Assembly (NCBI GenBank): GCA_016191165.1
Contig: JACPPF010000152.1
Coordinates: 1 to 44,391 of the forward strand
Reading direction: 5' to 3'
Source of the DNA: Planctomycetota bacterium
GTDB lineage: Bacteria > Planctomycetota > Planctomycetia > Gemmatales > Gemmataceae
Length of the DNA: 44,391 nt
Positions within the stretch are counted from its first letter, which is position 1. Every line of letters starts with the position of its first letter. This document shows positions 1 to 44,391 of this stretch, one piece after another. A program made the translations under genes and the position numbers. The notes below the pieces were generated by a model. It saw only the letters and a program-made list of their open reading frames with translations, searched no databases and was not told where the DNA came from.

Positions 1-165
1 CTACTTCAGACAGTTTGCCGTAGGTCAGGCTTTCCAGCCTGACATTTCGCGGCTGCGGTCAGGCTAGAATGCCTGACCTACTTCAGACAGTTTGCCGTAG
101 GTCAGGCTTTCCAGCCTGACATTTCGCGGCTGCGGTCAGGCAAGAATGCCTGACCTACTTCAGAC
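1..165. repeat. Tandem 77-bp palindromic repeat
   Basis: Two nearly identical 77-bp units (1-77 and 78-154) are followed by the first ~11 bases of a third. Each unit contains the inverted motif GTAGGTCAGGC ... GCCTGACCTAC. The units differ mainly at one position pair (gctagaatg against gcaagaatg). The same inverted motif recurs at 16994-17077, 26524-26561 and 38116-38163, so this is a tandem array of a dispersed element. The array may continue left of the window. It lies beyond the 3' end of dapA. Confidence 0.85.
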
Positions 166-200
166 TGTACCACTACCTAAATAGTGCGCGGCCTCGCTTT

Positions 201-1088
201 TCAAAGCAAACCATACGCCGTCAGCGTTTGCCGCAGTTTCGCATCCAGGTCGGGGCTCATCGGGCACATGGGCAAACGCAACTCGCCCGTGTCGCGGCCC
301 ACCATCTTCATGGCAGTCTTGATCGGGATTGGGTTCGTCGCGATCCCCAGCATGTCGCGGCACAAGGCGAAGAGCTTGTAGTGCCAGCGAATCGCATCGG
401 CGAGTTTGCCCGCCTCCCACGCCGCGAGCATTGTCTTCATGTCGCGCGGCACGATGTTGCCCACGACGCTGACCACGCCGCGCCCGCCGATGCTCATCAA
501 GGGAAGCGTGAGGCTATCGTCGCCGGAGAGGAGCGTGATGTCGCACAAGGCGGCAATACTCGACGCCTGATCCAAGGAGCCGGTCGCCTCCTTCACGGCA
601 ACGATGGGCGCGAGCTGCGCGAGCCGGGCGATGGTCTCGGGCAGGATATTCGACCCCGTGCGGCCGGGAATATTGTAGAGCACGATCGGCAGATCGCAAG
701 CCTGTGCGACCGCGGCAAAGTGTTGGTAGTATCCTTCCTGTGTCGGCTTGTTGTAGTACGGGCCAACCATGAGCGCACCGTCCGCGCCGGCCTTCTTGGC
801 GGCCTTGGTGAGGCGAATCGCCTCGCGCGTGCTGTTGGAACCGGTGCCGGCCATCACCTTGATTCGGCCACGCGCCTGTTCGCATACCGTGGCGACCACA
901 CGTTCATGCTCGTCGTGGTCAAGCGTTGGCGACTCGCCCGTCGTGCCGCACGGCGCGAGGCCGTCGGTCCCCTCGGCGACGTGCCAGTCAACAAGCTTGC
1001 GCAAGGCGTCGTAATCAACCTGCCCGCTTTTGAATGGCGTGATCAGCGCGACCGTCACGCCCGCAAACATTTCGCCCTTGGTGGCCAT
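201..1088 (-). CDS. dapA: 4-hydroxy-tetrahydrodipicolinate synthase
   Basis: A full-length 295-aa class I aldolase-fold enzyme that condenses pyruvate with aspartate semialdehyde, the first committed step of lysine/diaminopimelate synthesis. The sequence shows GTTGE (residues 48-52), YYNKP (111-115), YNIPGRTG (138-145, with the catalytic Tyr138 and substrate-binding Arg143) and the Schiff-base lysine Lys166 in VAVKEATG. Length is typical for the family. The ATG at 1088 is preceded by an AAGG about nine bases upstream. It is divergent from the methyltransferase gene, with only 78 bp between them. The DapA superfamily includes N-acetylneuraminate lyases and KDG aldolases; the GTTGE/YNIPGRT combination favours DapA, but paralogues are common in planctomycetes. 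Confidence 0.9.
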
Positions 1089-1166
1089 GGCGAGAACCTT
1101 TCATCGAGGAGCCGTACAATGCAATGCAATCCATCTTATGCCTGTGGATCGTGAAGGAAAACACCC

Positions 1167-1847
1167 ATGCTGGCTCGCGTTTTTGCCGTATGCGCCTACC
1201 TGATTGGCATCGCCGGGGCGGGTTTTTTTTTCATCTACGTCATTGGCATGGGAACCGGTCACTGGCCGCGCCCGGAAGAATCGAACCTTTCAGGTGATTG
1301 GGGCCATAATCTCCTGCTCCTGCTTCTCTTCGCCTTTCAACATAGCGGGATGGCGCGCCGCCGCTTCAAGCAACGGCTGGGCGTTCTGGCCCGGTCATTC
1401 TATGTTGCCGCCTCCGGCATCGTGTTGACAGCTCTGGTCTTGTTCTGGCAGCCACTGCCCGGCGAACCACTCTGGCAGGGACCGACCTGGATTGTCGGCA
1501 TCAGTCTCATCGCCGCCGCCCTGACCGGATGCTGCGTGTGGCGTTTCGATCATGCGAGTTTTCTTGGCTTGACTCAGGTCTGGACCGGTCGCGCGGAGAT
1601 TCCCACGCCCCTTTGCATCGATGGACCCTACCGCTATGTGCGCCATCCGCTCATGCTTGGATTTCTGATCGCGATCTGGACCCAGCCGATCATGTGGCCG
1701 GAATTGGCCATGATGAATGCCGGCATGACGATCTATGTGCTGATTGCGATTGAATTGGAGGAGCGCGACCTCGTCGAGGAGTTTGGGGAGGCTTATGGGA
1801 CCTACCGGCGGCGCGTACCGATGCTGATTCCGTGGAAATGGTGGTGA
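1167..1847 (+). CDS. Integral-membrane methyltransferase, ICMT/NnrU/MddA-like
   Basis: A 226-aa polytopic membrane protein with about five hydrophobic segments (residues ~5-28, 45-58, 78-95, 108-125, 165-190). The C-terminal part has the isoprenylcysteine-carboxyl-methyltransferase signature GPYRYVRHPLMLG (~152-164) and the closing EERDLVEEFGEAYGTYRRRVPM, which bind S-adenosylmethionine and substrate in this superfamily. The N-terminal half, with FAFQHSGMARRRFK, resembles methanethiol S-methyltransferase (MddA) and NnrU-like proteins, so thiol methylation is a reasonable guess. The substrate cannot be read from the sequence. It is convergent with the downstream DUF1501 gene across a hairpin. 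Confidence 0.75.
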   Translation: MLARVFAVCAYLIGIAGAGFFFIYVIGMGTGHWPRPEESNLSGDWGHNLLLLLLFAFQHSGMARRRFKQRLGVLARSFYVAASGIVLTALVLFWQPLPGEPLWQGPTWIVGISLIAAALTGCCVWRFDHASFLGLTQVWTGRAEIPTPLCIDGPYRYVRHPLMLGFLIAIWTQPIMWPELAMMNAGMTIYVLIAIELEERDLVEEFGEAYGTYRRRVPMLIPWKWW

Positions 1848-1860
1848 GGCCATCCTCGTT

Positions 1861-1890
1861 TAGCGCCCGCGCGGCGGCGTGCGGGCGCTA
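1861..1890. terminator. Palindrome between convergent genes (TTTAGC hairpin family)
   Basis: The arms TAGCGCCCGC and GCGGGCGCTA pair perfectly around a 10-base loop, between the ends of the methyltransferase gene (+) and the DUF1501 gene (-). There is no strong T-tract, so a role as bidirectional terminator is inferred. It belongs to a family of hairpins that start with GTTTAGC, also at 10020, 19398, 24849 and 32885. Confidence 0.6.
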
Positions 1891-1903
1891 TACGGGGAAT
1901 CGG

Positions 1904-3277
1904 CTACAGAATCTCGTGAATCGGCGCTCCCTGATCCAGGATCGCGTGCGGTCGGCCCGAGTGATCGCGGAAGGTTTGCGATACATCGACGCCCAGCCAG
2001 CGATACACCGTATGCAAAAGATCGTGCGGCCGCAGGGCGCGACGCACCGGATGCTCACCGCGCGAGTTGGTCGCGCCGATGACCTGCCCGGCGCGCAGCC
2101 CGCCGCCCGCCATCAGCACCGAGAACCCCTGTCCCCAGTGATCGCGGCCCGGGATCGGGATGCCCGGCTGTCCGGTGTTGATGCGCGGCGTTCGACCGAA
2201 CTCGCCCATCACGATCAAAAGCACATCGTTGAGCAACCCGCGGTTTTGCAGGTCCTCAAGCAAACCGCCGACCGCCCGATCGACATGGGGCAACTTGTAG
2301 CCATGGCCTTCGCGGATGTTGGAATGGTCGTCCCAGTGGGGCATATCGACGGTGACGAAGGTGACGCCCGCTTCGACCAGCCGGCGCGCCATCAGCGTAT
2401 AACGCCCCCAGGGGCCCTGGCCATAGCGATCCGCCAGGCGTGGATCCTCGCGGTCGATGTCGAAGGCGTCCCGGGCCCGCGGGCTGGTGACCAGTTCAAC
2501 GGCTTGCTGTTGATAACGGTCCATCGACTCCATGACGCCGGAGCGGTCGAGGTCGCGCCGCATCGTGTCGAGCGAACGCAACAGACTTACCCGGCTGCCC
2601 ATCACGCCCGACTGCGACCGCAAAAGGCTTTGCAATCGCCGCGGCGAGCCGATCCGGACCGTGGAATTCGCGCCAAGATATTGTTGCTGCCGATCGACAT
2701 CGAACGGATTGTACTGCGCGCCCAGATAGGCCGCCCCCATGTAGCCGGGGAATAGGTAAACGCTCTGTGCCGACGGCAACCCGACATAGGCGGGCAGGCC
2801 AGGCTGATTGGGGCCGACGCAGCGGGAGACGTAGGAACCCAGGGACGGATACATCTGCGGCAAGTTCACCGCGTTGGAGCCGGCGCGCCCGGTCAGCATC
2901 CAGTGGGCGCCGGCGAAATGGTCGCCCGTGTCGTGGTGCATCGAGCGGATGAACACCATCTTGTCCGCGTGACGGGCGTGCTGGGGCAAAATGTCCGCAA
3001 TGCGGATGCCTGGCACGTTGGTGTTGATGACGCCATAGGGGCCGCGATATTCCGTCGGCGCCTCCGGCTTCGGGTCGTAGGTCTCCAGGTGGCTGGGACC
3101 GCCGTCGAGCCACATCAGGATGATTGACTTCTTGCGCGTGGCATTCGCCGACGCTTGCAGCCTGAGCATGTCGGAAAGCGATAGCCCGAGCAGCCCGCAA
3201 AAGCCAGCCTTGAGAGCCGTGCGGCGTGAGATGCCTTGACAGTTGGTTTTCGCGGCGCCGTGTTCCAGTTTCAGCAT
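1904..3277 (-). CDS. DUF1501 family secreted protein
   Basis: A 457-aa DUF1501 protein, a family greatly expanded in planctomycetes and related to the sulfatase/alkaline-phosphatase fold. The N-terminus carries a twin-arginine-type leader (SRRTALKAGFCGLLGLSL, residues ~18-35), implying export of a folded protein. Family landmarks include MWLDGGPSH (~55-63), the ETYDPKP segment, RSMHHDTGDH (~112-121), VDMPHWDDHS and VMGEFGRTPRIN (near residue 360). Family genes often sit next to DUF1549/DUF1553 cytochrome-like proteins; none is present here. The enzymatic activity of the family is not established. The upstream region carries MITE copy 1. Confidence 0.85.
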   Translation of the reverse strand: MLKLEHGAAKTNCQGISRRTALKAGFCGLLGLSLSDMLRLQASANATRKKSIILMWLDGGPSHLETYDPKPEAPTEYRGPYGVINTNVPGIRIADILPQHARHADKMVFIRSMHHDTGDHFAGAHWMLTGRAGSNAVNLPQMYPSLGSYVSRCVGPNQPGLPAYVGLPSAQSVYLFPGYMGAAYLGAQYNPFDVDRQQQYLGANSTVRIGSPRRLQSLLRSQSGVMGSRVSLLRSLDTMRRDLDRSGVMESMDRYQQQAVELVTSPRARDAFDIDREDPRLADRYGQGPWGRYTLMARRLVEAGVTFVTVDMPHWDDHSNIREGHGYKLPHVDRAVGGLLEDLQNRGLLNDVLLIVMGEFGRTPRINTGQPGIPIPGRDHWGQGFSVLMAGGGLRAGQVIGATNSRGEHPVRRALRPHDLLHTVYRWLGVDVSQTFRDHSGRPHAILDQGAPIHEIL

Positions 3278-3343
3278 AAGAGCCCCCCTTGGTGTGACGA
3301 AGCAAGTTTACACCATCGAGGTCAAGTTGGCAATCGAAAGTCT

Positions 3344-3446
3344 GGTAGTGTCTCAGTTTGACGGTAGACCTCACGCTCCCCGCGTGAGGAATTCCTCACG
3401 CGGAGCGTGAGGTCTACCATGCGCCGAAGCAAAGTGAGACACCACC
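3344..3446. mobile_element. MITE-like palindromic element, copy 1
   Basis: A 103-bp non-coding element with imperfect terminal inverted repeats: GGTAGTGTCTCAGTTT at the left, and AAAGTGAGACACCACC at the right, whose reverse complement matches at 14 of 16 positions. Inside is a ~54-bp palindrome centred on GGAATTCC. In this copy the left arm has two extra C residues. It is flanked by a perfect 8-bp direct repeat, gaaagtct (3336-3343 and 3447-3454), which is the expected target-site duplication. A second copy at 13826-13926 has a different 8-bp duplication. No transposase gene is in the window, so mobilisation in trans is inferred. Confidence 0.88.
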
Positions 3447-3576
3447 GAAAGTCTTCGCCACTTGCGGCGGAGCATTCGTGGTGCGGTGATTTTTGCTTGC
3501 TTTTTCAAGGGAGACGTGGGAACCTGAAGCCATCCCGTTGGCGAAGCACCGTGCCCGAATCAGGAGGCCGCCGCTC

Positions 3577-4899
3577 ATGTTTACTGTGCATCTCGCTTTG
3601 GCGCCGTTTTTCCTGTTGGCCACTCCCCCCGACAAGACGCCGCCGGTTGCCAGCTGGGCGGGCAAGACGGTTCTCATCAAGCAAATCGGATCGCGCCTGG
3701 TTCAGCTTGACGACAAGGGCGCCCCGACCAAGTCGGTGCCGCTCACGTCGCTGGAATACCGGGTACTGGCTGATCGCAACGATCGGATTCAGTTGCGCAC
3801 CAACCAGGGCATCACCGGCTGGGTGAGCAAGTCGGAGGTGGTCCTGCTGGACGATGCGGTGGCGTTCTTCTCCAAACGCATCCAACAAAACGCCAACGAC
3901 GCCGACGCCTATGGCCGGCGCGCCTGGAGCTGGAAGCTCAAGGGCGAGAATGACGCCGCCATCAAAGATTTCAGCGAGGCGCTGCGGCTTCGACCCACCG
4001 CCGCCAACTACAGCAACCGCGCCATCGCGTACCATGCCAAGAAGGAGTACGACAAGGCGCTCGATGACTATTCGCAGGCGCTGCGCCTGTCGCCGCAGTT
4101 TATCGGCGTGTACAACAATCGCGGCATCCTCTGGGCCGCCAAGAAGGACTACCTGCGGGCGATTGAAGACTACTCGGCGGCGATACGTCTTGATCCCAAG
4201 TTTCTGATCGCCTACCGCAATCGCGGCCTTGCCTACAACGCGCGACGAGATTACGACCGCGCCATCGCCGACTTCACGCGCGCGCTCGAACTCGATCCCA
4301 ATTCCGCCCTCAGCCGCCGCGAACGCGGCAAAAGCTGGGCAGGGAAAAAGGAGTACGACAAGGCGCTGACCGATTTCAACGAAGCGATCCGCCTGGACCC
4401 CAAGGCCCCCGCCAGCTATTGGGCCCGCGCCCTGTTCTGGAACAGCAAAAAGGACGACGACAAGGCCATCGCGGATTTCACCGAAACCATTCGCCTGTCC
4501 CGGAGTTTCGCACCAGCGTACACCGAGCGCGGCATGGCGCTGGGCCGAAAGAAGAAGTATGAATCGGCACTCGCTGATTTCAACAAGGCCCTGGAGATCG
4601 ATGGGAAGTCCGCATCGGCGCACAACGCCGTGGCCTGGTTCCTGGCGACCTGCCCCGAGGAAAAATGGCGCGACGGCAAACGCGCCGTGGACCTGGCGAC
4701 CAAGGCTGTCAACCTCTCCCGACGCAATCCCATCTTCGTCGATACCCTCGCCGCCGCCCTGGCGGAGACCGGCAATTTCGCGGACGCCGCCCAGCTGCAA
4801 GAAGAGGTGCTTCGCGACGCGCGCTGGAAAAACGACCCAGCCGCACGCGCCCGGCTGGAGCTTTATCGGAAGAAGCTGCCGTATCGCCAGGCGAATTGA
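3577..4899 (+). CDS. TPR repeat protein with N-terminal SH3-like domain
   Basis: A 440-aa protein if started at the ATG at 3577, chosen because an AGGAGG lies nine bases upstream (3562-3567) and the protein then begins with a short hydrophobic leader. Residues ~30-85 look like a bacterial SH3-like domain (GKTVLIKQIG ... GITGWVSKSEVVLL). Residues ~95-410 are about nine tetratricopeptide repeats, with recurring cores such as YDKALDDYSQALRLSPQ and YDRAIADFTRALELDPN. TPR arrays are protein-binding scaffolds; the partner is unknown. It is probably periplasmic or membrane-associated. Confidence 0.8.
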   Translation: MFTVHLALAPFFLLATPPDKTPPVASWAGKTVLIKQIGSRLVQLDDKGAPTKSVPLTSLEYRVLADRNDRIQLRTNQGITGWVSKSEVVLLDDAVAFFSKRIQQNANDADAYGRRAWSWKLKGENDAAIKDFSEALRLRPTAANYSNRAIAYHAKKEYDKALDDYSQALRLSPQFIGVYNNRGILWAAKKDYLRAIEDYSAAIRLDPKFLIAYRNRGLAYNARRDYDRAIADFTRALELDPNSALSRRERGKSWAGKKEYDKALTDFNEAIRLDPKAPASYWARALFWNSKKDDDKAIADFTETIRLSRSFAPAYTERGMALGRKKKYESALADFNKALEIDGKSASAHNAVAWFLATCPEEKWRDGKRAVDLATKAVNLSRRNPIFVDTLAAALAETGNFADAAQLQEEVLRDARWKNDPAARARLELYRKKLPYRQAN

Positions 4900-4962
4900 T
4901 CAGGGCCTGGCCCAGGTGCAGGGCACAGCGAGCCGCCAGTTGTGCCGCGCTCGCCGTTTGCT

Positions 4963-5994
4963 TCAACTGCGTTTCAATAGTCCCAGCCCGTTGCATTCCC
5001 TGGCGTTTCGTTTGCCAATGATGCCGACGATCTGGGTGCCGTCGCCTCCGAGGACGGTTGGCCCGTTGCCTCCCGTCTGGTCGCCGATCCACGCGCTCGT
5101 GTAGGAATCGGTCCGGTCCAGGGCGTTCCCCTTGAGCCGCATGAACGTGACGGAAAAACCGTTCACAACCAAACCTGCCTTGACGTTGATGGCGCCGACG
5201 GCGTAGCCCGGCCTGGCGGTCACCGAGACGGTCTTGGTGAAATTGGCGCCAAATTTCCTGCCCATCACCTCCCCATTTGGGGTTTGGTATCGGGGCTGAA
5301 TGGCCCGGACCAGCTCCACGCCGAAGGCCTGTCCCAGCCTCACGTCGAAACCGACCAGCACGCCGCCGTCCGGGGCCTGGTCCTTGAACGTCGGATCCTG
5401 GGTGGCGCCGACAATTGGCGTCTGAGCTGCCTTCGGGCCCAGGTCCTCCGGCGCCGGCTCGACGGGATTGATCGGGATTCCGTCCTTTGGATGTCCAGGC
5501 GGATCGCCGTTCGCCCCGTGCTGCTCCGGATTCGCCAGGGATTGAACGATGATCATCACCGCGGCAAAACCTGCAAGACTGAGCAAAAGCAGGCCACCCG
5601 CCACCCCGCAACCAACGAGCACCGGGACCGGAATCCGCGCGGGTTCTTGGACCGATTTGCGGCGCCGCGCTGGCCGGCTTTCTTCATCCCCGTCCTCGTC
5701 CTCGTCCTCGTCCTCTTCCTCAACGTCGGTGCGATCACGTTTCTTCTTCGCCTTGATTGCAAGCTCGTCACCGCGATCCCGCGCGTTCTTGGCCCGGATT
5801 GCAATGACGAAACCCCAGATGATCTGCACGAGGCCCCAGACGATGGCGCCGTAAAAGACCGTCCACCGGCCGCGCCCCTCCGCGGCCGCAAAGAGAAAAC
5901 TACCAATGGTGCCGCACAGGCCGATGAAGAAAACCAGGAAGCCCAGCAGGCCAACGACTGCCCCGGGATTGCCGTCCTCATTTTTGCGGCCCAT
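4963..5994 (-). CDS. Membrane protein with acidic linker and C-terminal beta-rich domain
   Basis: A 343-aa protein of unknown function. Two N-terminal hydrophobic segments (~10-33 and 42-65) precede a charged stretch with a long Asp/Glu run (~90-105) and a basic patch. A third transmembrane segment follows at ~125-155, then a Pro-rich linker and a conserved-looking C-terminal domain (~205-340). That domain has motifs ANFTKTVSVTARPGYAVGAI, DSYTSAWIG and VGIIGKRN. The GxxG-rich, jacalin-like pattern near the end (LGGDGTQIVGIIGK) suggests a beta-prism or lectin-like fold, but this is only a resemblance. The C-terminal domain probably faces the periplasm. Confidence 0.6.
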   Translation of the reverse strand: MGRKNEDGNPGAVVGLLGFLVFFIGLCGTIGSFLFAAAEGRGRWTVFYGAIVWGLVQIIWGFVIAIRAKNARDRGDELAIKAKKKRDRTDVEEEDEDEDEDGDEESRPARRRKSVQEPARIPVPVLVGCGVAGGLLLLSLAGFAAVMIIVQSLANPEQHGANGDPPGHPKDGIPINPVEPAPEDLGPKAAQTPIVGATQDPTFKDQAPDGGVLVGFDVRLGQAFGVELVRAIQPRYQTPNGEVMGRKFGANFTKTVSVTARPGYAVGAINVKAGLVVNGFSVTFMRLKGNALDRTDSYTSAWIGDQTGGNGPTVLGGDGTQIVGIIGKRNARECNGLGLLKRS

Positions 5995-6011
5995 GATGGA
6001 GTCCCCTTCGC

Positions 6012-6092
6012 CAAACGGAGGGACACCAGCCCCACACGCAAGCGTGAGGGGGTTGGGCAGCCCCCCAGAACCCCACCTTGCTTTGGGGGCTG
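6012..6092. repeat. Intergenic hairpin elements between 5995 and 6226
   Basis: This 232-bp gap holds two adjacent hairpins. The first (around 6028-6054, AGCCCC...CGCAAGCG...GGGG) shares its flank CAAACGGAG and core with the hairpin at 14980-15022. The second, 6059-6091, pairs AGCCCCCC with GGGGGCT. Both are terminator-like for the minus-strand hydrolase gene, which ends at 6227, but they lie in the promoter side of the next gene. I see no gene in the rest of this gap. Confidence 0.55.
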
Positions 6093-6226
6093 ATCAGGTG
6101 TTCTTCGACAATCGGTAATGGGTCTAAACTACGAATCGATGATGACTCACGTCAACGATCTTTCGGGCGAAAACGCAAGGCTCTCGGAGAATGACGACGA
6201 GGAAGGAATTGCCCACATGGAGAAGT

Positions 6227-7510
6227 TCATTTGCTCGTCGTGGTCGCAAAGTAGCTGTCGTTCAATTCCCAGATCGCCTCGGCGGGGCGGCTCAAGGGGC
6301 GGCCGTTCTCGGGGCCGGGATCGCGACGATCGCGCAGGACCAGAATCAGGTCCGATAGGCCCGCAGGGTGATCGAACACGTAGCTGTGCCCAATCCACAG
6401 GCCCGACAGCCGGCATTCGATGAATTGAACATTCGGCAACCGGGCGAGGGCGTGCTTCATCTTCGGACTGAAATCCTTTTCCTCTAGCATCCCCAGCCTG
6501 CGCTTGCTGGCAAAGATCAGATCGGCCAGCTCGATTGCCCGGTCCTTCCGCGAGGAATAAATCGTCGTCCGCCGCGCCACCTTCAGCAGCCGTTCGCTGA
6601 CGAAACGCTGGAGGAAGATGTCCTCGGCAATATCGGGAGCCGCGAGAACGAGGTTCTCCAGCTTGAGCGCTTGCTGGGTGTTCTTGTCCTGCGCCCGGTG
6701 GACGAGATTCAACTCGCGCAGGGCGGAGATGGTGACATCGCACCCACGGCTATGAGCGATGAGGTGGATGCGTTCGACATCGGGACATTCCGCGATGGTC
6801 TGGATGAAGCGGCGCAGGTGCGTGACGGTGAACTCGCCCGACTCGCGATCGTAGGCGTAGCCGCGCAACCCGCCGAGTCCCGCCGGCCAGCTATAAGCGA
6901 CGGGGACGCCGACGCGGCCCATGAAATGCCAGACCTCCGCGGCGCGGAAGACAGCATCTTCAAACGTGTTGTTGTAGCCGTGGATGAAGATGAACACATC
7001 CTTGTGGCTTGTCTGCGCCAGCCGACCGCGCAGAAGCTCGCAGAATTCGTTGCGCTGGGCGGCGATCTCCTGGGCGGCGGTCTGAGTGATCACGCTCTTG
7101 TCGTCGCCGGCGGCAACCTGGGCGACCGGAGGCTTGAGACGGCCCAACTCCTGAGTATTGGCCAGGGTGAGCGTGTAATCGCGCTTGCGTTTGGCGCGCG
7201 TGCTTTCGCGGATTAGCTCGTTCCACGACGGACTCGGGTCCAGCCCAACCTTGGCAAGGCCGAACGCGAGACTGCTGGAACGCCCGTACCCATAGCGCGG
7301 CGAGGCGCCGTTGCGTCCCTCGACGGAACGATCGGTCGCATAAAGAACGAGCGCGTCGGGCTTCTGGCAATCCTCCGGACATGTGCTGTAGGCATGCTGG
7401 GCACCGGGCATCTGGAGCAGGTTCGGCGTCGCCACGAGGTAGCGGCCACAACCGGGCGCCGTCGGCAACATCAGCAAAAGCAACACAATGGTTTGAGGTT
7501 TGGTCTTCAT
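6227..7510 (-). CDS. Alpha/beta-hydrolase lipoprotein (DUF900-like)
   Basis: A 427-aa protein from the ATG at 7510, chosen because it places a lipoprotein signal first: KTKPQ, a hydrophobic run, then the lipobox APGC. This implies membrane anchoring after cleavage before Cys22. The catalytic part has FIHGYNNTFEDA (oxyanion region), a YSWPAG segment and the nucleophile elbow AHSRGCD (Ser in HSRG). That pattern is typical of the DUF900 alpha/beta-hydrolase family, for which the substrate is unknown. It is divergent from shc across a 308-bp gap. Confidence 0.78.
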   Translation of the reverse strand: MKTKPQTIVLLLLMLPTAPGCGRYLVATPNLLQMPGAQHAYSTCPEDCQKPDALVLYATDRSVEGRNGASPRYGYGRSSSLAFGLAKVGLDPSPSWNELIRESTRAKRKRDYTLTLANTQELGRLKPPVAQVAAGDDKSVITQTAAQEIAAQRNEFCELLRGRLAQTSHKDVFIFIHGYNNTFEDAVFRAAEVWHFMGRVGVPVAYSWPAGLGGLRGYAYDRESGEFTVTHLRRFIQTIAECPDVERIHLIAHSRGCDVTISALRELNLVHRAQDKNTQQALKLENLVLAAPDIAEDIFLQRFVSERLLKVARRTTIYSSRKDRAIELADLIFASKRRLGMLEEKDFSPKMKHALARLPNVQFIECRLSGLWIGHSYVFDHPAGLSDLILVLRDRRDPGPENGRPLSRPAEAIWELNDSYFATTTSK

Positions 7511-7742
7511 GGCAGCATGAATGTCGAGTGGGCGCCGACTGGCCGGGTCCCGGACGCGGTGATAGCCGGGGCAGGTGGGTTGTGCAAGAGCGACTCCGAA
7601 ACGCTGGCGACTCCCGTCGCTGACCGGGATTTTGCCCGGTAGTTTTGGCAAACCTCCAAAACCTTCCAATCCCCGTGAACGACGCAGTCTTCGGAGGTTT
7701 TCCCAGCCGGTTCATGCGCCCCCGGTCGCCTTGCCGATGATC

Positions 7743-7771
7743 TTGCTCTTTTGCGATTCGCTGGTTATAAG
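7743..7771 (+). promoter_or_regulatory. Candidate sigma70-type promoter for shc
   Basis: TTGCTC (7743-7748), a 17-bp spacer and TATAAG (7766-7771) lie 47 bp upstream of the shc start. The -10 matches five of six consensus bases, the -35 only its first three. The rest of the 7511-7818 gap contains a weak inverted repeat (aaacctcc ... ggaggttt, roughly 7649-7702) and nothing else I can recognise. Confidence 0.35.
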
Positions 7772-7818
7772 AATGAGGAAGAAAGATTGGTACTACTTCG
7801 GTCACGATTGGGGATAGG

Positions 7819-10011
7819 ATGTCCGCGCTCGCAACGCAAACCATCGTCCAACCGCTGCCGCCCTCGGTCAAGTCGGCTTCACGTCTCGAGTCGGTGCTGC
7901 ACACGTTTGGTCTCGACCCCGCTTTGACGCGCGCGCGGCGATGTCTTTTGTCCTTGCAAAACCCCGATGGGCACTGGCGCGGGGAATTGCAAGGAGACAC
8001 GATTCTCGAATCCGAGTACATCCTTCTGATGGCGTTCCTGGGTCGGGAAAACGAGGTGAAGGTTCGCAAGGCAGCGAACTATCTACTCTCCCAGCAGCGC
8101 CCCGACGGAGGCGGTTGGAGCAATCACCCCGGCGGGCCCGTGGACATCAACGTGTCGGTCAAGGCCTATTTCGCGCTCAAGCTGGCCGGGTTTTCAGCGG
8201 ACGAACCGGCCATGCGCCTGGCCCGGGCCGAGATTTTGCGGCTCGGCGGAGCGGTGCAGTGCAACAGCTATACGAAGTTTTACCTGGCGTTCCTGGGCCA
8301 GTTTCCCTACGAGAACTGCGCGGCCGTTCCGCCGGAGATGTTGTTTCTGCCACGCTGGATGTATTTCAACATCTACGCGATGTCGGCCTGGACGCGGACA
8401 ATCATCGTGCCATTAAGCCTGTTCTACGCGCACAAGCCGGTGCGCAAGATTCAAGCGGAACGAGGCATCGCGGAGTTGTTTGTTGACGACCCGCACCGAC
8501 CGCTGTGGCCGCACACGCCGACGCGCCGACTTTTTACGTGGACCAACTTTTTCCTGGCGGCCGATCAGGTCATCAAGTGGCTCGAAGTCTGGGGCCCGCA
8601 AACGGTTCGCAAGAAGGCCATCGACATGGCCGCCGCCTGGATGGTGGAGCATTTCACCGATTCGGATGGCGTTGGTGCGATCTACCCGCCGATCATCTAC
8701 ACGATCATCAGCCTGCATTGCCTGGGGTACGCGAACGGATCGCCCGAGATGCAATATGCCTTGAAACAGCTTGACGCCCTGATGATCGAGACGGACGATA
8801 CGCTGCGCGTGCAGCCCTGCTTCTCGCCAGTTTGGGATACTGCCCTTTCGCTGAACGCGCTTGCGCAGGCCGACGCCGCCTGCGGTGTGGCGCTCGCGCC
8901 CCAACCCGGGAGCGCCAGGCCGCAAGGGGCGATTGCGAAAGCGACACGCTGGCTGCTGGAACGCGAGGTGCGCCGTCCTGGCGACTGGAGCCTGATGAAC
9001 CCCGGCATCGAACCAGGCGGCTGGTTCTTTGAATACCGCAACGGCTTCTATCCCGACGTCGACGATACCGCGATGGTCCTCATGGGCCTGGCTCGCAGCG
9101 GGCAGGCGTGGGATCGGTGCGGGACACCCCTCACCCCCGCCCCCTCTCCCGCAAGGGGAGAGGGGAGTTTGAGCCCCGACGCCCCTTCCGCAAGGGGAGA
9201 ACGGAGTTTGAGCCCCGACGCCCCTTGCGCAGGGGGAGAGGGGAGCTTGAGCCCCGCAGTTCAACGGGGCATCAACTGGCTCCTGGCCATGCAAAACCGC
9301 GACGGCGGCTGGGCGGCGTTCGATCGCGATATCAATCACGAAATCCTCACCAAGGTCCCGTTCGCCGATCATAACGCGATGCTCGATCCGAGCTGCCCCG
9401 ACATCACCGCCCGGGTCCTGGAAGCGCTCGGGCAGTTCGGGATCCGCGTCGGGCATCCCCAGGTCGATCGCGGCATCGACTTCATCGCCAAGATGCAAGA
9501 CGCGCGCGGCTGCTGGATCGGTCGCTGGGGCGTCAATTACATCTACGGCACCTGGCAGGTGCTCCTCGGCCTCGAAGCGTCCGGGTACGACATGAACCTG
9601 CCGATGGTGCGCCGGGCGGTGGCGTGGTTCCAGGAGGCGCAGCAAGAAAACGGCGGCTGGGGCGAATCCTGCCAAAGCTATGACGATCCGTCGCTGGCCG
9701 GGCAAGGCGTCGTCACCGCCTCGCAGACCGCCTGGGCGCTTGCCGGGCTGTTGGCCGCTGGCGAAGCACACTCCGATGCCGTCCACCGCGGCATCCATTA
9801 CCTGATCTCCACCCAAGGGCCCGATGGCAACTGGATCGAGGATCAATTCACCGGCACCGGGTTTCCCAAGGTGTTCTATCTCAAGTACCACATGTATCGC
9901 CTCTACTTCCCGCTGATGGCGCTGGCTCGCTACAAAAACGCGCAAACCATCAACAACGAGAAGGCCGACGATTCCGTCAATTACGCCTGGCCCGCAACCG
10001 TGCAACGATAG
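7819..10011 (+). CDS. shc: Squalene-hopene cyclase
   Basis: A 730-aa terpenoid cyclase that converts squalene to hopene/hopanol at the membrane. It has the catalytic DVDDTA motif (residues ~413-418, proton donor), several QW repeats (QRPDGGGW, QNRDGGWAAFD, QENGGWGESC) and the family C-terminus GTGFPKVFYLKYHMYRLYFP. At 730 aa it is longer than typical cyclases (630-680 aa). The excess is a low-complexity insertion at ~443-485, just after the DxDD region, made of a tandem repeat of non-coding origin (see 9125-9260). It is followed by hpnH, with which it forms a hopanoid gene pair. Confidence 0.93.
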   Translation: MSALATQTIVQPLPPSVKSASRLESVLHTFGLDPALTRARRCLLSLQNPDGHWRGELQGDTILESEYILLMAFLGRENEVKVRKAANYLLSQQRPDGGGWSNHPGGPVDINVSVKAYFALKLAGFSADEPAMRLARAEILRLGGAVQCNSYTKFYLAFLGQFPYENCAAVPPEMLFLPRWMYFNIYAMSAWTRTIIVPLSLFYAHKPVRKIQAERGIAELFVDDPHRPLWPHTPTRRLFTWTNFFLAADQVIKWLEVWGPQTVRKKAIDMAAAWMVEHFTDSDGVGAIYPPIIYTIISLHCLGYANGSPEMQYALKQLDALMIETDDTLRVQPCFSPVWDTALSLNALAQADAACGVALAPQPGSARPQGAIAKATRWLLEREVRRPGDWSLMNPGIEPGGWFFEYRNGFYPDVDDTAMVLMGLARSGQAWDRCGTPLTPAPSPARGEGSLSPDAPSARGERSLSPDAPCAGGEGSLSPAVQRGINWLLAMQNRDGGWAAFDRDINHEILTKVPFADHNAMLDPSCPDITARVLEALGQFGIRVGHPQVDRGIDFIAKMQDARGCWIGRWGVNYIYGTWQVLLGLEASGYDMNLPMVRRAVAWFQEAQQENGGWGESCQSYDDPSLAGQGVVTASQTAWALAGLLAAGEAHSDAVHRGIHYLISTQGPDGNWIEDQFTGTGFPKVFYLKYHMYRLYFPLMALARYKNAQTINNEKADDSVNYAWPATVQR
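9125..9260 (+). repeat. 39-bp tandem repeat inserted in frame within shc
   Basis: Units start at 9151, 9190 and 9229, exactly 39 bp apart, and each begins GCAAGGGGAGA or a near variant. They encode the 13-aa unit ARGEGSLSPDAPS about 2.7 times. The leading part (cccctcacccccgccccctc) and the CTCTCCCGCAAGGGGAGAG hairpin match the intergenic inverted repeat at 27782-27906. This indicates that a dispersed intergenic palindrome entered the gene and was amplified in frame. Confidence 0.85.
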
Positions 10012-10019
10012 CTGTTTTC

Positions 10020-10055
10020 GTTTAGCGTTCGCGTGACGCCGCGCGAGCGCCAAAC
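10020..10055. repeat. GTTTAGC-family hairpin between shc and hpnH
   Basis: An imperfect palindrome with CGTTTAGCGTTCGCG on the left and CGCGAGCGCCAAACG on the right, in the 71-bp gap between shc and hpnH. It may attenuate or stabilise a shared transcript; there is no T-tract. Confidence 0.6.
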
Positions 10056-10082
10056 GCAAGCGGCCAAAATAGGAGCATTCCG

Positions 10083-11102
10083 ATGCGTTTTCCCCTGAGC
10101 CTCACGACCGCGATGGTCGGCTATATCGCCAAGAAAAAGATAACGCGCACCCGGCGCTTCCCACTCGTGTTGATGCTGGAACCGCTTCACGCTTGCAATC
10201 TCACCTGCACGGGTTGCGGGCGCATCCGCGAATACGAGGACACGATCAAGGAAAAGCTCAGCGTTGAGGAATGCCTGAACGCGGTCGATGAGGCCGGGGC
10301 GCCCATCGTCAGCTTGTGTGGCGGCGAGCCGATGATCTATCCGGAGATCGGCCGGCTCGTCAAGGAAATCCTCCTGAGACGCAAGCACATCTACCTGTGC
10401 ACGAACGGCATGTTCATCAAGAAGAAGCTACACGAGTTCAAGCCGACTTCGCGCCTCTTTTTCAACGTCCATCTCGACGGCATGAGAAAGACCCACGACC
10501 TGGCTGTCGAACGCGAAGGCGTCTTCGACGCCGCCATCGAAGGCATCAAGGCCGCCAAGGAGAAAGGTTTCCTCGTCTGTACCAACACGACGGTCTTCAA
10601 GGAAACCAATCTTGCCGAGATCGACGAACTCTACGCCTACCTCACCACGCTTGGCGTGGATGGATTCATGCTCTCGCCCGCTTATGGTTACACCGCGGTT
10701 CACAAGACCAACCCGAACGGGGCAGCCGAGATTTTCCTGACGCGCGACGACATCCGCGTCAAGTTCAAGGAAGCCAAGAAGCTGTTCAAGAAGTACAAGA
10801 TGAACAATTCGCCCGTCTACATGGAGTTCCTGGCTGGCGAACGCGAGCTGACCTGCACCGCCTGGGGCAACCCGACGCGCAACGTCAAGGGCTGGAAGGG
10901 TCCGTGCTATCTCATCACTGACCAGCATCATGCCAGCTTCAACGACCTCATGGAGAAAACCGAGTGGGACAAGTACGGCGCAGGCAACGACCCGCGCTGC
11001 GACCATTGCATGGTCCACTGCGGCTTCGAACCCAGCGCTGCCCTGGGCGTCAACAGTCGGTTGGGCGATACTTTCAAGATGCTGATGTGGCAGATGTCAT
11101 GA
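10083..11102 (+). CDS. hpnH: Adenosyl-hopene transferase, radical SAM protein HpnH
   Basis: A 339-aa radical SAM enzyme that attaches the 5'-deoxyadenosyl group to hopene, giving adenosylhopane, the first step to extended C35 hopanoids. The [4Fe-4S] site is CNLTCTGC (Cys38, Cys42, Cys45). It is followed by the GGEP SAM-binding motif (~79-82) and a Cys-rich C-terminal segment DPRCDHCMVHCGF characteristic of HpnH. An AGGAG lies eight bases before the ATG. Its position directly after shc supports the function: Shc makes the substrate. Confidence 0.93.
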   Translation: MRFPLSLTTAMVGYIAKKKITRTRRFPLVLMLEPLHACNLTCTGCGRIREYEDTIKEKLSVEECLNAVDEAGAPIVSLCGGEPMIYPEIGRLVKEILLRRKHIYLCTNGMFIKKKLHEFKPTSRLFFNVHLDGMRKTHDLAVEREGVFDAAIEGIKAAKEKGFLVCTNTTVFKETNLAEIDELYAYLTTLGVDGFMLSPAYGYTAVHKTNPNGAAEIFLTRDDIRVKFKEAKKLFKKYKMNNSPVYMEFLAGERELTCTAWGNPTRNVKGWKGPCYLITDQHHASFNDLMEKTEWDKYGAGNDPRCDHCMVHCGFEPSAALGVNSRLGDTFKMLMWQMS

Positions 11103-11520
11103 CGGGTTTGCTTTTCAACTGGCTCCCAAGACTAACCGCCCGTTGGCCTGGTGCGGCGCAATAGACGCACCACCCATTTGCAAGCGCAACGGTGCGTCCG
11201 CGCTGCGCTTGACGCACCCTACGGTCGGCACTTTTCTTCCACTGAGGTTGCACGATTCTCGCAGGGATCAGTGGCCTTCAAGCAGCGGATTGTTTTTTTG
11301 TGAATTTGCCTTGAACTTCTTGGCCCCCGGCGCGGTAGAATGAATAGGGACGACGGGGGCCCTGGTTCGGGAGCACGCGAAAGCCGTGAACCAGCATATG
11401 CCGGGACGTGTCCCCAGGTTGAGGAATCCGTCGCAAAAGCCAGTCAGCGAATCGTCGGCCCATTGCCGCATTTCCCGCGAACCCGCCAGCGGAAATGCCA
11501 GGTAACTCGCAGGAGGTACA
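11103..11520. other. Non-coding gap between hpnH and rsfS
   Basis: A 418-bp stretch without a convincing gene. It contains a perfect 8-bp hairpin GGTGCGTC (11191-11198) / GACGCACC (11211-11218), possibly the hpnH terminator. A weak promoter-like pair follows, TTGAAC (11311-11316) and TAGAAT (11336-11341), with a longer than ideal 19-bp spacer. If real, the promoter gives rsfS a ~175-nt leader. Confidence 0.4.
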
Positions 11521-11910
11521 TTGAGCAACCACGCCACCGTAGTCTCCGATCCGACCCGTGCAGACATCGCGCTCGAGCAGGCCATCCAGTGTGCCCGCAT
11601 CGGCGACGACAACAAGGCCAGGGACGTTGTTATTCTCGACCTGCGCGGCATCACGCCTCTTTTCGACTTCTTCGTCCTCATGACCGGCTCCAGCCGTCGG
11701 CAGCTGCACACGTTTGCCGAAGAGATTGACGCGTACATGAGCGGCGAAGGCGAAAAACGCAAAAGCATCGAAGGCTATCAGGCGAGCCGGTGGATCGTGC
11801 AGGACTACGGCGACATCGTGGTCCACGTGTTCGATTCGGCCTCACGCGAGTATTACGCCCTCGAAGAGCTATGGGTGGACGCGCCGCACATCGATTGGCG
11901 GCGCGATTGA
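11521..11910 (+). CDS. rsfS: Ribosomal silencing factor RsfS
   Basis: A 129-aa RsfS/Iojap protein. The family binds ribosomal protein L14 on the 50S subunit and blocks subunit joining in starvation. Landmarks are DVVILDLRGITPLFDFFVL (~37-55), the GSSRRQ segment, GYQASRWIVQDYGDIVVHVF (~88-107) and the C-terminal YYALEELWVDAP. The start is a TTG at 11521 with AGGAGG four bases upstream. It is followed by argS after an inverted repeat. The binding partner L14 is encoded in this window (rplN). Confidence 0.93.
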   Translation: MSNHATVVSDPTRADIALEQAIQCARIGDDNKARDVVILDLRGITPLFDFFVLMTGSSRRQLHTFAEEIDAYMSGEGEKRKSIEGYQASRWIVQDYGDIVVHVFDSASREYYALEELWVDAPHIDWRRD

Positions 11911-11914
11911 CCGG

Positions 11915-11987
11915 GACGCCCGCAGGCGAGCGCAGTGAGCCTGCGGGATGCGCAACGCCGAACGCCACAGGCTCGCCTGCGGGCGTC
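11915..11987. repeat. 17-bp inverted repeat with nested hairpin
   Basis: GACGCCCGCAGGCGAGC (11915-11931) is perfectly complementary to 11971-11987. Nested inside, CCCGCAGGC (11919-11927) also pairs with GCCTGCGGG (11939-11947) around a loop GAGCGCAGTGA. The two pairings exclude each other. The loop is the reverse complement of TCACTGCGCTC, close to the loops at 29646-29656 and 42127-42139. Confidence 0.75.
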
Positions 11988-12007
11988 GGGCAAATATCAT
12001 TTCCCAC

Positions 12008-13774
12008 ATGAACCTCCTCAATTCCATTCAAGACAGATTTCGCGCGGCACTCAAGGATCTCGTCCCCGACGCGGGACCCTACGTCGCCATGGTCAAGCCA
12101 ACGCAGGACACCAAGCACGGCGATTACCAGGCGAACTGCGCCATGGCCCTGGCCAAAACGCTGGGCAAGAAGCCACGCGAGATCGCGCAGGACATCGTCG
12201 CTCGCCTCGATCTGGGCGACCTCCTGGAAGCGCCCGAGATCGCTGGCCCGGGCTTCATCAACCTGCGTCTCCAGACGGCGCACATCGCCGGCGCCCTGCA
12301 AACGATCAGCCCGGACGATCGTCTCGGGGTCACGAAAACGATGACGCCAAGAACTTATGTCATCGACTACAGCTCACCCAACGTCGCCAAGCCGCTGCAC
12401 GTGGGACATCTGCGCAGCACCATCATCGGCGACGCGCTCACGCGGTTGCTGCGCTTCCTGGGGCACACCGTCATCACCGACAATCACCTGGGCGACTGGG
12501 GCACGCAGTTCGGCATCCTCCTTTACGGGTACAAGAATCTTCTCGATCAGGAAGCCTATGCCAAAGAACCGGTGCGCGAGCTGGCGCGCATCTACATTGA
12601 GGTTCGCAGGCTGATCGGCGCCGACGAGGACGAGGCGAAAAATCCGATCGCCGAGGCATGCCGGGCCGAGACGGCAAAGCTGCATCACGGTGATGTCGAA
12701 AACAATCGGCTCTGGAAAGAGTTCATGCCCCACTGCCTGGCGGAGATTCATGAGGTCTACGAAAAGCTCGGCATCTTACCCTACGACCATGAACACGGCG
12801 AGAGTTTCTATAACCCGCTCCTGCCCGGTGTCGTCGAGAGCCTGCTCGAAAGCAAGGTCGCCGAACCTGGCGATGCCGGTGCGATCATCATTCGCTTCAA
12901 CGAAAACAACGTGGCCCTCGTCCGCAAGCGCGATGGCGCTTTTACCTATACGACGTCGGACCTGGCCACGATTCAATACCGCCTGGAGCATTTCCACCCG
13001 CAGGCGATTCTTTACGTCGTCGATTTTCGCCAATCGCAACATTTCGCGAACCTGTTTGAAGCTGCGCGGCGCTGGGGCGTCACGGGCGTCGAGCTTTCCC
13101 ACATCAGTTTCGGCTCAGTGCTCGGCAAGGAGGGCAAGCCGATCTCCACGCGCAAGGGGGACGGGACCGAGCTGATTGACCTTATCAACCAGGCGGTCGA
13201 ACTGGGGCTGCAAAAGTACCGGGAAAGCTATGACGACCGCAAGGCCCAGGGCCACGAGGTGCCCGACTTGACCGACGCGGACCAGCGCGCCATCGCCGAG
13301 GCGGTCGGCATCGGCGCGATCAAGTACGCTGACTTGAGCCAAAACCGCACGAGCGATTACAAGTTCGACTATGACAAGATGCTCGCCACCGAGGGGAACA
13401 CGGCGACCTACATGCAATACGCCTACGCCCGCAATCGCAGCATCTTCCGCAAGGCTGGCATCGACGCGGAGACGTTGCGCACCGATCCGCCCACCGTCAC
13501 GCTGGAGACGCCCCACGAACGCGCGCTGGCGCTGCAACTGCTGCGTTTCGAGGAAGCGCTCCTTTCAGCCGTCGCGGAGTATCAGCCGAGCGCCATCACC
13601 GCGTACTTGTGGGACCTGGCGAAGACCTTCAGCGGCTTTTTTCAGAACTGCCCGGTGATCCGCGCCGAGAGCGAGCCTCTCAGGAAGAGCCGACTGCTGT
13701 TGTGCGATTTGACGGCGCGCGTGCTTCAGCGCTGCCTGGACCTGCTCGGCATCAAAACCGTGGAACGCATGTGA
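12008..13774 (+). CDS. argS: Arginyl-tRNA synthetase
   Basis: A 588-aa class I aminoacyl-tRNA synthetase that charges tRNA-Arg. The start at 12008 (MNLLNSIQDRFR) is chosen because the family N-domain begins there; upstream in-frame codons fall in the repeat. The HIGH motif appears as HVGH in SSPNVAKPLHVGHLRST (~120-136). The KMSKS equivalent is degenerate, in GKEGKPISTRKGDG, as usual for ArgRS. The C-terminal DALR domain ends LLGIKTVERM. Length is normal. MITE copy 2 lies just downstream. Confidence 0.95.
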   Translation: MNLLNSIQDRFRAALKDLVPDAGPYVAMVKPTQDTKHGDYQANCAMALAKTLGKKPREIAQDIVARLDLGDLLEAPEIAGPGFINLRLQTAHIAGALQTISPDDRLGVTKTMTPRTYVIDYSSPNVAKPLHVGHLRSTIIGDALTRLLRFLGHTVITDNHLGDWGTQFGILLYGYKNLLDQEAYAKEPVRELARIYIEVRRLIGADEDEAKNPIAEACRAETAKLHHGDVENNRLWKEFMPHCLAEIHEVYEKLGILPYDHEHGESFYNPLLPGVVESLLESKVAEPGDAGAIIIRFNENNVALVRKRDGAFTYTTSDLATIQYRLEHFHPQAILYVVDFRQSQHFANLFEAARRWGVTGVELSHISFGSVLGKEGKPISTRKGDGTELIDLINQAVELGLQKYRESYDDRKAQGHEVPDLTDADQRAIAEAVGIGAIKYADLSQNRTSDYKFDYDKMLATEGNTATYMQYAYARNRSIFRKAGIDAETLRTDPPTVTLETPHERALALQLLRFEEALLSAVAEYQPSAITAYLWDLAKTFSGFFQNCPVIRAESEPLRKSRLLLCDLTARVLQRCLDLLGIKTVERM

Positions 13775-13825
13775 GGTGGCGGCGACCACCGGGATCGCCC
13801 ATCGCCCGTGGAGACTGGCATTTTC

Positions 13826-13926
13826 GGTAGTGTTTCAGTTTGACGGTAGACCTCACGCTCCGCGCGAGGAATTCCTCACGCGGAGCGTGAGGTCTACCAT
13901 GCGCCGAAGCAAAGTGAGACACCACC
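13826..13926. mobile_element. MITE-like palindromic element, copy 2
   Basis: A 101-bp element nearly identical to 3344-3446, in the same orientation. It has the terminal repeats GGTAGTGTTTCAGTTT and AAAGTGAGACACCACC and an internal palindrome centred on GGAATTCC with one mismatch. The flanks are a perfect 8-bp duplication, gcattttc (13818-13825 and 13927-13934), unrelated to that of copy 1. It sits between argS and a DUF1559 gene, 118 bp before the latter's start. Confidence 0.9.
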
Positions 13927-14044
13927 GCATTTTCGTTGACATTTTCGCCCAAAGCCGCTACCTTCCATGAGTGGCTCCGGATCTTTGTTGTTGCCGGGGC
14001 CAATCGCTTCATTTCAATCATTGATCTCGTCCGGAGGGTTTCCC

Positions 14045-14965
14045 ATGGCTGTCCACAGTTCGCGGCGGCGATCGGCTTTTACGCTGATTGAGCTGCTGGT
14101 GGTGATCGCGATCATTGCTATTCTCATCGCTCTGTTGGTCCCCGCGGTTCAGAAGGTGCGCGAGGCGGCGAACCGCACGACCTGCTTGAACAACTTCAAG
14201 CAAGTCCTGGTCGCGACACATTCGATTCATGACGCCCGCAAGCGACTGCCACCGTTGTGCTCCCCGTGTGCCGACCCCAGTTACGCTGGATGTTATCTCC
14301 CGGCCACGCATCCGTATGGCCGATTCAACTACACGATGTTCGCGTTTTTGATGCCCTATATCGAGCAGGACAATGTCTACCGCGCCATGTCGCCGGGCGG
14401 GTACGCGGGCGGGCAGTATTTTCGGCCCATTCCGGTGCTGGTGTGTCCCTCCGATCCGTCGGTGATCAACTTCATGAACACCACGACCTATGGCGGGGCG
14501 AACAGCTGGGGCGCCAGCTCCATCGCGGGTAATAACTACGTCTTCGGCGACCCGGTCAAGCAGACGACCTATGGCTACGGAACGATGACCCAGGGGGTTC
14601 CCGACGGCACGTCAAATACGATTTTCTTCGCCGAGGTTTACGGAACTTGCTGGAACACGGGCAATACCGCCCTGCTCTGGGGCAGCCTGTGGGCCGACGC
14701 CAACAGCGTATGGCGACCCGGCTACAACCTCGGCGCGGGCAAGGGTGGGTACGGCCTGCAAAACTACCCGCCGTCTCCCATTCCCCAGGACAGTCCACAC
14801 TATGTCAATAGCTGCGATCCCGTGCGCAATCAGTCAGGTCATACCGGCGGCATCGTCGTCGGCATGGGGGACGGCACGGCCCGTTTCGTCCCCGTCTCCG
14901 TAAGCCCCACCGCCTGGGCGGCCTTCAACGATCCACGCGACGGCGTCCCGGCGACTCTCGATTAG
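14045..14965 (+). CDS. DUF1559 prepilin-like protein
   Basis: A 306-aa planctomycete DUF1559 protein. The start at 14045 is preceded by GGAGGG. The type IV prepilin-like leader [18 protein letters not shown] (residues ~6-23) carries the methylation/cleavage motif FTLIELL and a single transmembrane helix. The body has the family motifs [13 protein letters not shown], a [10 protein letters not shown] segment and the terminal [12 protein letters not shown] (H-X9-DG). Such proteins are secreted pseudopilin relatives of unknown role, present in dozens of copies in planctomycetes. It is followed by a small lipoprotein, a common pairing in the phylum. Confidence 0.92.
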
Positions 14966-14980
14966 CCGCAATACTTTTGT

Positions 14981-15023
14981 CAAACGGAGCGATACCAGCC
15001 CCACGCGCAAGCGTGGGGGTTTG
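14981..15023. repeat. Dispersed hairpin between DUF1559 gene and lipoprotein
   Basis: CCCCACGC (14999-15006), loop GCAA and GCGTGGGG (15011-15018) form a perfect hairpin followed by GTTT. With its left flank (CAAACGGAG) it is a second copy of the element at 6012-6056. The core AGCCCC-n-CGCAAGCG-n-GGGG also matches the palindrome inside alaS. It could act as a weak terminator. Confidence 0.65.
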
Positions 15024-15043
15024 GCCTGACAGAAGGGGAAAAT

Positions 15044-15451
15044 ATGCCTGCGGTTTTACGCCTGAGTGTCCTTGGAATCGCGCTGGCGTTTATGGGCGCG
15101 GGCTGCGCGTCCGATAGGGACGATCCCAAGGTTCATGCCGCCAGGGGTACCCTCAAATTCAAAAACGGCAAACCGATCGTCAATGCCGTCCTGCAATTCA
15201 CCGGCGCCAAACAACAAGAGATGACCGTCAACGGCTTCACCGATGACTCGGGCAACTTCATCCTGCAAACGGTGCTTGCCAAGAAAAAAATCGCCGGCGC
15301 GCCGCCCGGCGATTATGACGTGACCATCGTTTTGCCAATGGATGAAAAACAGTCCGGCGGCGGCCCGCCCATCAAACTTGCGAAAAAACTGACCGTCAAG
15401 GCGAGCGACGACAATGTCTTTGACATCGCCATCGACTCGCCGCGCAAATAA
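15044..15451 (+). CDS. Small lipoprotein with transthyretin/carboxypeptidase-regulatory-like fold
   Basis: A 135-aa protein with a lipoprotein signal (hydrophobic residues 5-19, lipobox MGAGC, Cys21). The body (VHAARGTLKFKNGKPIVNAV, then GFTDDSGNFIL and PPGDYDVTIVLP) follows the pattern of carboxypeptidase-regulatory-like (Ig/transthyretin) domains, often found in single-domain planctomycete lipoproteins downstream of DUF1559 genes. An AGAAGGGG lies just before the ATG. The function is unknown; a surface-structural or binding role is likely. Confidence 0.75.
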   Translation: MPAVLRLSVLGIALAFMGAGCASDRDDPKVHAARGTLKFKNGKPIVNAVLQFTGAKQQEMTVNGFTDDSGNFILQTVLAKKKIAGAPPGDYDVTIVLPMDEKQSGGGPPIKLAKKLTVKASDDNVFDIAIDSPRK

Positions 15452-15452
15452 C

Positions 15453-15502
15453 GCCCGCTTGCGGTTTCGCGCGCAGCGCCACGCGAACGCTAAGCCGCCA
15501 GC
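15453..15502. repeat. Degenerate palindrome between convergent genes
   Basis: The stretch around gcttgcggtttcgcg ... cgcgaacgctaagccgc is a decayed copy of the perfect palindrome at 23532-23587. It lies between the lipoprotein (+) and the Tyr-rich protein (-), where a bidirectional terminator would be expected. Confidence 0.45.
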
Positions 15503-15512
15503 GGCGACAAGG

Positions 15513-16595
15513 TCAGTTGCCGCGGCTCACCAGACTCACCTGCCGGAATTGAGACCCAGACACGTCGATGCGCGTGTGGTAGACCGGCAGATCGTCGGCG
15601 CCATGCACGTAGACATGCCAGCTACCCGTCGGCAGTTCGACCTGGAAACGCCCGGCGGTGTTGGCGCGGATCGCATGGCGCGTCCCCGTCCCCGCGTTGA
15701 CGAACAGCACCTGGGCGTTGGACTTCGGGCTGTTGTCGCTCCGGAGAACCTGGCCCTCGACCTGCGAGTTCGGTCCGACCGCGATCTGGTCCAACTTCAC
15801 CGGCGGGTTCGGACGCGGCACGGGATTCGTCTGGATCGGCTGCGGCAACCCAAGCTGCGGCCGCCACGACATGCCAGGCGTGCCGCGAATCTCGGGCGTC
15901 TTCTCGATCTGCGGATAATACTGCTTCCACTGGTCGTTCAGGTTGGACGTCTTCGACCCCGAAATGCTCGGCGGTCCTTCAGGCGTCGGCGAGATCGACG
16001 GCGGTTGCGGCAACGGCTGTTGGGGGATCGGGCCGTAGATCGGCGCACCCTGTGTCGTCTCGCAGCACGTGGTCTGGGGCTGCCAGTAATCCACTTTCTG
16101 ATACGATTGCACCGGCACCTGCACGCAACGCGACACCCAGCTTTGCACCGGGCAGTTTTGGGCGCGGAGCTGATACGAAGTCGTCGGCACCGCGACTTGC
16201 GTGTAGCCGCACGAGCACGGGTCGTAGTAGGCGCTGTAGCGGTAGGTCGTGACCGGTTCGTAATAATAGCTAGTACGCTGCGTCGTCACCTGTTCCATCA
16301 CGGTCTGGGTTTGATAGGTCGTGACGGGCTGGTAGTAACTGCGCTGCACATACTGCGTCGTGCATTTCTTTTCCGGACACGGGGGCGATTGCACCACCAC
16401 CGGCGGCGCTTGCGCCAGCACGATCGGCGACGATTGCACCACCACCGGCGGCACATAGTACCGCGACGTGGAGGGCTGTTGCCTTAGCCGGCCGAACAGC
16501 GTCGGTTGAAAAACATTGTCCCATCCCGCGGAGGCCGGCGCCACCGCCGCGGCGATCACGCCCAGCGCACACACACTAGCTGTCAAAAATCTCAT
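15513..16595 (-). CDS. Secreted Tyr/Thr/Val/Pro-rich protein with C-terminal regulatory-like domain
   Basis: A 360-aa exported protein with a Sec signal peptide (residues 1-24, cleavage near ASAGW). Residues ~40-185 are low-complexity and rich in Tyr, Thr, Val, Gln and paired Cys (for example QPVTTYQTQTV and YYYEPVTTYRY). This recalls the YTV-type and Cys-rich cell-envelope proteins of planctomycetes. Residues ~186-255 are Pro-rich, and ~258-350 resemble a carboxypeptidase-regulatory-like domain (NSQVEGQVLRSDNS ... NTAGRFQVELPTGSWHVYV). A cell-surface structural role is inferred. AGGAG lies ~12 bases upstream of the ATG. Confidence 0.7.
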   Translation of the reverse strand: MRFLTASVCALGVIAAAVAPASAGWDNVFQPTLFGRLRQQPSTSRYYVPPVVVQSSPIVLAQAPPVVVQSPPCPEKKCTTQYVQRSYYQPVTTYQTQTVMEQVTTQRTSYYYEPVTTYRYSAYYDPCSCGYTQVAVPTTSYQLRAQNCPVQSWVSRCVQVPVQSYQKVDYWQPQTTCCETTQGAPIYGPIPQQPLPQPPSISPTPEGPPSISGSKTSNLNDQWKQYYPQIEKTPEIRGTPGMSWRPQLGLPQPIQTNPVPRPNPPVKLDQIAVGPNSQVEGQVLRSDNSPKSNAQVLFVNAGTGTRHAIRANTAGRFQVELPTGSWHVYVHGADDLPVYHTRIDVSGSQFRQVSLVSRGN

Positions 16596-17148
16596 GGCCC
16601 TTGCACTCCTCTTGGAAGTTGACGTAACCGTGGCGCAAGAGGGGCCATCCTACCCGGTCAGGCATTGCTGACAGCACCGTCGATAATACCAACCTAATTC
16701 TACCTTGGCGCGATGCAAGGAAGCGCTGGGAAGAACCGACAAAAATCCGAAATCGCGACACCTAAACATAGCACAATCGGCAAAGTCGTTGCAAGCCGCA
16801 CAAATTAACAGGTAGGTATTTAAGCTAATTGGGAAAAACTCTTGCACGACGGGCAAATATGCTGACATGGAGAATATTGACCGAAGACAAATACGCGGTT
16901 TTGCGTTGCGATGCGGAGGCCCGCCTGCTAGGATATTCTCGGTATTTGTTTAGCGCCCGCATGGCGCCACGCCGGAGCTTTGCGACGTATTTCGTAGGTC
17001 AGGCTTTCTAGCCTGACAGCGTAGCCCATGTTAATTGAGAATGGGCGCTTCGCGTCAGGCTGGAAAGCCTGACCTACAATTGCGTAGCAAAGCGCCACGC
17101 CGGCGTTAAAGAAATTTGACTCGAAAAATGGCCCAGCAGGGTTCAGCG
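16596..17148. other. Long non-coding gap with composite repeat
   Basis: A 553-bp stretch between divergent genes. The left part (16596-16930) is AT-richer than its surroundings and shows no recognisable gene. The right part (16937-17106) is built of nested repeats: a GTTTAGC-family arm (16939-16975), the GTAGGTCAGGC inverted repeat (16994-17077) with an inner hairpin GCCCAT/ATGGGC, and a second arm agcgccacgccggcg. The repeat lies within 75 bp of the DUF1501 start. Confidence 0.5.
16994..17077. repeat. GTAGGTCAGGC inverted repeat
   Basis: The arm GTAGGTCAGGCTTTC... (16994-17017) pairs with ...GAAAGCCTGACCTAC (17054-17077), with one mismatch. It is the same dispersed element as in 1-165, 26524-26561 and 38116-38163. 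Confidence 0.8.
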
Positions 17149-18588
17149 ATGCCTCATCATCACCCCCATGCATTCCAAAACTTCAACGCGCGCCAGCGCG
17201 AAGGACTGGTGGGCTACAGCCGCCGCAATTTCCTCAAAGCGAGCCTGGCCGGCATCGCGGGTTTGAGTGTGCCGCGGCTTTTGGAAAGCCAGGCCCACGC
17301 CTCGGCGGCGGGTCAATCGCCGCGCCGCAACAAAAGCGTCATCCTTTTGTGGATGGCGGGAGGTCCGAGCCACATCGACATGTGGGACATGAAGCCCGAT
17401 CGCCCGCCGGAGAACCGCGGGCCGTTCTCGCCCATCGCCACGCGCGTGCCCGGCGTGCGCATCTGCGAGTACATGCCCAGGCAGGCGGCGATGCTCGACA
17501 AGTTCACGATCATCCGCTCGATGGACGCGACGCATTCCAACCATGAGCCCAACATGGTGATGCAGACGGCGAACCTCGACGCCGCCCCCCGGGTGAGCCG
17601 AACGGGGCATCTGTATCCCGCGATTGGTTCGATTGTCGCCAAACATCATGGCCCGAACCATCCATCCATGCCCGCCTATGCCGCGTTCATGCGCTCGCGC
17701 AGCCATCTCGCCTTCGCGGGCTATCTGGGTCGGCAGTATGACCCGTTCATGGCCCAGCAGGCGGCGCGGCTGCCGATCTATGACCTCGTGGGCAACGATA
17801 CCGGCGCGGCCTCCAATCCAACGCTTTTTCAGATGCCTACAGGCATCGACCTCGCCCGCGTTCAGGAACGGCGCGCACTGGTGCGCAGCTTCGATTCGTT
17901 GCGTTCGGAATTAGATGTCAGTGGTTCGATGGCGGCCATGGATCGCTACGGGCAGCAAGCCGTCGAGATGATCGCGGGCCGGCGCGCCCAGGCCGCGTTC
18001 GACATCACGCGCGAGCCCGCCAACCTGCGCGAGCGCTATGGGCCACACCTCTGGTGTCAGCAGGCGCTGTTGGCACGGCGCCTGGTCGAGGCGGGGGTCG
18101 CGTTCGTGACCATCGATCTCAGCTACCACACCGCGTCCGGCACCTGGGACACGCATGGCGACAACATCCCACCGTACGGCGGCATCTGGAATGGCTTGCG
18201 GCCGCTCCTGCCGCTCTTCGATCACCTCACGTCAACACTCGTTGGCGATCTCGATCAACGCGGGATGCTGGACGACGTGCTGGTCATCGCCATGGGCGAG
18301 TTTGGTCGTACGCCGCAGACCGGCACACAGGGCAGCACCGACGGGCGCAACCATTGGCCCGTGGTGATGTCGCTGTTGCTGGCAGGCGGCGGTTTTCGCC
18401 ACGGGCAGGTCATCGGCGCGACCGAAGCCGACGGCGGCTCGATCAAGGAACGCCGCGTCACGCCGGGCGACCTCGCGGCAACGATTTACCACCACATGGG
18501 CGTGCCCCTTGACACGCACTACCTCGATCCCACCGGCCGGCCGCGGCCGATCATCCAGAGCGGCGGCGTGATTCGGGAGTTGGTTTGA
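17149..18588 (+). CDS. DUF1501 family secreted protein
   Basis: A ~479-aa second DUF1501 protein, only distantly similar to the one at 1904-3277. The start at 17149 is preferred because AGGG lies eight bases upstream; an ATG at 17128 and a TTG at 17116 are in the same frame. A twin-arginine leader SRRNFLKASLAGIAGLSVPR is followed by the family landmarks LLWMAGGPSHIDMWDMKP, EYMPRQA, RSMDATHSNHEP, DTHGDNIPPYGG and AMGEFGRTPQTG, and the C-terminal DPTGRPRPII. The protein is exported; its biochemical role is unestablished. Confidence 0.85.
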   Translation: MPHHHPHAFQNFNARQREGLVGYSRRNFLKASLAGIAGLSVPRLLESQAHASAAGQSPRRNKSVILLWMAGGPSHIDMWDMKPDRPPENRGPFSPIATRVPGVRICEYMPRQAAMLDKFTIIRSMDATHSNHEPNMVMQTANLDAAPRVSRTGHLYPAIGSIVAKHHGPNHPSMPAYAAFMRSRSHLAFAGYLGRQYDPFMAQQAARLPIYDLVGNDTGAASNPTLFQMPTGIDLARVQERRALVRSFDSLRSELDVSGSMAAMDRYGQQAVEMIAGRRAQAAFDITREPANLRERYGPHLWCQQALLARRLVEAGVAFVTIDLSYHTASGTWDTHGDNIPPYGGIWNGLRPLLPLFDHLTSTLVGDLDQRGMLDDVLVIAMGEFGRTPQTGTQGSTDGRNHWPVVMSLLLAGGGFRHGQVIGATEADGGSIKERRVTPGDLAATIYHHMGVPLDTHYLDPTGRPRPIIQSGGVIRELV

Positions 18589-18722
18589 CGGGATTTGATC
18601 TCAGGCCCAAATAGGCTCGACCGCGATGTGGATGCCTCGCCCGGGTTCGGCCAACCGCACCGCCGCGTCCCAAAGGAATGCCCGTGGGTAAGCGCAGCGA
18701 GCCCTTGGCCGTCGCTTTGCAC

Positions 18723-19403
18723 ATGAAGATTCCCACCCTTCATTCCTGGGACCTGGCGCCGAGGGATGCAATCACTCTGCAAAGAGAGTTCGCTCAGCAG
18801 ATCGACGTGCATCGTCCGCTCAGAAAATGCGCGTTGCTCGCCGGCGCCGATTGTTCGTACAATCGCTTTTCTCCGAAGTTCTACGCGGCCGTCGTGGTCA
18901 TGCGCACCACCGATTGGAGCGTCGTCGAAACGCGGGGCGTGGTGGGTGAGAGCGCGTTTCCTTACGTTCCAGGGTTGCTCTCCTTTCGCGAGACCCCCAT
19001 CGTCTTGCAGGCATTCGCCTCGCTGGACCATGAGCCTGACGCGGTGATGTGCGACGGCCAGGGCTACGCTCATCCACGCCGCTTTGGCCTGGCGTGCCAC
19101 CTCGGCCTGTGGCTCGGCATTCCATGCTTCGGATGCGCCAAGTCGCGCTTGATCGGCGCGCACGACGAACCGGGCGAAAATGCGGGCAGCACCACGCCCT
19201 TGCGTGATGGTGATGAGATCATCGGCAGCGTCGTTCGCACCAAGAATAAGACAAAACACGTATACGTGTCGCCGGGGCACCTGATCAATTTGAAAAGCGC
19301 CGTACGCTGGACCTTGGCGAGTTGCCGGGGTTACCGCATCCCCGAACCGACCCGGCAGGCGCATCTGGCGGTAAGTCGAATGCGTTTGGCCGACTTTGTT
19401 TAG
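18723..19403 (+). CDS. nfi: Endonuclease V (deoxyinosine repair)
   Basis: A 226-aa endonuclease V from the ATG at 18723. The family nicks DNA one nucleotide 3' of deoxyinosine during repair of deaminated adenine. Motifs are AGADCSY with the metal ligand Asp43, the strand-separating wedge PYVPGLLSFRE, MCDGQGYAHPRRFGLA, and GCAKSRLIG with the active-site lysine. The stop codon TAG is part of the hairpin at 19398-19457 shared with the convergent gene. An upstream ATG (18678) would add 15 residues without family support. Confidence 0.92.
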   Translation: MKIPTLHSWDLAPRDAITLQREFAQQIDVHRPLRKCALLAGADCSYNRFSPKFYAAVVVMRTTDWSVVETRGVVGESAFPYVPGLLSFRETPIVLQAFASLDHEPDAVMCDGQGYAHPRRFGLACHLGLWLGIPCFGCAKSRLIGAHDEPGENAGSTTPLRDGDEIIGSVVRTKNKTKHVYVSPGHLINLKSAVRWTLASCRGYRIPEPTRQAHLAVSRMRLADFV

Positions 19404-19457
19404 CCGCTTGTCTTTGGCAAGCGTGGGTTCCCGCTCGCCAAAGGCGAGCGGCTAAAC
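19398..19457. terminator. Bidirectional hairpin supplying stop codons to two convergent genes
   Basis: GTTTAGCCGCT (19398-19408) pairs perfectly with AGCGGCTAAAC (19447-19457), and the inner part (gcttgtctttggcaagcg / cgctcgccaaaggcgagcg) forms further stems. The TAG of nfi (19401-19403) and the TAG of the opposing gene (19452-19454, read on the minus strand) are both within the outer arms. Confidence 0.7.
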
Positions 19458-19877
19458 GGCGCCGATTTGCACCAATTCCTCTCGCGGCGCCGGCGGCTCG
19501 GCCTCCTCATAGAGGTGTTCATTCGTCGGATCGCCGAGCCCCTCGGGCCAGATATGGAAGCCGCCTCGCGCCAGTTCGCCGATCTCCCACACCCCCCAGA
19601 TGCCCTTTGCCTCGCCGTAGCCCTTGTAGAAAACGTCGTGCTTGCCGAGGTACTTCTTGGTCCAGTAGCATTTGCCATCGGCGACATCGTATCGGCCATC
19701 AAAGAAAAATGGGCCGACCCAATCACGTCCCTCGCCGGTCAGGTTGCCGTTCTGAAACGTGAGCCGCAATTCCATCAGGTGTTTGCCGGGCAGCTGCTTT
19801 TGCAGCCAGAAGCCGGTCCAGGGTCCGGACGGGAAGCGCGGATCGGTTTCGAGGGTCGGCGGCGGTTCGGTTTTCAT
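19452..19877 (-). CDS. Conserved hypothetical protein linked to PIN toxin
   Basis: A 141-aa soluble protein without a signal peptide or membrane segment, rich in Trp, Gly and aromatics (GPWTGFWLQKQLPGKH, WVGPFFFDGRYDVADGKCYW, GIWGVWEIGEL, GGFHIWPEG). The pattern of short beta-strand-like segments suggests a small lipocalin-like or beta-barrel fold, but I do not recognise the family. It starts four bases after the stop of the PIN-domain gene, so it is probably the third gene of that transcript. Confidence 0.6.
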   Translation of the reverse strand: MKTEPPPTLETDPRFPSGPWTGFWLQKQLPGKHLMELRLTFQNGNLTGEGRDWVGPFFFDGRYDVADGKCYWTKKYLGKHDVFYKGYGEAKGIWGVWEIGELARGGFHIWPEGLGDPTNEHLYEEAEPPAPREELVQIGAV

Positions 19878-19881
19878 GGGA

Positions 19882-20310
19882 TCAGAGCGTCCAGTCTTCC
19901 ACGTCCAGGGCCGGGACCTTCTGAAAATAGCGCAGGTTGCGCGACAGGAGTTTGGCGTTGTTGGCCTTGGCGATGGCCGCGATGCGGAGGTCCGCCGTGC
20001 CGATGCGGATGGACTGCCCTTTCAGCGTCGTGAATTCATCCATGGCAGACTGGTCGAACGGGAAAACGGGCAGTATGGAATAGTGTTTCAACAATTCCTG
20101 CAAGTCAAAGAATCCTCTCAGCACGTCGGGAGGTTTTCGGGCGCGTTTGATATATGCCAACCACCCCTGCGCTTGCTCCTGAAAGGAAATGATGGAAACG
20201 TGAACAGCCGCCAGGGGCAAGAGCGACAGGCGCGCAGTCAGGCTACCGCCGCCCATTGAACGCTGGCGCAGAAGGAGTGTCATGGGATCGGTATCCAGGA
20301 GAACAACCAC
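19882..20310 (-). CDS. PIN-domain ribonuclease toxin, VapC-like
   Basis: A 142-aa PIN-domain protein. The likely acidic metal site is Asp6 (VVLLDTDP), Glu45 (SFQEQ) and Asp107 (IGTADLRIAAIA), followed by the family ending NLRYFQKVPALDVEDW. VapC-type toxins cleave tRNA or rRNA when free of antitoxin. The start is a GTG at 20310 with GAGGGA upstream. It is 15 bases downstream of the small antitoxin-like gene, in the usual antitoxin-first order. Confidence 0.85.
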   Translation of the reverse strand: MVVLLDTDPMTLLLRQRSMGGGSLTARLSLLPLAAVHVSIISFQEQAQGWLAYIKRARKPPDVLRGFFDLQELLKHYSILPVFPFDQSAMDEFTTLKGQSIRIGTADLRIAAIAKANNAKLLSRNLRYFQKVPALDVEDWTL

Positions 20311-20325
20311 GGCATGTTCCCTCGG

Positions 20326-20565
20326 TCATTCGGCCTTCTGCCTGTTGCGCTTGCGGCGCGCCTTTTTCCTTTCATTCTCGCGAATTTCGGCGCCGAGGCG
20401 GGCGATCTCATCAAAAACGGGGTCGTCCGCGAACGCTCCCACGATCGCTGGCCAGCCTTGTTTGGGTGGTTGTTGGGCGAGCAGCATCGCCTTGATTTCT
20501 TTGACGTCGCCTTCGAGGCGTTCGAGCCGCGTTTCCAGATTGACGGGTTTGCCGTTCTTCATCAT
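20326..20565 (-). CDS. Small antitoxin-like protein upstream of PIN toxin
   Basis: A 79-aa protein with a coiled-coil-like N-terminus (NLETRLERLEGDVKEIKAML) and a C-terminal segment GWPAIVGAFADDPVFDEIARL followed by a highly basic tail. The W..VG...DDP.FDEI pattern is what small antitoxins paired with PIN toxins in planctomycetes and cyanobacteria tend to show. The C-terminal segment is expected to bind the toxin. No classical ribbon-helix-helix or AbrB domain is obvious, so autoregulation is uncertain. Confidence 0.75.
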   Translation of the reverse strand: MMKNGKPVNLETRLERLEGDVKEIKAMLLAQQPPKQGWPAIVGAFADDPVFDEIARLGAEIRENERKKARRKRNRQKAE

Positions 20566-20601
20566 GCACCGCCCTTTCGCATTTATTCTGACCGCGCTGG
20601 C

Positions 20602-23517
20602 TCACCTGGTCAACTGGGTTTCAATCAATTGCAGGGCTTTCGCCAGCGCCTCGCTGAGTTTGCCGGGGTCCTTGCCGCCGGCCTGGGCCATGTTGGGTCG
20701 CCCGCCGCCGCCGCCCCCGACTATGGGTGCGATCTGCTTGATGAGATCGCCTGCCTTGATGCCTTTCTTGATCACGTCATCGCTGACTGCCGCCAGCAGG
20801 CCCACCTTGCCCTCATCGACCCAGCCGACGACGACCACCGCGGCGCCGGCCTTTTGCTTGACGCGATCGACCTGGGTGCGGATCGCGTCATCCGGCCCGG
20901 CAGGGATTTCGCCGATGATGACGCTGACATCGCCGGCCTTCGTCGCGCTTGCCAATAGCTTGTCGAACGTGCCGGCCAAATCGCTCGCAGCGCCTTTCTT
21001 GAGCTGTTGCTGAAGCTTCTTGAGATCCTCTTGCAGCGACTCAATGCGCGTTGGCAACTCCTCGGGCCGGCAGTGGAAGCGATCCGTTAAATTACCTACG
21101 ACAGTCGCGAGCTGCCGATCGTACTCGATCGCCTTCGGGCCCGTGACCGCGGTGATTCGCCGCACACCCTTGGCGACGCCTTCTTGCGAGATGATCTTGA
21201 ACAAGCACGCCTGGCTTGTGCGCGTCAAATGGGTGCCGCCGCAGAATTCCACGGATGCATTACTAGCCCCGAGCGCAAGCGAGGGGTTTTCCCCCTCGCT
21301 TGCGCTCGGGGCTGGTTGCCCGATCACGACAACCCGCACCGGGTCAGGATATTTTTCGCCAAACACCGCACGCACGCCGGGGATGCCCCTGGCTTGCGCC
21401 AGGGGTTGGTTGGTCGCCGTGACGGGGAGGTCCGCGAGAATCTTTTCGTTGACGAGCCGTTCGACTTCCGCGATCTCCTCATGCGTCATTGGTTTGTCGT
21501 GCGTGAAATCGAAGCGTGTCTTCTCCGCATCGACGAGCGACCCCTTCTGCTCGACGTGTTCGCCCAGGACTGCGCGCAGCGCCCAGTTGAGGAGATGCGT
21601 CGCGGTGTGATTTCGCATGGTGTCGAAGCGCGCGGGATCGACTTCGAGCGTCGCGTTCTGACCGGTCGCGATCGTGCCATCCACGACCTTGCCCCAGTGG
21701 ATCACACTATCGCCAAAGCGTTGCGTGTCCTCGACCTCGAACGTGCCGGTGTCGGTCTTGATCCAGCCGGCATCGCCGACCTGGCCGCCTTGCTCGGCGT
21801 AGAAGTTGGTCTTGTCGAGCACGAGGCCCGCGGCTTCACCGGTCGCTAACGCTCCCGGCTCGTTGTAGACGACGTTTTCTTTGACCCAGGCGGCGATTAG
21901 TGCTGAGTGCTGAGTGCTGAGTGCTGCGAATTTGGGCGAGTCGTCGGTGGGTGGGAGGTCGCCCTGGATGGCGGTTACAAGGTGTTTTTTTTCGCCGGCG
22001 CGGGACGTTTCCTCGTGTTCGGCCATGAGCGCGCTGTACCGGGCCTCATCAATCGTGAGATCCCATTCACCTGCCATCTGCCTGGTGAGGTCAGGCGGAA
22101 AACCATAGGTGGTGTGCAACTTAAAGACGGCGACGGCCGGCATTACCATTCGGCCCGCTTCTTCATAGATAGCCAGCTCCTTTGGACTAGCAAATCTCAC
22201 GGAGCCCGGAGAATCCTTGCCATCACCAATGACATAGTCGCCCAAACCGACTCGCTTTGTAAGCATTGCCGATTCGTTGAACAGGATGATGCCTCGCTCA
22301 ATCGTCCTCAAAAACTCCTTTTCTTCCATCTCAAGCACGACCGTGGCGTCAAGATAGTTTTCGAGGCTTGGAAACGCACGTTTCATTTGTCCAACGACCG
22401 TTGGAACCAGACGGCAAAGAAAAGGTTCTCGTAAATCGAAATACTGATAACCGAAACGAAACGCCCGCCGAAGCACGCTACGTACTACAGCACCACGACC
22501 CTTATTACTCGGGAATGCGCCGTCGGTCATTGCAAACAGTAACATGCGGATGTGATCAGCCACGACGCGGAACCCGACATCGACCATGTCGTCGAGCTTG
22601 CCGCCATATTTCTTGCCCGTCATCTTGGCGAACGCATCAATAATGGGCGTAAACACATCCGTGTCATAATTACTTTCCTTGCACTGCAACACCTTGGTGA
22701 TGCGTTCAAAGCCCATGCCGGTGTCAACGTGCTTGGCAGGCAGCAGATCAAAGGTGCGATACTTGGCCAGAATCGCATCGCGGTCTTTGTAGGGATACCG
22801 ATTGCGCTCGCTTTGCGGCGTGCAATCCCAAAGGTTAAGTTCTTCCACGCCTTTATCAGAGATGACCGCGTTGAATTGAATGAATACGAGATTCCAGATT
22901 TCGATTACCTCAGCCGTGCCCTTATTGACAAGTTTTGCGCCGCTTAGGTCTGGTGTGTTGTCATAATGGATTTCCGTGCATGGACCGCACGGCCCGGTGT
23001 CCGCCATCATCCAGAAGTTGTCCTTCTTGTTGCCCAGGTGAATGTGATCGTCCGCGACGCCGACCGCGCGCCAGTAGCCCGCGGCTTCGTCGTCGCGCGG
23101 GATGTTCGCGTCCGGGTCGCCTTCAAATACCGTCACGTGCAGCCGGGCCTTGTCGATCTTCCATACTTCAGTGAGCAACTCCCAGGCCCAGGCGATCGCT
23201 TCCTTCTTGAAGTAATCGCCGAAGGACCAGTTGCCGAGCATTTCAAAGAAGGTGTGATGATAGGTATCTTTGCCTACATCGTCCAAATCGTTATGCTTGC
23301 CGCCGGCGCGGATGCATTTTTGCGTGTTGGCGGCCCGTTTGTAGGGCGGCTTCTCCGTGCCGAGGAAGTAGGGCTTGAACTGGTTCATGCCGGCATTGGT
23401 GAACAGCAGCGTTAGATCGTCGAGCGGCACGACACTTGAAGAAGGCACGAACGTGTGGCCGTGCTTCTTGCAAAAGAAGTCGATGAACTGCTGGCGGATT
23501 TCGTTGGCGGTTGGCAT
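20602..23517 (-). CDS. alaS: Alanyl-tRNA synthetase
   Basis: A 971-aa class II synthetase, somewhat longer than the usual 870-900. The catalytic domain starts EIRQQFIDFFCKKHGHTFVP and has LTLLFTNAGMNQFKPYFLG. The editing domain shows the zinc motifs HTATH and CGGTH. The C-Ala domain ends with GGGGGGRPNMAQAGG. GAGGT precedes the ATG by five bases. Two sequence-level anomalies lie in the frame: a 49-bp perfect palindrome (21265-21313) adding ~20 residues immediately before CGGTH, and four copies of a 7-bp repeat (21899-21926). Both look like exonised intergenic repeats in loops. All catalytic motifs remain, so the enzyme is probably active. Confidence 0.95.
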   Translation of the reverse strand: MPTANEIRQQFIDFFCKKHGHTFVPSSSVVPLDDLTLLFTNAGMNQFKPYFLGTEKPPYKRAANTQKCIRAGGKHNDLDDVGKDTYHHTFFEMLGNWSFGDYFKKEAIAWAWELLTEVWKIDKARLHVTVFEGDPDANIPRDDEAAGYWRAVGVADDHIHLGNKKDNFWMMADTGPCGPCTEIHYDNTPDLSGAKLVNKGTAEVIEIWNLVFIQFNAVISDKGVEELNLWDCTPQSERNRYPYKDRDAILAKYRTFDLLPAKHVDTGMGFERITKVLQCKESNYDTDVFTPIIDAFAKMTGKKYGGKLDDMVDVGFRVVADHIRMLLFAMTDGAFPSNKGRGAVVRSVLRRAFRFGYQYFDLREPFLCRLVPTVVGQMKRAFPSLENYLDATVVLEMEEKEFLRTIERGIILFNESAMLTKRVGLGDYVIGDGKDSPGSVRFASPKELAIYEEAGRMVMPAVAVFKLHTTYGFPPDLTRQMAGEWDLTIDEARYSALMAEHEETSRAGEKKHLVTAIQGDLPPTDDSPKFAALSTQHSALIAAWVKENVVYNEPGALATGEAAGLVLDKTNFYAEQGGQVGDAGWIKTDTGTFEVEDTQRFGDSVIHWGKVVDGTIATGQNATLEVDPARFDTMRNHTATHLLNWALRAVLGEHVEQKGSLVDAEKTRFDFTHDKPMTHEEIAEVERLVNEKILADLPVTATNQPLAQARGIPGVRAVFGEKYPDPVRVVVIGQPAPSASEGENPSLALGASNASVEFCGGTHLTRTSQACLFKIISQEGVAKGVRRITAVTGPKAIEYDRQLATVVGNLTDRFHCRPEELPTRIESLQEDLKKLQQQLKKGAASDLAGTFDKLLASATKAGDVSVIIGEIPAGPDDAIRTQVDRVKQKAGAAVVVVGWVDEGKVGLLAAVSDDVIKKGIKAGDLIKQIAPIVGGGGGGRPNMAQAGGKDPGKLSEALAKALQLIETQLTR
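21265..21313. repeat. Perfect 22-bp-stem palindrome inside alaS
   Basis: AGCCCCGAGCGCAAGCGAGG (extended to GG, 21265-21286) pairs without mismatch with 21292-21313 around a 5-base loop. On the minus strand it encodes PAPSASEGENPSLALGAS between VRVVVIG and VEFCGGTH, where AlaS proteins normally have only a few residues. The left arm matches the core of the intergenic hairpins at 6028 and 14999. Confidence 0.88.
21899..21926. repeat. Heptanucleotide tandem repeat inside alaS
   Basis: Four perfect copies of agtgctg (21899-21905, 21906-21912, 21913-21919, 21920-21926). On the minus strand they encode AALSTQHSALI. A change of one unit would shift the frame, so the copy number must be held constant or changed in threes. 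Confidence 0.85.
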
Positions 23518-23531
23518 TTGGACCTCGAAAC

Positions 23532-23587
23532 GCCGCTTGCGGCTTAGCGTTCGCAGGGCGCCGCGCGATCGCTAAGCCGCAAGCGGC
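23532..23587. repeat. Perfect 18-bp-stem palindrome between larC and alaS
   Basis: GCCGCTTGCGGCTTAGCG (23532-23549) pairs perfectly with 23570-23587. It lies between the larC stop and the alaS start, both on the minus strand, so it could terminate larC transcription or form part of the alaS leader. It is the intact version of the element at 15453-15502. Confidence 0.8.
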
Positions 23588-23595
23588 AAACTGGG

Positions 23596-24828
23596 CTAAA
23601 CGTTTTTATATGATTGCGTGACGACGCGGAACACGTCGGCAATGGCGACGTTGTTTTCACGTGCGACGCGCGCGCAATCCTCGTACTCCGGCGCAACGAC
23701 CGGCGGCTGGCCCTCACGCCAGCCCTTCTTCGCTTTGACCGCCCCCCACGGCGTCTCGACCGTGATCGCCTCGCGTTGGAGCTTGTGGCGTTCCCAGCGT
23801 TGCCGACGGATGCCAAAGGTTTGCGTCTCTCGAAAGAGGATCGCCTCCAGCTCCGCGAGGTTCGTCTCGGTCGCAATCAGGCTCAGTAGGACGCCGGGCC
23901 GATTCTTCTTCATCTGGATCGGCGTCGTCCAGACATCCAGGGCGCCGGCTGCAAGGAGTCTTTCAAAGCAGTAGCCGATGATTTCGCCCGGGACATCGTC
24001 GAGGTTGGTTTCGAGGACGTACACCTCATCAACATCACACCCCCCGACGCCCACGGCCGAAAGGCCGTGGGATTGTGCAAACCCAGAGTTTGATCCCGCA
24101 GCCTGTCGGCTGCGGGCGTCTTTGCCCACAAAAATACGCAGGAGATTGGGTTGCTCCAGAAAATCCTTGCTGCCTGCGCCGTGGCCGACTTGCTCGATTG
24201 TCAACGGCGGCGTGTCCAGATATTCCGTCACGATGCTCGTCAAGATCGCGGCCCCGGTTGGCGTCGTCAGTTCCGATTTCACCGGGCACGAACGCAACGG
24301 CACGCCCTTGAGCAGTTCGGCGGTCGCGGGCGTCGGCACGGGCATGATGCCGTGCTCGCACTTGACGGTGCCGCTGCCGACGGCGACCGGGCTGGAGGTG
24401 AATTTCTCGACGCCGAGCAAATCCAGCGCGATCGCGGAGCCAACGATGTCCGCGATGCTGTCGAGTGCGCCGACCTCGTGGAAGTGGACCTCCCCGACCG
24501 GAATGCCATGCGCCTTCGCCTCGGCATCGGCGAGCCGGCGGAAGATTTTCAGGGCCAGGTCGCGCTGGCTCGGAGTCAGGTTGCCGCGCGTGATGATGGC
24601 TTCGATATCGGGCAGATGGCGATGCTCGGCCTCGTCTTCAGCGTGGATGAAGACCTGCGTGGCCGCGAAACCGCCTTTTTGCACGCTCTCCGCATCGATG
24701 CGCACGGGCAGCCCGAGCGAGGCGATGCCGGCGTAGACGGCCTCGGTGGAGGCGCCGAGATCGAACAGGGCCGCGAGCGTCATGTCGCCGGAGATGCCGC
24801 TGAAGCAATCGAAATGGGCAACGCGCAT
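23596..24828 (-). CDS. larC: Nickel-pincer cofactor biosynthesis protein LarC
   Basis: A 410-aa LarC (DUF111) protein. The family inserts nickel into pyridinium-3,5-bisthiocarboxylate mononucleotide to form the nickel-pincer cofactor of lactate racemase-type enzymes. The N-terminus HFDCFSGISGDM is the family hallmark, with FHEVGALDSIADIVG (~117-131), LTTPTGAAIL and the second-domain motif LETNLDDVPGEIIGYC. It is one continuous chain, unlike the frameshift-split lactobacillar form. About 25 residues between FVGKDA and VYVLETN come from two perfect hairpins (24050-24116). GGAGG precedes the ATG. No larA/B/E is in the window. Confidence 0.9.
   Translation of the reverse strand: MRVAHFDCFSGISGDMTLAALFDLGASTEAVYAGIASLGLPVRIDAESVQKGGFAATQVFIHAEDEAEHRHLPDIEAIITRGNLTPSQRDLALKIFRRLADAEAKAHGIPVGEVHFHEVGALDSIADIVGSAIALDLLGVEKFTSSPVAVGSGTVKCEHGIMPVPTPATAELLKGVPLRSCPVKSELTTPTGAAILTSIVTEYLDTPPLTIEQVGHGAGSKDFLEQPNLLRIFVGKDARSRQAAGSNSGFAQSHGLSAVGVGGCDVDEVYVLETNLDDVPGEIIGYCFERLLAAGALDVWTTPIQMKKNRPGVLLSLIATETNLAELEAILFRETQTFGIRRQRWERHKLQREAITVETPWGAVKAKKGWREGQPPVVAPEYEDCARVARENNVAIADVFRVVTQSYKNV
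24050..24116. repeat. Two tetraloop hairpins inside larC
   Basis: CCCACGGCC (24050-24058), loop GAAA and GGCCGTGGG (24063-24071) form one perfect hairpin. CCCGCAGCC (24095-24103), loop TGTC and GGCTGCGGG (24108-24116) form another. Together they encode part of the non-conserved segment ARSRQAAGSNSGFAQSHGLS of LarC. This is the third gene in the window with an in-frame palindromic insert. Confidence 0.82.
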
Positions 24829-24848
24829 GGTGAGTCCTCCGCCTTATC

Positions 24849-24886
24849 CGTTTAGCGCCCGCGCGGCGCCGCGCGGGCGCTAAACG
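24849..24886. repeat. 38-bp perfect palindrome (GTTTAGC family)
   Basis: CGTTTAGCGCCCGCGCGGC and its exact reverse complement adjoin with no loop (24849-24867 and 24868-24886). It lies 65 bp downstream of the stop of the 24952-26139 gene and just upstream of larC. With no spacer it may form a cruciform in DNA; the RNA hairpin could terminate the upstream gene. Confidence 0.85.
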
Positions 24887-24951
24887 AATACGGCTTGGTG
24901 ATTTTACGGCAGGTGGACCGCGCCGTGTTCGCGCTCCCCTTCGGGTCGCGG

Positions 24952-26139
24952 TTAAACGCGCGTCGTGCGGCGCCGGAATTCTTGCACTTGCCACAGCGCG
25001 AAGATACCCACGGCGATTCCCGCCGCCATGCCCACTGCCAGGGCGCGCCACCAGTCCTCGTTCGGCAGGCCGACCGGCGGCTTCGCGTCATCCCCGTCCT
25101 TGATGCCCAACTCGCGCGGCGTGATCTCTAGCGGTTGCGGCAACGTCGCCACGTGCTCGGCCAGCTTCTTGTAGTGGGCCTGAACGATCGCCCGGGCATA
25201 GATCTTCTGCTTGTTGAAATCCTGGTCGTACAGTCCCTTGAATATCGCCAGCGAGTTGCGCAGCAATTCGTTTTTCGTCTTGGCGTCCGGTTCAAACATG
25301 GCGCTGGCGTTGAACGCCTCCGCCAGCAGCCACATGAGACGATCGTCCGTGGGCATCCAGATCAGGAGTTGTTCCACCGCCTGGATGGCGTCGCGCGGCA
25401 GCTTGTCCTTTTCCGCTGCCGTGATCTTACCGGGCTCGAATTCGCCCGCGGCGTTTTTGAACGTGAGCGGCTTTTCTTTCGGATCGGTAAAGATCGGATC
25501 GAGCGTATCAGGCACCACCTCCTTGCGACTGAGCCGGCGCTGTTCATTCATCCGGTGCGTTATCAAGCGCGAGAAATAGGTCTCATATCGGCGAAAACGT
25601 TCAAAGGCCGTCTTCTCCCAGCCGAGCTTCGTTTCAACGAAAACGCGATCGGCGTCCTTGAGTTCTTCCCAGGTTTTGGGCCAATGCTTCAGCGATTGCC
25701 TCATGCAGGACGCCGCCTCGCGTTTGAAGTCGGGCGAGCCCAGGAAGCGAGCCGAGGCACAGTGAGCCTGGACCAGGAAATTCTCCGGCATGGCGCCTTC
25801 GAGCGGCAGGAGAAACTGGACGGCCTCGTCAGGCTTGCCGCGACGAATGAGCACGGTGCTGTAATCGAGCTTGTCTTCAATATCCTGAAACTTTAACCCG
25901 CCGGCCTGGGCCAGGGTTTCGATCAGGATGTAGCGTTTGCGGATCGGCGGGCTGCGTTTGGCGTTGCGCTCTCTGATGATGATGAGATCGTCCAGGATCG
26001 GCTTGAACACATTCCCGAAATCGCGACTCCAGGCCAGCTCCCGTGCGGTGTCGAACGAACTGTAATAGCCCGCCATGGCTGGGGACGCAAGGCAAAACCC
26101 CATCAAACCCAAAGCAACACCTACTGAACGAAAAAACAT
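24952..26139 (-). CDS. Secreted/membrane-anchored hypothetical protein with helical repeats
   Basis: A 395-aa protein of unknown function with a Sec signal (residues 1-23, ending SPAMAG) and one C-terminal transmembrane segment (~362-380, ALAVGMAAGIAVGIFALW) followed by a short basic tail. The bulk is alpha-helical with TPR-like spacing (KLDYSTVLIRRGKPDEAVQF ... MWLLAEAFNASAMFEPDA ... LAIFKGLYDQDFNKQK). It would be a periplasmic domain anchored at its C-terminus. GGAGA precedes the ATG. Confidence 0.65.
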   Translation of the reverse strand: MFFRSVGVALGLMGFCLASPAMAGYYSSFDTARELAWSRDFGNVFKPILDDLIIIRERNAKRSPPIRKRYILIETLAQAGGLKFQDIEDKLDYSTVLIRRGKPDEAVQFLLPLEGAMPENFLVQAHCASARFLGSPDFKREAASCMRQSLKHWPKTWEELKDADRVFVETKLGWEKTAFERFRRYETYFSRLITHRMNEQRRLSRKEVVPDTLDPIFTDPKEKPLTFKNAAGEFEPGKITAAEKDKLPRDAIQAVEQLLIWMPTDDRLMWLLAEAFNASAMFEPDAKTKNELLRNSLAIFKGLYDQDFNKQKIYARAIVQAHYKKLAEHVATLPQPLEITPRELGIKDGDDAKPPVGLPNEDWWRALAVGMAAGIAVGIFALWQVQEFRRRTTRV

Positions 26140-26308
26140 GCCGCCATCTCCATGCGATTATTTCGACTTTGCAAATTTATTCCGCCCCGTGGTCCGAAAG
26201 TTGCTCTTCCATCATACCAAGACCTTGAACCAGCCTTTTCATCGCGAAGTTGCCTGATCGTCACGCAAACGCTGCTCAAGATACTTGCAAGGATTTTTGG
26301 AGCCTTTC

Positions 26309-26527
26309 ATGTCCGCACTCGACTTCCGAAGCCTGAAACAAGAACTCGAAACCCGCGTCCTGGCTCGCACCGGCAGCCAGCTGCAAAACCTCGGCATCGA
26401 ACTGTCGCCCGAGGGCGTCCGTATCCTGGGACGCACGACGACTTTTTACGTCAAGCAACTCGCCCAACATTGTGTGCGGCAACTGTTGCCTGATGTGCGG
26501 CTCGTGAACGAAATTCACGTGTTGTAG
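26309..26527 (+). CDS. Small BON-like protein
   Basis: A 72-aa protein from the ATG at 26309, with GGAG eleven bases upstream; an upstream in-frame ATG (26285) adds eight residues. The second half (LGIELSPEGVRILGRTTTFY ... LVNEIHVL) follows the BON pattern of a beta-strand pair, a helix and a closing V-NEI-V strand. BON domains bind phospholipid or other hydrophobic ligands. There is no signal peptide. The stop codon TAG is the first part of the repeat at 26524-26561. Confidence 0.6.
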   Translation: MSALDFRSLKQELETRVLARTGSQLQNLGIELSPEGVRILGRTTTFYVKQLAQHCVRQLLPDVRLVNEIHVL

Positions 26528-26561
26528 GTCAGGAATGGTCAGGCTTGAATGCCTGACCTAC
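26524..26561. repeat. GTAGGTCAGGC repeat forming both gene ends
   Basis: The element (GTAGGTCAGG ... GCCTGACCTAC) lies across the ends of two convergent genes. It gives the TAG stop of the BON-like gene (26525-26527) and encodes the last residues GQAFKPDHS of QueF on the minus strand. Confidence 0.8.
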
Positions 26562-26909
26562 GTGGACGCACGTGACGGTCGTGGTAATGCCCCCGCGCGG
26601 CGTGAAGGCGCCGATCACCTTGAGTCGGCGCGGCTGACACGCGGCGACGAAGTCTTCCAGCAGTCGATTGACCACATTTTCGTAGAAGATCCCCTCGTTG
26701 CGAAACCGCTGCAAGTATAATTTCAGCGACTTCAATTCCACGCAAAGCTGGTCCGGCGTGTAAATATAGGTAATCGTGCCAAAGTCGGGTTGCCCGGTCT
26801 TCGGGCACATCGACGTGAATTCCGGACAGACAATTTCAATTTCATAGTCGCGTTTCGGAAACTGGTTGGCGAAGGTTTCCAGGTGCGCGCTCGACGGCGT
26901 TTCCGGCAT
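26529..26909 (-). CDS. queF: NADPH-dependent 7-cyano-7-deazaguanine reductase
   Basis: A 126-aa type I QueF, the T-fold enzyme that reduces preQ0 to preQ1 in queuosine synthesis. The nucleophile Cys35 and Asp42 are in FTSMCPKTGQPDFG. The QueF signature follows as ELKSLKLYLQRFRNEGIFYE (~59-78), and the substrate-binding end as FTPRGGITTTV. The final ~9 residues (GQAFKPDHS) are read from the dispersed repeat at 26524-26561 and are not part of the fold. No other queuosine gene or preQ1 aptamer was seen nearby. Confidence 0.93.
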   Translation of the reverse strand: MPETPSSAHLETFANQFPKRDYEIEIVCPEFTSMCPKTGQPDFGTITYIYTPDQLCVELKSLKLYLQRFRNEGIFYENVVNRLLEDFVAACQPRRLKVIGAFTPRGGITTTVTCVHVGQAFKPDHS

Positions 26910-27049
26910 GACAACTCCCCAGGCGGACGCGGGTTTACGCTTTTAGGATAGCAAAATCCGCGCTTCCCTGGTACTTGCGATTGACACGGCGAGACCGGCG
27001 GCGTATCAGCCTAGTCGGGCGTCGTGTCTTCAGGTTGGAGGGTTTCGCC

Positions 27050-27775
27050 ATGAAACGCTGCTTGGTTGTCCTCGCTTTCTTGCCCCACTTGACGGGCTGT
27101 CTGGGTTACGTCTATCCCACCGTAAACTACGTGCCTGAACAGGTAGTGCCCAACAAGGACGGCAGCGTCCATGCGTTCCGCGTCGATATCGACCGGACTG
27201 AGCGTAAACCCGCTCCGCCCAGCACGGTGTACACGCTGACGAAATTGCCCGTCGACTACCGCGGCGTCATCCCCAGCCAGCTGGAGATCGGCCAGGTCAC
27301 TGGCGTGCTTGACCCGCTGGGAATTGCCCTCAACGTGGCACACGAACGCAGCGAATATTCGATGAGCGTCCGATTCTATCGGCCTGGCTATCAGATGATT
27401 GAAGTGAAATCATGGGACAAGTCGCGGCAACTGCAATGGCTGCCGGCGGCGGACCTGTCGGCCCAGGAACGAGCCATCGACGATCTATTGACCGACCCGG
27501 AGGCCCCCGTCCTGCCCATGCAGAAAAGCCAAACCGTTATTCCGCAGCGAGCCTCGTGGTGGGAGCTGAAGGATCAAAAAACCCCGCCGCTCGGGTTGCA
27601 ACCCGGCGCCCATTCGCCAAGCCAGCGCGCCGCCCTGATGTTCGCGGCTGGCGAATATGAACGGCTCGCGACCAGCCCGGGGGCGAACGCGCCTGCGGCC
27701 CAGACGAGCAAGGAACGCTTGCAGCAAAAAGCAATCTGGCTGCGCCGCTTCGCCGAGCAGGCGCCGCTGCGCTAA
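27050..27775 (+). CDS. Hypothetical lipoprotein
   Basis: A 241-aa protein from the ATG at 27050, which has GGAGGG upstream and places a lipoprotein signal first (KRCLVVLAFLPHLTGC, lipobox LTGC). The body has an early Val/Tyr-rich segment (YVYPTVNYVPEQVV), a middle section that may be beta-rich (YSMSVRFYRPGYQMIEV) and a Pro/Ala-rich C-terminus. No family is recognised. It is convergent with the peptidase across a large inverted repeat. Confidence 0.65.
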   Translation: MKRCLVVLAFLPHLTGCLGYVYPTVNYVPEQVVPNKDGSVHAFRVDIDRTERKPAPPSTVYTLTKLPVDYRGVIPSQLEIGQVTGVLDPLGIALNVAHERSEYSMSVRFYRPGYQMIEVKSWDKSRQLQWLPAADLSAQERAIDDLLTDPEAPVLPMQKSQTVIPQRASWWELKDQKTPPLGLQPGAHSPSQRAALMFAAGEYERLATSPGANAPAAQTSKERLQQKAIWLRRFAEQAPLR

Positions 27776-27781
27776 CGGCTT

Positions 27782-27906
27782 TCTCCCCTCTCCCTCTGGG
27801 AGAGGGGCCGGGGGTGAGGGTGTTGGGCACATTGCTTGATTGACGAAAAACTGAATTCTCGAAAGCCGAACACCCTCACCCCAACCCCTCTCCCGAAGGG
27901 AGAGGG
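27782..27906. terminator. Large inverted repeat of CTCTCCC hairpins between convergent genes
   Basis: Two hairpins (ctcccctctccctctgggag... at 27782-27808 and cccctctcccgaagggagag... at 27888-27906) lie in opposite orientation. Their flanks ggtgagggtgttggg and aacaccctcacccc are complementary, so the whole 125 bp can fold into one long structure. It probably ends transcription from both sides. The same element, in one orientation, is found inside shc at 9125-9170. Confidence 0.7.
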
Positions 27907-27910
27907 GAAA

Positions 27911-29620
27911 TCACTTCTTCCCGCTAAAATCCTTCGCAAACGCCTCGGGGCTAAGGTCCGCGCCCGTGGCATGGCGCGTCAGGGCGTTCCAGGACAGGGT
28001 GCGACCGGGATCGAAAACGTATTGCCTCATGAACGCGCCGACCGCCTTGTTGCCGACGTAGACAACCGTGTTCGGGTTGGCGCCCTTGTAAACCTTGCGG
28101 GCGATGGCGTGATGAAGCTGCGACGCGAACAGCTCGCCCATCATGTAATTGTGGTAGTAGACCGGCGCGCCAACGATGTGGTACTTGCTCGCGTAATCCG
28201 GCGCGTTGCGACCCGGCGGGCGGCGGATCATTTGATACCGCTCCACCAGATCCCACCAGAGTTTGTTCAGGTCTTGATCGGGATTCTCGTACATCCCCTT
28301 TTCAAAACGCAGCATCACCTGGCACCAGCGTGAAAAAATCAGCAGCTGGTAGCGCAGCATCTTGGCGCCGGCCTGGTCGAATGCCTTCGGATCCTCGACC
28401 TTCACGCCCATCTTTTCGAGCCAGGCACGACGTTTCGACATCTTCTCGAACATCATCGCCACGCCTTCCGTTGTGAGGATGTTCGACTCGCTACGCAGCA
28501 CATACGGCAACTTCGACGGAATGTTTATACTCGAATAAACCGAATGCCCAAATTCGTGCAGCATGGTGCTCATCCAATAATCGCCCGGCACCACATTGGC
28601 GAGGACGCGCACGTCGGTGCCGTCACGCGTGATGTCGGTGCAGAACGCGTGCGGATTTTTGCCCTTGCGCGGGGCGAAGTCGTTGCCTGACTTTTCGATC
28701 ACGAGGTCGATTGGCAAATCAATGCCGCGATAGAATTCCCGGCACAGGGCGATAAGGTCCTGCTTGGCGTAGATCTTGTCGAGATCGGCCTTGAAAACGG
28801 CCGGAACCTCCTGAAAGAACGGGTCATGGTAGTGCCAGGGCATCAACTCGCTGACCTTGACGTTGCACGCCTTCGCCAACTCGACATCGATCTCTGCCTT
28901 GGCCTTCTTGAACGGTTCGCGCGTGAGCTCGTCGAGGCGGTCGAACAGCTTGATGAGGTCATCGCCATCCTGCTCGTTGAGGAAAAGCTGCATCTGGTGG
29001 TAGTTGCGGAACTTCCCCGCGGCAGCCTGGTTGCGAAGCTTGACGAGTTTCCGCAGGCCCGGTTCCACGACCTTGCCCAACTCCTTTGACGCCTCCCAGG
29101 CGGCCTGCCGGCGGTCGGAAAGCGTCGAGGTCTTGAGGATATTGCGAACCTCGGCGTCCGACAGGGTCTTGTCATCGACGCGAGCGCGAAAGTTGGTGAA
29201 TTTCTCTTCGATGTCATTGGAGAGCCTGGTCATCTCCTTGAGGAGCTTGGCATCGACTTGCTTTTCAAGCGTGGCCAGGTAGATGACGTCGATGGCGCGT
29301 TTGGTGATCGGGTCGTCGATCAGGCCGGTGCGCCGGATCGCTTCAATGGCGTCGAACTGGGCGCGGTCCGCCAGCACGGCGTCGAGTTGGTTCTGGGCGT
29401 CCTCTTTGGCCTTGAACGCTTCCTTTTTTCCAGTGATGTTCGCCTGCCACCACGCGCGATTGGCCGTGATTTCGAGCGGCCGAACCCGCTGGGTAAAGTC
29501 GGCGACGATTTCCCTGGCCAGGCGCGTGAAGCGCGGGTCGGCCGAGGCGCACGGGGTCAGGATCCAGAAGAAAACGCACAGGGATGCGATGAGCAAAGGG
29601 ACCATGCGCAAGGATAACAT
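27911..29620 (-). CDS. Zinc metallopeptidase, M2/M3 (gluzincin) family, secreted
   Basis: A 569-aa protein from the ATG at 29620, which has AGGAGA seven bases upstream. A signal peptide (residues ~1-26, ending CASADP) indicates export. The zinc site is HEFGH (~353-357), with the downstream SESNILTTEGVAMMFEKM supplying the third ligand Glu. Segments such as FRNYHQMQLFLNEQDGDD and PWHYHDPFFQEVP resemble the peptidyl-dipeptidase A (M2, ACE-like) and oligopeptidase (M3) families. Substrates are probably oligopeptides. M2 is slightly favoured over M3. Confidence 0.82.
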   Translation of the reverse strand: MLSLRMVPLLIASLCVFFWILTPCASADPRFTRLAREIVADFTQRVRPLEITANRAWWQANITGKKEAFKAKEDAQNQLDAVLADRAQFDAIEAIRRTGLIDDPITKRAIDVIYLATLEKQVDAKLLKEMTRLSNDIEEKFTNFRARVDDKTLSDAEVRNILKTSTLSDRRQAAWEASKELGKVVEPGLRKLVKLRNQAAAGKFRNYHQMQLFLNEQDGDDLIKLFDRLDELTREPFKKAKAEIDVELAKACNVKVSELMPWHYHDPFFQEVPAVFKADLDKIYAKQDLIALCREFYRGIDLPIDLVIEKSGNDFAPRKGKNPHAFCTDITRDGTDVRVLANVVPGDYWMSTMLHEFGHSVYSSINIPSKLPYVLRSESNILTTEGVAMMFEKMSKRRAWLEKMGVKVEDPKAFDQAGAKMLRYQLLIFSRWCQVMLRFEKGMYENPDQDLNKLWWDLVERYQMIRRPPGRNAPDYASKYHIVGAPVYYHNYMMGELFASQLHHAIARKVYKGANPNTVVYVGNKAVGAFMRQYVFDPGRTLSWNALTRHATGADLSPEAFAKDFSGKK

Positions 29621-29636
29621 CAAGGGATCTCCTTAT

Positions 29637-29665
29637 CCCGCGGGTTCGCTGCGCTCACCCGCGGG
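29637..29665. repeat. Hairpin with conserved TCGCTGCGCTC loop
   Basis: CCCGCGGGT (29637-29645) pairs with ACCCGCGGG (29657-29665) around the loop TCGCTGCGCTC. The same loop with different stems is at 42119-42147 and, inverted with one change, at 11919-11947. It lies between map and the peptidase gene, both on the minus strand. Confidence 0.8.
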
Positions 29666-29687
29666 CTTTCAGGGCGATGATGGGCGT

Positions 29688-30500
29688 TCATCCATCCGCG
29701 GTGATGATGATAATGCCGTTGGCGGTCAACGCCAGCGTGTGCTCGACGTGGACGCTCGGCAAGCCGTCCTTGGTGACCACGGTCCATTGATCGTTCAGGG
29801 TGCGCGTATCGGCCTTGCCCATGTTGAGCATCGGCTCGACCGCCAGGACCAGGCCGGGCTCGAGGCGGAAGTCGGTCTTGCGAAGCTCCTTGTGGTTGCG
29901 AACCACGTAGTTGGGCACCTGCGGGTTTTCGTGCATGACCCGGCCGATGCCATGCCCGACGTATTGCTCGACGACGCTGTAACCGGCCTGCTCGGCGTGG
30001 CGTTCCATGCGCGAGGCGATCTCGGACCACCAGCGGCGTTTGGGCATTTCCTCGATGGCAATCTTGAGAACCTGTTCCCCGGTGTCCAGGAGGCGACGCC
30101 GCTCGGGGCGTCCGTTGCCCACCAGGATGCTGATGGCCGCGTCGGCGCACCAGCCGTTGAGCTTGCAGGCGGTATCGAGCTTGATGAGATCGCCATCGCG
30201 GATTTCGCGCTGGCCGGGGATGCCATGCACGACCTGTTCATTCAGCGAGATGCAGGTCGAGGCGGGAAAGGGGTGCTTGGGGTCCTGGCCTTCGTACCCC
30301 TTGAAGAGCGGCTTGGCGCCGTACTTGGCGTAAAGGGCATCCACGCCGCGATCGATGTCGATCGTGCGCACGCCCGGCCTGGCCATCTCGCGACAGAGAC
30401 GCAAGGCTTCGGCGACAATTTTGCCCGCCTCGCGCATCAGGCCGATTTCCCGCGCCGATTTCAGCTCCGGCGCTTGCGAAAAAAACTGGCGGAACAACAC
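29688..30500 (-). CDS. map: Methionine aminopeptidase, type I
   Basis: A ~270-aa pita-bread metallopeptidase that removes the initiator methionine from nascent proteins. The five metal ligands are recognisable in DTACKLNGWCADAA, VGHGIG, VEPML and SVHVEHTLA. The start is uncertain. A GTG at 30500 has GAGG five bases upstream and is used here; a TTG at 30524 would add eight residues. It follows adk by about 13-37 bases, as in the classical spc operon end (secY-adk-map). infA, rpmJ and the alpha operon do not follow. Confidence 0.93.
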   Translation of the reverse strand: MLFRQFFSQAPELKSAREIGLMREAGKIVAEALRLCREMARPGVRTIDIDRGVDALYAKYGAKPLFKGYEGQDPKHPFPASTCISLNEQVVHGIPGQREIRDGDLIKLDTACKLNGWCADAAISILVGNGRPERRRLLDTGEQVLKIAIEEMPKRRWWSEIASRMERHAEQAGYSVVEQYVGHGIGRVMHENPQVPNYVVRNHKELRKTDFRLEPGLVLAVEPMLNMGKADTRTLNDQWTVVTKDGLPSVHVEHTLALTANGIIIITADG

Positions 30501-30537
30501 GGAAACCTCATCGTTGAACGCCAAGCCTGGCGACGGC

Positions 30538-31203
30538 TCAGCTGGGGTCTGAACTGCGTGTCAACGCCTGCACGATGTTGCCATAGATCACCTCGATGTC
30601 GCCCGTGCCGGGGACCTCCACCAGCAGGCTTCGCTTCTGGTAATGCCGGAGGATATCGTCGTGTTGGGCGTGGAACACATGCAAGCGCTTGCGAATGGTG
30701 TCGGGCTTGTCATCGTCGCGCTGAAACAACAACTGCTGGCACAGGTCGCACCGTCCAGGGACCTTGGGCGGCTTGGTAATGGTATTGTAGGTTGCCCGGC
30801 AATCCGGGTTCAAGCAGGTCCAGCGCGCGCCATTGCGGCGAACGATTTCCTCATCCTGGACTTTGAGAAAAATAACGGCGTCGGGTTCCAGGGCTTGTTT
30901 CTGGAGGACCGCGTCGAAGTAAACCGCCTGCGCCAGCGTGCGCGGATAGCCGTCCATCACGAACTTCGACGGCTTTTGCACGCCGTTGAATCGAGCGTTA
31001 ACCAGCTCGTTGATCAATTCGTCCGGCACAAGCTGGCCAGCCCTCATGTGTTGGTTAGCGCGAATTCCCTCGGGGGTATCCTTTTGAGATTCATCGCGCA
31101 GAATGTCGCCGGTCGCGAAATGGACCAATCCCAGGCGTTGACTCAATAGTTTCGCCTGGGTCCCTTTACCACTGCCCGGGGGACCGATGAGGATTAGTCG
31201 CAT
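30538..31203 (-). CDS. adk: Adenylate kinase with zinc-binding lid
   Basis: A 221-aa nucleotide kinase that interconverts ATP + AMP and 2 ADP. The P-loop GPPGSGKGTQ starts at residue 7, and FATGDILR and DGYPRTLAQA follow. The long LID domain carries four cysteines (CLNPDC ... CDLC), indicating a structural zinc as in Gram-positive enzymes. The start at 31203 gives the standard MRLILIG N-terminus; the frame is open further upstream. It lies downstream of secY beyond a terminator, so adk-map may have their own promoter. Confidence 0.95.
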   Translation of the reverse strand: MRLILIGPPGSGKGTQAKLLSQRLGLVHFATGDILRDESQKDTPEGIRANQHMRAGQLVPDELINELVNARFNGVQKPSKFVMDGYPRTLAQAVYFDAVLQKQALEPDAVIFLKVQDEEIVRRNGARWTCLNPDCRATYNTITKPPKVPGRCDLCQQLLFQRDDDKPDTIRKRLHVFHAQHDDILRHYQKRSLLVEVPGTGDIEVIYGNIVQALTRSSDPS

Positions 31204-31310
31204 AAACCGCTTCTTTGCCGGGTCGAACCGGAAACCAAGCTGCATGGAATCTTGACGCAAAATTCATTTTGGGAAACCAACATGATCCTAGCAAGGTGCA
31301 ATGTCGTCAA

Positions 31311-31351
31311 CAAAAAACAAAACCCGACGCCGAAAATTCGCGGGTCGGGTT
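31311..31351 (-). terminator. Intrinsic terminator downstream of secY
   Basis: On the minus strand, AACCCGAC (complement of 31344-31351) pairs with GTCGGGTT (complement of 31321-31328) and is followed by a T-rich run ttgttttttg. It lies about 50 bases after the secY stop and 107 bases before the adk start, and would end the ribosomal-protein transcript at secY. Confidence 0.7.
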
Positions 31352-31403
31352 GGCGGTTCGGCGGGTTGGCCGCTCGTCACAGGCGGGCGGCATCACCGTG
31401 AGA

Positions 31404-32846
31404 TCAATCCTCGGTCAGACCCGGATAGTTTCGCATGACCAGATGGCTGTTGATTTTCTGCACCAGGTCCAGGGCCACGCTGATGACGATCAACAACCCC
31501 GTGCCGCCGTAGAAGCTGGCCACGACCGGATTGACTTCAAGGGACGCTGAAATCAGGCTGGGAATGACCGCCACGATCGCCAGGAACGCCGCACCAACGT
31601 AGGTGATTCGCATGATGACTTTTTCCAGGTAGTCGGCCGTGCGTTTGCCAGGCCGATAGCCGGGAATGAAGCTGCCGTAGTCCTTGAGGTTGTTGGCAAT
31701 GTCCTTGGGATTGAACGTGATCGCGGTCCAGAAATAGCAGAAGAAATAGATCAGCAGGATGTAAAAGATGTTGTAAAGGTAGCCCTGGCGTTCCATGGCG
31801 TTGGCGAGGTTATGAGCCCAGTTGGCGTTGGGCCATTGCGACCCGATCGCCTTGAACACGAACGTTGGCAGGATCAGCAAGCTACTGGCGAAGATGACCG
31901 GCATGACGCCCGACTGATTGAGGCGCAGCGGCAGAAAGTTGCGCGTGCCGCCAAACACCCGCCGGCCGCGCACATGCTTGGCCGATTGGGTCGGAATGCG
32001 CCGCTGGGCCTTGGTCATGGCGACGACGCCAATGACGACGCTGATGAACAGGAAAATCAGGACGAGGATTTTTTCCAGGCCGATGTCGCCGCCGGTTCCC
32101 GATCCGCCCAGGGTGAAAATACTCGCTCGCAGCTTCCAGCCCAGGACCGGAATGACGACCGCGGCTTCGGAGCCGCGCGCCATGATGAGGCTCTGGGTCG
32201 CGTCCGGGATGCGAGCGATGATGCCGGCCATGATGAGCAGGCTGATGCCGTTGCCGATTCCGTATTCATCGATCTGTTCGCCGATCCACATGAGGAAGAC
32301 CGTGCCGGCGGTCATGGTCAGGATGGTGGTGAACACGAAAAACCCGTTGTCGTAACCTGGAATCGCCAGCCCCATGCCTCCGTCTTGTTTTGAGCGCACC
32401 AGCGTGGATACCCACATCCACGATTGGAACAGACAGATGACGACGGTGGCGTAACGCGTATATTCGTTGATTTTTTTGCGGCCCGCCTCTCCCTCCTTTT
32501 GTAATTTCTCAAGGGGAGGCCAAACACTGGCGAGGAGCTGGAAGATAATCGACGCGGAAATATAGGGCATGATGCCCAGGCCGAAAATCGTGCTCTGGCT
32601 CAGGTTGCCGCCGGAGAACATGGAGATCATGCCCAGAATTCCGGTATCGGAGCCGCGCATGGCCTGAAACATGGCGACCTGATCAATCATCGGCACTGGC
32701 ACGTGGAAACCGACGCGATAGATGGCGAGAAACAAAAGAGTGATGAAGATCTTGGTGCGGAGCTCCTTGATCTTGAAAACGGAAGCGAGCCGGCTTTGTC
32801 CGAAGGAATTCAATCCCGTTTTCACCAGCGCCGTCGCGGTCGCCAT
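31404..32846 (-). CDS. secY: Preprotein translocase subunit SecY
   Basis: A 480-aa polytopic membrane protein, the channel of the SecYEG translocon. About ten transmembrane segments are visible, from KIFITLLFLAIYRVGFHVPV at the N-terminus, through GTVFLMWIGEQIDEYGIGNG (the conserved GEQITE-like motif), to the last helix GTGLLIVISVALDLVQKI. The cytosolic loop signature RRIPTQSAKHVRGRR is present. The ATG at 32846 is chosen over 32852 because AGAGGAAA then has proper spacing. It is the last gene of the spc cluster before a terminator. Confidence 0.96.
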   Translation of the reverse strand: MATATALVKTGLNSFGQSRLASVFKIKELRTKIFITLLFLAIYRVGFHVPVPMIDQVAMFQAMRGSDTGILGMISMFSGGNLSQSTIFGLGIMPYISASIIFQLLASVWPPLEKLQKEGEAGRKKINEYTRYATVVICLFQSWMWVSTLVRSKQDGGMGLAIPGYDNGFFVFTTILTMTAGTVFLMWIGEQIDEYGIGNGISLLIMAGIIARIPDATQSLIMARGSEAAVVIPVLGWKLRASIFTLGGSGTGGDIGLEKILVLIFLFISVVIGVVAMTKAQRRIPTQSAKHVRGRRVFGGTRNFLPLRLNQSGVMPVIFASSLLILPTFVFKAIGSQWPNANWAHNLANAMERQGYLYNIFYILLIYFFCYFWTAITFNPKDIANNLKDYGSFIPGYRPGKRTADYLEKVIMRITYVGAAFLAIVAVIPSLISASLEVNPVVASFYGGTGLLIVISVALDLVQKINSHLVMRNYPGLTED

Positions 32847-32884
32847 GATCATTTCCTCTAAGCGGGGATCCCGCAGCCTTGCGA

Positions 32885-32947
32885 GTTTAGCATTTCGCCC
32901 TGGGCGAGAGCTCGGAAAACGCGCTCGCCCGGGGCAAGCGGCTAAAC
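32885..32947. repeat. GTTTAGC-family hairpin between rplO and secY
   Basis: GTTTAGC (32885-32891) pairs with GCTAAAC (32941-32947), with inner complementary tracts CGCCCTGGGCGAG and CTCGCCCGGGGC. It sits inside the ribosomal cluster in the leader of secY, so it may reduce or modulate read-through into secY. Confidence 0.65.
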
Positions 32948-32954
32948 GATCCTG

Positions 32955-33458
32955 TTACGCTTCCTTGTTCTTGGCTTTCATCTTATTCCGGACCGGCTTT
33001 TTCGGCGGCGCGATTATTTCGGTCGTGCCTCCTTTGGCTTTGATTTTTTCCGCGGCGGACTTGGAGAAATGGCTGGCCTTCACCGCGAGCTTCTTGGACA
33101 ACTCGCCGTTGCCGAGGATGCGAACGCCATCCGCCGGGCCCTTGGCCAGACCGACTTTTTTGAGTGCGGCGGGATCGACGGAATCGCCGTCGTTAAACGC
33201 CTTGTCGAGGTCGCTGACGTTGACGATGTGAAATTTTTCGTCCCAGGTCTCATGGCTGAAGCCGCGTTTGGGGATGCGGCGGAAAAGCGGCATCTGTCCG
33301 CCTTCAAAGGTCCAGCTGGGCTTCTTGGCGCCGGCGCTGGCCCATTGCCCCTTGCTGCCGCGCGACGACGTTTTGCCGTGCCCGGAGCCGGGACCGCGTC
33401 CGACGCGTTTTTTGCGGGTCCGCTTGTTGATGCCGTGATGGATGGTTGAAAGGTCCAT
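32955..33458 (-). CDS. rplO: 50S ribosomal protein L15
   Basis: A 167-aa L15 beginning DLSTIHHGINKRTRKKRVGR and carrying the family GPGSGHGKTSSRG(S)KGQ region (~24-40). The C-terminal ~20 residues are Lys/Pro-rich and extend past the usual ~145-aa length. It directly follows rpsE with 23 bp between them, leaving no room for rpmD (L30). Confidence 0.95.
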   Translation of the reverse strand: MDLSTIHHGINKRTRKKRVGRGPGSGHGKTSSRGSKGQWASAGAKKPSWTFEGGQMPLFRRIPKRGFSHETWDEKFHIVNVSDLDKAFNDGDSVDPAALKKVGLAKGPADGVRILGNGELSKKLAVKASHFSKSAAEKIKAKGGTTEIIAPPKKPVRNKMKAKNKEA

Positions 33459-33481
33459 GACTATCTCTTTCCGTTAAGGCG

Positions 33482-33997
33482 CTACAAGGTCACGCCGCGC
33501 AAGGCAGCGACTTCATCGCGGGTGCGCAATTGCTTCAAGCCATCGATGGTGGCCTTGACGAGGTTGATCGCGTTGGTACTGCCGTGAACTTTGGTGAGGA
33601 TATTGTGGATACCGGCAGCGACGAGCACATCGCGCACGCCGGGGCCGGCCTTGACGCCGGTGCCCGGACCAGCCGGGACCAGGATCACCTTGCTGGCGCC
33701 GTATTTGCCCACGACCCGGTGGGGGATGGTCTCGCCGGTCAGGGAAAGCTTGGGAAGTTGCTTGAGGGATTTCTCGGCTTCCTTGGCGGCCTTCTCGACT
33801 GCGGGGGGAACTTCGTTGGCCTTGCCATAGCCCCAGGCCACGCGGCCCTGGCGGTCGCCAACGACAACCATGGCGTTGAAGCTGAAACGGCGCCCGCCCT
33901 TGACGACGGCGGCGCAGCGGCGAATCTTGATGATTCGCTCTTCCAGCCCTTCCGAGCGCCCTTCCCGTTCACGATTGCCACGTTGTTCTTTCGCCAT
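33482..33997 (-). CDS. rpsE: 30S ribosomal protein S5
   Basis: A 171-aa S5 with the double-stranded RNA-binding-like N-domain (EERIIKIRRCAAVVKGGRRF, then VVVGDRQGRVAWGYGKANEV) and the C-domain (PAGPGTGVKAGPGVRDVLVAAGI). The start MAKEQRGNRE at 33997 matches the family; the longer open frame is ignored. Translational accuracy and mRNA helicase functions are known for this protein. Confidence 0.95.
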   Translation of the reverse strand: MAKEQRGNREREGRSEGLEERIIKIRRCAAVVKGGRRFSFNAMVVVGDRQGRVAWGYGKANEVPPAVEKAAKEAEKSLKQLPKLSLTGETIPHRVVGKYGASKVILVPAGPGTGVKAGPGVRDVLVAAGIHNILTKVHGSTNAINLVKATIDGLKQLRTRDEVAALRGVTL

Positions 33998-34069
33998 GTT
34001 AAATCCAGTTGAATTGCCAGGAAACCCGGAAAATAGTCCGCCGCAGACGGGCAAATCCAAGGGTTTGGG

Positions 34070-34438
34070 TTAAAATTTCAAACCGCCCTCGCGGGCGGCG
34101 TCGGCGAGCGCCTTGATGCGTCCGTGGTAGCGGAAATGGCCCCGATCAAACGCCGCCTTGGTGATTCCTTTGGCAAGGGCCGCCTCGGCGATCTTCTTGC
34201 CGACCACTTGCGAGCCCTTGATGTTGCCTCCGTAAGGCAGCGTCTCGCGCACGTCCTTGGTACGACTGCTGGCGGAGGCCAGCGTCACGCCAGAGATATC
34301 GTCGATCAGCTGCGCGTAAATATGCTTGGAACTGCGAAAGACCGTCAGGCGCGGCCTTTCCGCGGTGCCGACGATGAGACGCCGAACATGTCGGCGCCGG
34401 CGCAGTTGCCGGCGATGTTTGGTTTTTTGAAGGTCCAT
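34070..34438 (-). CDS. rplR: 50S ribosomal protein L18
   Basis: A 122-aa L18, the 5S rRNA-binding protein. The start at 34438 gives [18 protein letters not shown]; then [20 protein letters not shown] and the C-terminal [20 protein letters not shown]. Normal length and position between rplF and rpsE. Confidence 0.95.
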
Positions 34439-34491
34439 AACGCTTTCCCAATGACATTGCAATCGCCACGCCCGGAGCGGCACTGGCAAGG

Positions 34492-35040
34492 TTAAGAAGC
34501 CCCGCTGGCGAAGGACTTGCCCTCTTTACGACGAATCTTCTCGCCTTCGTACATGATTCCTTTGCCCTTGTAGGGCTCGGGCTTGCGGACCTGGCGAACT
34601 TCGGCGGCGAACTGACCGACCTTTTGTTTGTCCGCGCCTTTGATGACGATCGTATTCAGGTCCGGACACTCGACGGTAACGCCTTCGGGTGGCAGTTTCA
34701 CCACGGGATTGGCGTAGCCCACCATCAGGACCACGGCTTTTTTGTCGATCTTGGCCTGGTAGCCGATTCCCTCGATTTTCAGGCGTTTTTCATACCCGGT
34801 CGTTACGCCGTCAACCATGTTTTTGATCAGGGATCGCGTAAGACCGTGCAACGAACGATTGAGGCGTTCATCGTCGGGCCGCGTGACCTTGATCGCCTTG
34901 CCGTCGGATTCGACTTTCATGTTGGGGTGCCAGGCCAATTCGAGTTTGCCTTTTGGGCCTTCGACGCGAATTTTGCCGGCATCCAAAAGGACTTTGACCC
35001 CGGCGGGAATGACAACCATCTGTTTGCCGATGCGGGACAT
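34492..35040 (-). CDS. rplF: 50S ribosomal protein L6
   Basis: A 182-aa L6 starting [16 protein letters not shown], with GPKGKLEL (~29-36) and the C-terminal hallmark [20 protein letters not shown]. An upstream open extension derives from the low-complexity gap at 35041-35183 and is not considered coding. Confidence 0.95.
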
Positions 35041-35183
35041 AACCAACCTCAAATCCGAAATTCGAATCCCGAAATCTGAAACAAACCCGAATCCTAAATC
35101 CAGATCGGCCACTCGTTACGTGGCGTTTGAATTTCGATGTTCGAGTCTGCTTCGAGTTTCGAAATTCAGATTGGGGATTTCGC
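35041..35183. repeat. Low-complexity CGAAAT/ATTTCG repeat between rpsH and rplF
   Basis: This 143-bp gap is AT-richer than the rest and made of variants of ccgaaattcgaa on the left and ttcgaaattcagatt on the right. The two halves are roughly complementary. It is the longest gap in the rpsZ-rplO part of the cluster and contains no gene. Confidence 0.6.
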
Positions 35184-35630
35184 TTACCACACGTAACACA
35201 ACAGTTCGCCGCCCAGGCGTTCGGCGCGGGCCTTGCGATCACTCATGACGCCGCGGCTGGTGCTGACAATCGAGATTCCCATGCCCTGGAGGACGGGTTT
35301 GAGTTCCTTGTAGCTGCAATAAAGCCGGCGACCCGGCTTGCTGGCGCGCTGAATGCGGCGAATAACGCGCTCGCCGTCCGGTCCGTATTTCAGGAACACG
35401 CGCAACACCTTCTTCGGGTCATTCATTTCGACTTCGGTCTGAAAGGTGTTGCGCCCGTCTGGCGCGTGCACCGGTTTGCCGACCTGAAAATCCAGCACGA
35501 AGCCCTCGTCCTTGAGCACCTGGGCAATGGTGATTTTCACTTTCGTGCACGGAATATCCACCGCCGGCGACTCGATGCGATTCGCGTTGCGGATGCGCGT
35601 CAACATGTCGGCGATCGAATCGGTCATCAT
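35184..35630 (-). CDS. rpsH: 30S ribosomal protein S8
   Basis: A 148-aa S8 beginning MMTDSIADMLTRIRNANR, with the C-terminal signature GISIVSTSRGVMSDRKARAE and an LLCYVW end. The start may be either of two adjacent ATG codons (35630 or 35627). AGGGAG lies ~14 bases upstream. A ~15-residue insertion in the middle (VHAPDGRNTFQTEVEMNDPK) makes it slightly long. Confidence 0.94.
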   Translation of the reverse strand: MMTDSIADMLTRIRNANRIESPAVDIPCTKVKITIAQVLKDEGFVLDFQVGKPVHAPDGRNTFQTEVEMNDPKKVLRVFLKYGPDGERVIRRIQRASKPGRRLYCSYKELKPVLQGMGISIVSTSRGVMSDRKARAERLGGELLCYVW

Positions 35631-35732
35631 GGCTCGGTTCAACTCCCTTTCGGCGGGCAAAACTTCATTATCCAGGCAGGACCGTTGCGCCCAACGCGGG
35701 CGCTCAAGCTCGGGAAAATCGAAAAAGCGGGA

Positions 35733-35963
35733 TCACCAACTGGCTTTTCTCACGCCGGGGATGAGGCCCTGGTTCGCCATGCTTCGAAAGCAGATTCGGC
35801 AGATGCCGAACTTGCGGTACACGGCCCTGGCGCGGCCACAAAGCCGGCAGCGCATACGAATACGGATACGATCCCGGGGCCGAAGCTTTTTCTTGCCCGC
35901 CTTGTGCAATTCGATCTTCTTCAGATCGCGTTCGTGCTCGACTTTTTTGGCTAACGTTGACAT
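35733..35963 (-). CDS. rpsZ: 30S ribosomal protein S14, zinc-binding type Z
   Basis: A 76-aa short S14. Four cysteines in CRLC and CRIC form the zinc ribbon that defines the C+ form, and the C-terminus is the family [11 protein letters not shown]. An ~15-residue N-terminal extension ([15 protein letters not shown]) is longer than the usual 61-aa zinc-form proteins. GGAGA precedes the ATG. Confidence 0.94.
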
Positions 35964-36006
35964 CTAAGGTCTCCGCGCGGGAACAACCCCGCGGCGTTTC
36001 AAGGGT

Positions 36007-36549
36007 TCACGCATCCCGGAAAGGCATGCCAAATTGACGCAGGAGTTCGCGGGCTTCGTCGTCACTGCGCGTGCTGGTGACGAAGGTGATATCCATGCCC
36101 TGGGTGAAGTTGACCTTGTCCGGGTCAATCTCAGGAAACACCAGCTGTTCGCTCAGGCCAATCGTATAGTTCCCATTCCCGTCGAAGCTCTTGGGATTCA
36201 CACCGCGGAAGTCGCGAATACGGGGCAAGGCCACGCTGACGAGGCGATCGAGGAATTCGTACATTCGCTTGCCACGCAGGGTTACGCGGCAACCGATCTC
36301 GTTGCCTTGCCGCAGGCGGAACGCGCTGACCGCGATTTTCGCCTTCGTGATCTGTACGCGCTGGCCACAGATGGAGGTCAACTGCTCGGCTGCCTGTTCC
36401 ATGCGGTTCTTGTCTTGCAGCGCCTTGCCGACGCCCATGTTGACGACGATCTTCTGCAGCTTCGGCAAGCTAAGGACGTTCGTGCGTCCGAGCTTTTGCT
36501 GAAGTTGCTCGCGGATTTCCTTTTGATATCTTTCCTGCAAACGGGCCAT
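36007..36549 (-). CDS. rplE: 50S ribosomal protein L5
   Basis: A 180-aa L5, binding 5S rRNA. It shows LPKLQKIVVNMGVG (~28-41), LRQGNEIGCRVTLRG and RIRDFRGVNPKSFDGNGNY, and ends LLRQFGMPF. GGAGG lies at ideal spacing before the ATG. The 113-bp gap up to rplX holds no recognised signal. Confidence 0.96.
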   Translation of the reverse strand: MARLQERYQKEIREQLQQKLGRTNVLSLPKLQKIVVNMGVGKALQDKNRMEQAAEQLTSICGQRVQITKAKIAVSAFRLRQGNEIGCRVTLRGKRMYEFLDRLVSVALPRIRDFRGVNPKSFDGNGNYTIGLSEQLVFPEIDPDKVNFTQGMDITFVTSTRSDDEARELLRQFGMPFRDA

Positions 36550-36662
36550 GAATCAACCTCCGTCAAGGGACGGAACCAACGCCAGTTCTCGCTAATTTTG
36601 TTCGCCACCGTTCGAGCCAAAGGCGTAAGCGTGAGGTGCTTTCGCTTCAGGCGCGAACGTCT

Positions 36663-37025
36663 TTATGACTTCACGTAGGCCGTGCGCGCCTTGCTGAGCA
36701 CGCCGAGGCCGTTGCCGCACTTCTTGCAAAACCGCTCCTTGCTGCCATCACCGGCGTACCGTTTGCCGATGCGAACGCCGCGCTGGCAGGTGGGGCAATA
36801 AAGGAGGACATTGGAGACGGCAATCGGCATTTCCTTCGAGAGTCGGCCGCCCTGGGCGTTCTGGCGACTCGGCTTGAGATGCCGATAAACCCGATTGACG
36901 CCTTCCACCACGACCTTGTTTTTATCGGTCAACACGCGCAAGACTCGTGCCGTGGTGCGCCGTTTGGGCGTGCTGGCGTCGTCGCCGGTGATTACTTCCA
37001 CAATGTCGTCTTTGCGAATATTCAT
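36663..37025 (-). CDS. rplX: 50S ribosomal protein L24 with zinc-ribbon cysteines
   Basis: A 120-aa L24 from the ATG at 37025 (MNIRKDDIVEVITGDD), with the KOW domain followed by EGVNRVYRHLKPSRQNAQGG. The C-terminal part keeps four cysteines (YCPTC ... FCKKC), so it probably binds zinc; many bacterial L24 proteins have lost these. Confidence 0.95.
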   Translation of the reverse strand: MNIRKDDIVEVITGDDASTPKRRTTARVLRVLTDKNKVVVEGVNRVYRHLKPSRQNAQGGRLSKEMPIAVSNVLLYCPTCQRGVRIGKRYAGDGSKERFCKKCGNGLGVLSKARTAYVKS

Positions 37026-37057
37026 GACAGAGCCGCTCACCCCTGGGCCTTGTTTTT

Positions 37058-37429
37058 TTATACCACTTCCGCAGCAAGACTGACGATCTTGACAAAACCG
37101 CGGTCGCGGAGTTCGCGTGCGACCGCGCCGAAGATGCGTGTGCCGCGCGGGTTATCGTCCTCCTTGTTCAGGATGACCAGCGCATTGCGGTCAAACCGGA
37201 CATAGCTGCCGTCGTCGCGGCGCATCGTTTTCTTGACGCGAACGATGACGCCCTTGATCACATCACCGGGCTTGACATCGCCGCCCGGAATCGCCTTTTT
37301 CACGCTGGCGACGATGATGTCGCCCAGGCTGGCCGTCCGCCGTTTCGTGCCGCCGAGAACCTTGATGCACATGCATTCCTTGGCGCCGGTGTTGTCGGCC
37401 ACATCGAGGTAGGTATACATCTGAATCAT
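37058..37429 (-). CDS. rplN: 50S ribosomal protein L14
   Basis: A 123-aa L14: [18 protein letters not shown], then [18 protein letters not shown] and [19 protein letters not shown]. It is the binding site of RsfS, which is encoded at 11521 in this window. About 100 bp separate it from rpsQ. Confidence 0.97.
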
Positions 37430-37531
37430 CGAAAATCATCCCAATACAAATTCTTGTGGAGCACGTTGTCAACCCGCCATTTCTTCTCCAGTGGGGCCGA
37501 CGCATCCGCAACCGCCCCACGCGGGATGAAA

Positions 37532-37837
37532 TCATGGGGCCGGAGGCGCCAATTCGCTCGGCGCGGCGGCCTGGGTCGGCGCTTTCTTGACCACGCTGAC
37601 GAGACGCCAGCATTTGAGCTTGGACATCGGCCTTGATTCCATGATTTCCACCGTGTCGCCGGCACGGGATTCGTTTTTCTCATCGTGAACGTAACAGATC
37701 GTTCGGCGTTTGATGTATTTGCCGTAACGGGGGTGTTTGACGAGGAACGGCAGTTCCACGCGGCGAGTCTTGTTCATCTTGTCGCTGGTCACCACGCCCA
37801 CGGCGGTGCGGCGACTGCCTCGTACCTGACTGCTCAT
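37532..37837 (-). CDS. rpsQ: 30S ribosomal protein S17
   Basis: A 101-aa S17: GVVTSDKMNKTRRVELP, then KRRTICYVHDEKNESRAGDT and ESRPMSKLKCWRLV. The C-terminal Ala/Pro tail (~15 residues) extends beyond the ~85-aa norm. Confidence 0.95.
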   Translation of the reverse strand: MSSQVRGSRRTAVGVVTSDKMNKTRRVELPFLVKHPRYGKYIKRRTICYVHDEKNESRAGDTVEIMESRPMSKLKCWRLVSVVKKAPTQAAAPSELAPPAP

Positions 37838-37848
37838 TCCTTAATCCC

Positions 37849-38070
37849 TCACGAAACCTGACTCGGTTGTTGCCCGCGAATGCCTTTTTGCCGTTCCACC
37901 ATGATTGTCTTGATGCGTGCGACCTCGCGTTTGGCTTTCTGAACCTCGCTTGGCGTTTCCAGCCGATCGGTGGCGGACTGGAAGCGCAGGTGGAACACAT
38001 TCTTTACTGTTTCCTTGAGCGTCAAGTCGAGCTGCTCGTCGCTCATTTGGCGAAGGTCTTCGGCTTTCAT
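37849..38070 (-). CDS. rpmC: 50S ribosomal protein L29
   Basis: A 73-aa L29 from the ATG at 38070: KAEDLRQMSDEQLDL, then KNVFHLRFQSATDRLE and KREVARIKTIMVERQ. The open frame continues 35 residues upstream through the dispersed repeat at 38116-38163 (encoding VGQAFQPD); that part is not considered coding. Confidence 0.94.
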   Translation of the reverse strand: MKAEDLRQMSDEQLDLTLKETVKNVFHLRFQSATDRLETPSEVQKAKREVARIKTIMVERQKGIRGQQPSQVS

Positions 38071-38115
38071 GATCGTTTGCACCTCGACAAAAAACGCACC
38101 ATAGCAGAATGAGGC

Positions 38116-38163
38116 GTGGGTCAGGCTTTCCTGCCTGAAGTCAGGCTGGAAAGCCTGACCTAC
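38116..38163. repeat. GTAGGTCAGGC repeat inside the ribosomal operon
   Basis: The inverted element (GTGGGTCAGGC ... GCCTGACCTAC) lies in the 106-bp gap between rplP and rpmC. Read on the minus strand it is followed by AAAGCC-type hairpin sequence without a T-tract, so it is probably transcribed through. It is the same element as at 1-165, 16994 and 26524. Confidence 0.82.
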
Positions 38164-38176
38164 TTTTTTCAACACC

Positions 38177-38596
38177 CTAAATGTTGGGCCTGCGGGTCAC
38201 AAACCGGCATTTGAACGGCATCTTGTAGGCGACCCGGGCCAGGCAATCCCGCGCGGCCGCTTCGGGAACGCCGGCGATCTCGAACAGGACCATTCCGGTT
38301 TTAATGACCGCAGCCCAGTATTCCGGTTCGCCTTTCCCCTTGCCCATGCGGGTCTCGGCGGGGATCGACGTCACCGACTTGTGCGGGAAAATCCGGATGT
38401 AAAGCCGACCGTCACCGCGCATGAAGTGACTTGCCGTCACGCGTCCCGCTTCGATCGCCTCGGCCGAAAGCCAACCGCTCTCCAGCGACTGTAGGCCAAA
38501 CTCGCCAAACGCCACGAAATTGCCCCGCGACGCCTTACCTTTGACTTTTCCGCGATGGCTTTTTCGAAACTTTACTCTTTTGGGCATTTGCGGCAT
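38177..38596 (-). CDS. rplP: 50S ribosomal protein L16
   Basis: A 139-aa L16 from the ATG at 38596: PQMPKRVKFRKSHRGKVKG, then FGEFGLQSLESGWLSAEAIE and the terminal KMPFKCRFVTRR. GAGGGG six bases before the ATG sets this start. Start and Shine-Dalgarno lie inside the rpsC reading frame, with 62 bp of overlap, so the two genes are probably translationally coupled. Confidence 0.95.
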   Translation of the reverse strand: MPQMPKRVKFRKSHRGKVKGKASRGNFVAFGEFGLQSLESGWLSAEAIEAGRVTASHFMRGDGRLYIRIFPHKSVTSIPAETRMGKGKGEPEYWAAVIKTGMVLFEIAGVPEAAARDCLARVAYKMPFKCRFVTRRPNI

Positions 38597-39257
38597 TGTT
38601 ATCCCCCTCGGCGTCCAGGAAGTCGCCGTTGTTGACCCACACCTTGATACCAATGTGTCCCTGGGCGGTTGTCGCTTCGGTGAAACCGTAATCAATCTTG
38701 GCGCGCAAGGTCGAGAGTGGAATGCTCCCTTCCATGGCGCTTTCGCAACGCGCCATTTCCGCGCCGCCCAGACGGCCGGAAAGCTGAATGCGAATCCCCT
38801 TGGCGCCGGCCTCCATCGTTTGTTCCAGACCGCGCTTCATGGTGCGGCGAAAGCTCTGCCGCTTCTCAAGCTGGTCCGCCAGATCTTCCGCGACCAACTG
38901 GGCATCAACTTCGGGCCGGGCGACCTCCATGGTCTTGACCTCGATGTGCCGATGCGTGAGGTCTTCGAGCTCCTTGGTCAGCTTGTCCACCTCCTGGCCT
39001 TTTTTGCCGATGATGACGCCGACGCGTGCGGAGAAGATATAAACCACCACTTTTTCACGGGTGCGTTCAATTCGGATCGACGAGATACCCGGCCTGCCCT
39101 GTTTGACTCGTTTGCGGACAAACTTCTGCACGTGCTCCCGGATCTTGAAATCCTCGATCAGGAGCTCGGCGAATTCCTGTTTGCCCGCATACCAGGTGCT
39201 GCGCCAGTCGAGCATGATGCCCGTGCGGAACCCGGTCGGATTGACTTTTTGGCCCAT
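38535..39257 (-). CDS. rpsC: 30S ribosomal protein S3
   Basis: A 240-aa S3 from the ATG at 39257 (GQKVNPTGFRTGIMLDW). The KH domain is at ~50-110 (VVVYIFSARVGVIIGKKGQ), and the C-domain carries MEAGAKGIRIQLSGRLGGAE. The C-terminal tail after IGIKVWVNNGDF is a ~30-residue Asn/Ser/Lys-rich extension that overlaps rplP by 62 bp. Confidence 0.96.
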   Translation of the reverse strand: MGQKVNPTGFRTGIMLDWRSTWYAGKQEFAELLIEDFKIREHVQKFVRKRVKQGRPGISSIRIERTREKVVVYIFSARVGVIIGKKGQEVDKLTKELEDLTHRHIEVKTMEVARPEVDAQLVAEDLADQLEKRQSFRRTMKRGLEQTMEAGAKGIRIQLSGRLGGAEMARCESAMEGSIPLSTLRAKIDYGFTEATTAQGHIGIKVWVNNGDFLDAEGDNNAANAQKSKVSKKPSRKSQR

Positions 39258-39281
39258 GAAACCCTCTCGCAAAACCGTCCG

Positions 39282-39323
39282 CGGCTTCACTTTCGCTGAT
39301 CGCCCGGCGAACGTGAAGCCGCA
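39282..39323. repeat. Hairpin between rplV and rpsC
   Basis: GCGGCTTCAC (39282-39291) pairs with GTGAAGCCGC (39314-39323), with an inner TTCGC/GCGAA stem. It lies just upstream of rpsC in a 93-bp gap; it could modulate rpsC translation. No T-tract. Confidence 0.65.
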
Positions 39324-39350
39324 CACGGAAAATCACCAAGCAAAGGCTCG

Positions 39351-39713
39351 CTACTTCGCCGCCGTTTCCGCGGGCGGCGGCTCCAGGTCGGAAACCGTGA
39401 CGACTATGTGGGCATAACGGCGCTTGATCGGATACGCCGACCCGCGCGCCCTCGGCATGAATCGTTTCATGATCGGGCCGCCGTCCACACGCGACTCGAC
39501 GACCACCAGCTCTTCACGATCCCGCGCTCCGCGATCTTCGGCATTGCCAATCGCGCTCTTGAGCACCTGCTCCAACAGGCGGGCACCCTTGTTCGGGTAA
39601 AAACGGAGGAGTTCAAGCGCCTCGTCCGCCTGCAAGCCGCGAATCAAATCCGCGAATTGCCGAATCTTGCGGGCGTTCATGTCGGCGTGCTTATGTTTCG
39701 CCTGGTAATCCAT
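39351..39713 (-). CDS. rplV: 50S ribosomal protein L22
   Basis: A 120-aa L22: AKHKHADMNARKIRQFADLI, then LLEQVLKSAIGNAE and the exit-tunnel loop GPIMKRFMPRARGSAYPIKR, closing HIVVTVSDLE. It is the first protein gene downstream of the intron-containing tRNA (59 bp gap), so its transcript's 5' end may be generated by tRNA 3' processing. Confidence 0.95.
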   Translation of the reverse strand: MDYQAKHKHADMNARKIRQFADLIRGLQADEALELLRFYPNKGARLLEQVLKSAIGNAEDRGARDREELVVVESRVDGGPIMKRFMPRARGSAYPIKRRYAHIVVTVSDLEPPPAETAAK

Positions 39714-39812
39714 CTTTCCACCCTGTCTCGTTTACAGCGGGAGAGGATTGAAATCCTGTCTCGCGACTCAAGTTCCGGGGGCAGGATTTGAACCTGCGAC
39801 CTCCAGGTTATG

Positions 39813-40457
39813 CCTCCCACTTCGGCTTTCGCCGCCCGAGCGATCTCGGTTTGTGGTCTGGACTTTCCCTTCATCTTTCGGCCTTGTGGCCGGGAAGATG
39901 CCTGCCGTCAAGTCTCTACACCTTTCCGCTCAACGCGGACTTGGCTCGGGATTACCACCGCAAGAGGCTTTCCCGACTTTGACAGGTTATCACACGCAAG
40001 TCTCCTCACGTGCAGCCCATTTGGAGATCAAATCCCAGGCGTCTCGATATTTTGCGGATCGAGGCCTGCGCTGGCGTTTGCCGGATTCAACAAGATAAAT
40101 CTGGCTTCCGTAAGCGATGAACACATCAACCGGAAATATGTAGAACAGCGACAATTCTTCCAGAAAAACGAGTGCGAAATCAAAATCAGTGCATATATAC
40201 GCCTGGCGTCTCATGATTCGTCGATTTGTCTTCGTGCGACGGTTGTCCACGACGAACGCATCATCCGAAACCTGATACCAGGCAGCCTTGACCTGAATCC
40301 GCACCAGGACGCCGTCGACATCGAAGACCAGATCATATGGCAATCTGTCTCCCACCGTTCTCAGGACGCCCCAGCCTTTCTTGAGGGCATTAAGAATCGC
40401 TGCTTGCTCTGCAATATCTCCTTTCAATTTCGTGTCCACAGACTAATCTCCGGTTTG
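39813..40457 (-). ncRNA. Group I intron (IC3-like) in tRNA-fMet
   Basis: A 645-nt intron with all core helices recognisable on the minus strand. P3 is CCTGTC (39986-39981) with GACGGCAGG (39909-39901), P4 CGGGA/TCCCG and P6 TCCGC/GCGGA. P7 is GACTT with AAGTC (39865-39861). P8 is CATCTT/AAGATG with an inner CGGCC/GGCCG. P9 is CCAC/GTGG, with CCGAG/CTCGG and CGGC-GAAA-GCCG hairpins. The core words AATCCCGAGCCAAG and AAGGTGTAGAGACT match Azoarcus and cyanobacterial tRNA introns as I know them. P3, P4 and P7 differ from Azoarcus by compensatory changes. The intron ends in G. The endonuclease gene fills the P1/P2 region; the guide sequence is not fixed (a GGCT at 40017-40014 is possible). Confidence 0.92.
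39990..40439 (-). CDS. Intron-encoded PD-(D/E)XK homing endonuclease, I-Ssp6803I-like
   Basis: A 149-aa protein wholly inside the intron. The N-terminus DTKLKGDIAEQAAILNALKK is the family's first helix with Glu11. The catalytic strand pair is PYDLVFDVDG (Asp36) and VRIQVKAAWY (Gln49, Lys51). A PD..QxK variant with this spacing is, to my knowledge, that of I-Ssp6803I, the endonuclease in the Synechocystis tRNA-fMet intron. It would cut intronless tRNA-fMet genes and drive intron spread. The start is a GTG at 40439 with GGAG eight bases upstream in the 5' intron end. The TGA is followed at once by intron core helix P3. No catalytic residue is missing, so it is likely active. Confidence 0.9.
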   Translation of the reverse strand: MDTKLKGDIAEQAAILNALKKGWGVLRTVGDRLPYDLVFDVDGVLVRIQVKAAWYQVSDDAFVVDNRRTKTNRRIMRRQAYICTDFDFALVFLEELSLFYIFPVDVFIAYGSQIYLVESGKRQRRPRSAKYRDAWDLISKWAAREETCV

Positions 40458-40503
40458 AGCCTGGCGAGCTACCACTGCTCCACCCCGGGATATTTCCTTC
40501 AAC

Positions 40504-40797
40504 TCACTTGGGTCCCGCAGCCGCGGCGGCCTTGGCTCGCCCGCCGGAATGTCCCTTGAACATCCGCGTCGGCGCGAATTCGCCCAGTTTGTGGCCGACC
40601 ATGTCCTCGGTCACGAACAGCTTCATGAAGTTCTTGCCGTTGTGAACCATGAAGGTGTGCCCGATAAAATCAGGCACGACCGTACAATCGCGCGCCCAGG
40701 TCTTGATGGGCTCGCGACTGCCTGAACGCTGCTGTTTTTCCACCTTGCCCAGCAGGCGTTCATCGACATAAGGGCCTTTCTTGATCGAACGTCCCAT
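40504..40797 (-). CDS. rpsS: 30S ribosomal protein S19
   Basis: A 97-aa S19: [20 protein letters not shown], then [20 protein letters not shown] and [17 protein letters not shown]. The stop codon is 14 bp before the initiator tRNA, so RNase P cutting at the tRNA 5' end would leave rpsS with a short 3' end. Confidence 0.96.
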
Positions 40798-40889
40798 GCG
40801 GCTACCTCAAAAGCGAGACCGAATATTTTACAAACCAGACATTTTTCGACCAGGGCCAAAGGATGCATTGGCAGCAATTCTTGCCGTCG

Positions 40890-41735
40890 TTAATGGTGGG
40901 CGCCAGGCCGGCGTCTCCGGATGATCGCCTTGTTCGAGGGTTTCCGTTTTTTGCGGGTCTTGCCGCCCTTGGCCAGGACGCCGGTCGGCCCGCAGGGATG
41001 GCGACCGCCAGCGGTTCGGCCTTCGCCGCCGCCCATCGGATGATCGACGGGATTCATCGACGTGCCTCGCGTGTGGGGCCGTTTGCCCATCCAGCGCTTG
41101 CGCCCCGCCTTGCCAAGGCTGATATTCATGTGATCGGGGTTCCCAATCACGCCGATGGTGGCCCGGCAATCGGCGCTGACGCGCCGGACCTCGCCGGAAG
41201 GCATGGTCACCTGGGCCCAGTCTCCCTCGCGCGCCGACAGGGTCGCGGAGCACCCCGCACTGCGGCAAATCTGCCCGCCCCGGCCAGGTTGCATTTCAAT
41301 GCAATGCACGTTCATGCCCAAAGGAATCTTCCGGAGCGGCATGCAATGTCCCATGCGCGGCTCAATGTCGGTCCCGGAAATGACGCGGTCGCCCGCCTTC
41401 AAGCCGTCCGGTGCCAGGACGTATGACTTCACCCCATCCTCATATTGCAAAAGCGCGATGCGACAGGTGCGGTTCGGATCGTACTCGATGGAAACCACGC
41501 TCGCCCAGACATTGTCCTTCACCCGTTTGAAGTCAATGACGCGGTACATCTTCTTATGGCCGCCGCCACGGAATCGGGTGCAGGTCACGCCCTGAAAATT
41601 GCGGCCGCCCTTCTTCTTGCGTGGCGTCAGCAGCGATTTTTCGGGCTTCTTCTTGCGATCGGTGATCTCCACAAAATCGCTGACCGACCCGCCACGGCGT
41701 CCTGCTGTCACCGGCTTGTACAAACGAATGCCCAT
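40890..41735 (-). CDS. rplB: 50S ribosomal protein L2
   Basis: A 281-aa L2 from the ATG at 41735: [20 protein letters not shown], then [15 protein letters not shown] and the peptidyl-transferase-proximal region [15 protein letters not shown] with the universally conserved His. Normal length, ending RRRRPG. Confidence 0.97.
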
Positions 41736-41773
41736 GGAACTCTTCTCCAATAGCCGCTCGCGGCCTACCCATC

Positions 41774-42097
41774 TCAATAAAACTCAATCTTGTCATCGGG
41801 ATGCAGTTTCACCACCGCTTTTTTCCAGTTGGAGAGCTTCCCCTGGCGAAAACGATAGCGGCGTTTCTTGCCGAGGCGAAGCTGGGTGCGCACTGCCAGG
41901 ACGCGCACCGTGAACAATTCCTCCACGGCGTGCTTGATTTGCGTCTTGTTGGCCCAGAGGTTCACCACGAACGAGTAAGCATTCTGATGCACATTCGTCG
42001 ATTGGTGGGTGCCCTTTTCCGTCACGAGCGGCGCCAGGATGATCTGGTGTGGCTCAAGTTCGGGGCCGAAGGTCGTTTTTTCTTTTGCAGTGGCCAT
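41774..42097 (-). CDS. rplW: 50S ribosomal protein L23
   Basis: A 107-aa L23: [19 protein letters not shown], then [20 protein letters not shown] and the C-terminal [15 protein letters not shown]. This is the exit-site protein that docks trigger factor and SRP. Confidence 0.95.
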
Positions 42098-42118
42098 GAC
42101 ATCACACGTTAAGCAAAC

Positions 42119-42147
42119 CCCCGTGAATCGCTGCGCTCATCACGGGG
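42119..42147. repeat. Hairpin with conserved TCGCTGCGCTC loop
   Basis: CCCCGTGA (42119-42126) pairs with TCACGGGG (42140-42147); the loop contains TCGCTGCGCTC, exactly as at 29646-29656. It lies between rplD and rplW in the ribosomal cluster. Confidence 0.8.
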
Positions 42148-42155
42148 CTTGAGGG

Positions 42156-42821
42156 TTATTTCCAGATTGCGTTCTTGCACAATTCTTGCAGGGCGGCCTT
42201 GGTCAATACGAGCCGTTTGGGACGCAACACCTTGTAAGCGTTGAGTTGTGACGCGGGCAGAACTTCCATGCCGCGAATATTGCGGGCGGAGAGGTAAATC
42301 GTTTTCTTGTCGTCAATGTCCGTTCCGCCAATGCCCAGCAGGCAGGTCTTGTCGGAGATTTGCAAGGCCTTCAACACATCGGCGACAAGCTTGGTTCGCA
42401 CTTCCGGGAGTTTGAGGTCGTCCAGGATGACGGTTTCTTGATCCTGAAGTTTGCTGAGGATGGCCATGCGGGTCGCGCATTGAACGGCCTTCTTTGGCAG
42501 GTGGTATCCATAATCGCGGGGCTTGGGCCCCTTGGCCGTGCCGCCGCCGCGGCGTTTGGCGGAACGGCGCGTGCCGATGCGGGCGTTGCCGGTCCCTTTT
42601 TGGCGAAAGAGTTTCTTGGTGCTGCCCGCGACTTCCCCGCGGCGCAAGGTGGAGTGGGTCCCAGCGCGCTGATTGGCCAGGTACATCAATACCACTTCGT
42701 GCAGCAGCTGCTTGTTGATCTTGCCGCCGAGGTCCGCGGGATCGACTTCCACTGTCCCGACGTTTTGCCCCTGCGCGTTCATCACGGGCAGGGTGATCGG
42801 CGTCGCTTTTTCGGTCGCCAC
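42156..42821 (-). CDS. rplD: 50S ribosomal protein L4
   Basis: A 221-aa L4: [40 protein letters not shown] and [15 protein letters not shown]. The start is a GTG at 42821 with AGGAG seven bases upstream. rplC should precede it but does not; rplD instead follows a terminator and a possible promoter. Confidence 0.95.
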
Positions 42822-42889
42822 GATGCTCTCCTCGCCTACTCAATACCCGCGGCTGCGAAGCCAATGCGAACACAGTTCGCGGGCCTGAT

Positions 42890-42919
42890 TTTCTATGACA
42901 AACGCTGCTGTGCGTCCAA
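42890..42919 (-). promoter_or_regulatory. Candidate promoter for the rplD-led ribosomal transcript
   Basis: On the minus strand TTGGAC (complement of 42914-42919), an 18-bp spacer and TAGAAA (complement of 42890-42895) lie directly after the rpsJ terminator and ~70 bp before rplD. Both boxes match consensus weakly. Its support is mainly positional, since a terminator just upstream makes a new promoter likely. Confidence 0.35.
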
Positions 42920-42966
42920 TAAAAAACCCAGGCCCTGATGCCTCATTGGCGCCACGGCCTGGGTTT
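42918..42966 (-). terminator. Intrinsic terminator after rpsJ
   Basis: On the minus strand AAACCCAGGCC pairs perfectly with GGCCTGGGTTT (arms at 42956-42966 and 42924-42934). The stem is followed by a TTTTTT-ATT run (complement of 42918-42926). It starts 13 bases after the rpsJ stop and would separate rpsJ from the rest of the S10 operon. Confidence 0.85.
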
Positions 42967-42979
42967 CGGCGTTTTCCAC

Positions 42980-43315
42980 TCAAGCGTTCGTGGACAGAAC
43001 GCGTATCTTGATATCGACGCCCGGCGGCAAGCTCAGGCCCTTGTTCAGCGCCTCGATTGTTTTCCCGGTCGGTTGCAGGATATCGATCAAGCGTTTATGC
43101 GTGCGGATTTCAAACTGTTCGCGCGACTTGCGATCGATGTGCGGCGAACGCAAGACCGTGTAACGTTCGATGCGTGTCGGCAGCGGAATCGGACCGTGGA
43201 CGATCGCCCCGGTGCGCTGCGCAGTGTCCACGATCTCGTGGGCCGTGCGGTCCAGCACTTCATGATCGAACGCTTCCATCCTGATGCGTATCTTTTCGCT
43301 CGCTTGGCCTGCCAC
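42980..43315 (-). CDS. rpsJ: 30S ribosomal protein S10
   Basis: A 111-aa S10: [20 protein letters not shown], then [19 protein letters not shown] and [18 protein letters not shown]. The start is a GTG with GAGGA seven bases upstream. It has its own promoter (43355-43383) and terminator (42918-42966), so it appears monocistronic. Confidence 0.96.
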
Positions 43316-43354
43316 GGTGAATCCTCAAAAAAAACAGTTCATTCGAGAAGCTTT

Positions 43355-43383
43355 ACGATAGGAAGATTGCGGATGGCCGTCAA
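43355..43383 (-). promoter_or_regulatory. Sigma70-type promoter of rpsJ
   Basis: On the minus strand TTGACG (complement of 43378-43383), an exact 17-bp spacer and TATCGT (complement of 43355-43360) lie 40 bases upstream of the rpsJ start codon. The -35 matches five of six and the -10 four of six consensus positions. Confidence 0.6.
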
Positions 43384-43508
43384 GGTGAAGAATGCCATTT
43401 CGCGCATTTCACAACTCGCCTGGCGCGTGCGCGTGCCAACCAGGACGCGTGCAATATAATTGGCGTCATCGGAAACCAGCTCCCCAAGTCGAATCCCGAG
43501 GACCAGCC

Positions 43509-44267
43509 ATGCTCGTATTCAACTGCCCGAAATGCGACACGAAAATGCAAGCCGCCGAGGAATACGCCGGCAAGACGACGGTTTGCCCGGAGTGTAACGC
43601 CAGCACGCAAATTCCTTCAACGGATGCAATCAGCGCCGATCCGAAAGTGTCGGTTCCCACGTCCGCGCCGGCCGACGGGATCACCACGCCGGACCAAACC
43701 CAAACACGCAAGAAGCCGGCCGGCGCCGGCCGCGATGATGATGACGACGATGACCGCCCGCGGCGTCGCGATCGCGGTGCGGCCGACGCGAAAAAAGCCG
43801 GCATGGGCGCGGGCATGATCGTGCTTCTCGTCGTCGGCATTGTCAGCTGCGTGCTGTGCGTGCCGGCCATTCTCATCGCGCTGCTGCTCCCAGCGGTTCA
43901 AAAAGTACGTGAAGCCGCGTCGCGAACCCAGGCGATGAACAACATGAAACAGATCGGGATTGCCGTGCATAACCACAATGACAATTTCAAAACGCTGCCC
44001 AGCCCGCGGCTCAATCCGCAGCTTGTCGGCGCGCAGCGGCAGGCCGAGTTGAGTTGGAGGGTTTCGATCCTGCCGTTTGTCGAGCAGGCCTTCCTTCTTC
44101 AGCAGATCAACAAGAACGGCGACTGGGACAGTCCTGAGAACCGCGCCTTCCTATCCAGGCAGCCGGTGGTTTTCATGCTGCCGTCCAAACAGGGACCCGG
44201 CGCGCAGGACACGCATTTTCAGTATTTCACGGGTCCAAACACCCTTTTTTGGGCTGTTCCGTTTTAA
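43509..44267 (+). CDS. Zinc-ribbon DUF1559 protein, probably 3'-truncated by frameshift
   Basis: A 252-aa protein from the ATG at 43509, with GAGGA upstream. An N-terminal zinc ribbon (FNCPKCDTKM ... TVCPEC) is followed by a Pro/Asp/Arg-rich linker and one transmembrane helix (~103-128). Then come the DUF1559 hallmarks [30 protein letters not shown] and YFTGPNTLF. The frame stops just after a T6 run (44249-44254), where family members normally continue with a DGTSNT-type segment. Remnants resembling that segment (LDGPYIN, LIAAE) appear downstream in different frames. It is either a decayed gene or contains a sequencing error. Confidence 0.65.
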   Translation: MLVFNCPKCDTKMQAAEEYAGKTTVCPECNASTQIPSTDAISADPKVSVPTSAPADGITTPDQTQTRKKPAGAGRDDDDDDDRPRRRDRGAADAKKAGMGAGMIVLLVVGIVSCVLCVPAILIALLLPAVQKVREAASRTQAMNNMKQIGIAVHNHNDNFKTLPSPRLNPQLVGAQRQAELSWRVSILPFVEQAFLLQQINKNGDWDSPENRAFLSRQPVVFMLPSKQGPGAQDTHFQYFTGPNTLFWAVPF

Positions 44268-44391
44268 GGTGCAAATCCGTGGCGCCCAGGGTGTTTTCAT
44301 GGTCTGGATGGTCCATACATTAATCGCAGCTGAGCGGCCGGCAAGGAGTCGGTCGCGCCTTCATCTTTGCCAGGGACGGCCATGGCCAACC
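44268..44391. other. Possible decayed 3' part of the DUF1559 gene
   Basis: This end of the window has no long frame in continuity with the gene before it. Short peptide-level resemblances to DUF1559 are split over two frames. The window ends before the family's H-X9-DG terminus could appear. Confidence 0.35.

Follow-up and report, generated by a model that had tools for sequence, protein, structure and literature searches.

The window, by which we mean the whole 44,391-nucleotide stretch of planctomycete DNA that was analysed, carries an initiator tRNA gene between rpsS and rplV of the S10 operon. The gene is split in its anticodon loop by a group I intron, and within the intron lies a homing endonuclease gene that was absent from the description given by an earlier, sequence-only reading of the locus. 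In the direction of transcription, the features are as follows.

40504..40797, minus strand: rpsS (S19), the upstream S10 operon gene, with its stop at 40504.
40458..40489, minus strand: 5' exon (32 nt, CCCGGGGTGGAGCAGTGGTAGCTCGCCAGGCT), comprising nt 1 to U33 of the initiator tRNA and matching the intron-free gene of congener L058 exactly.
39813..40457, minus strand: group I intron of 645 nt; its first nt is C and its last is G (omega-G at 39813).
40448..40451, minus strand: GGAG, the putative Shine-Dalgarno sequence of the endonuclease gene, 8 nt before its GTG, as judged from sequence.
39990..40439, minus strand: homing endonuclease gene, 149 aa with a GTG start (PF11645 PDDEXK_5, I-Ssp6803I-like), in the P1 loop.
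40014..40019, minus strand: internal guide sequence TGGGCT, with GGGC before P2 in homologs.
40018..40019, minus strand: the part of the guide sequence forming P10, T40019/G40018 opposite A35/C34.
40014..40017, minus strand: the part of the guide sequence forming P1, with G40017.U33, G40016-C32, C40015-G31 and T40014.G30.
39992..40013, minus strand: P2 hairpin, with two-sided changes in 9/9 pairs, overlapping the last endonuclease codons.
39901..39986, minus strand: P3 (39986-39981 with 39906-39901), enclosing P4, P5 and P6, identified by covariation.
39860..39916, minus strand: P7, which binds guanosine (39916-39910 paired with 39865-39860); it encloses P8 and the 3' strand of P3.
Within 39860..39916, minus strand: P8 (39900-39896 with 39876-39872), identified by covariation.
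39813..39859, minus strand: P9 region and omega-G, identified by covariation.
39773..39812, minus strand: 3' exon, comprising C34 to A73 of the initiator tRNA, with CCA not encoded.
39351..39713, minus strand: rplV (L22), the downstream S10 operon gene, with its start at 39713.

ARAGORN finds no tRNA here when introns are disallowed and one split tRNA, c[39772,40489], when they are allowed; the joined exons have the score and fold of tRNA-Met(CAT). All 73 nt of the joined exons (73/73) match the uninterrupted gene of the same-genus genome L058. This uninterrupted 73-nt copy scores 69.1 bits against the Rfam tRNA model (cut-off 29). The sequence-only reading had put the split between U33 and C34 and given spacings, on a common strand, of 14 bp from rpsS and 59 bp to rplV; its exons, boundary and spacings proved correct to the base. 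The marks it had listed (a C1xA72 mismatch, A11-U24 and a CAU anticodon) are all present, and from the first two we conclude that the tRNA is an initiator. The run of three consecutive G-C pairs in the anticodon stem is incomplete: G30-C40 and G31-C39 are present, and 29-41 is A-U. Bacterial exceptions to the three pairs exist. The A29-U41 pair that replaces the first of them (window 40458-40470) is common to the Gemmatales, intronless relatives included.

That a group I intron interrupts the tRNA is supported by a profile match and by covariation. A scan of the whole window with Rfam Intron_gpI (RF00028) at its cut-off missed the intron, and the local match at 40017-39845 had an E-value of 2.3e-8 and a score of 39.1 bits, below the gathering cut-off of 50. 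Intron_gpI is a general model, and the group I case is carried instead by covariation among homologs. Helices P2 to P9 are common to 39 homologous cores from many phyla, with 97.5% of cells paired and compensatory (two-sided) changes in 39 of the 56 pairs. None of 500 shuffles reached these values, and shifting the partner by one column lowered pairing to 44%. Together, the pairing, the covarying pairs and the shuffles rule out a chance resemblance to a group I core. P3, P7 and P8 are paired in 99.6%, 100% and 97.9% of cells, respectively, with compensatory changes in all three; for P7, which was entered by hand in the covariation alignment, five of the six pairs are invariant, and the sixth goes from U-A to G-C in three sequences. 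One Nitrospirota locus (L101:3425-3587) holds an intron core without much of P5-P6 and is perhaps a degraded or assembly-damaged copy.

The guide sequence was located by comparison. GGGC stands directly before P2 in all 34 ORF-free introns (34/34) and in every assessable ORF-bearing intron, so that P1 pairs U33.G, C32-G and G31-C, and P10 pairs C34-G. A U.G pair at the 5' splice site together with an internal guide sequence is present in the assessable homologs, and a terminal G precedes the 3' exon in every homolog. A candidate located after the splice site but ahead of the endonuclease gene paired inconsistently, with U33-A among the pairings, and was dropped after GGGC had been found before P2, in ORF-free introns included. 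On this sequence evidence, the intron is a further member of a known mobile family and is predicted to self-splice.

The endonuclease ORF matches PF11645 at 3.2e-45 (Pfam) and aligns over its full length with structure 2OST (1.5e-59, 63% identity), which we take to be I-Ssp6803I; the PDB entry is titled only "putative endonuclease." Among 74 aligned members, D36, Q49 and K51 never vary, and E11 is found in 72; residues of this type are presumably catalytic. Sequence family and conserved active-site residues together place the protein among I-Ssp6803I-type PD-(D/E)XK enzymes. 2OST has a Q at the E11 position, perhaps introduced by engineering. Most of the ORF precedes the guide sequence and P2, which puts the ORF in the P1 loop. 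The final endonuclease codons (...WAAREETCV) double as guide sequence and P2, and all nine P2 pairs covary in spite of this coding overlap. By analogy, the enzyme would be expected to cleave intronless tRNA-fMet genes.

To place the locus in context, we compared rpsS-rplV gaps in related genomes, as the sequence-only reading had proposed. The initiator tRNA lies between rpsS and rplV in 29 of the 60 sampled genomes of the class, namely the window genome and 28 of 59 relatives (17 others of the family, 7/7 of the order's second family, three of f5 and one of f7), and it lies elsewhere in the remaining sampled families. Counted among the relatives are two congeners whose contigs start (G002:C8) or end (G004:C106) inside the embedded tRNA; these breaks might reflect coexisting intron-bearing and intron-free alleles in the sample. 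Outside the class, no tRNA/rplV adjacency was seen in 129 genomes drawn from the phylum, with positions compared by eye. The embedded tRNA is oriented with the operon in every case examined, and the rpsS-to-tRNA spacer is mostly 5-74 nt, with two negative values (L070, L077) that stem from the stop-codon walk. No terminator-like site was found on the coding strand of the rpsS-rplV spacer; the promoter scan covered sigma-70-like sites only, and the tRNA may have a dedicated promoter of another kind. By strand, short spacers and conservation, the initiator tRNA is an S10 operon member, as the sequence-only reading had held, and we infer that it is co-transcribed with the operon. That reading had known of no other initiator tRNA gene in the S10 operon. 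Our literature search, with most subscription journals outside its coverage, likewise found nothing on an initiator tRNA in this operon or on planctomycete tRNA-fMet introns, but the gene order is not peculiar to the window genome. The position, common to many relatives, appears to be previously undescribed.

Within the Gemmataceae, the embedded initiator tRNA is mostly intronless. The intron is there in four genomes (the window genome, G035, G032 and G010) and absent from thirteen, with an empty site in the congeners G001, G003, G005 and G006 and in others. Because of this distribution, the simplest reading is that the operon arrangement arose within the class and that the intron arrived later. 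The endonuclease gene is intact in the window genome and G035; in G032 and G010 it is cut to its C-terminal 41-47 codons, with differing breakpoints, and exons and core are kept. In G205, the initiator tRNA is not in the operon and its intron is without an endonuclease gene. Across these genomes, the sequence pattern is that expected of a mobile intron in which the endonuclease gene decays once the intron is fixed and selection would still maintain splicing.

Taken together, we consider it highly probable that the Gemmataceae initiator tRNA gene is a conserved member of the S10 operon that has been invaded by a mobile group I intron, and that the locus works as follows. Transcription of the S10 operon would run through the tRNA. 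The intron would fold, with exon nt G30-U33 and the guide GGCU forming P1, and a guanosine bound in P7 would attack after U33. Judging from the fold, the exons would be joined at the anticodon (U33/C34) via P10 and the terminal G. The tRNA would then be freed by RNase P and 3' processing, CCA would be added, and the rest of the transcript would stay as rpsS-side and rplV-side mRNA. By homology to I-Ssp6803I, the intron would spread by homing: its enzyme would cleave, in the anticodon region, initiator tRNA genes without an intron, and repair of the break would insert a copy. The operon and initiation would be spared because splicing restores the tRNA.

The sequence-only reading had reasoned that initiation would need splicing if this were the principal tRNA-fMet gene, and it had suggested counting other copies. 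The assembly (95% complete, 183 contigs) yielded no second initiator tRNA, and its sole uninterrupted CAU tRNA is of the elongator type (C175). Initiation therefore probably depends on splicing, within the limit set by the completeness of the assembly. Another group I intron (L227:1427-1800; C143, 4026-4399) interrupts the tRNA-Ile(CAU) on C143; this CAU tRNA is tRNA-Ile2-like and split at the same anticodon-loop site, and the second intron also occurs in G003 and G005 of the same genus. If the assembly is complete here, all initiation and all decoding by the split tRNA-Ile would depend on self-splicing. It is quite unlikely that the interrupted copy is instead dispensable or dead and that a working initiator tRNA sits in an unassembled part of the genome. 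The incompleteness and fragmentation of the assembly would leave room for such a gene, and G009, G022 and G023 do show a second initiator-like gene elsewhere. However, all 73 exon nt match those of intronless relatives, the intron has kept an intact core, and the congeners G001, G003, G005 and G006 each have one high-scoring copy in the same place, in addition to the lack of any other copy found in this assembly.

Less probable still is that the intron, instead of being a tolerated parasite, has been recruited, splicing included, to couple the supply of initiator tRNA with the synthesis of ribosomal proteins. Group I intron splicing requires guanosine, which would suit such a role, as would a single initiator tRNA within a ribosomal-protein operon, yet most relatives with the identical gene order do without the intron, and the endonuclease gene has decayed as expected for a selfish element. 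An assembly chimera or contamination that fused the S10 operon with a tRNA carrying an intron, the artefact that the sequence-only reading had itself named and that a draft of 183 contigs might invite, is excluded in practice: many other assembled genomes have the identical order, some with the intron and some lacking it, and three other Gemmataceae have rpsS - tRNA-fMet with intron - rplV. Read as invasion by a mobile intron, the locus suggests that such an element can persist in an essential single-copy tRNA within an essential operon.

A genome-wide scan recovered 80 endonuclease loci from Cyanobacteria, Chloroflexota, Nitrospirota, Bacteroidota, Pseudomonadota, Planctomycetota, candidate phyla and others. 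At ~40 of these, the endonuclease gene is nested in a tRNA-fMet intron at the identical U33|C34 site. The sequence-only reading had named tRNA-fMet introns of cyanobacteria; they do occur there, but not only there, and their range now extends to many phyla. The endonucleases of the window and of G035 are sisters (support 98/89), and the window endonuclease groups with a protein of Synechocystis salina, in which the tRNA-fMet intron measures 655 nt. No relatives of the endonuclease were found in viral contigs. In Nostocales and Bacteroidota, the gene stands ~90 to 850 nt downstream of an intron-bearing tRNA-fMet, side by side with it and not nested (33 loci in all, including L083, L087, L089, L110, L144, L150 and L154). 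The idea that non-nested endonuclease genes are free-standing beside an intact tRNA-fMet was rejected, as most adjoin an intron-bearing tRNA-fMet.

Initiator tRNA abundance helps set translation capacity. In a clade with the only known initiator tRNA gene in a ribosomal-protein operon, a link between ribosome supply and initiation capacity becomes testable, with intron-bearing and intron-free relatives as natural controls. A broader but unlikely proposal is that the single initiator tRNA of the Gemmatales, and of some sister families, genuinely belongs to the S10 operon, with its supply tied to ribosomal-protein synthesis, and that guanosine-dependent splicing adds a control on both in intron-bearing species.

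Among known systems, the closest comparison is with the tRNA-fMet group I intron of Synechocystis PCC 6803, which is 655 nt long and carries I-Ssp6803I with 150 codons (PMC1995217, table 1). The host tRNA is the same, and the insertion point is that of L151, a close relative of PCC 6803 (U33|C34, 655 nt); the window endonuclease is 63% identical to I-Ssp6803I and nearly equal in length, with its gene at the corresponding position inside the intron. By contrast, the host of the window intron is a planctomycete, its host gene lies in the S10 operon, the anticodon stem is CCAGG/CCTGG, and the endonuclease falls on a separate Gemmataceae branch. The group I (IC3-like) introns of bacterial tRNA-Leu(UAA), tRNA-Ile(CAU) and tRNA-Arg, which also occur in these planctomycetes, share the compact core and anticodon-loop insertion, whereas most of those opened (tRNA-Leu(UAA), tRNA-Ile(CAU), Arg and Asn loci among them) are short, lack an endonuclease gene and lie in other tRNAs. 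Finally, collaborative homing (reviewed in PMC3984707), in which intron and endonuclease gene are neighbours, resembles the 33 of 80 endonuclease loci at which the gene stands downstream of a tRNA-fMet whose short intron has no ORF, while in the window the endonuclease gene is inside the intron.
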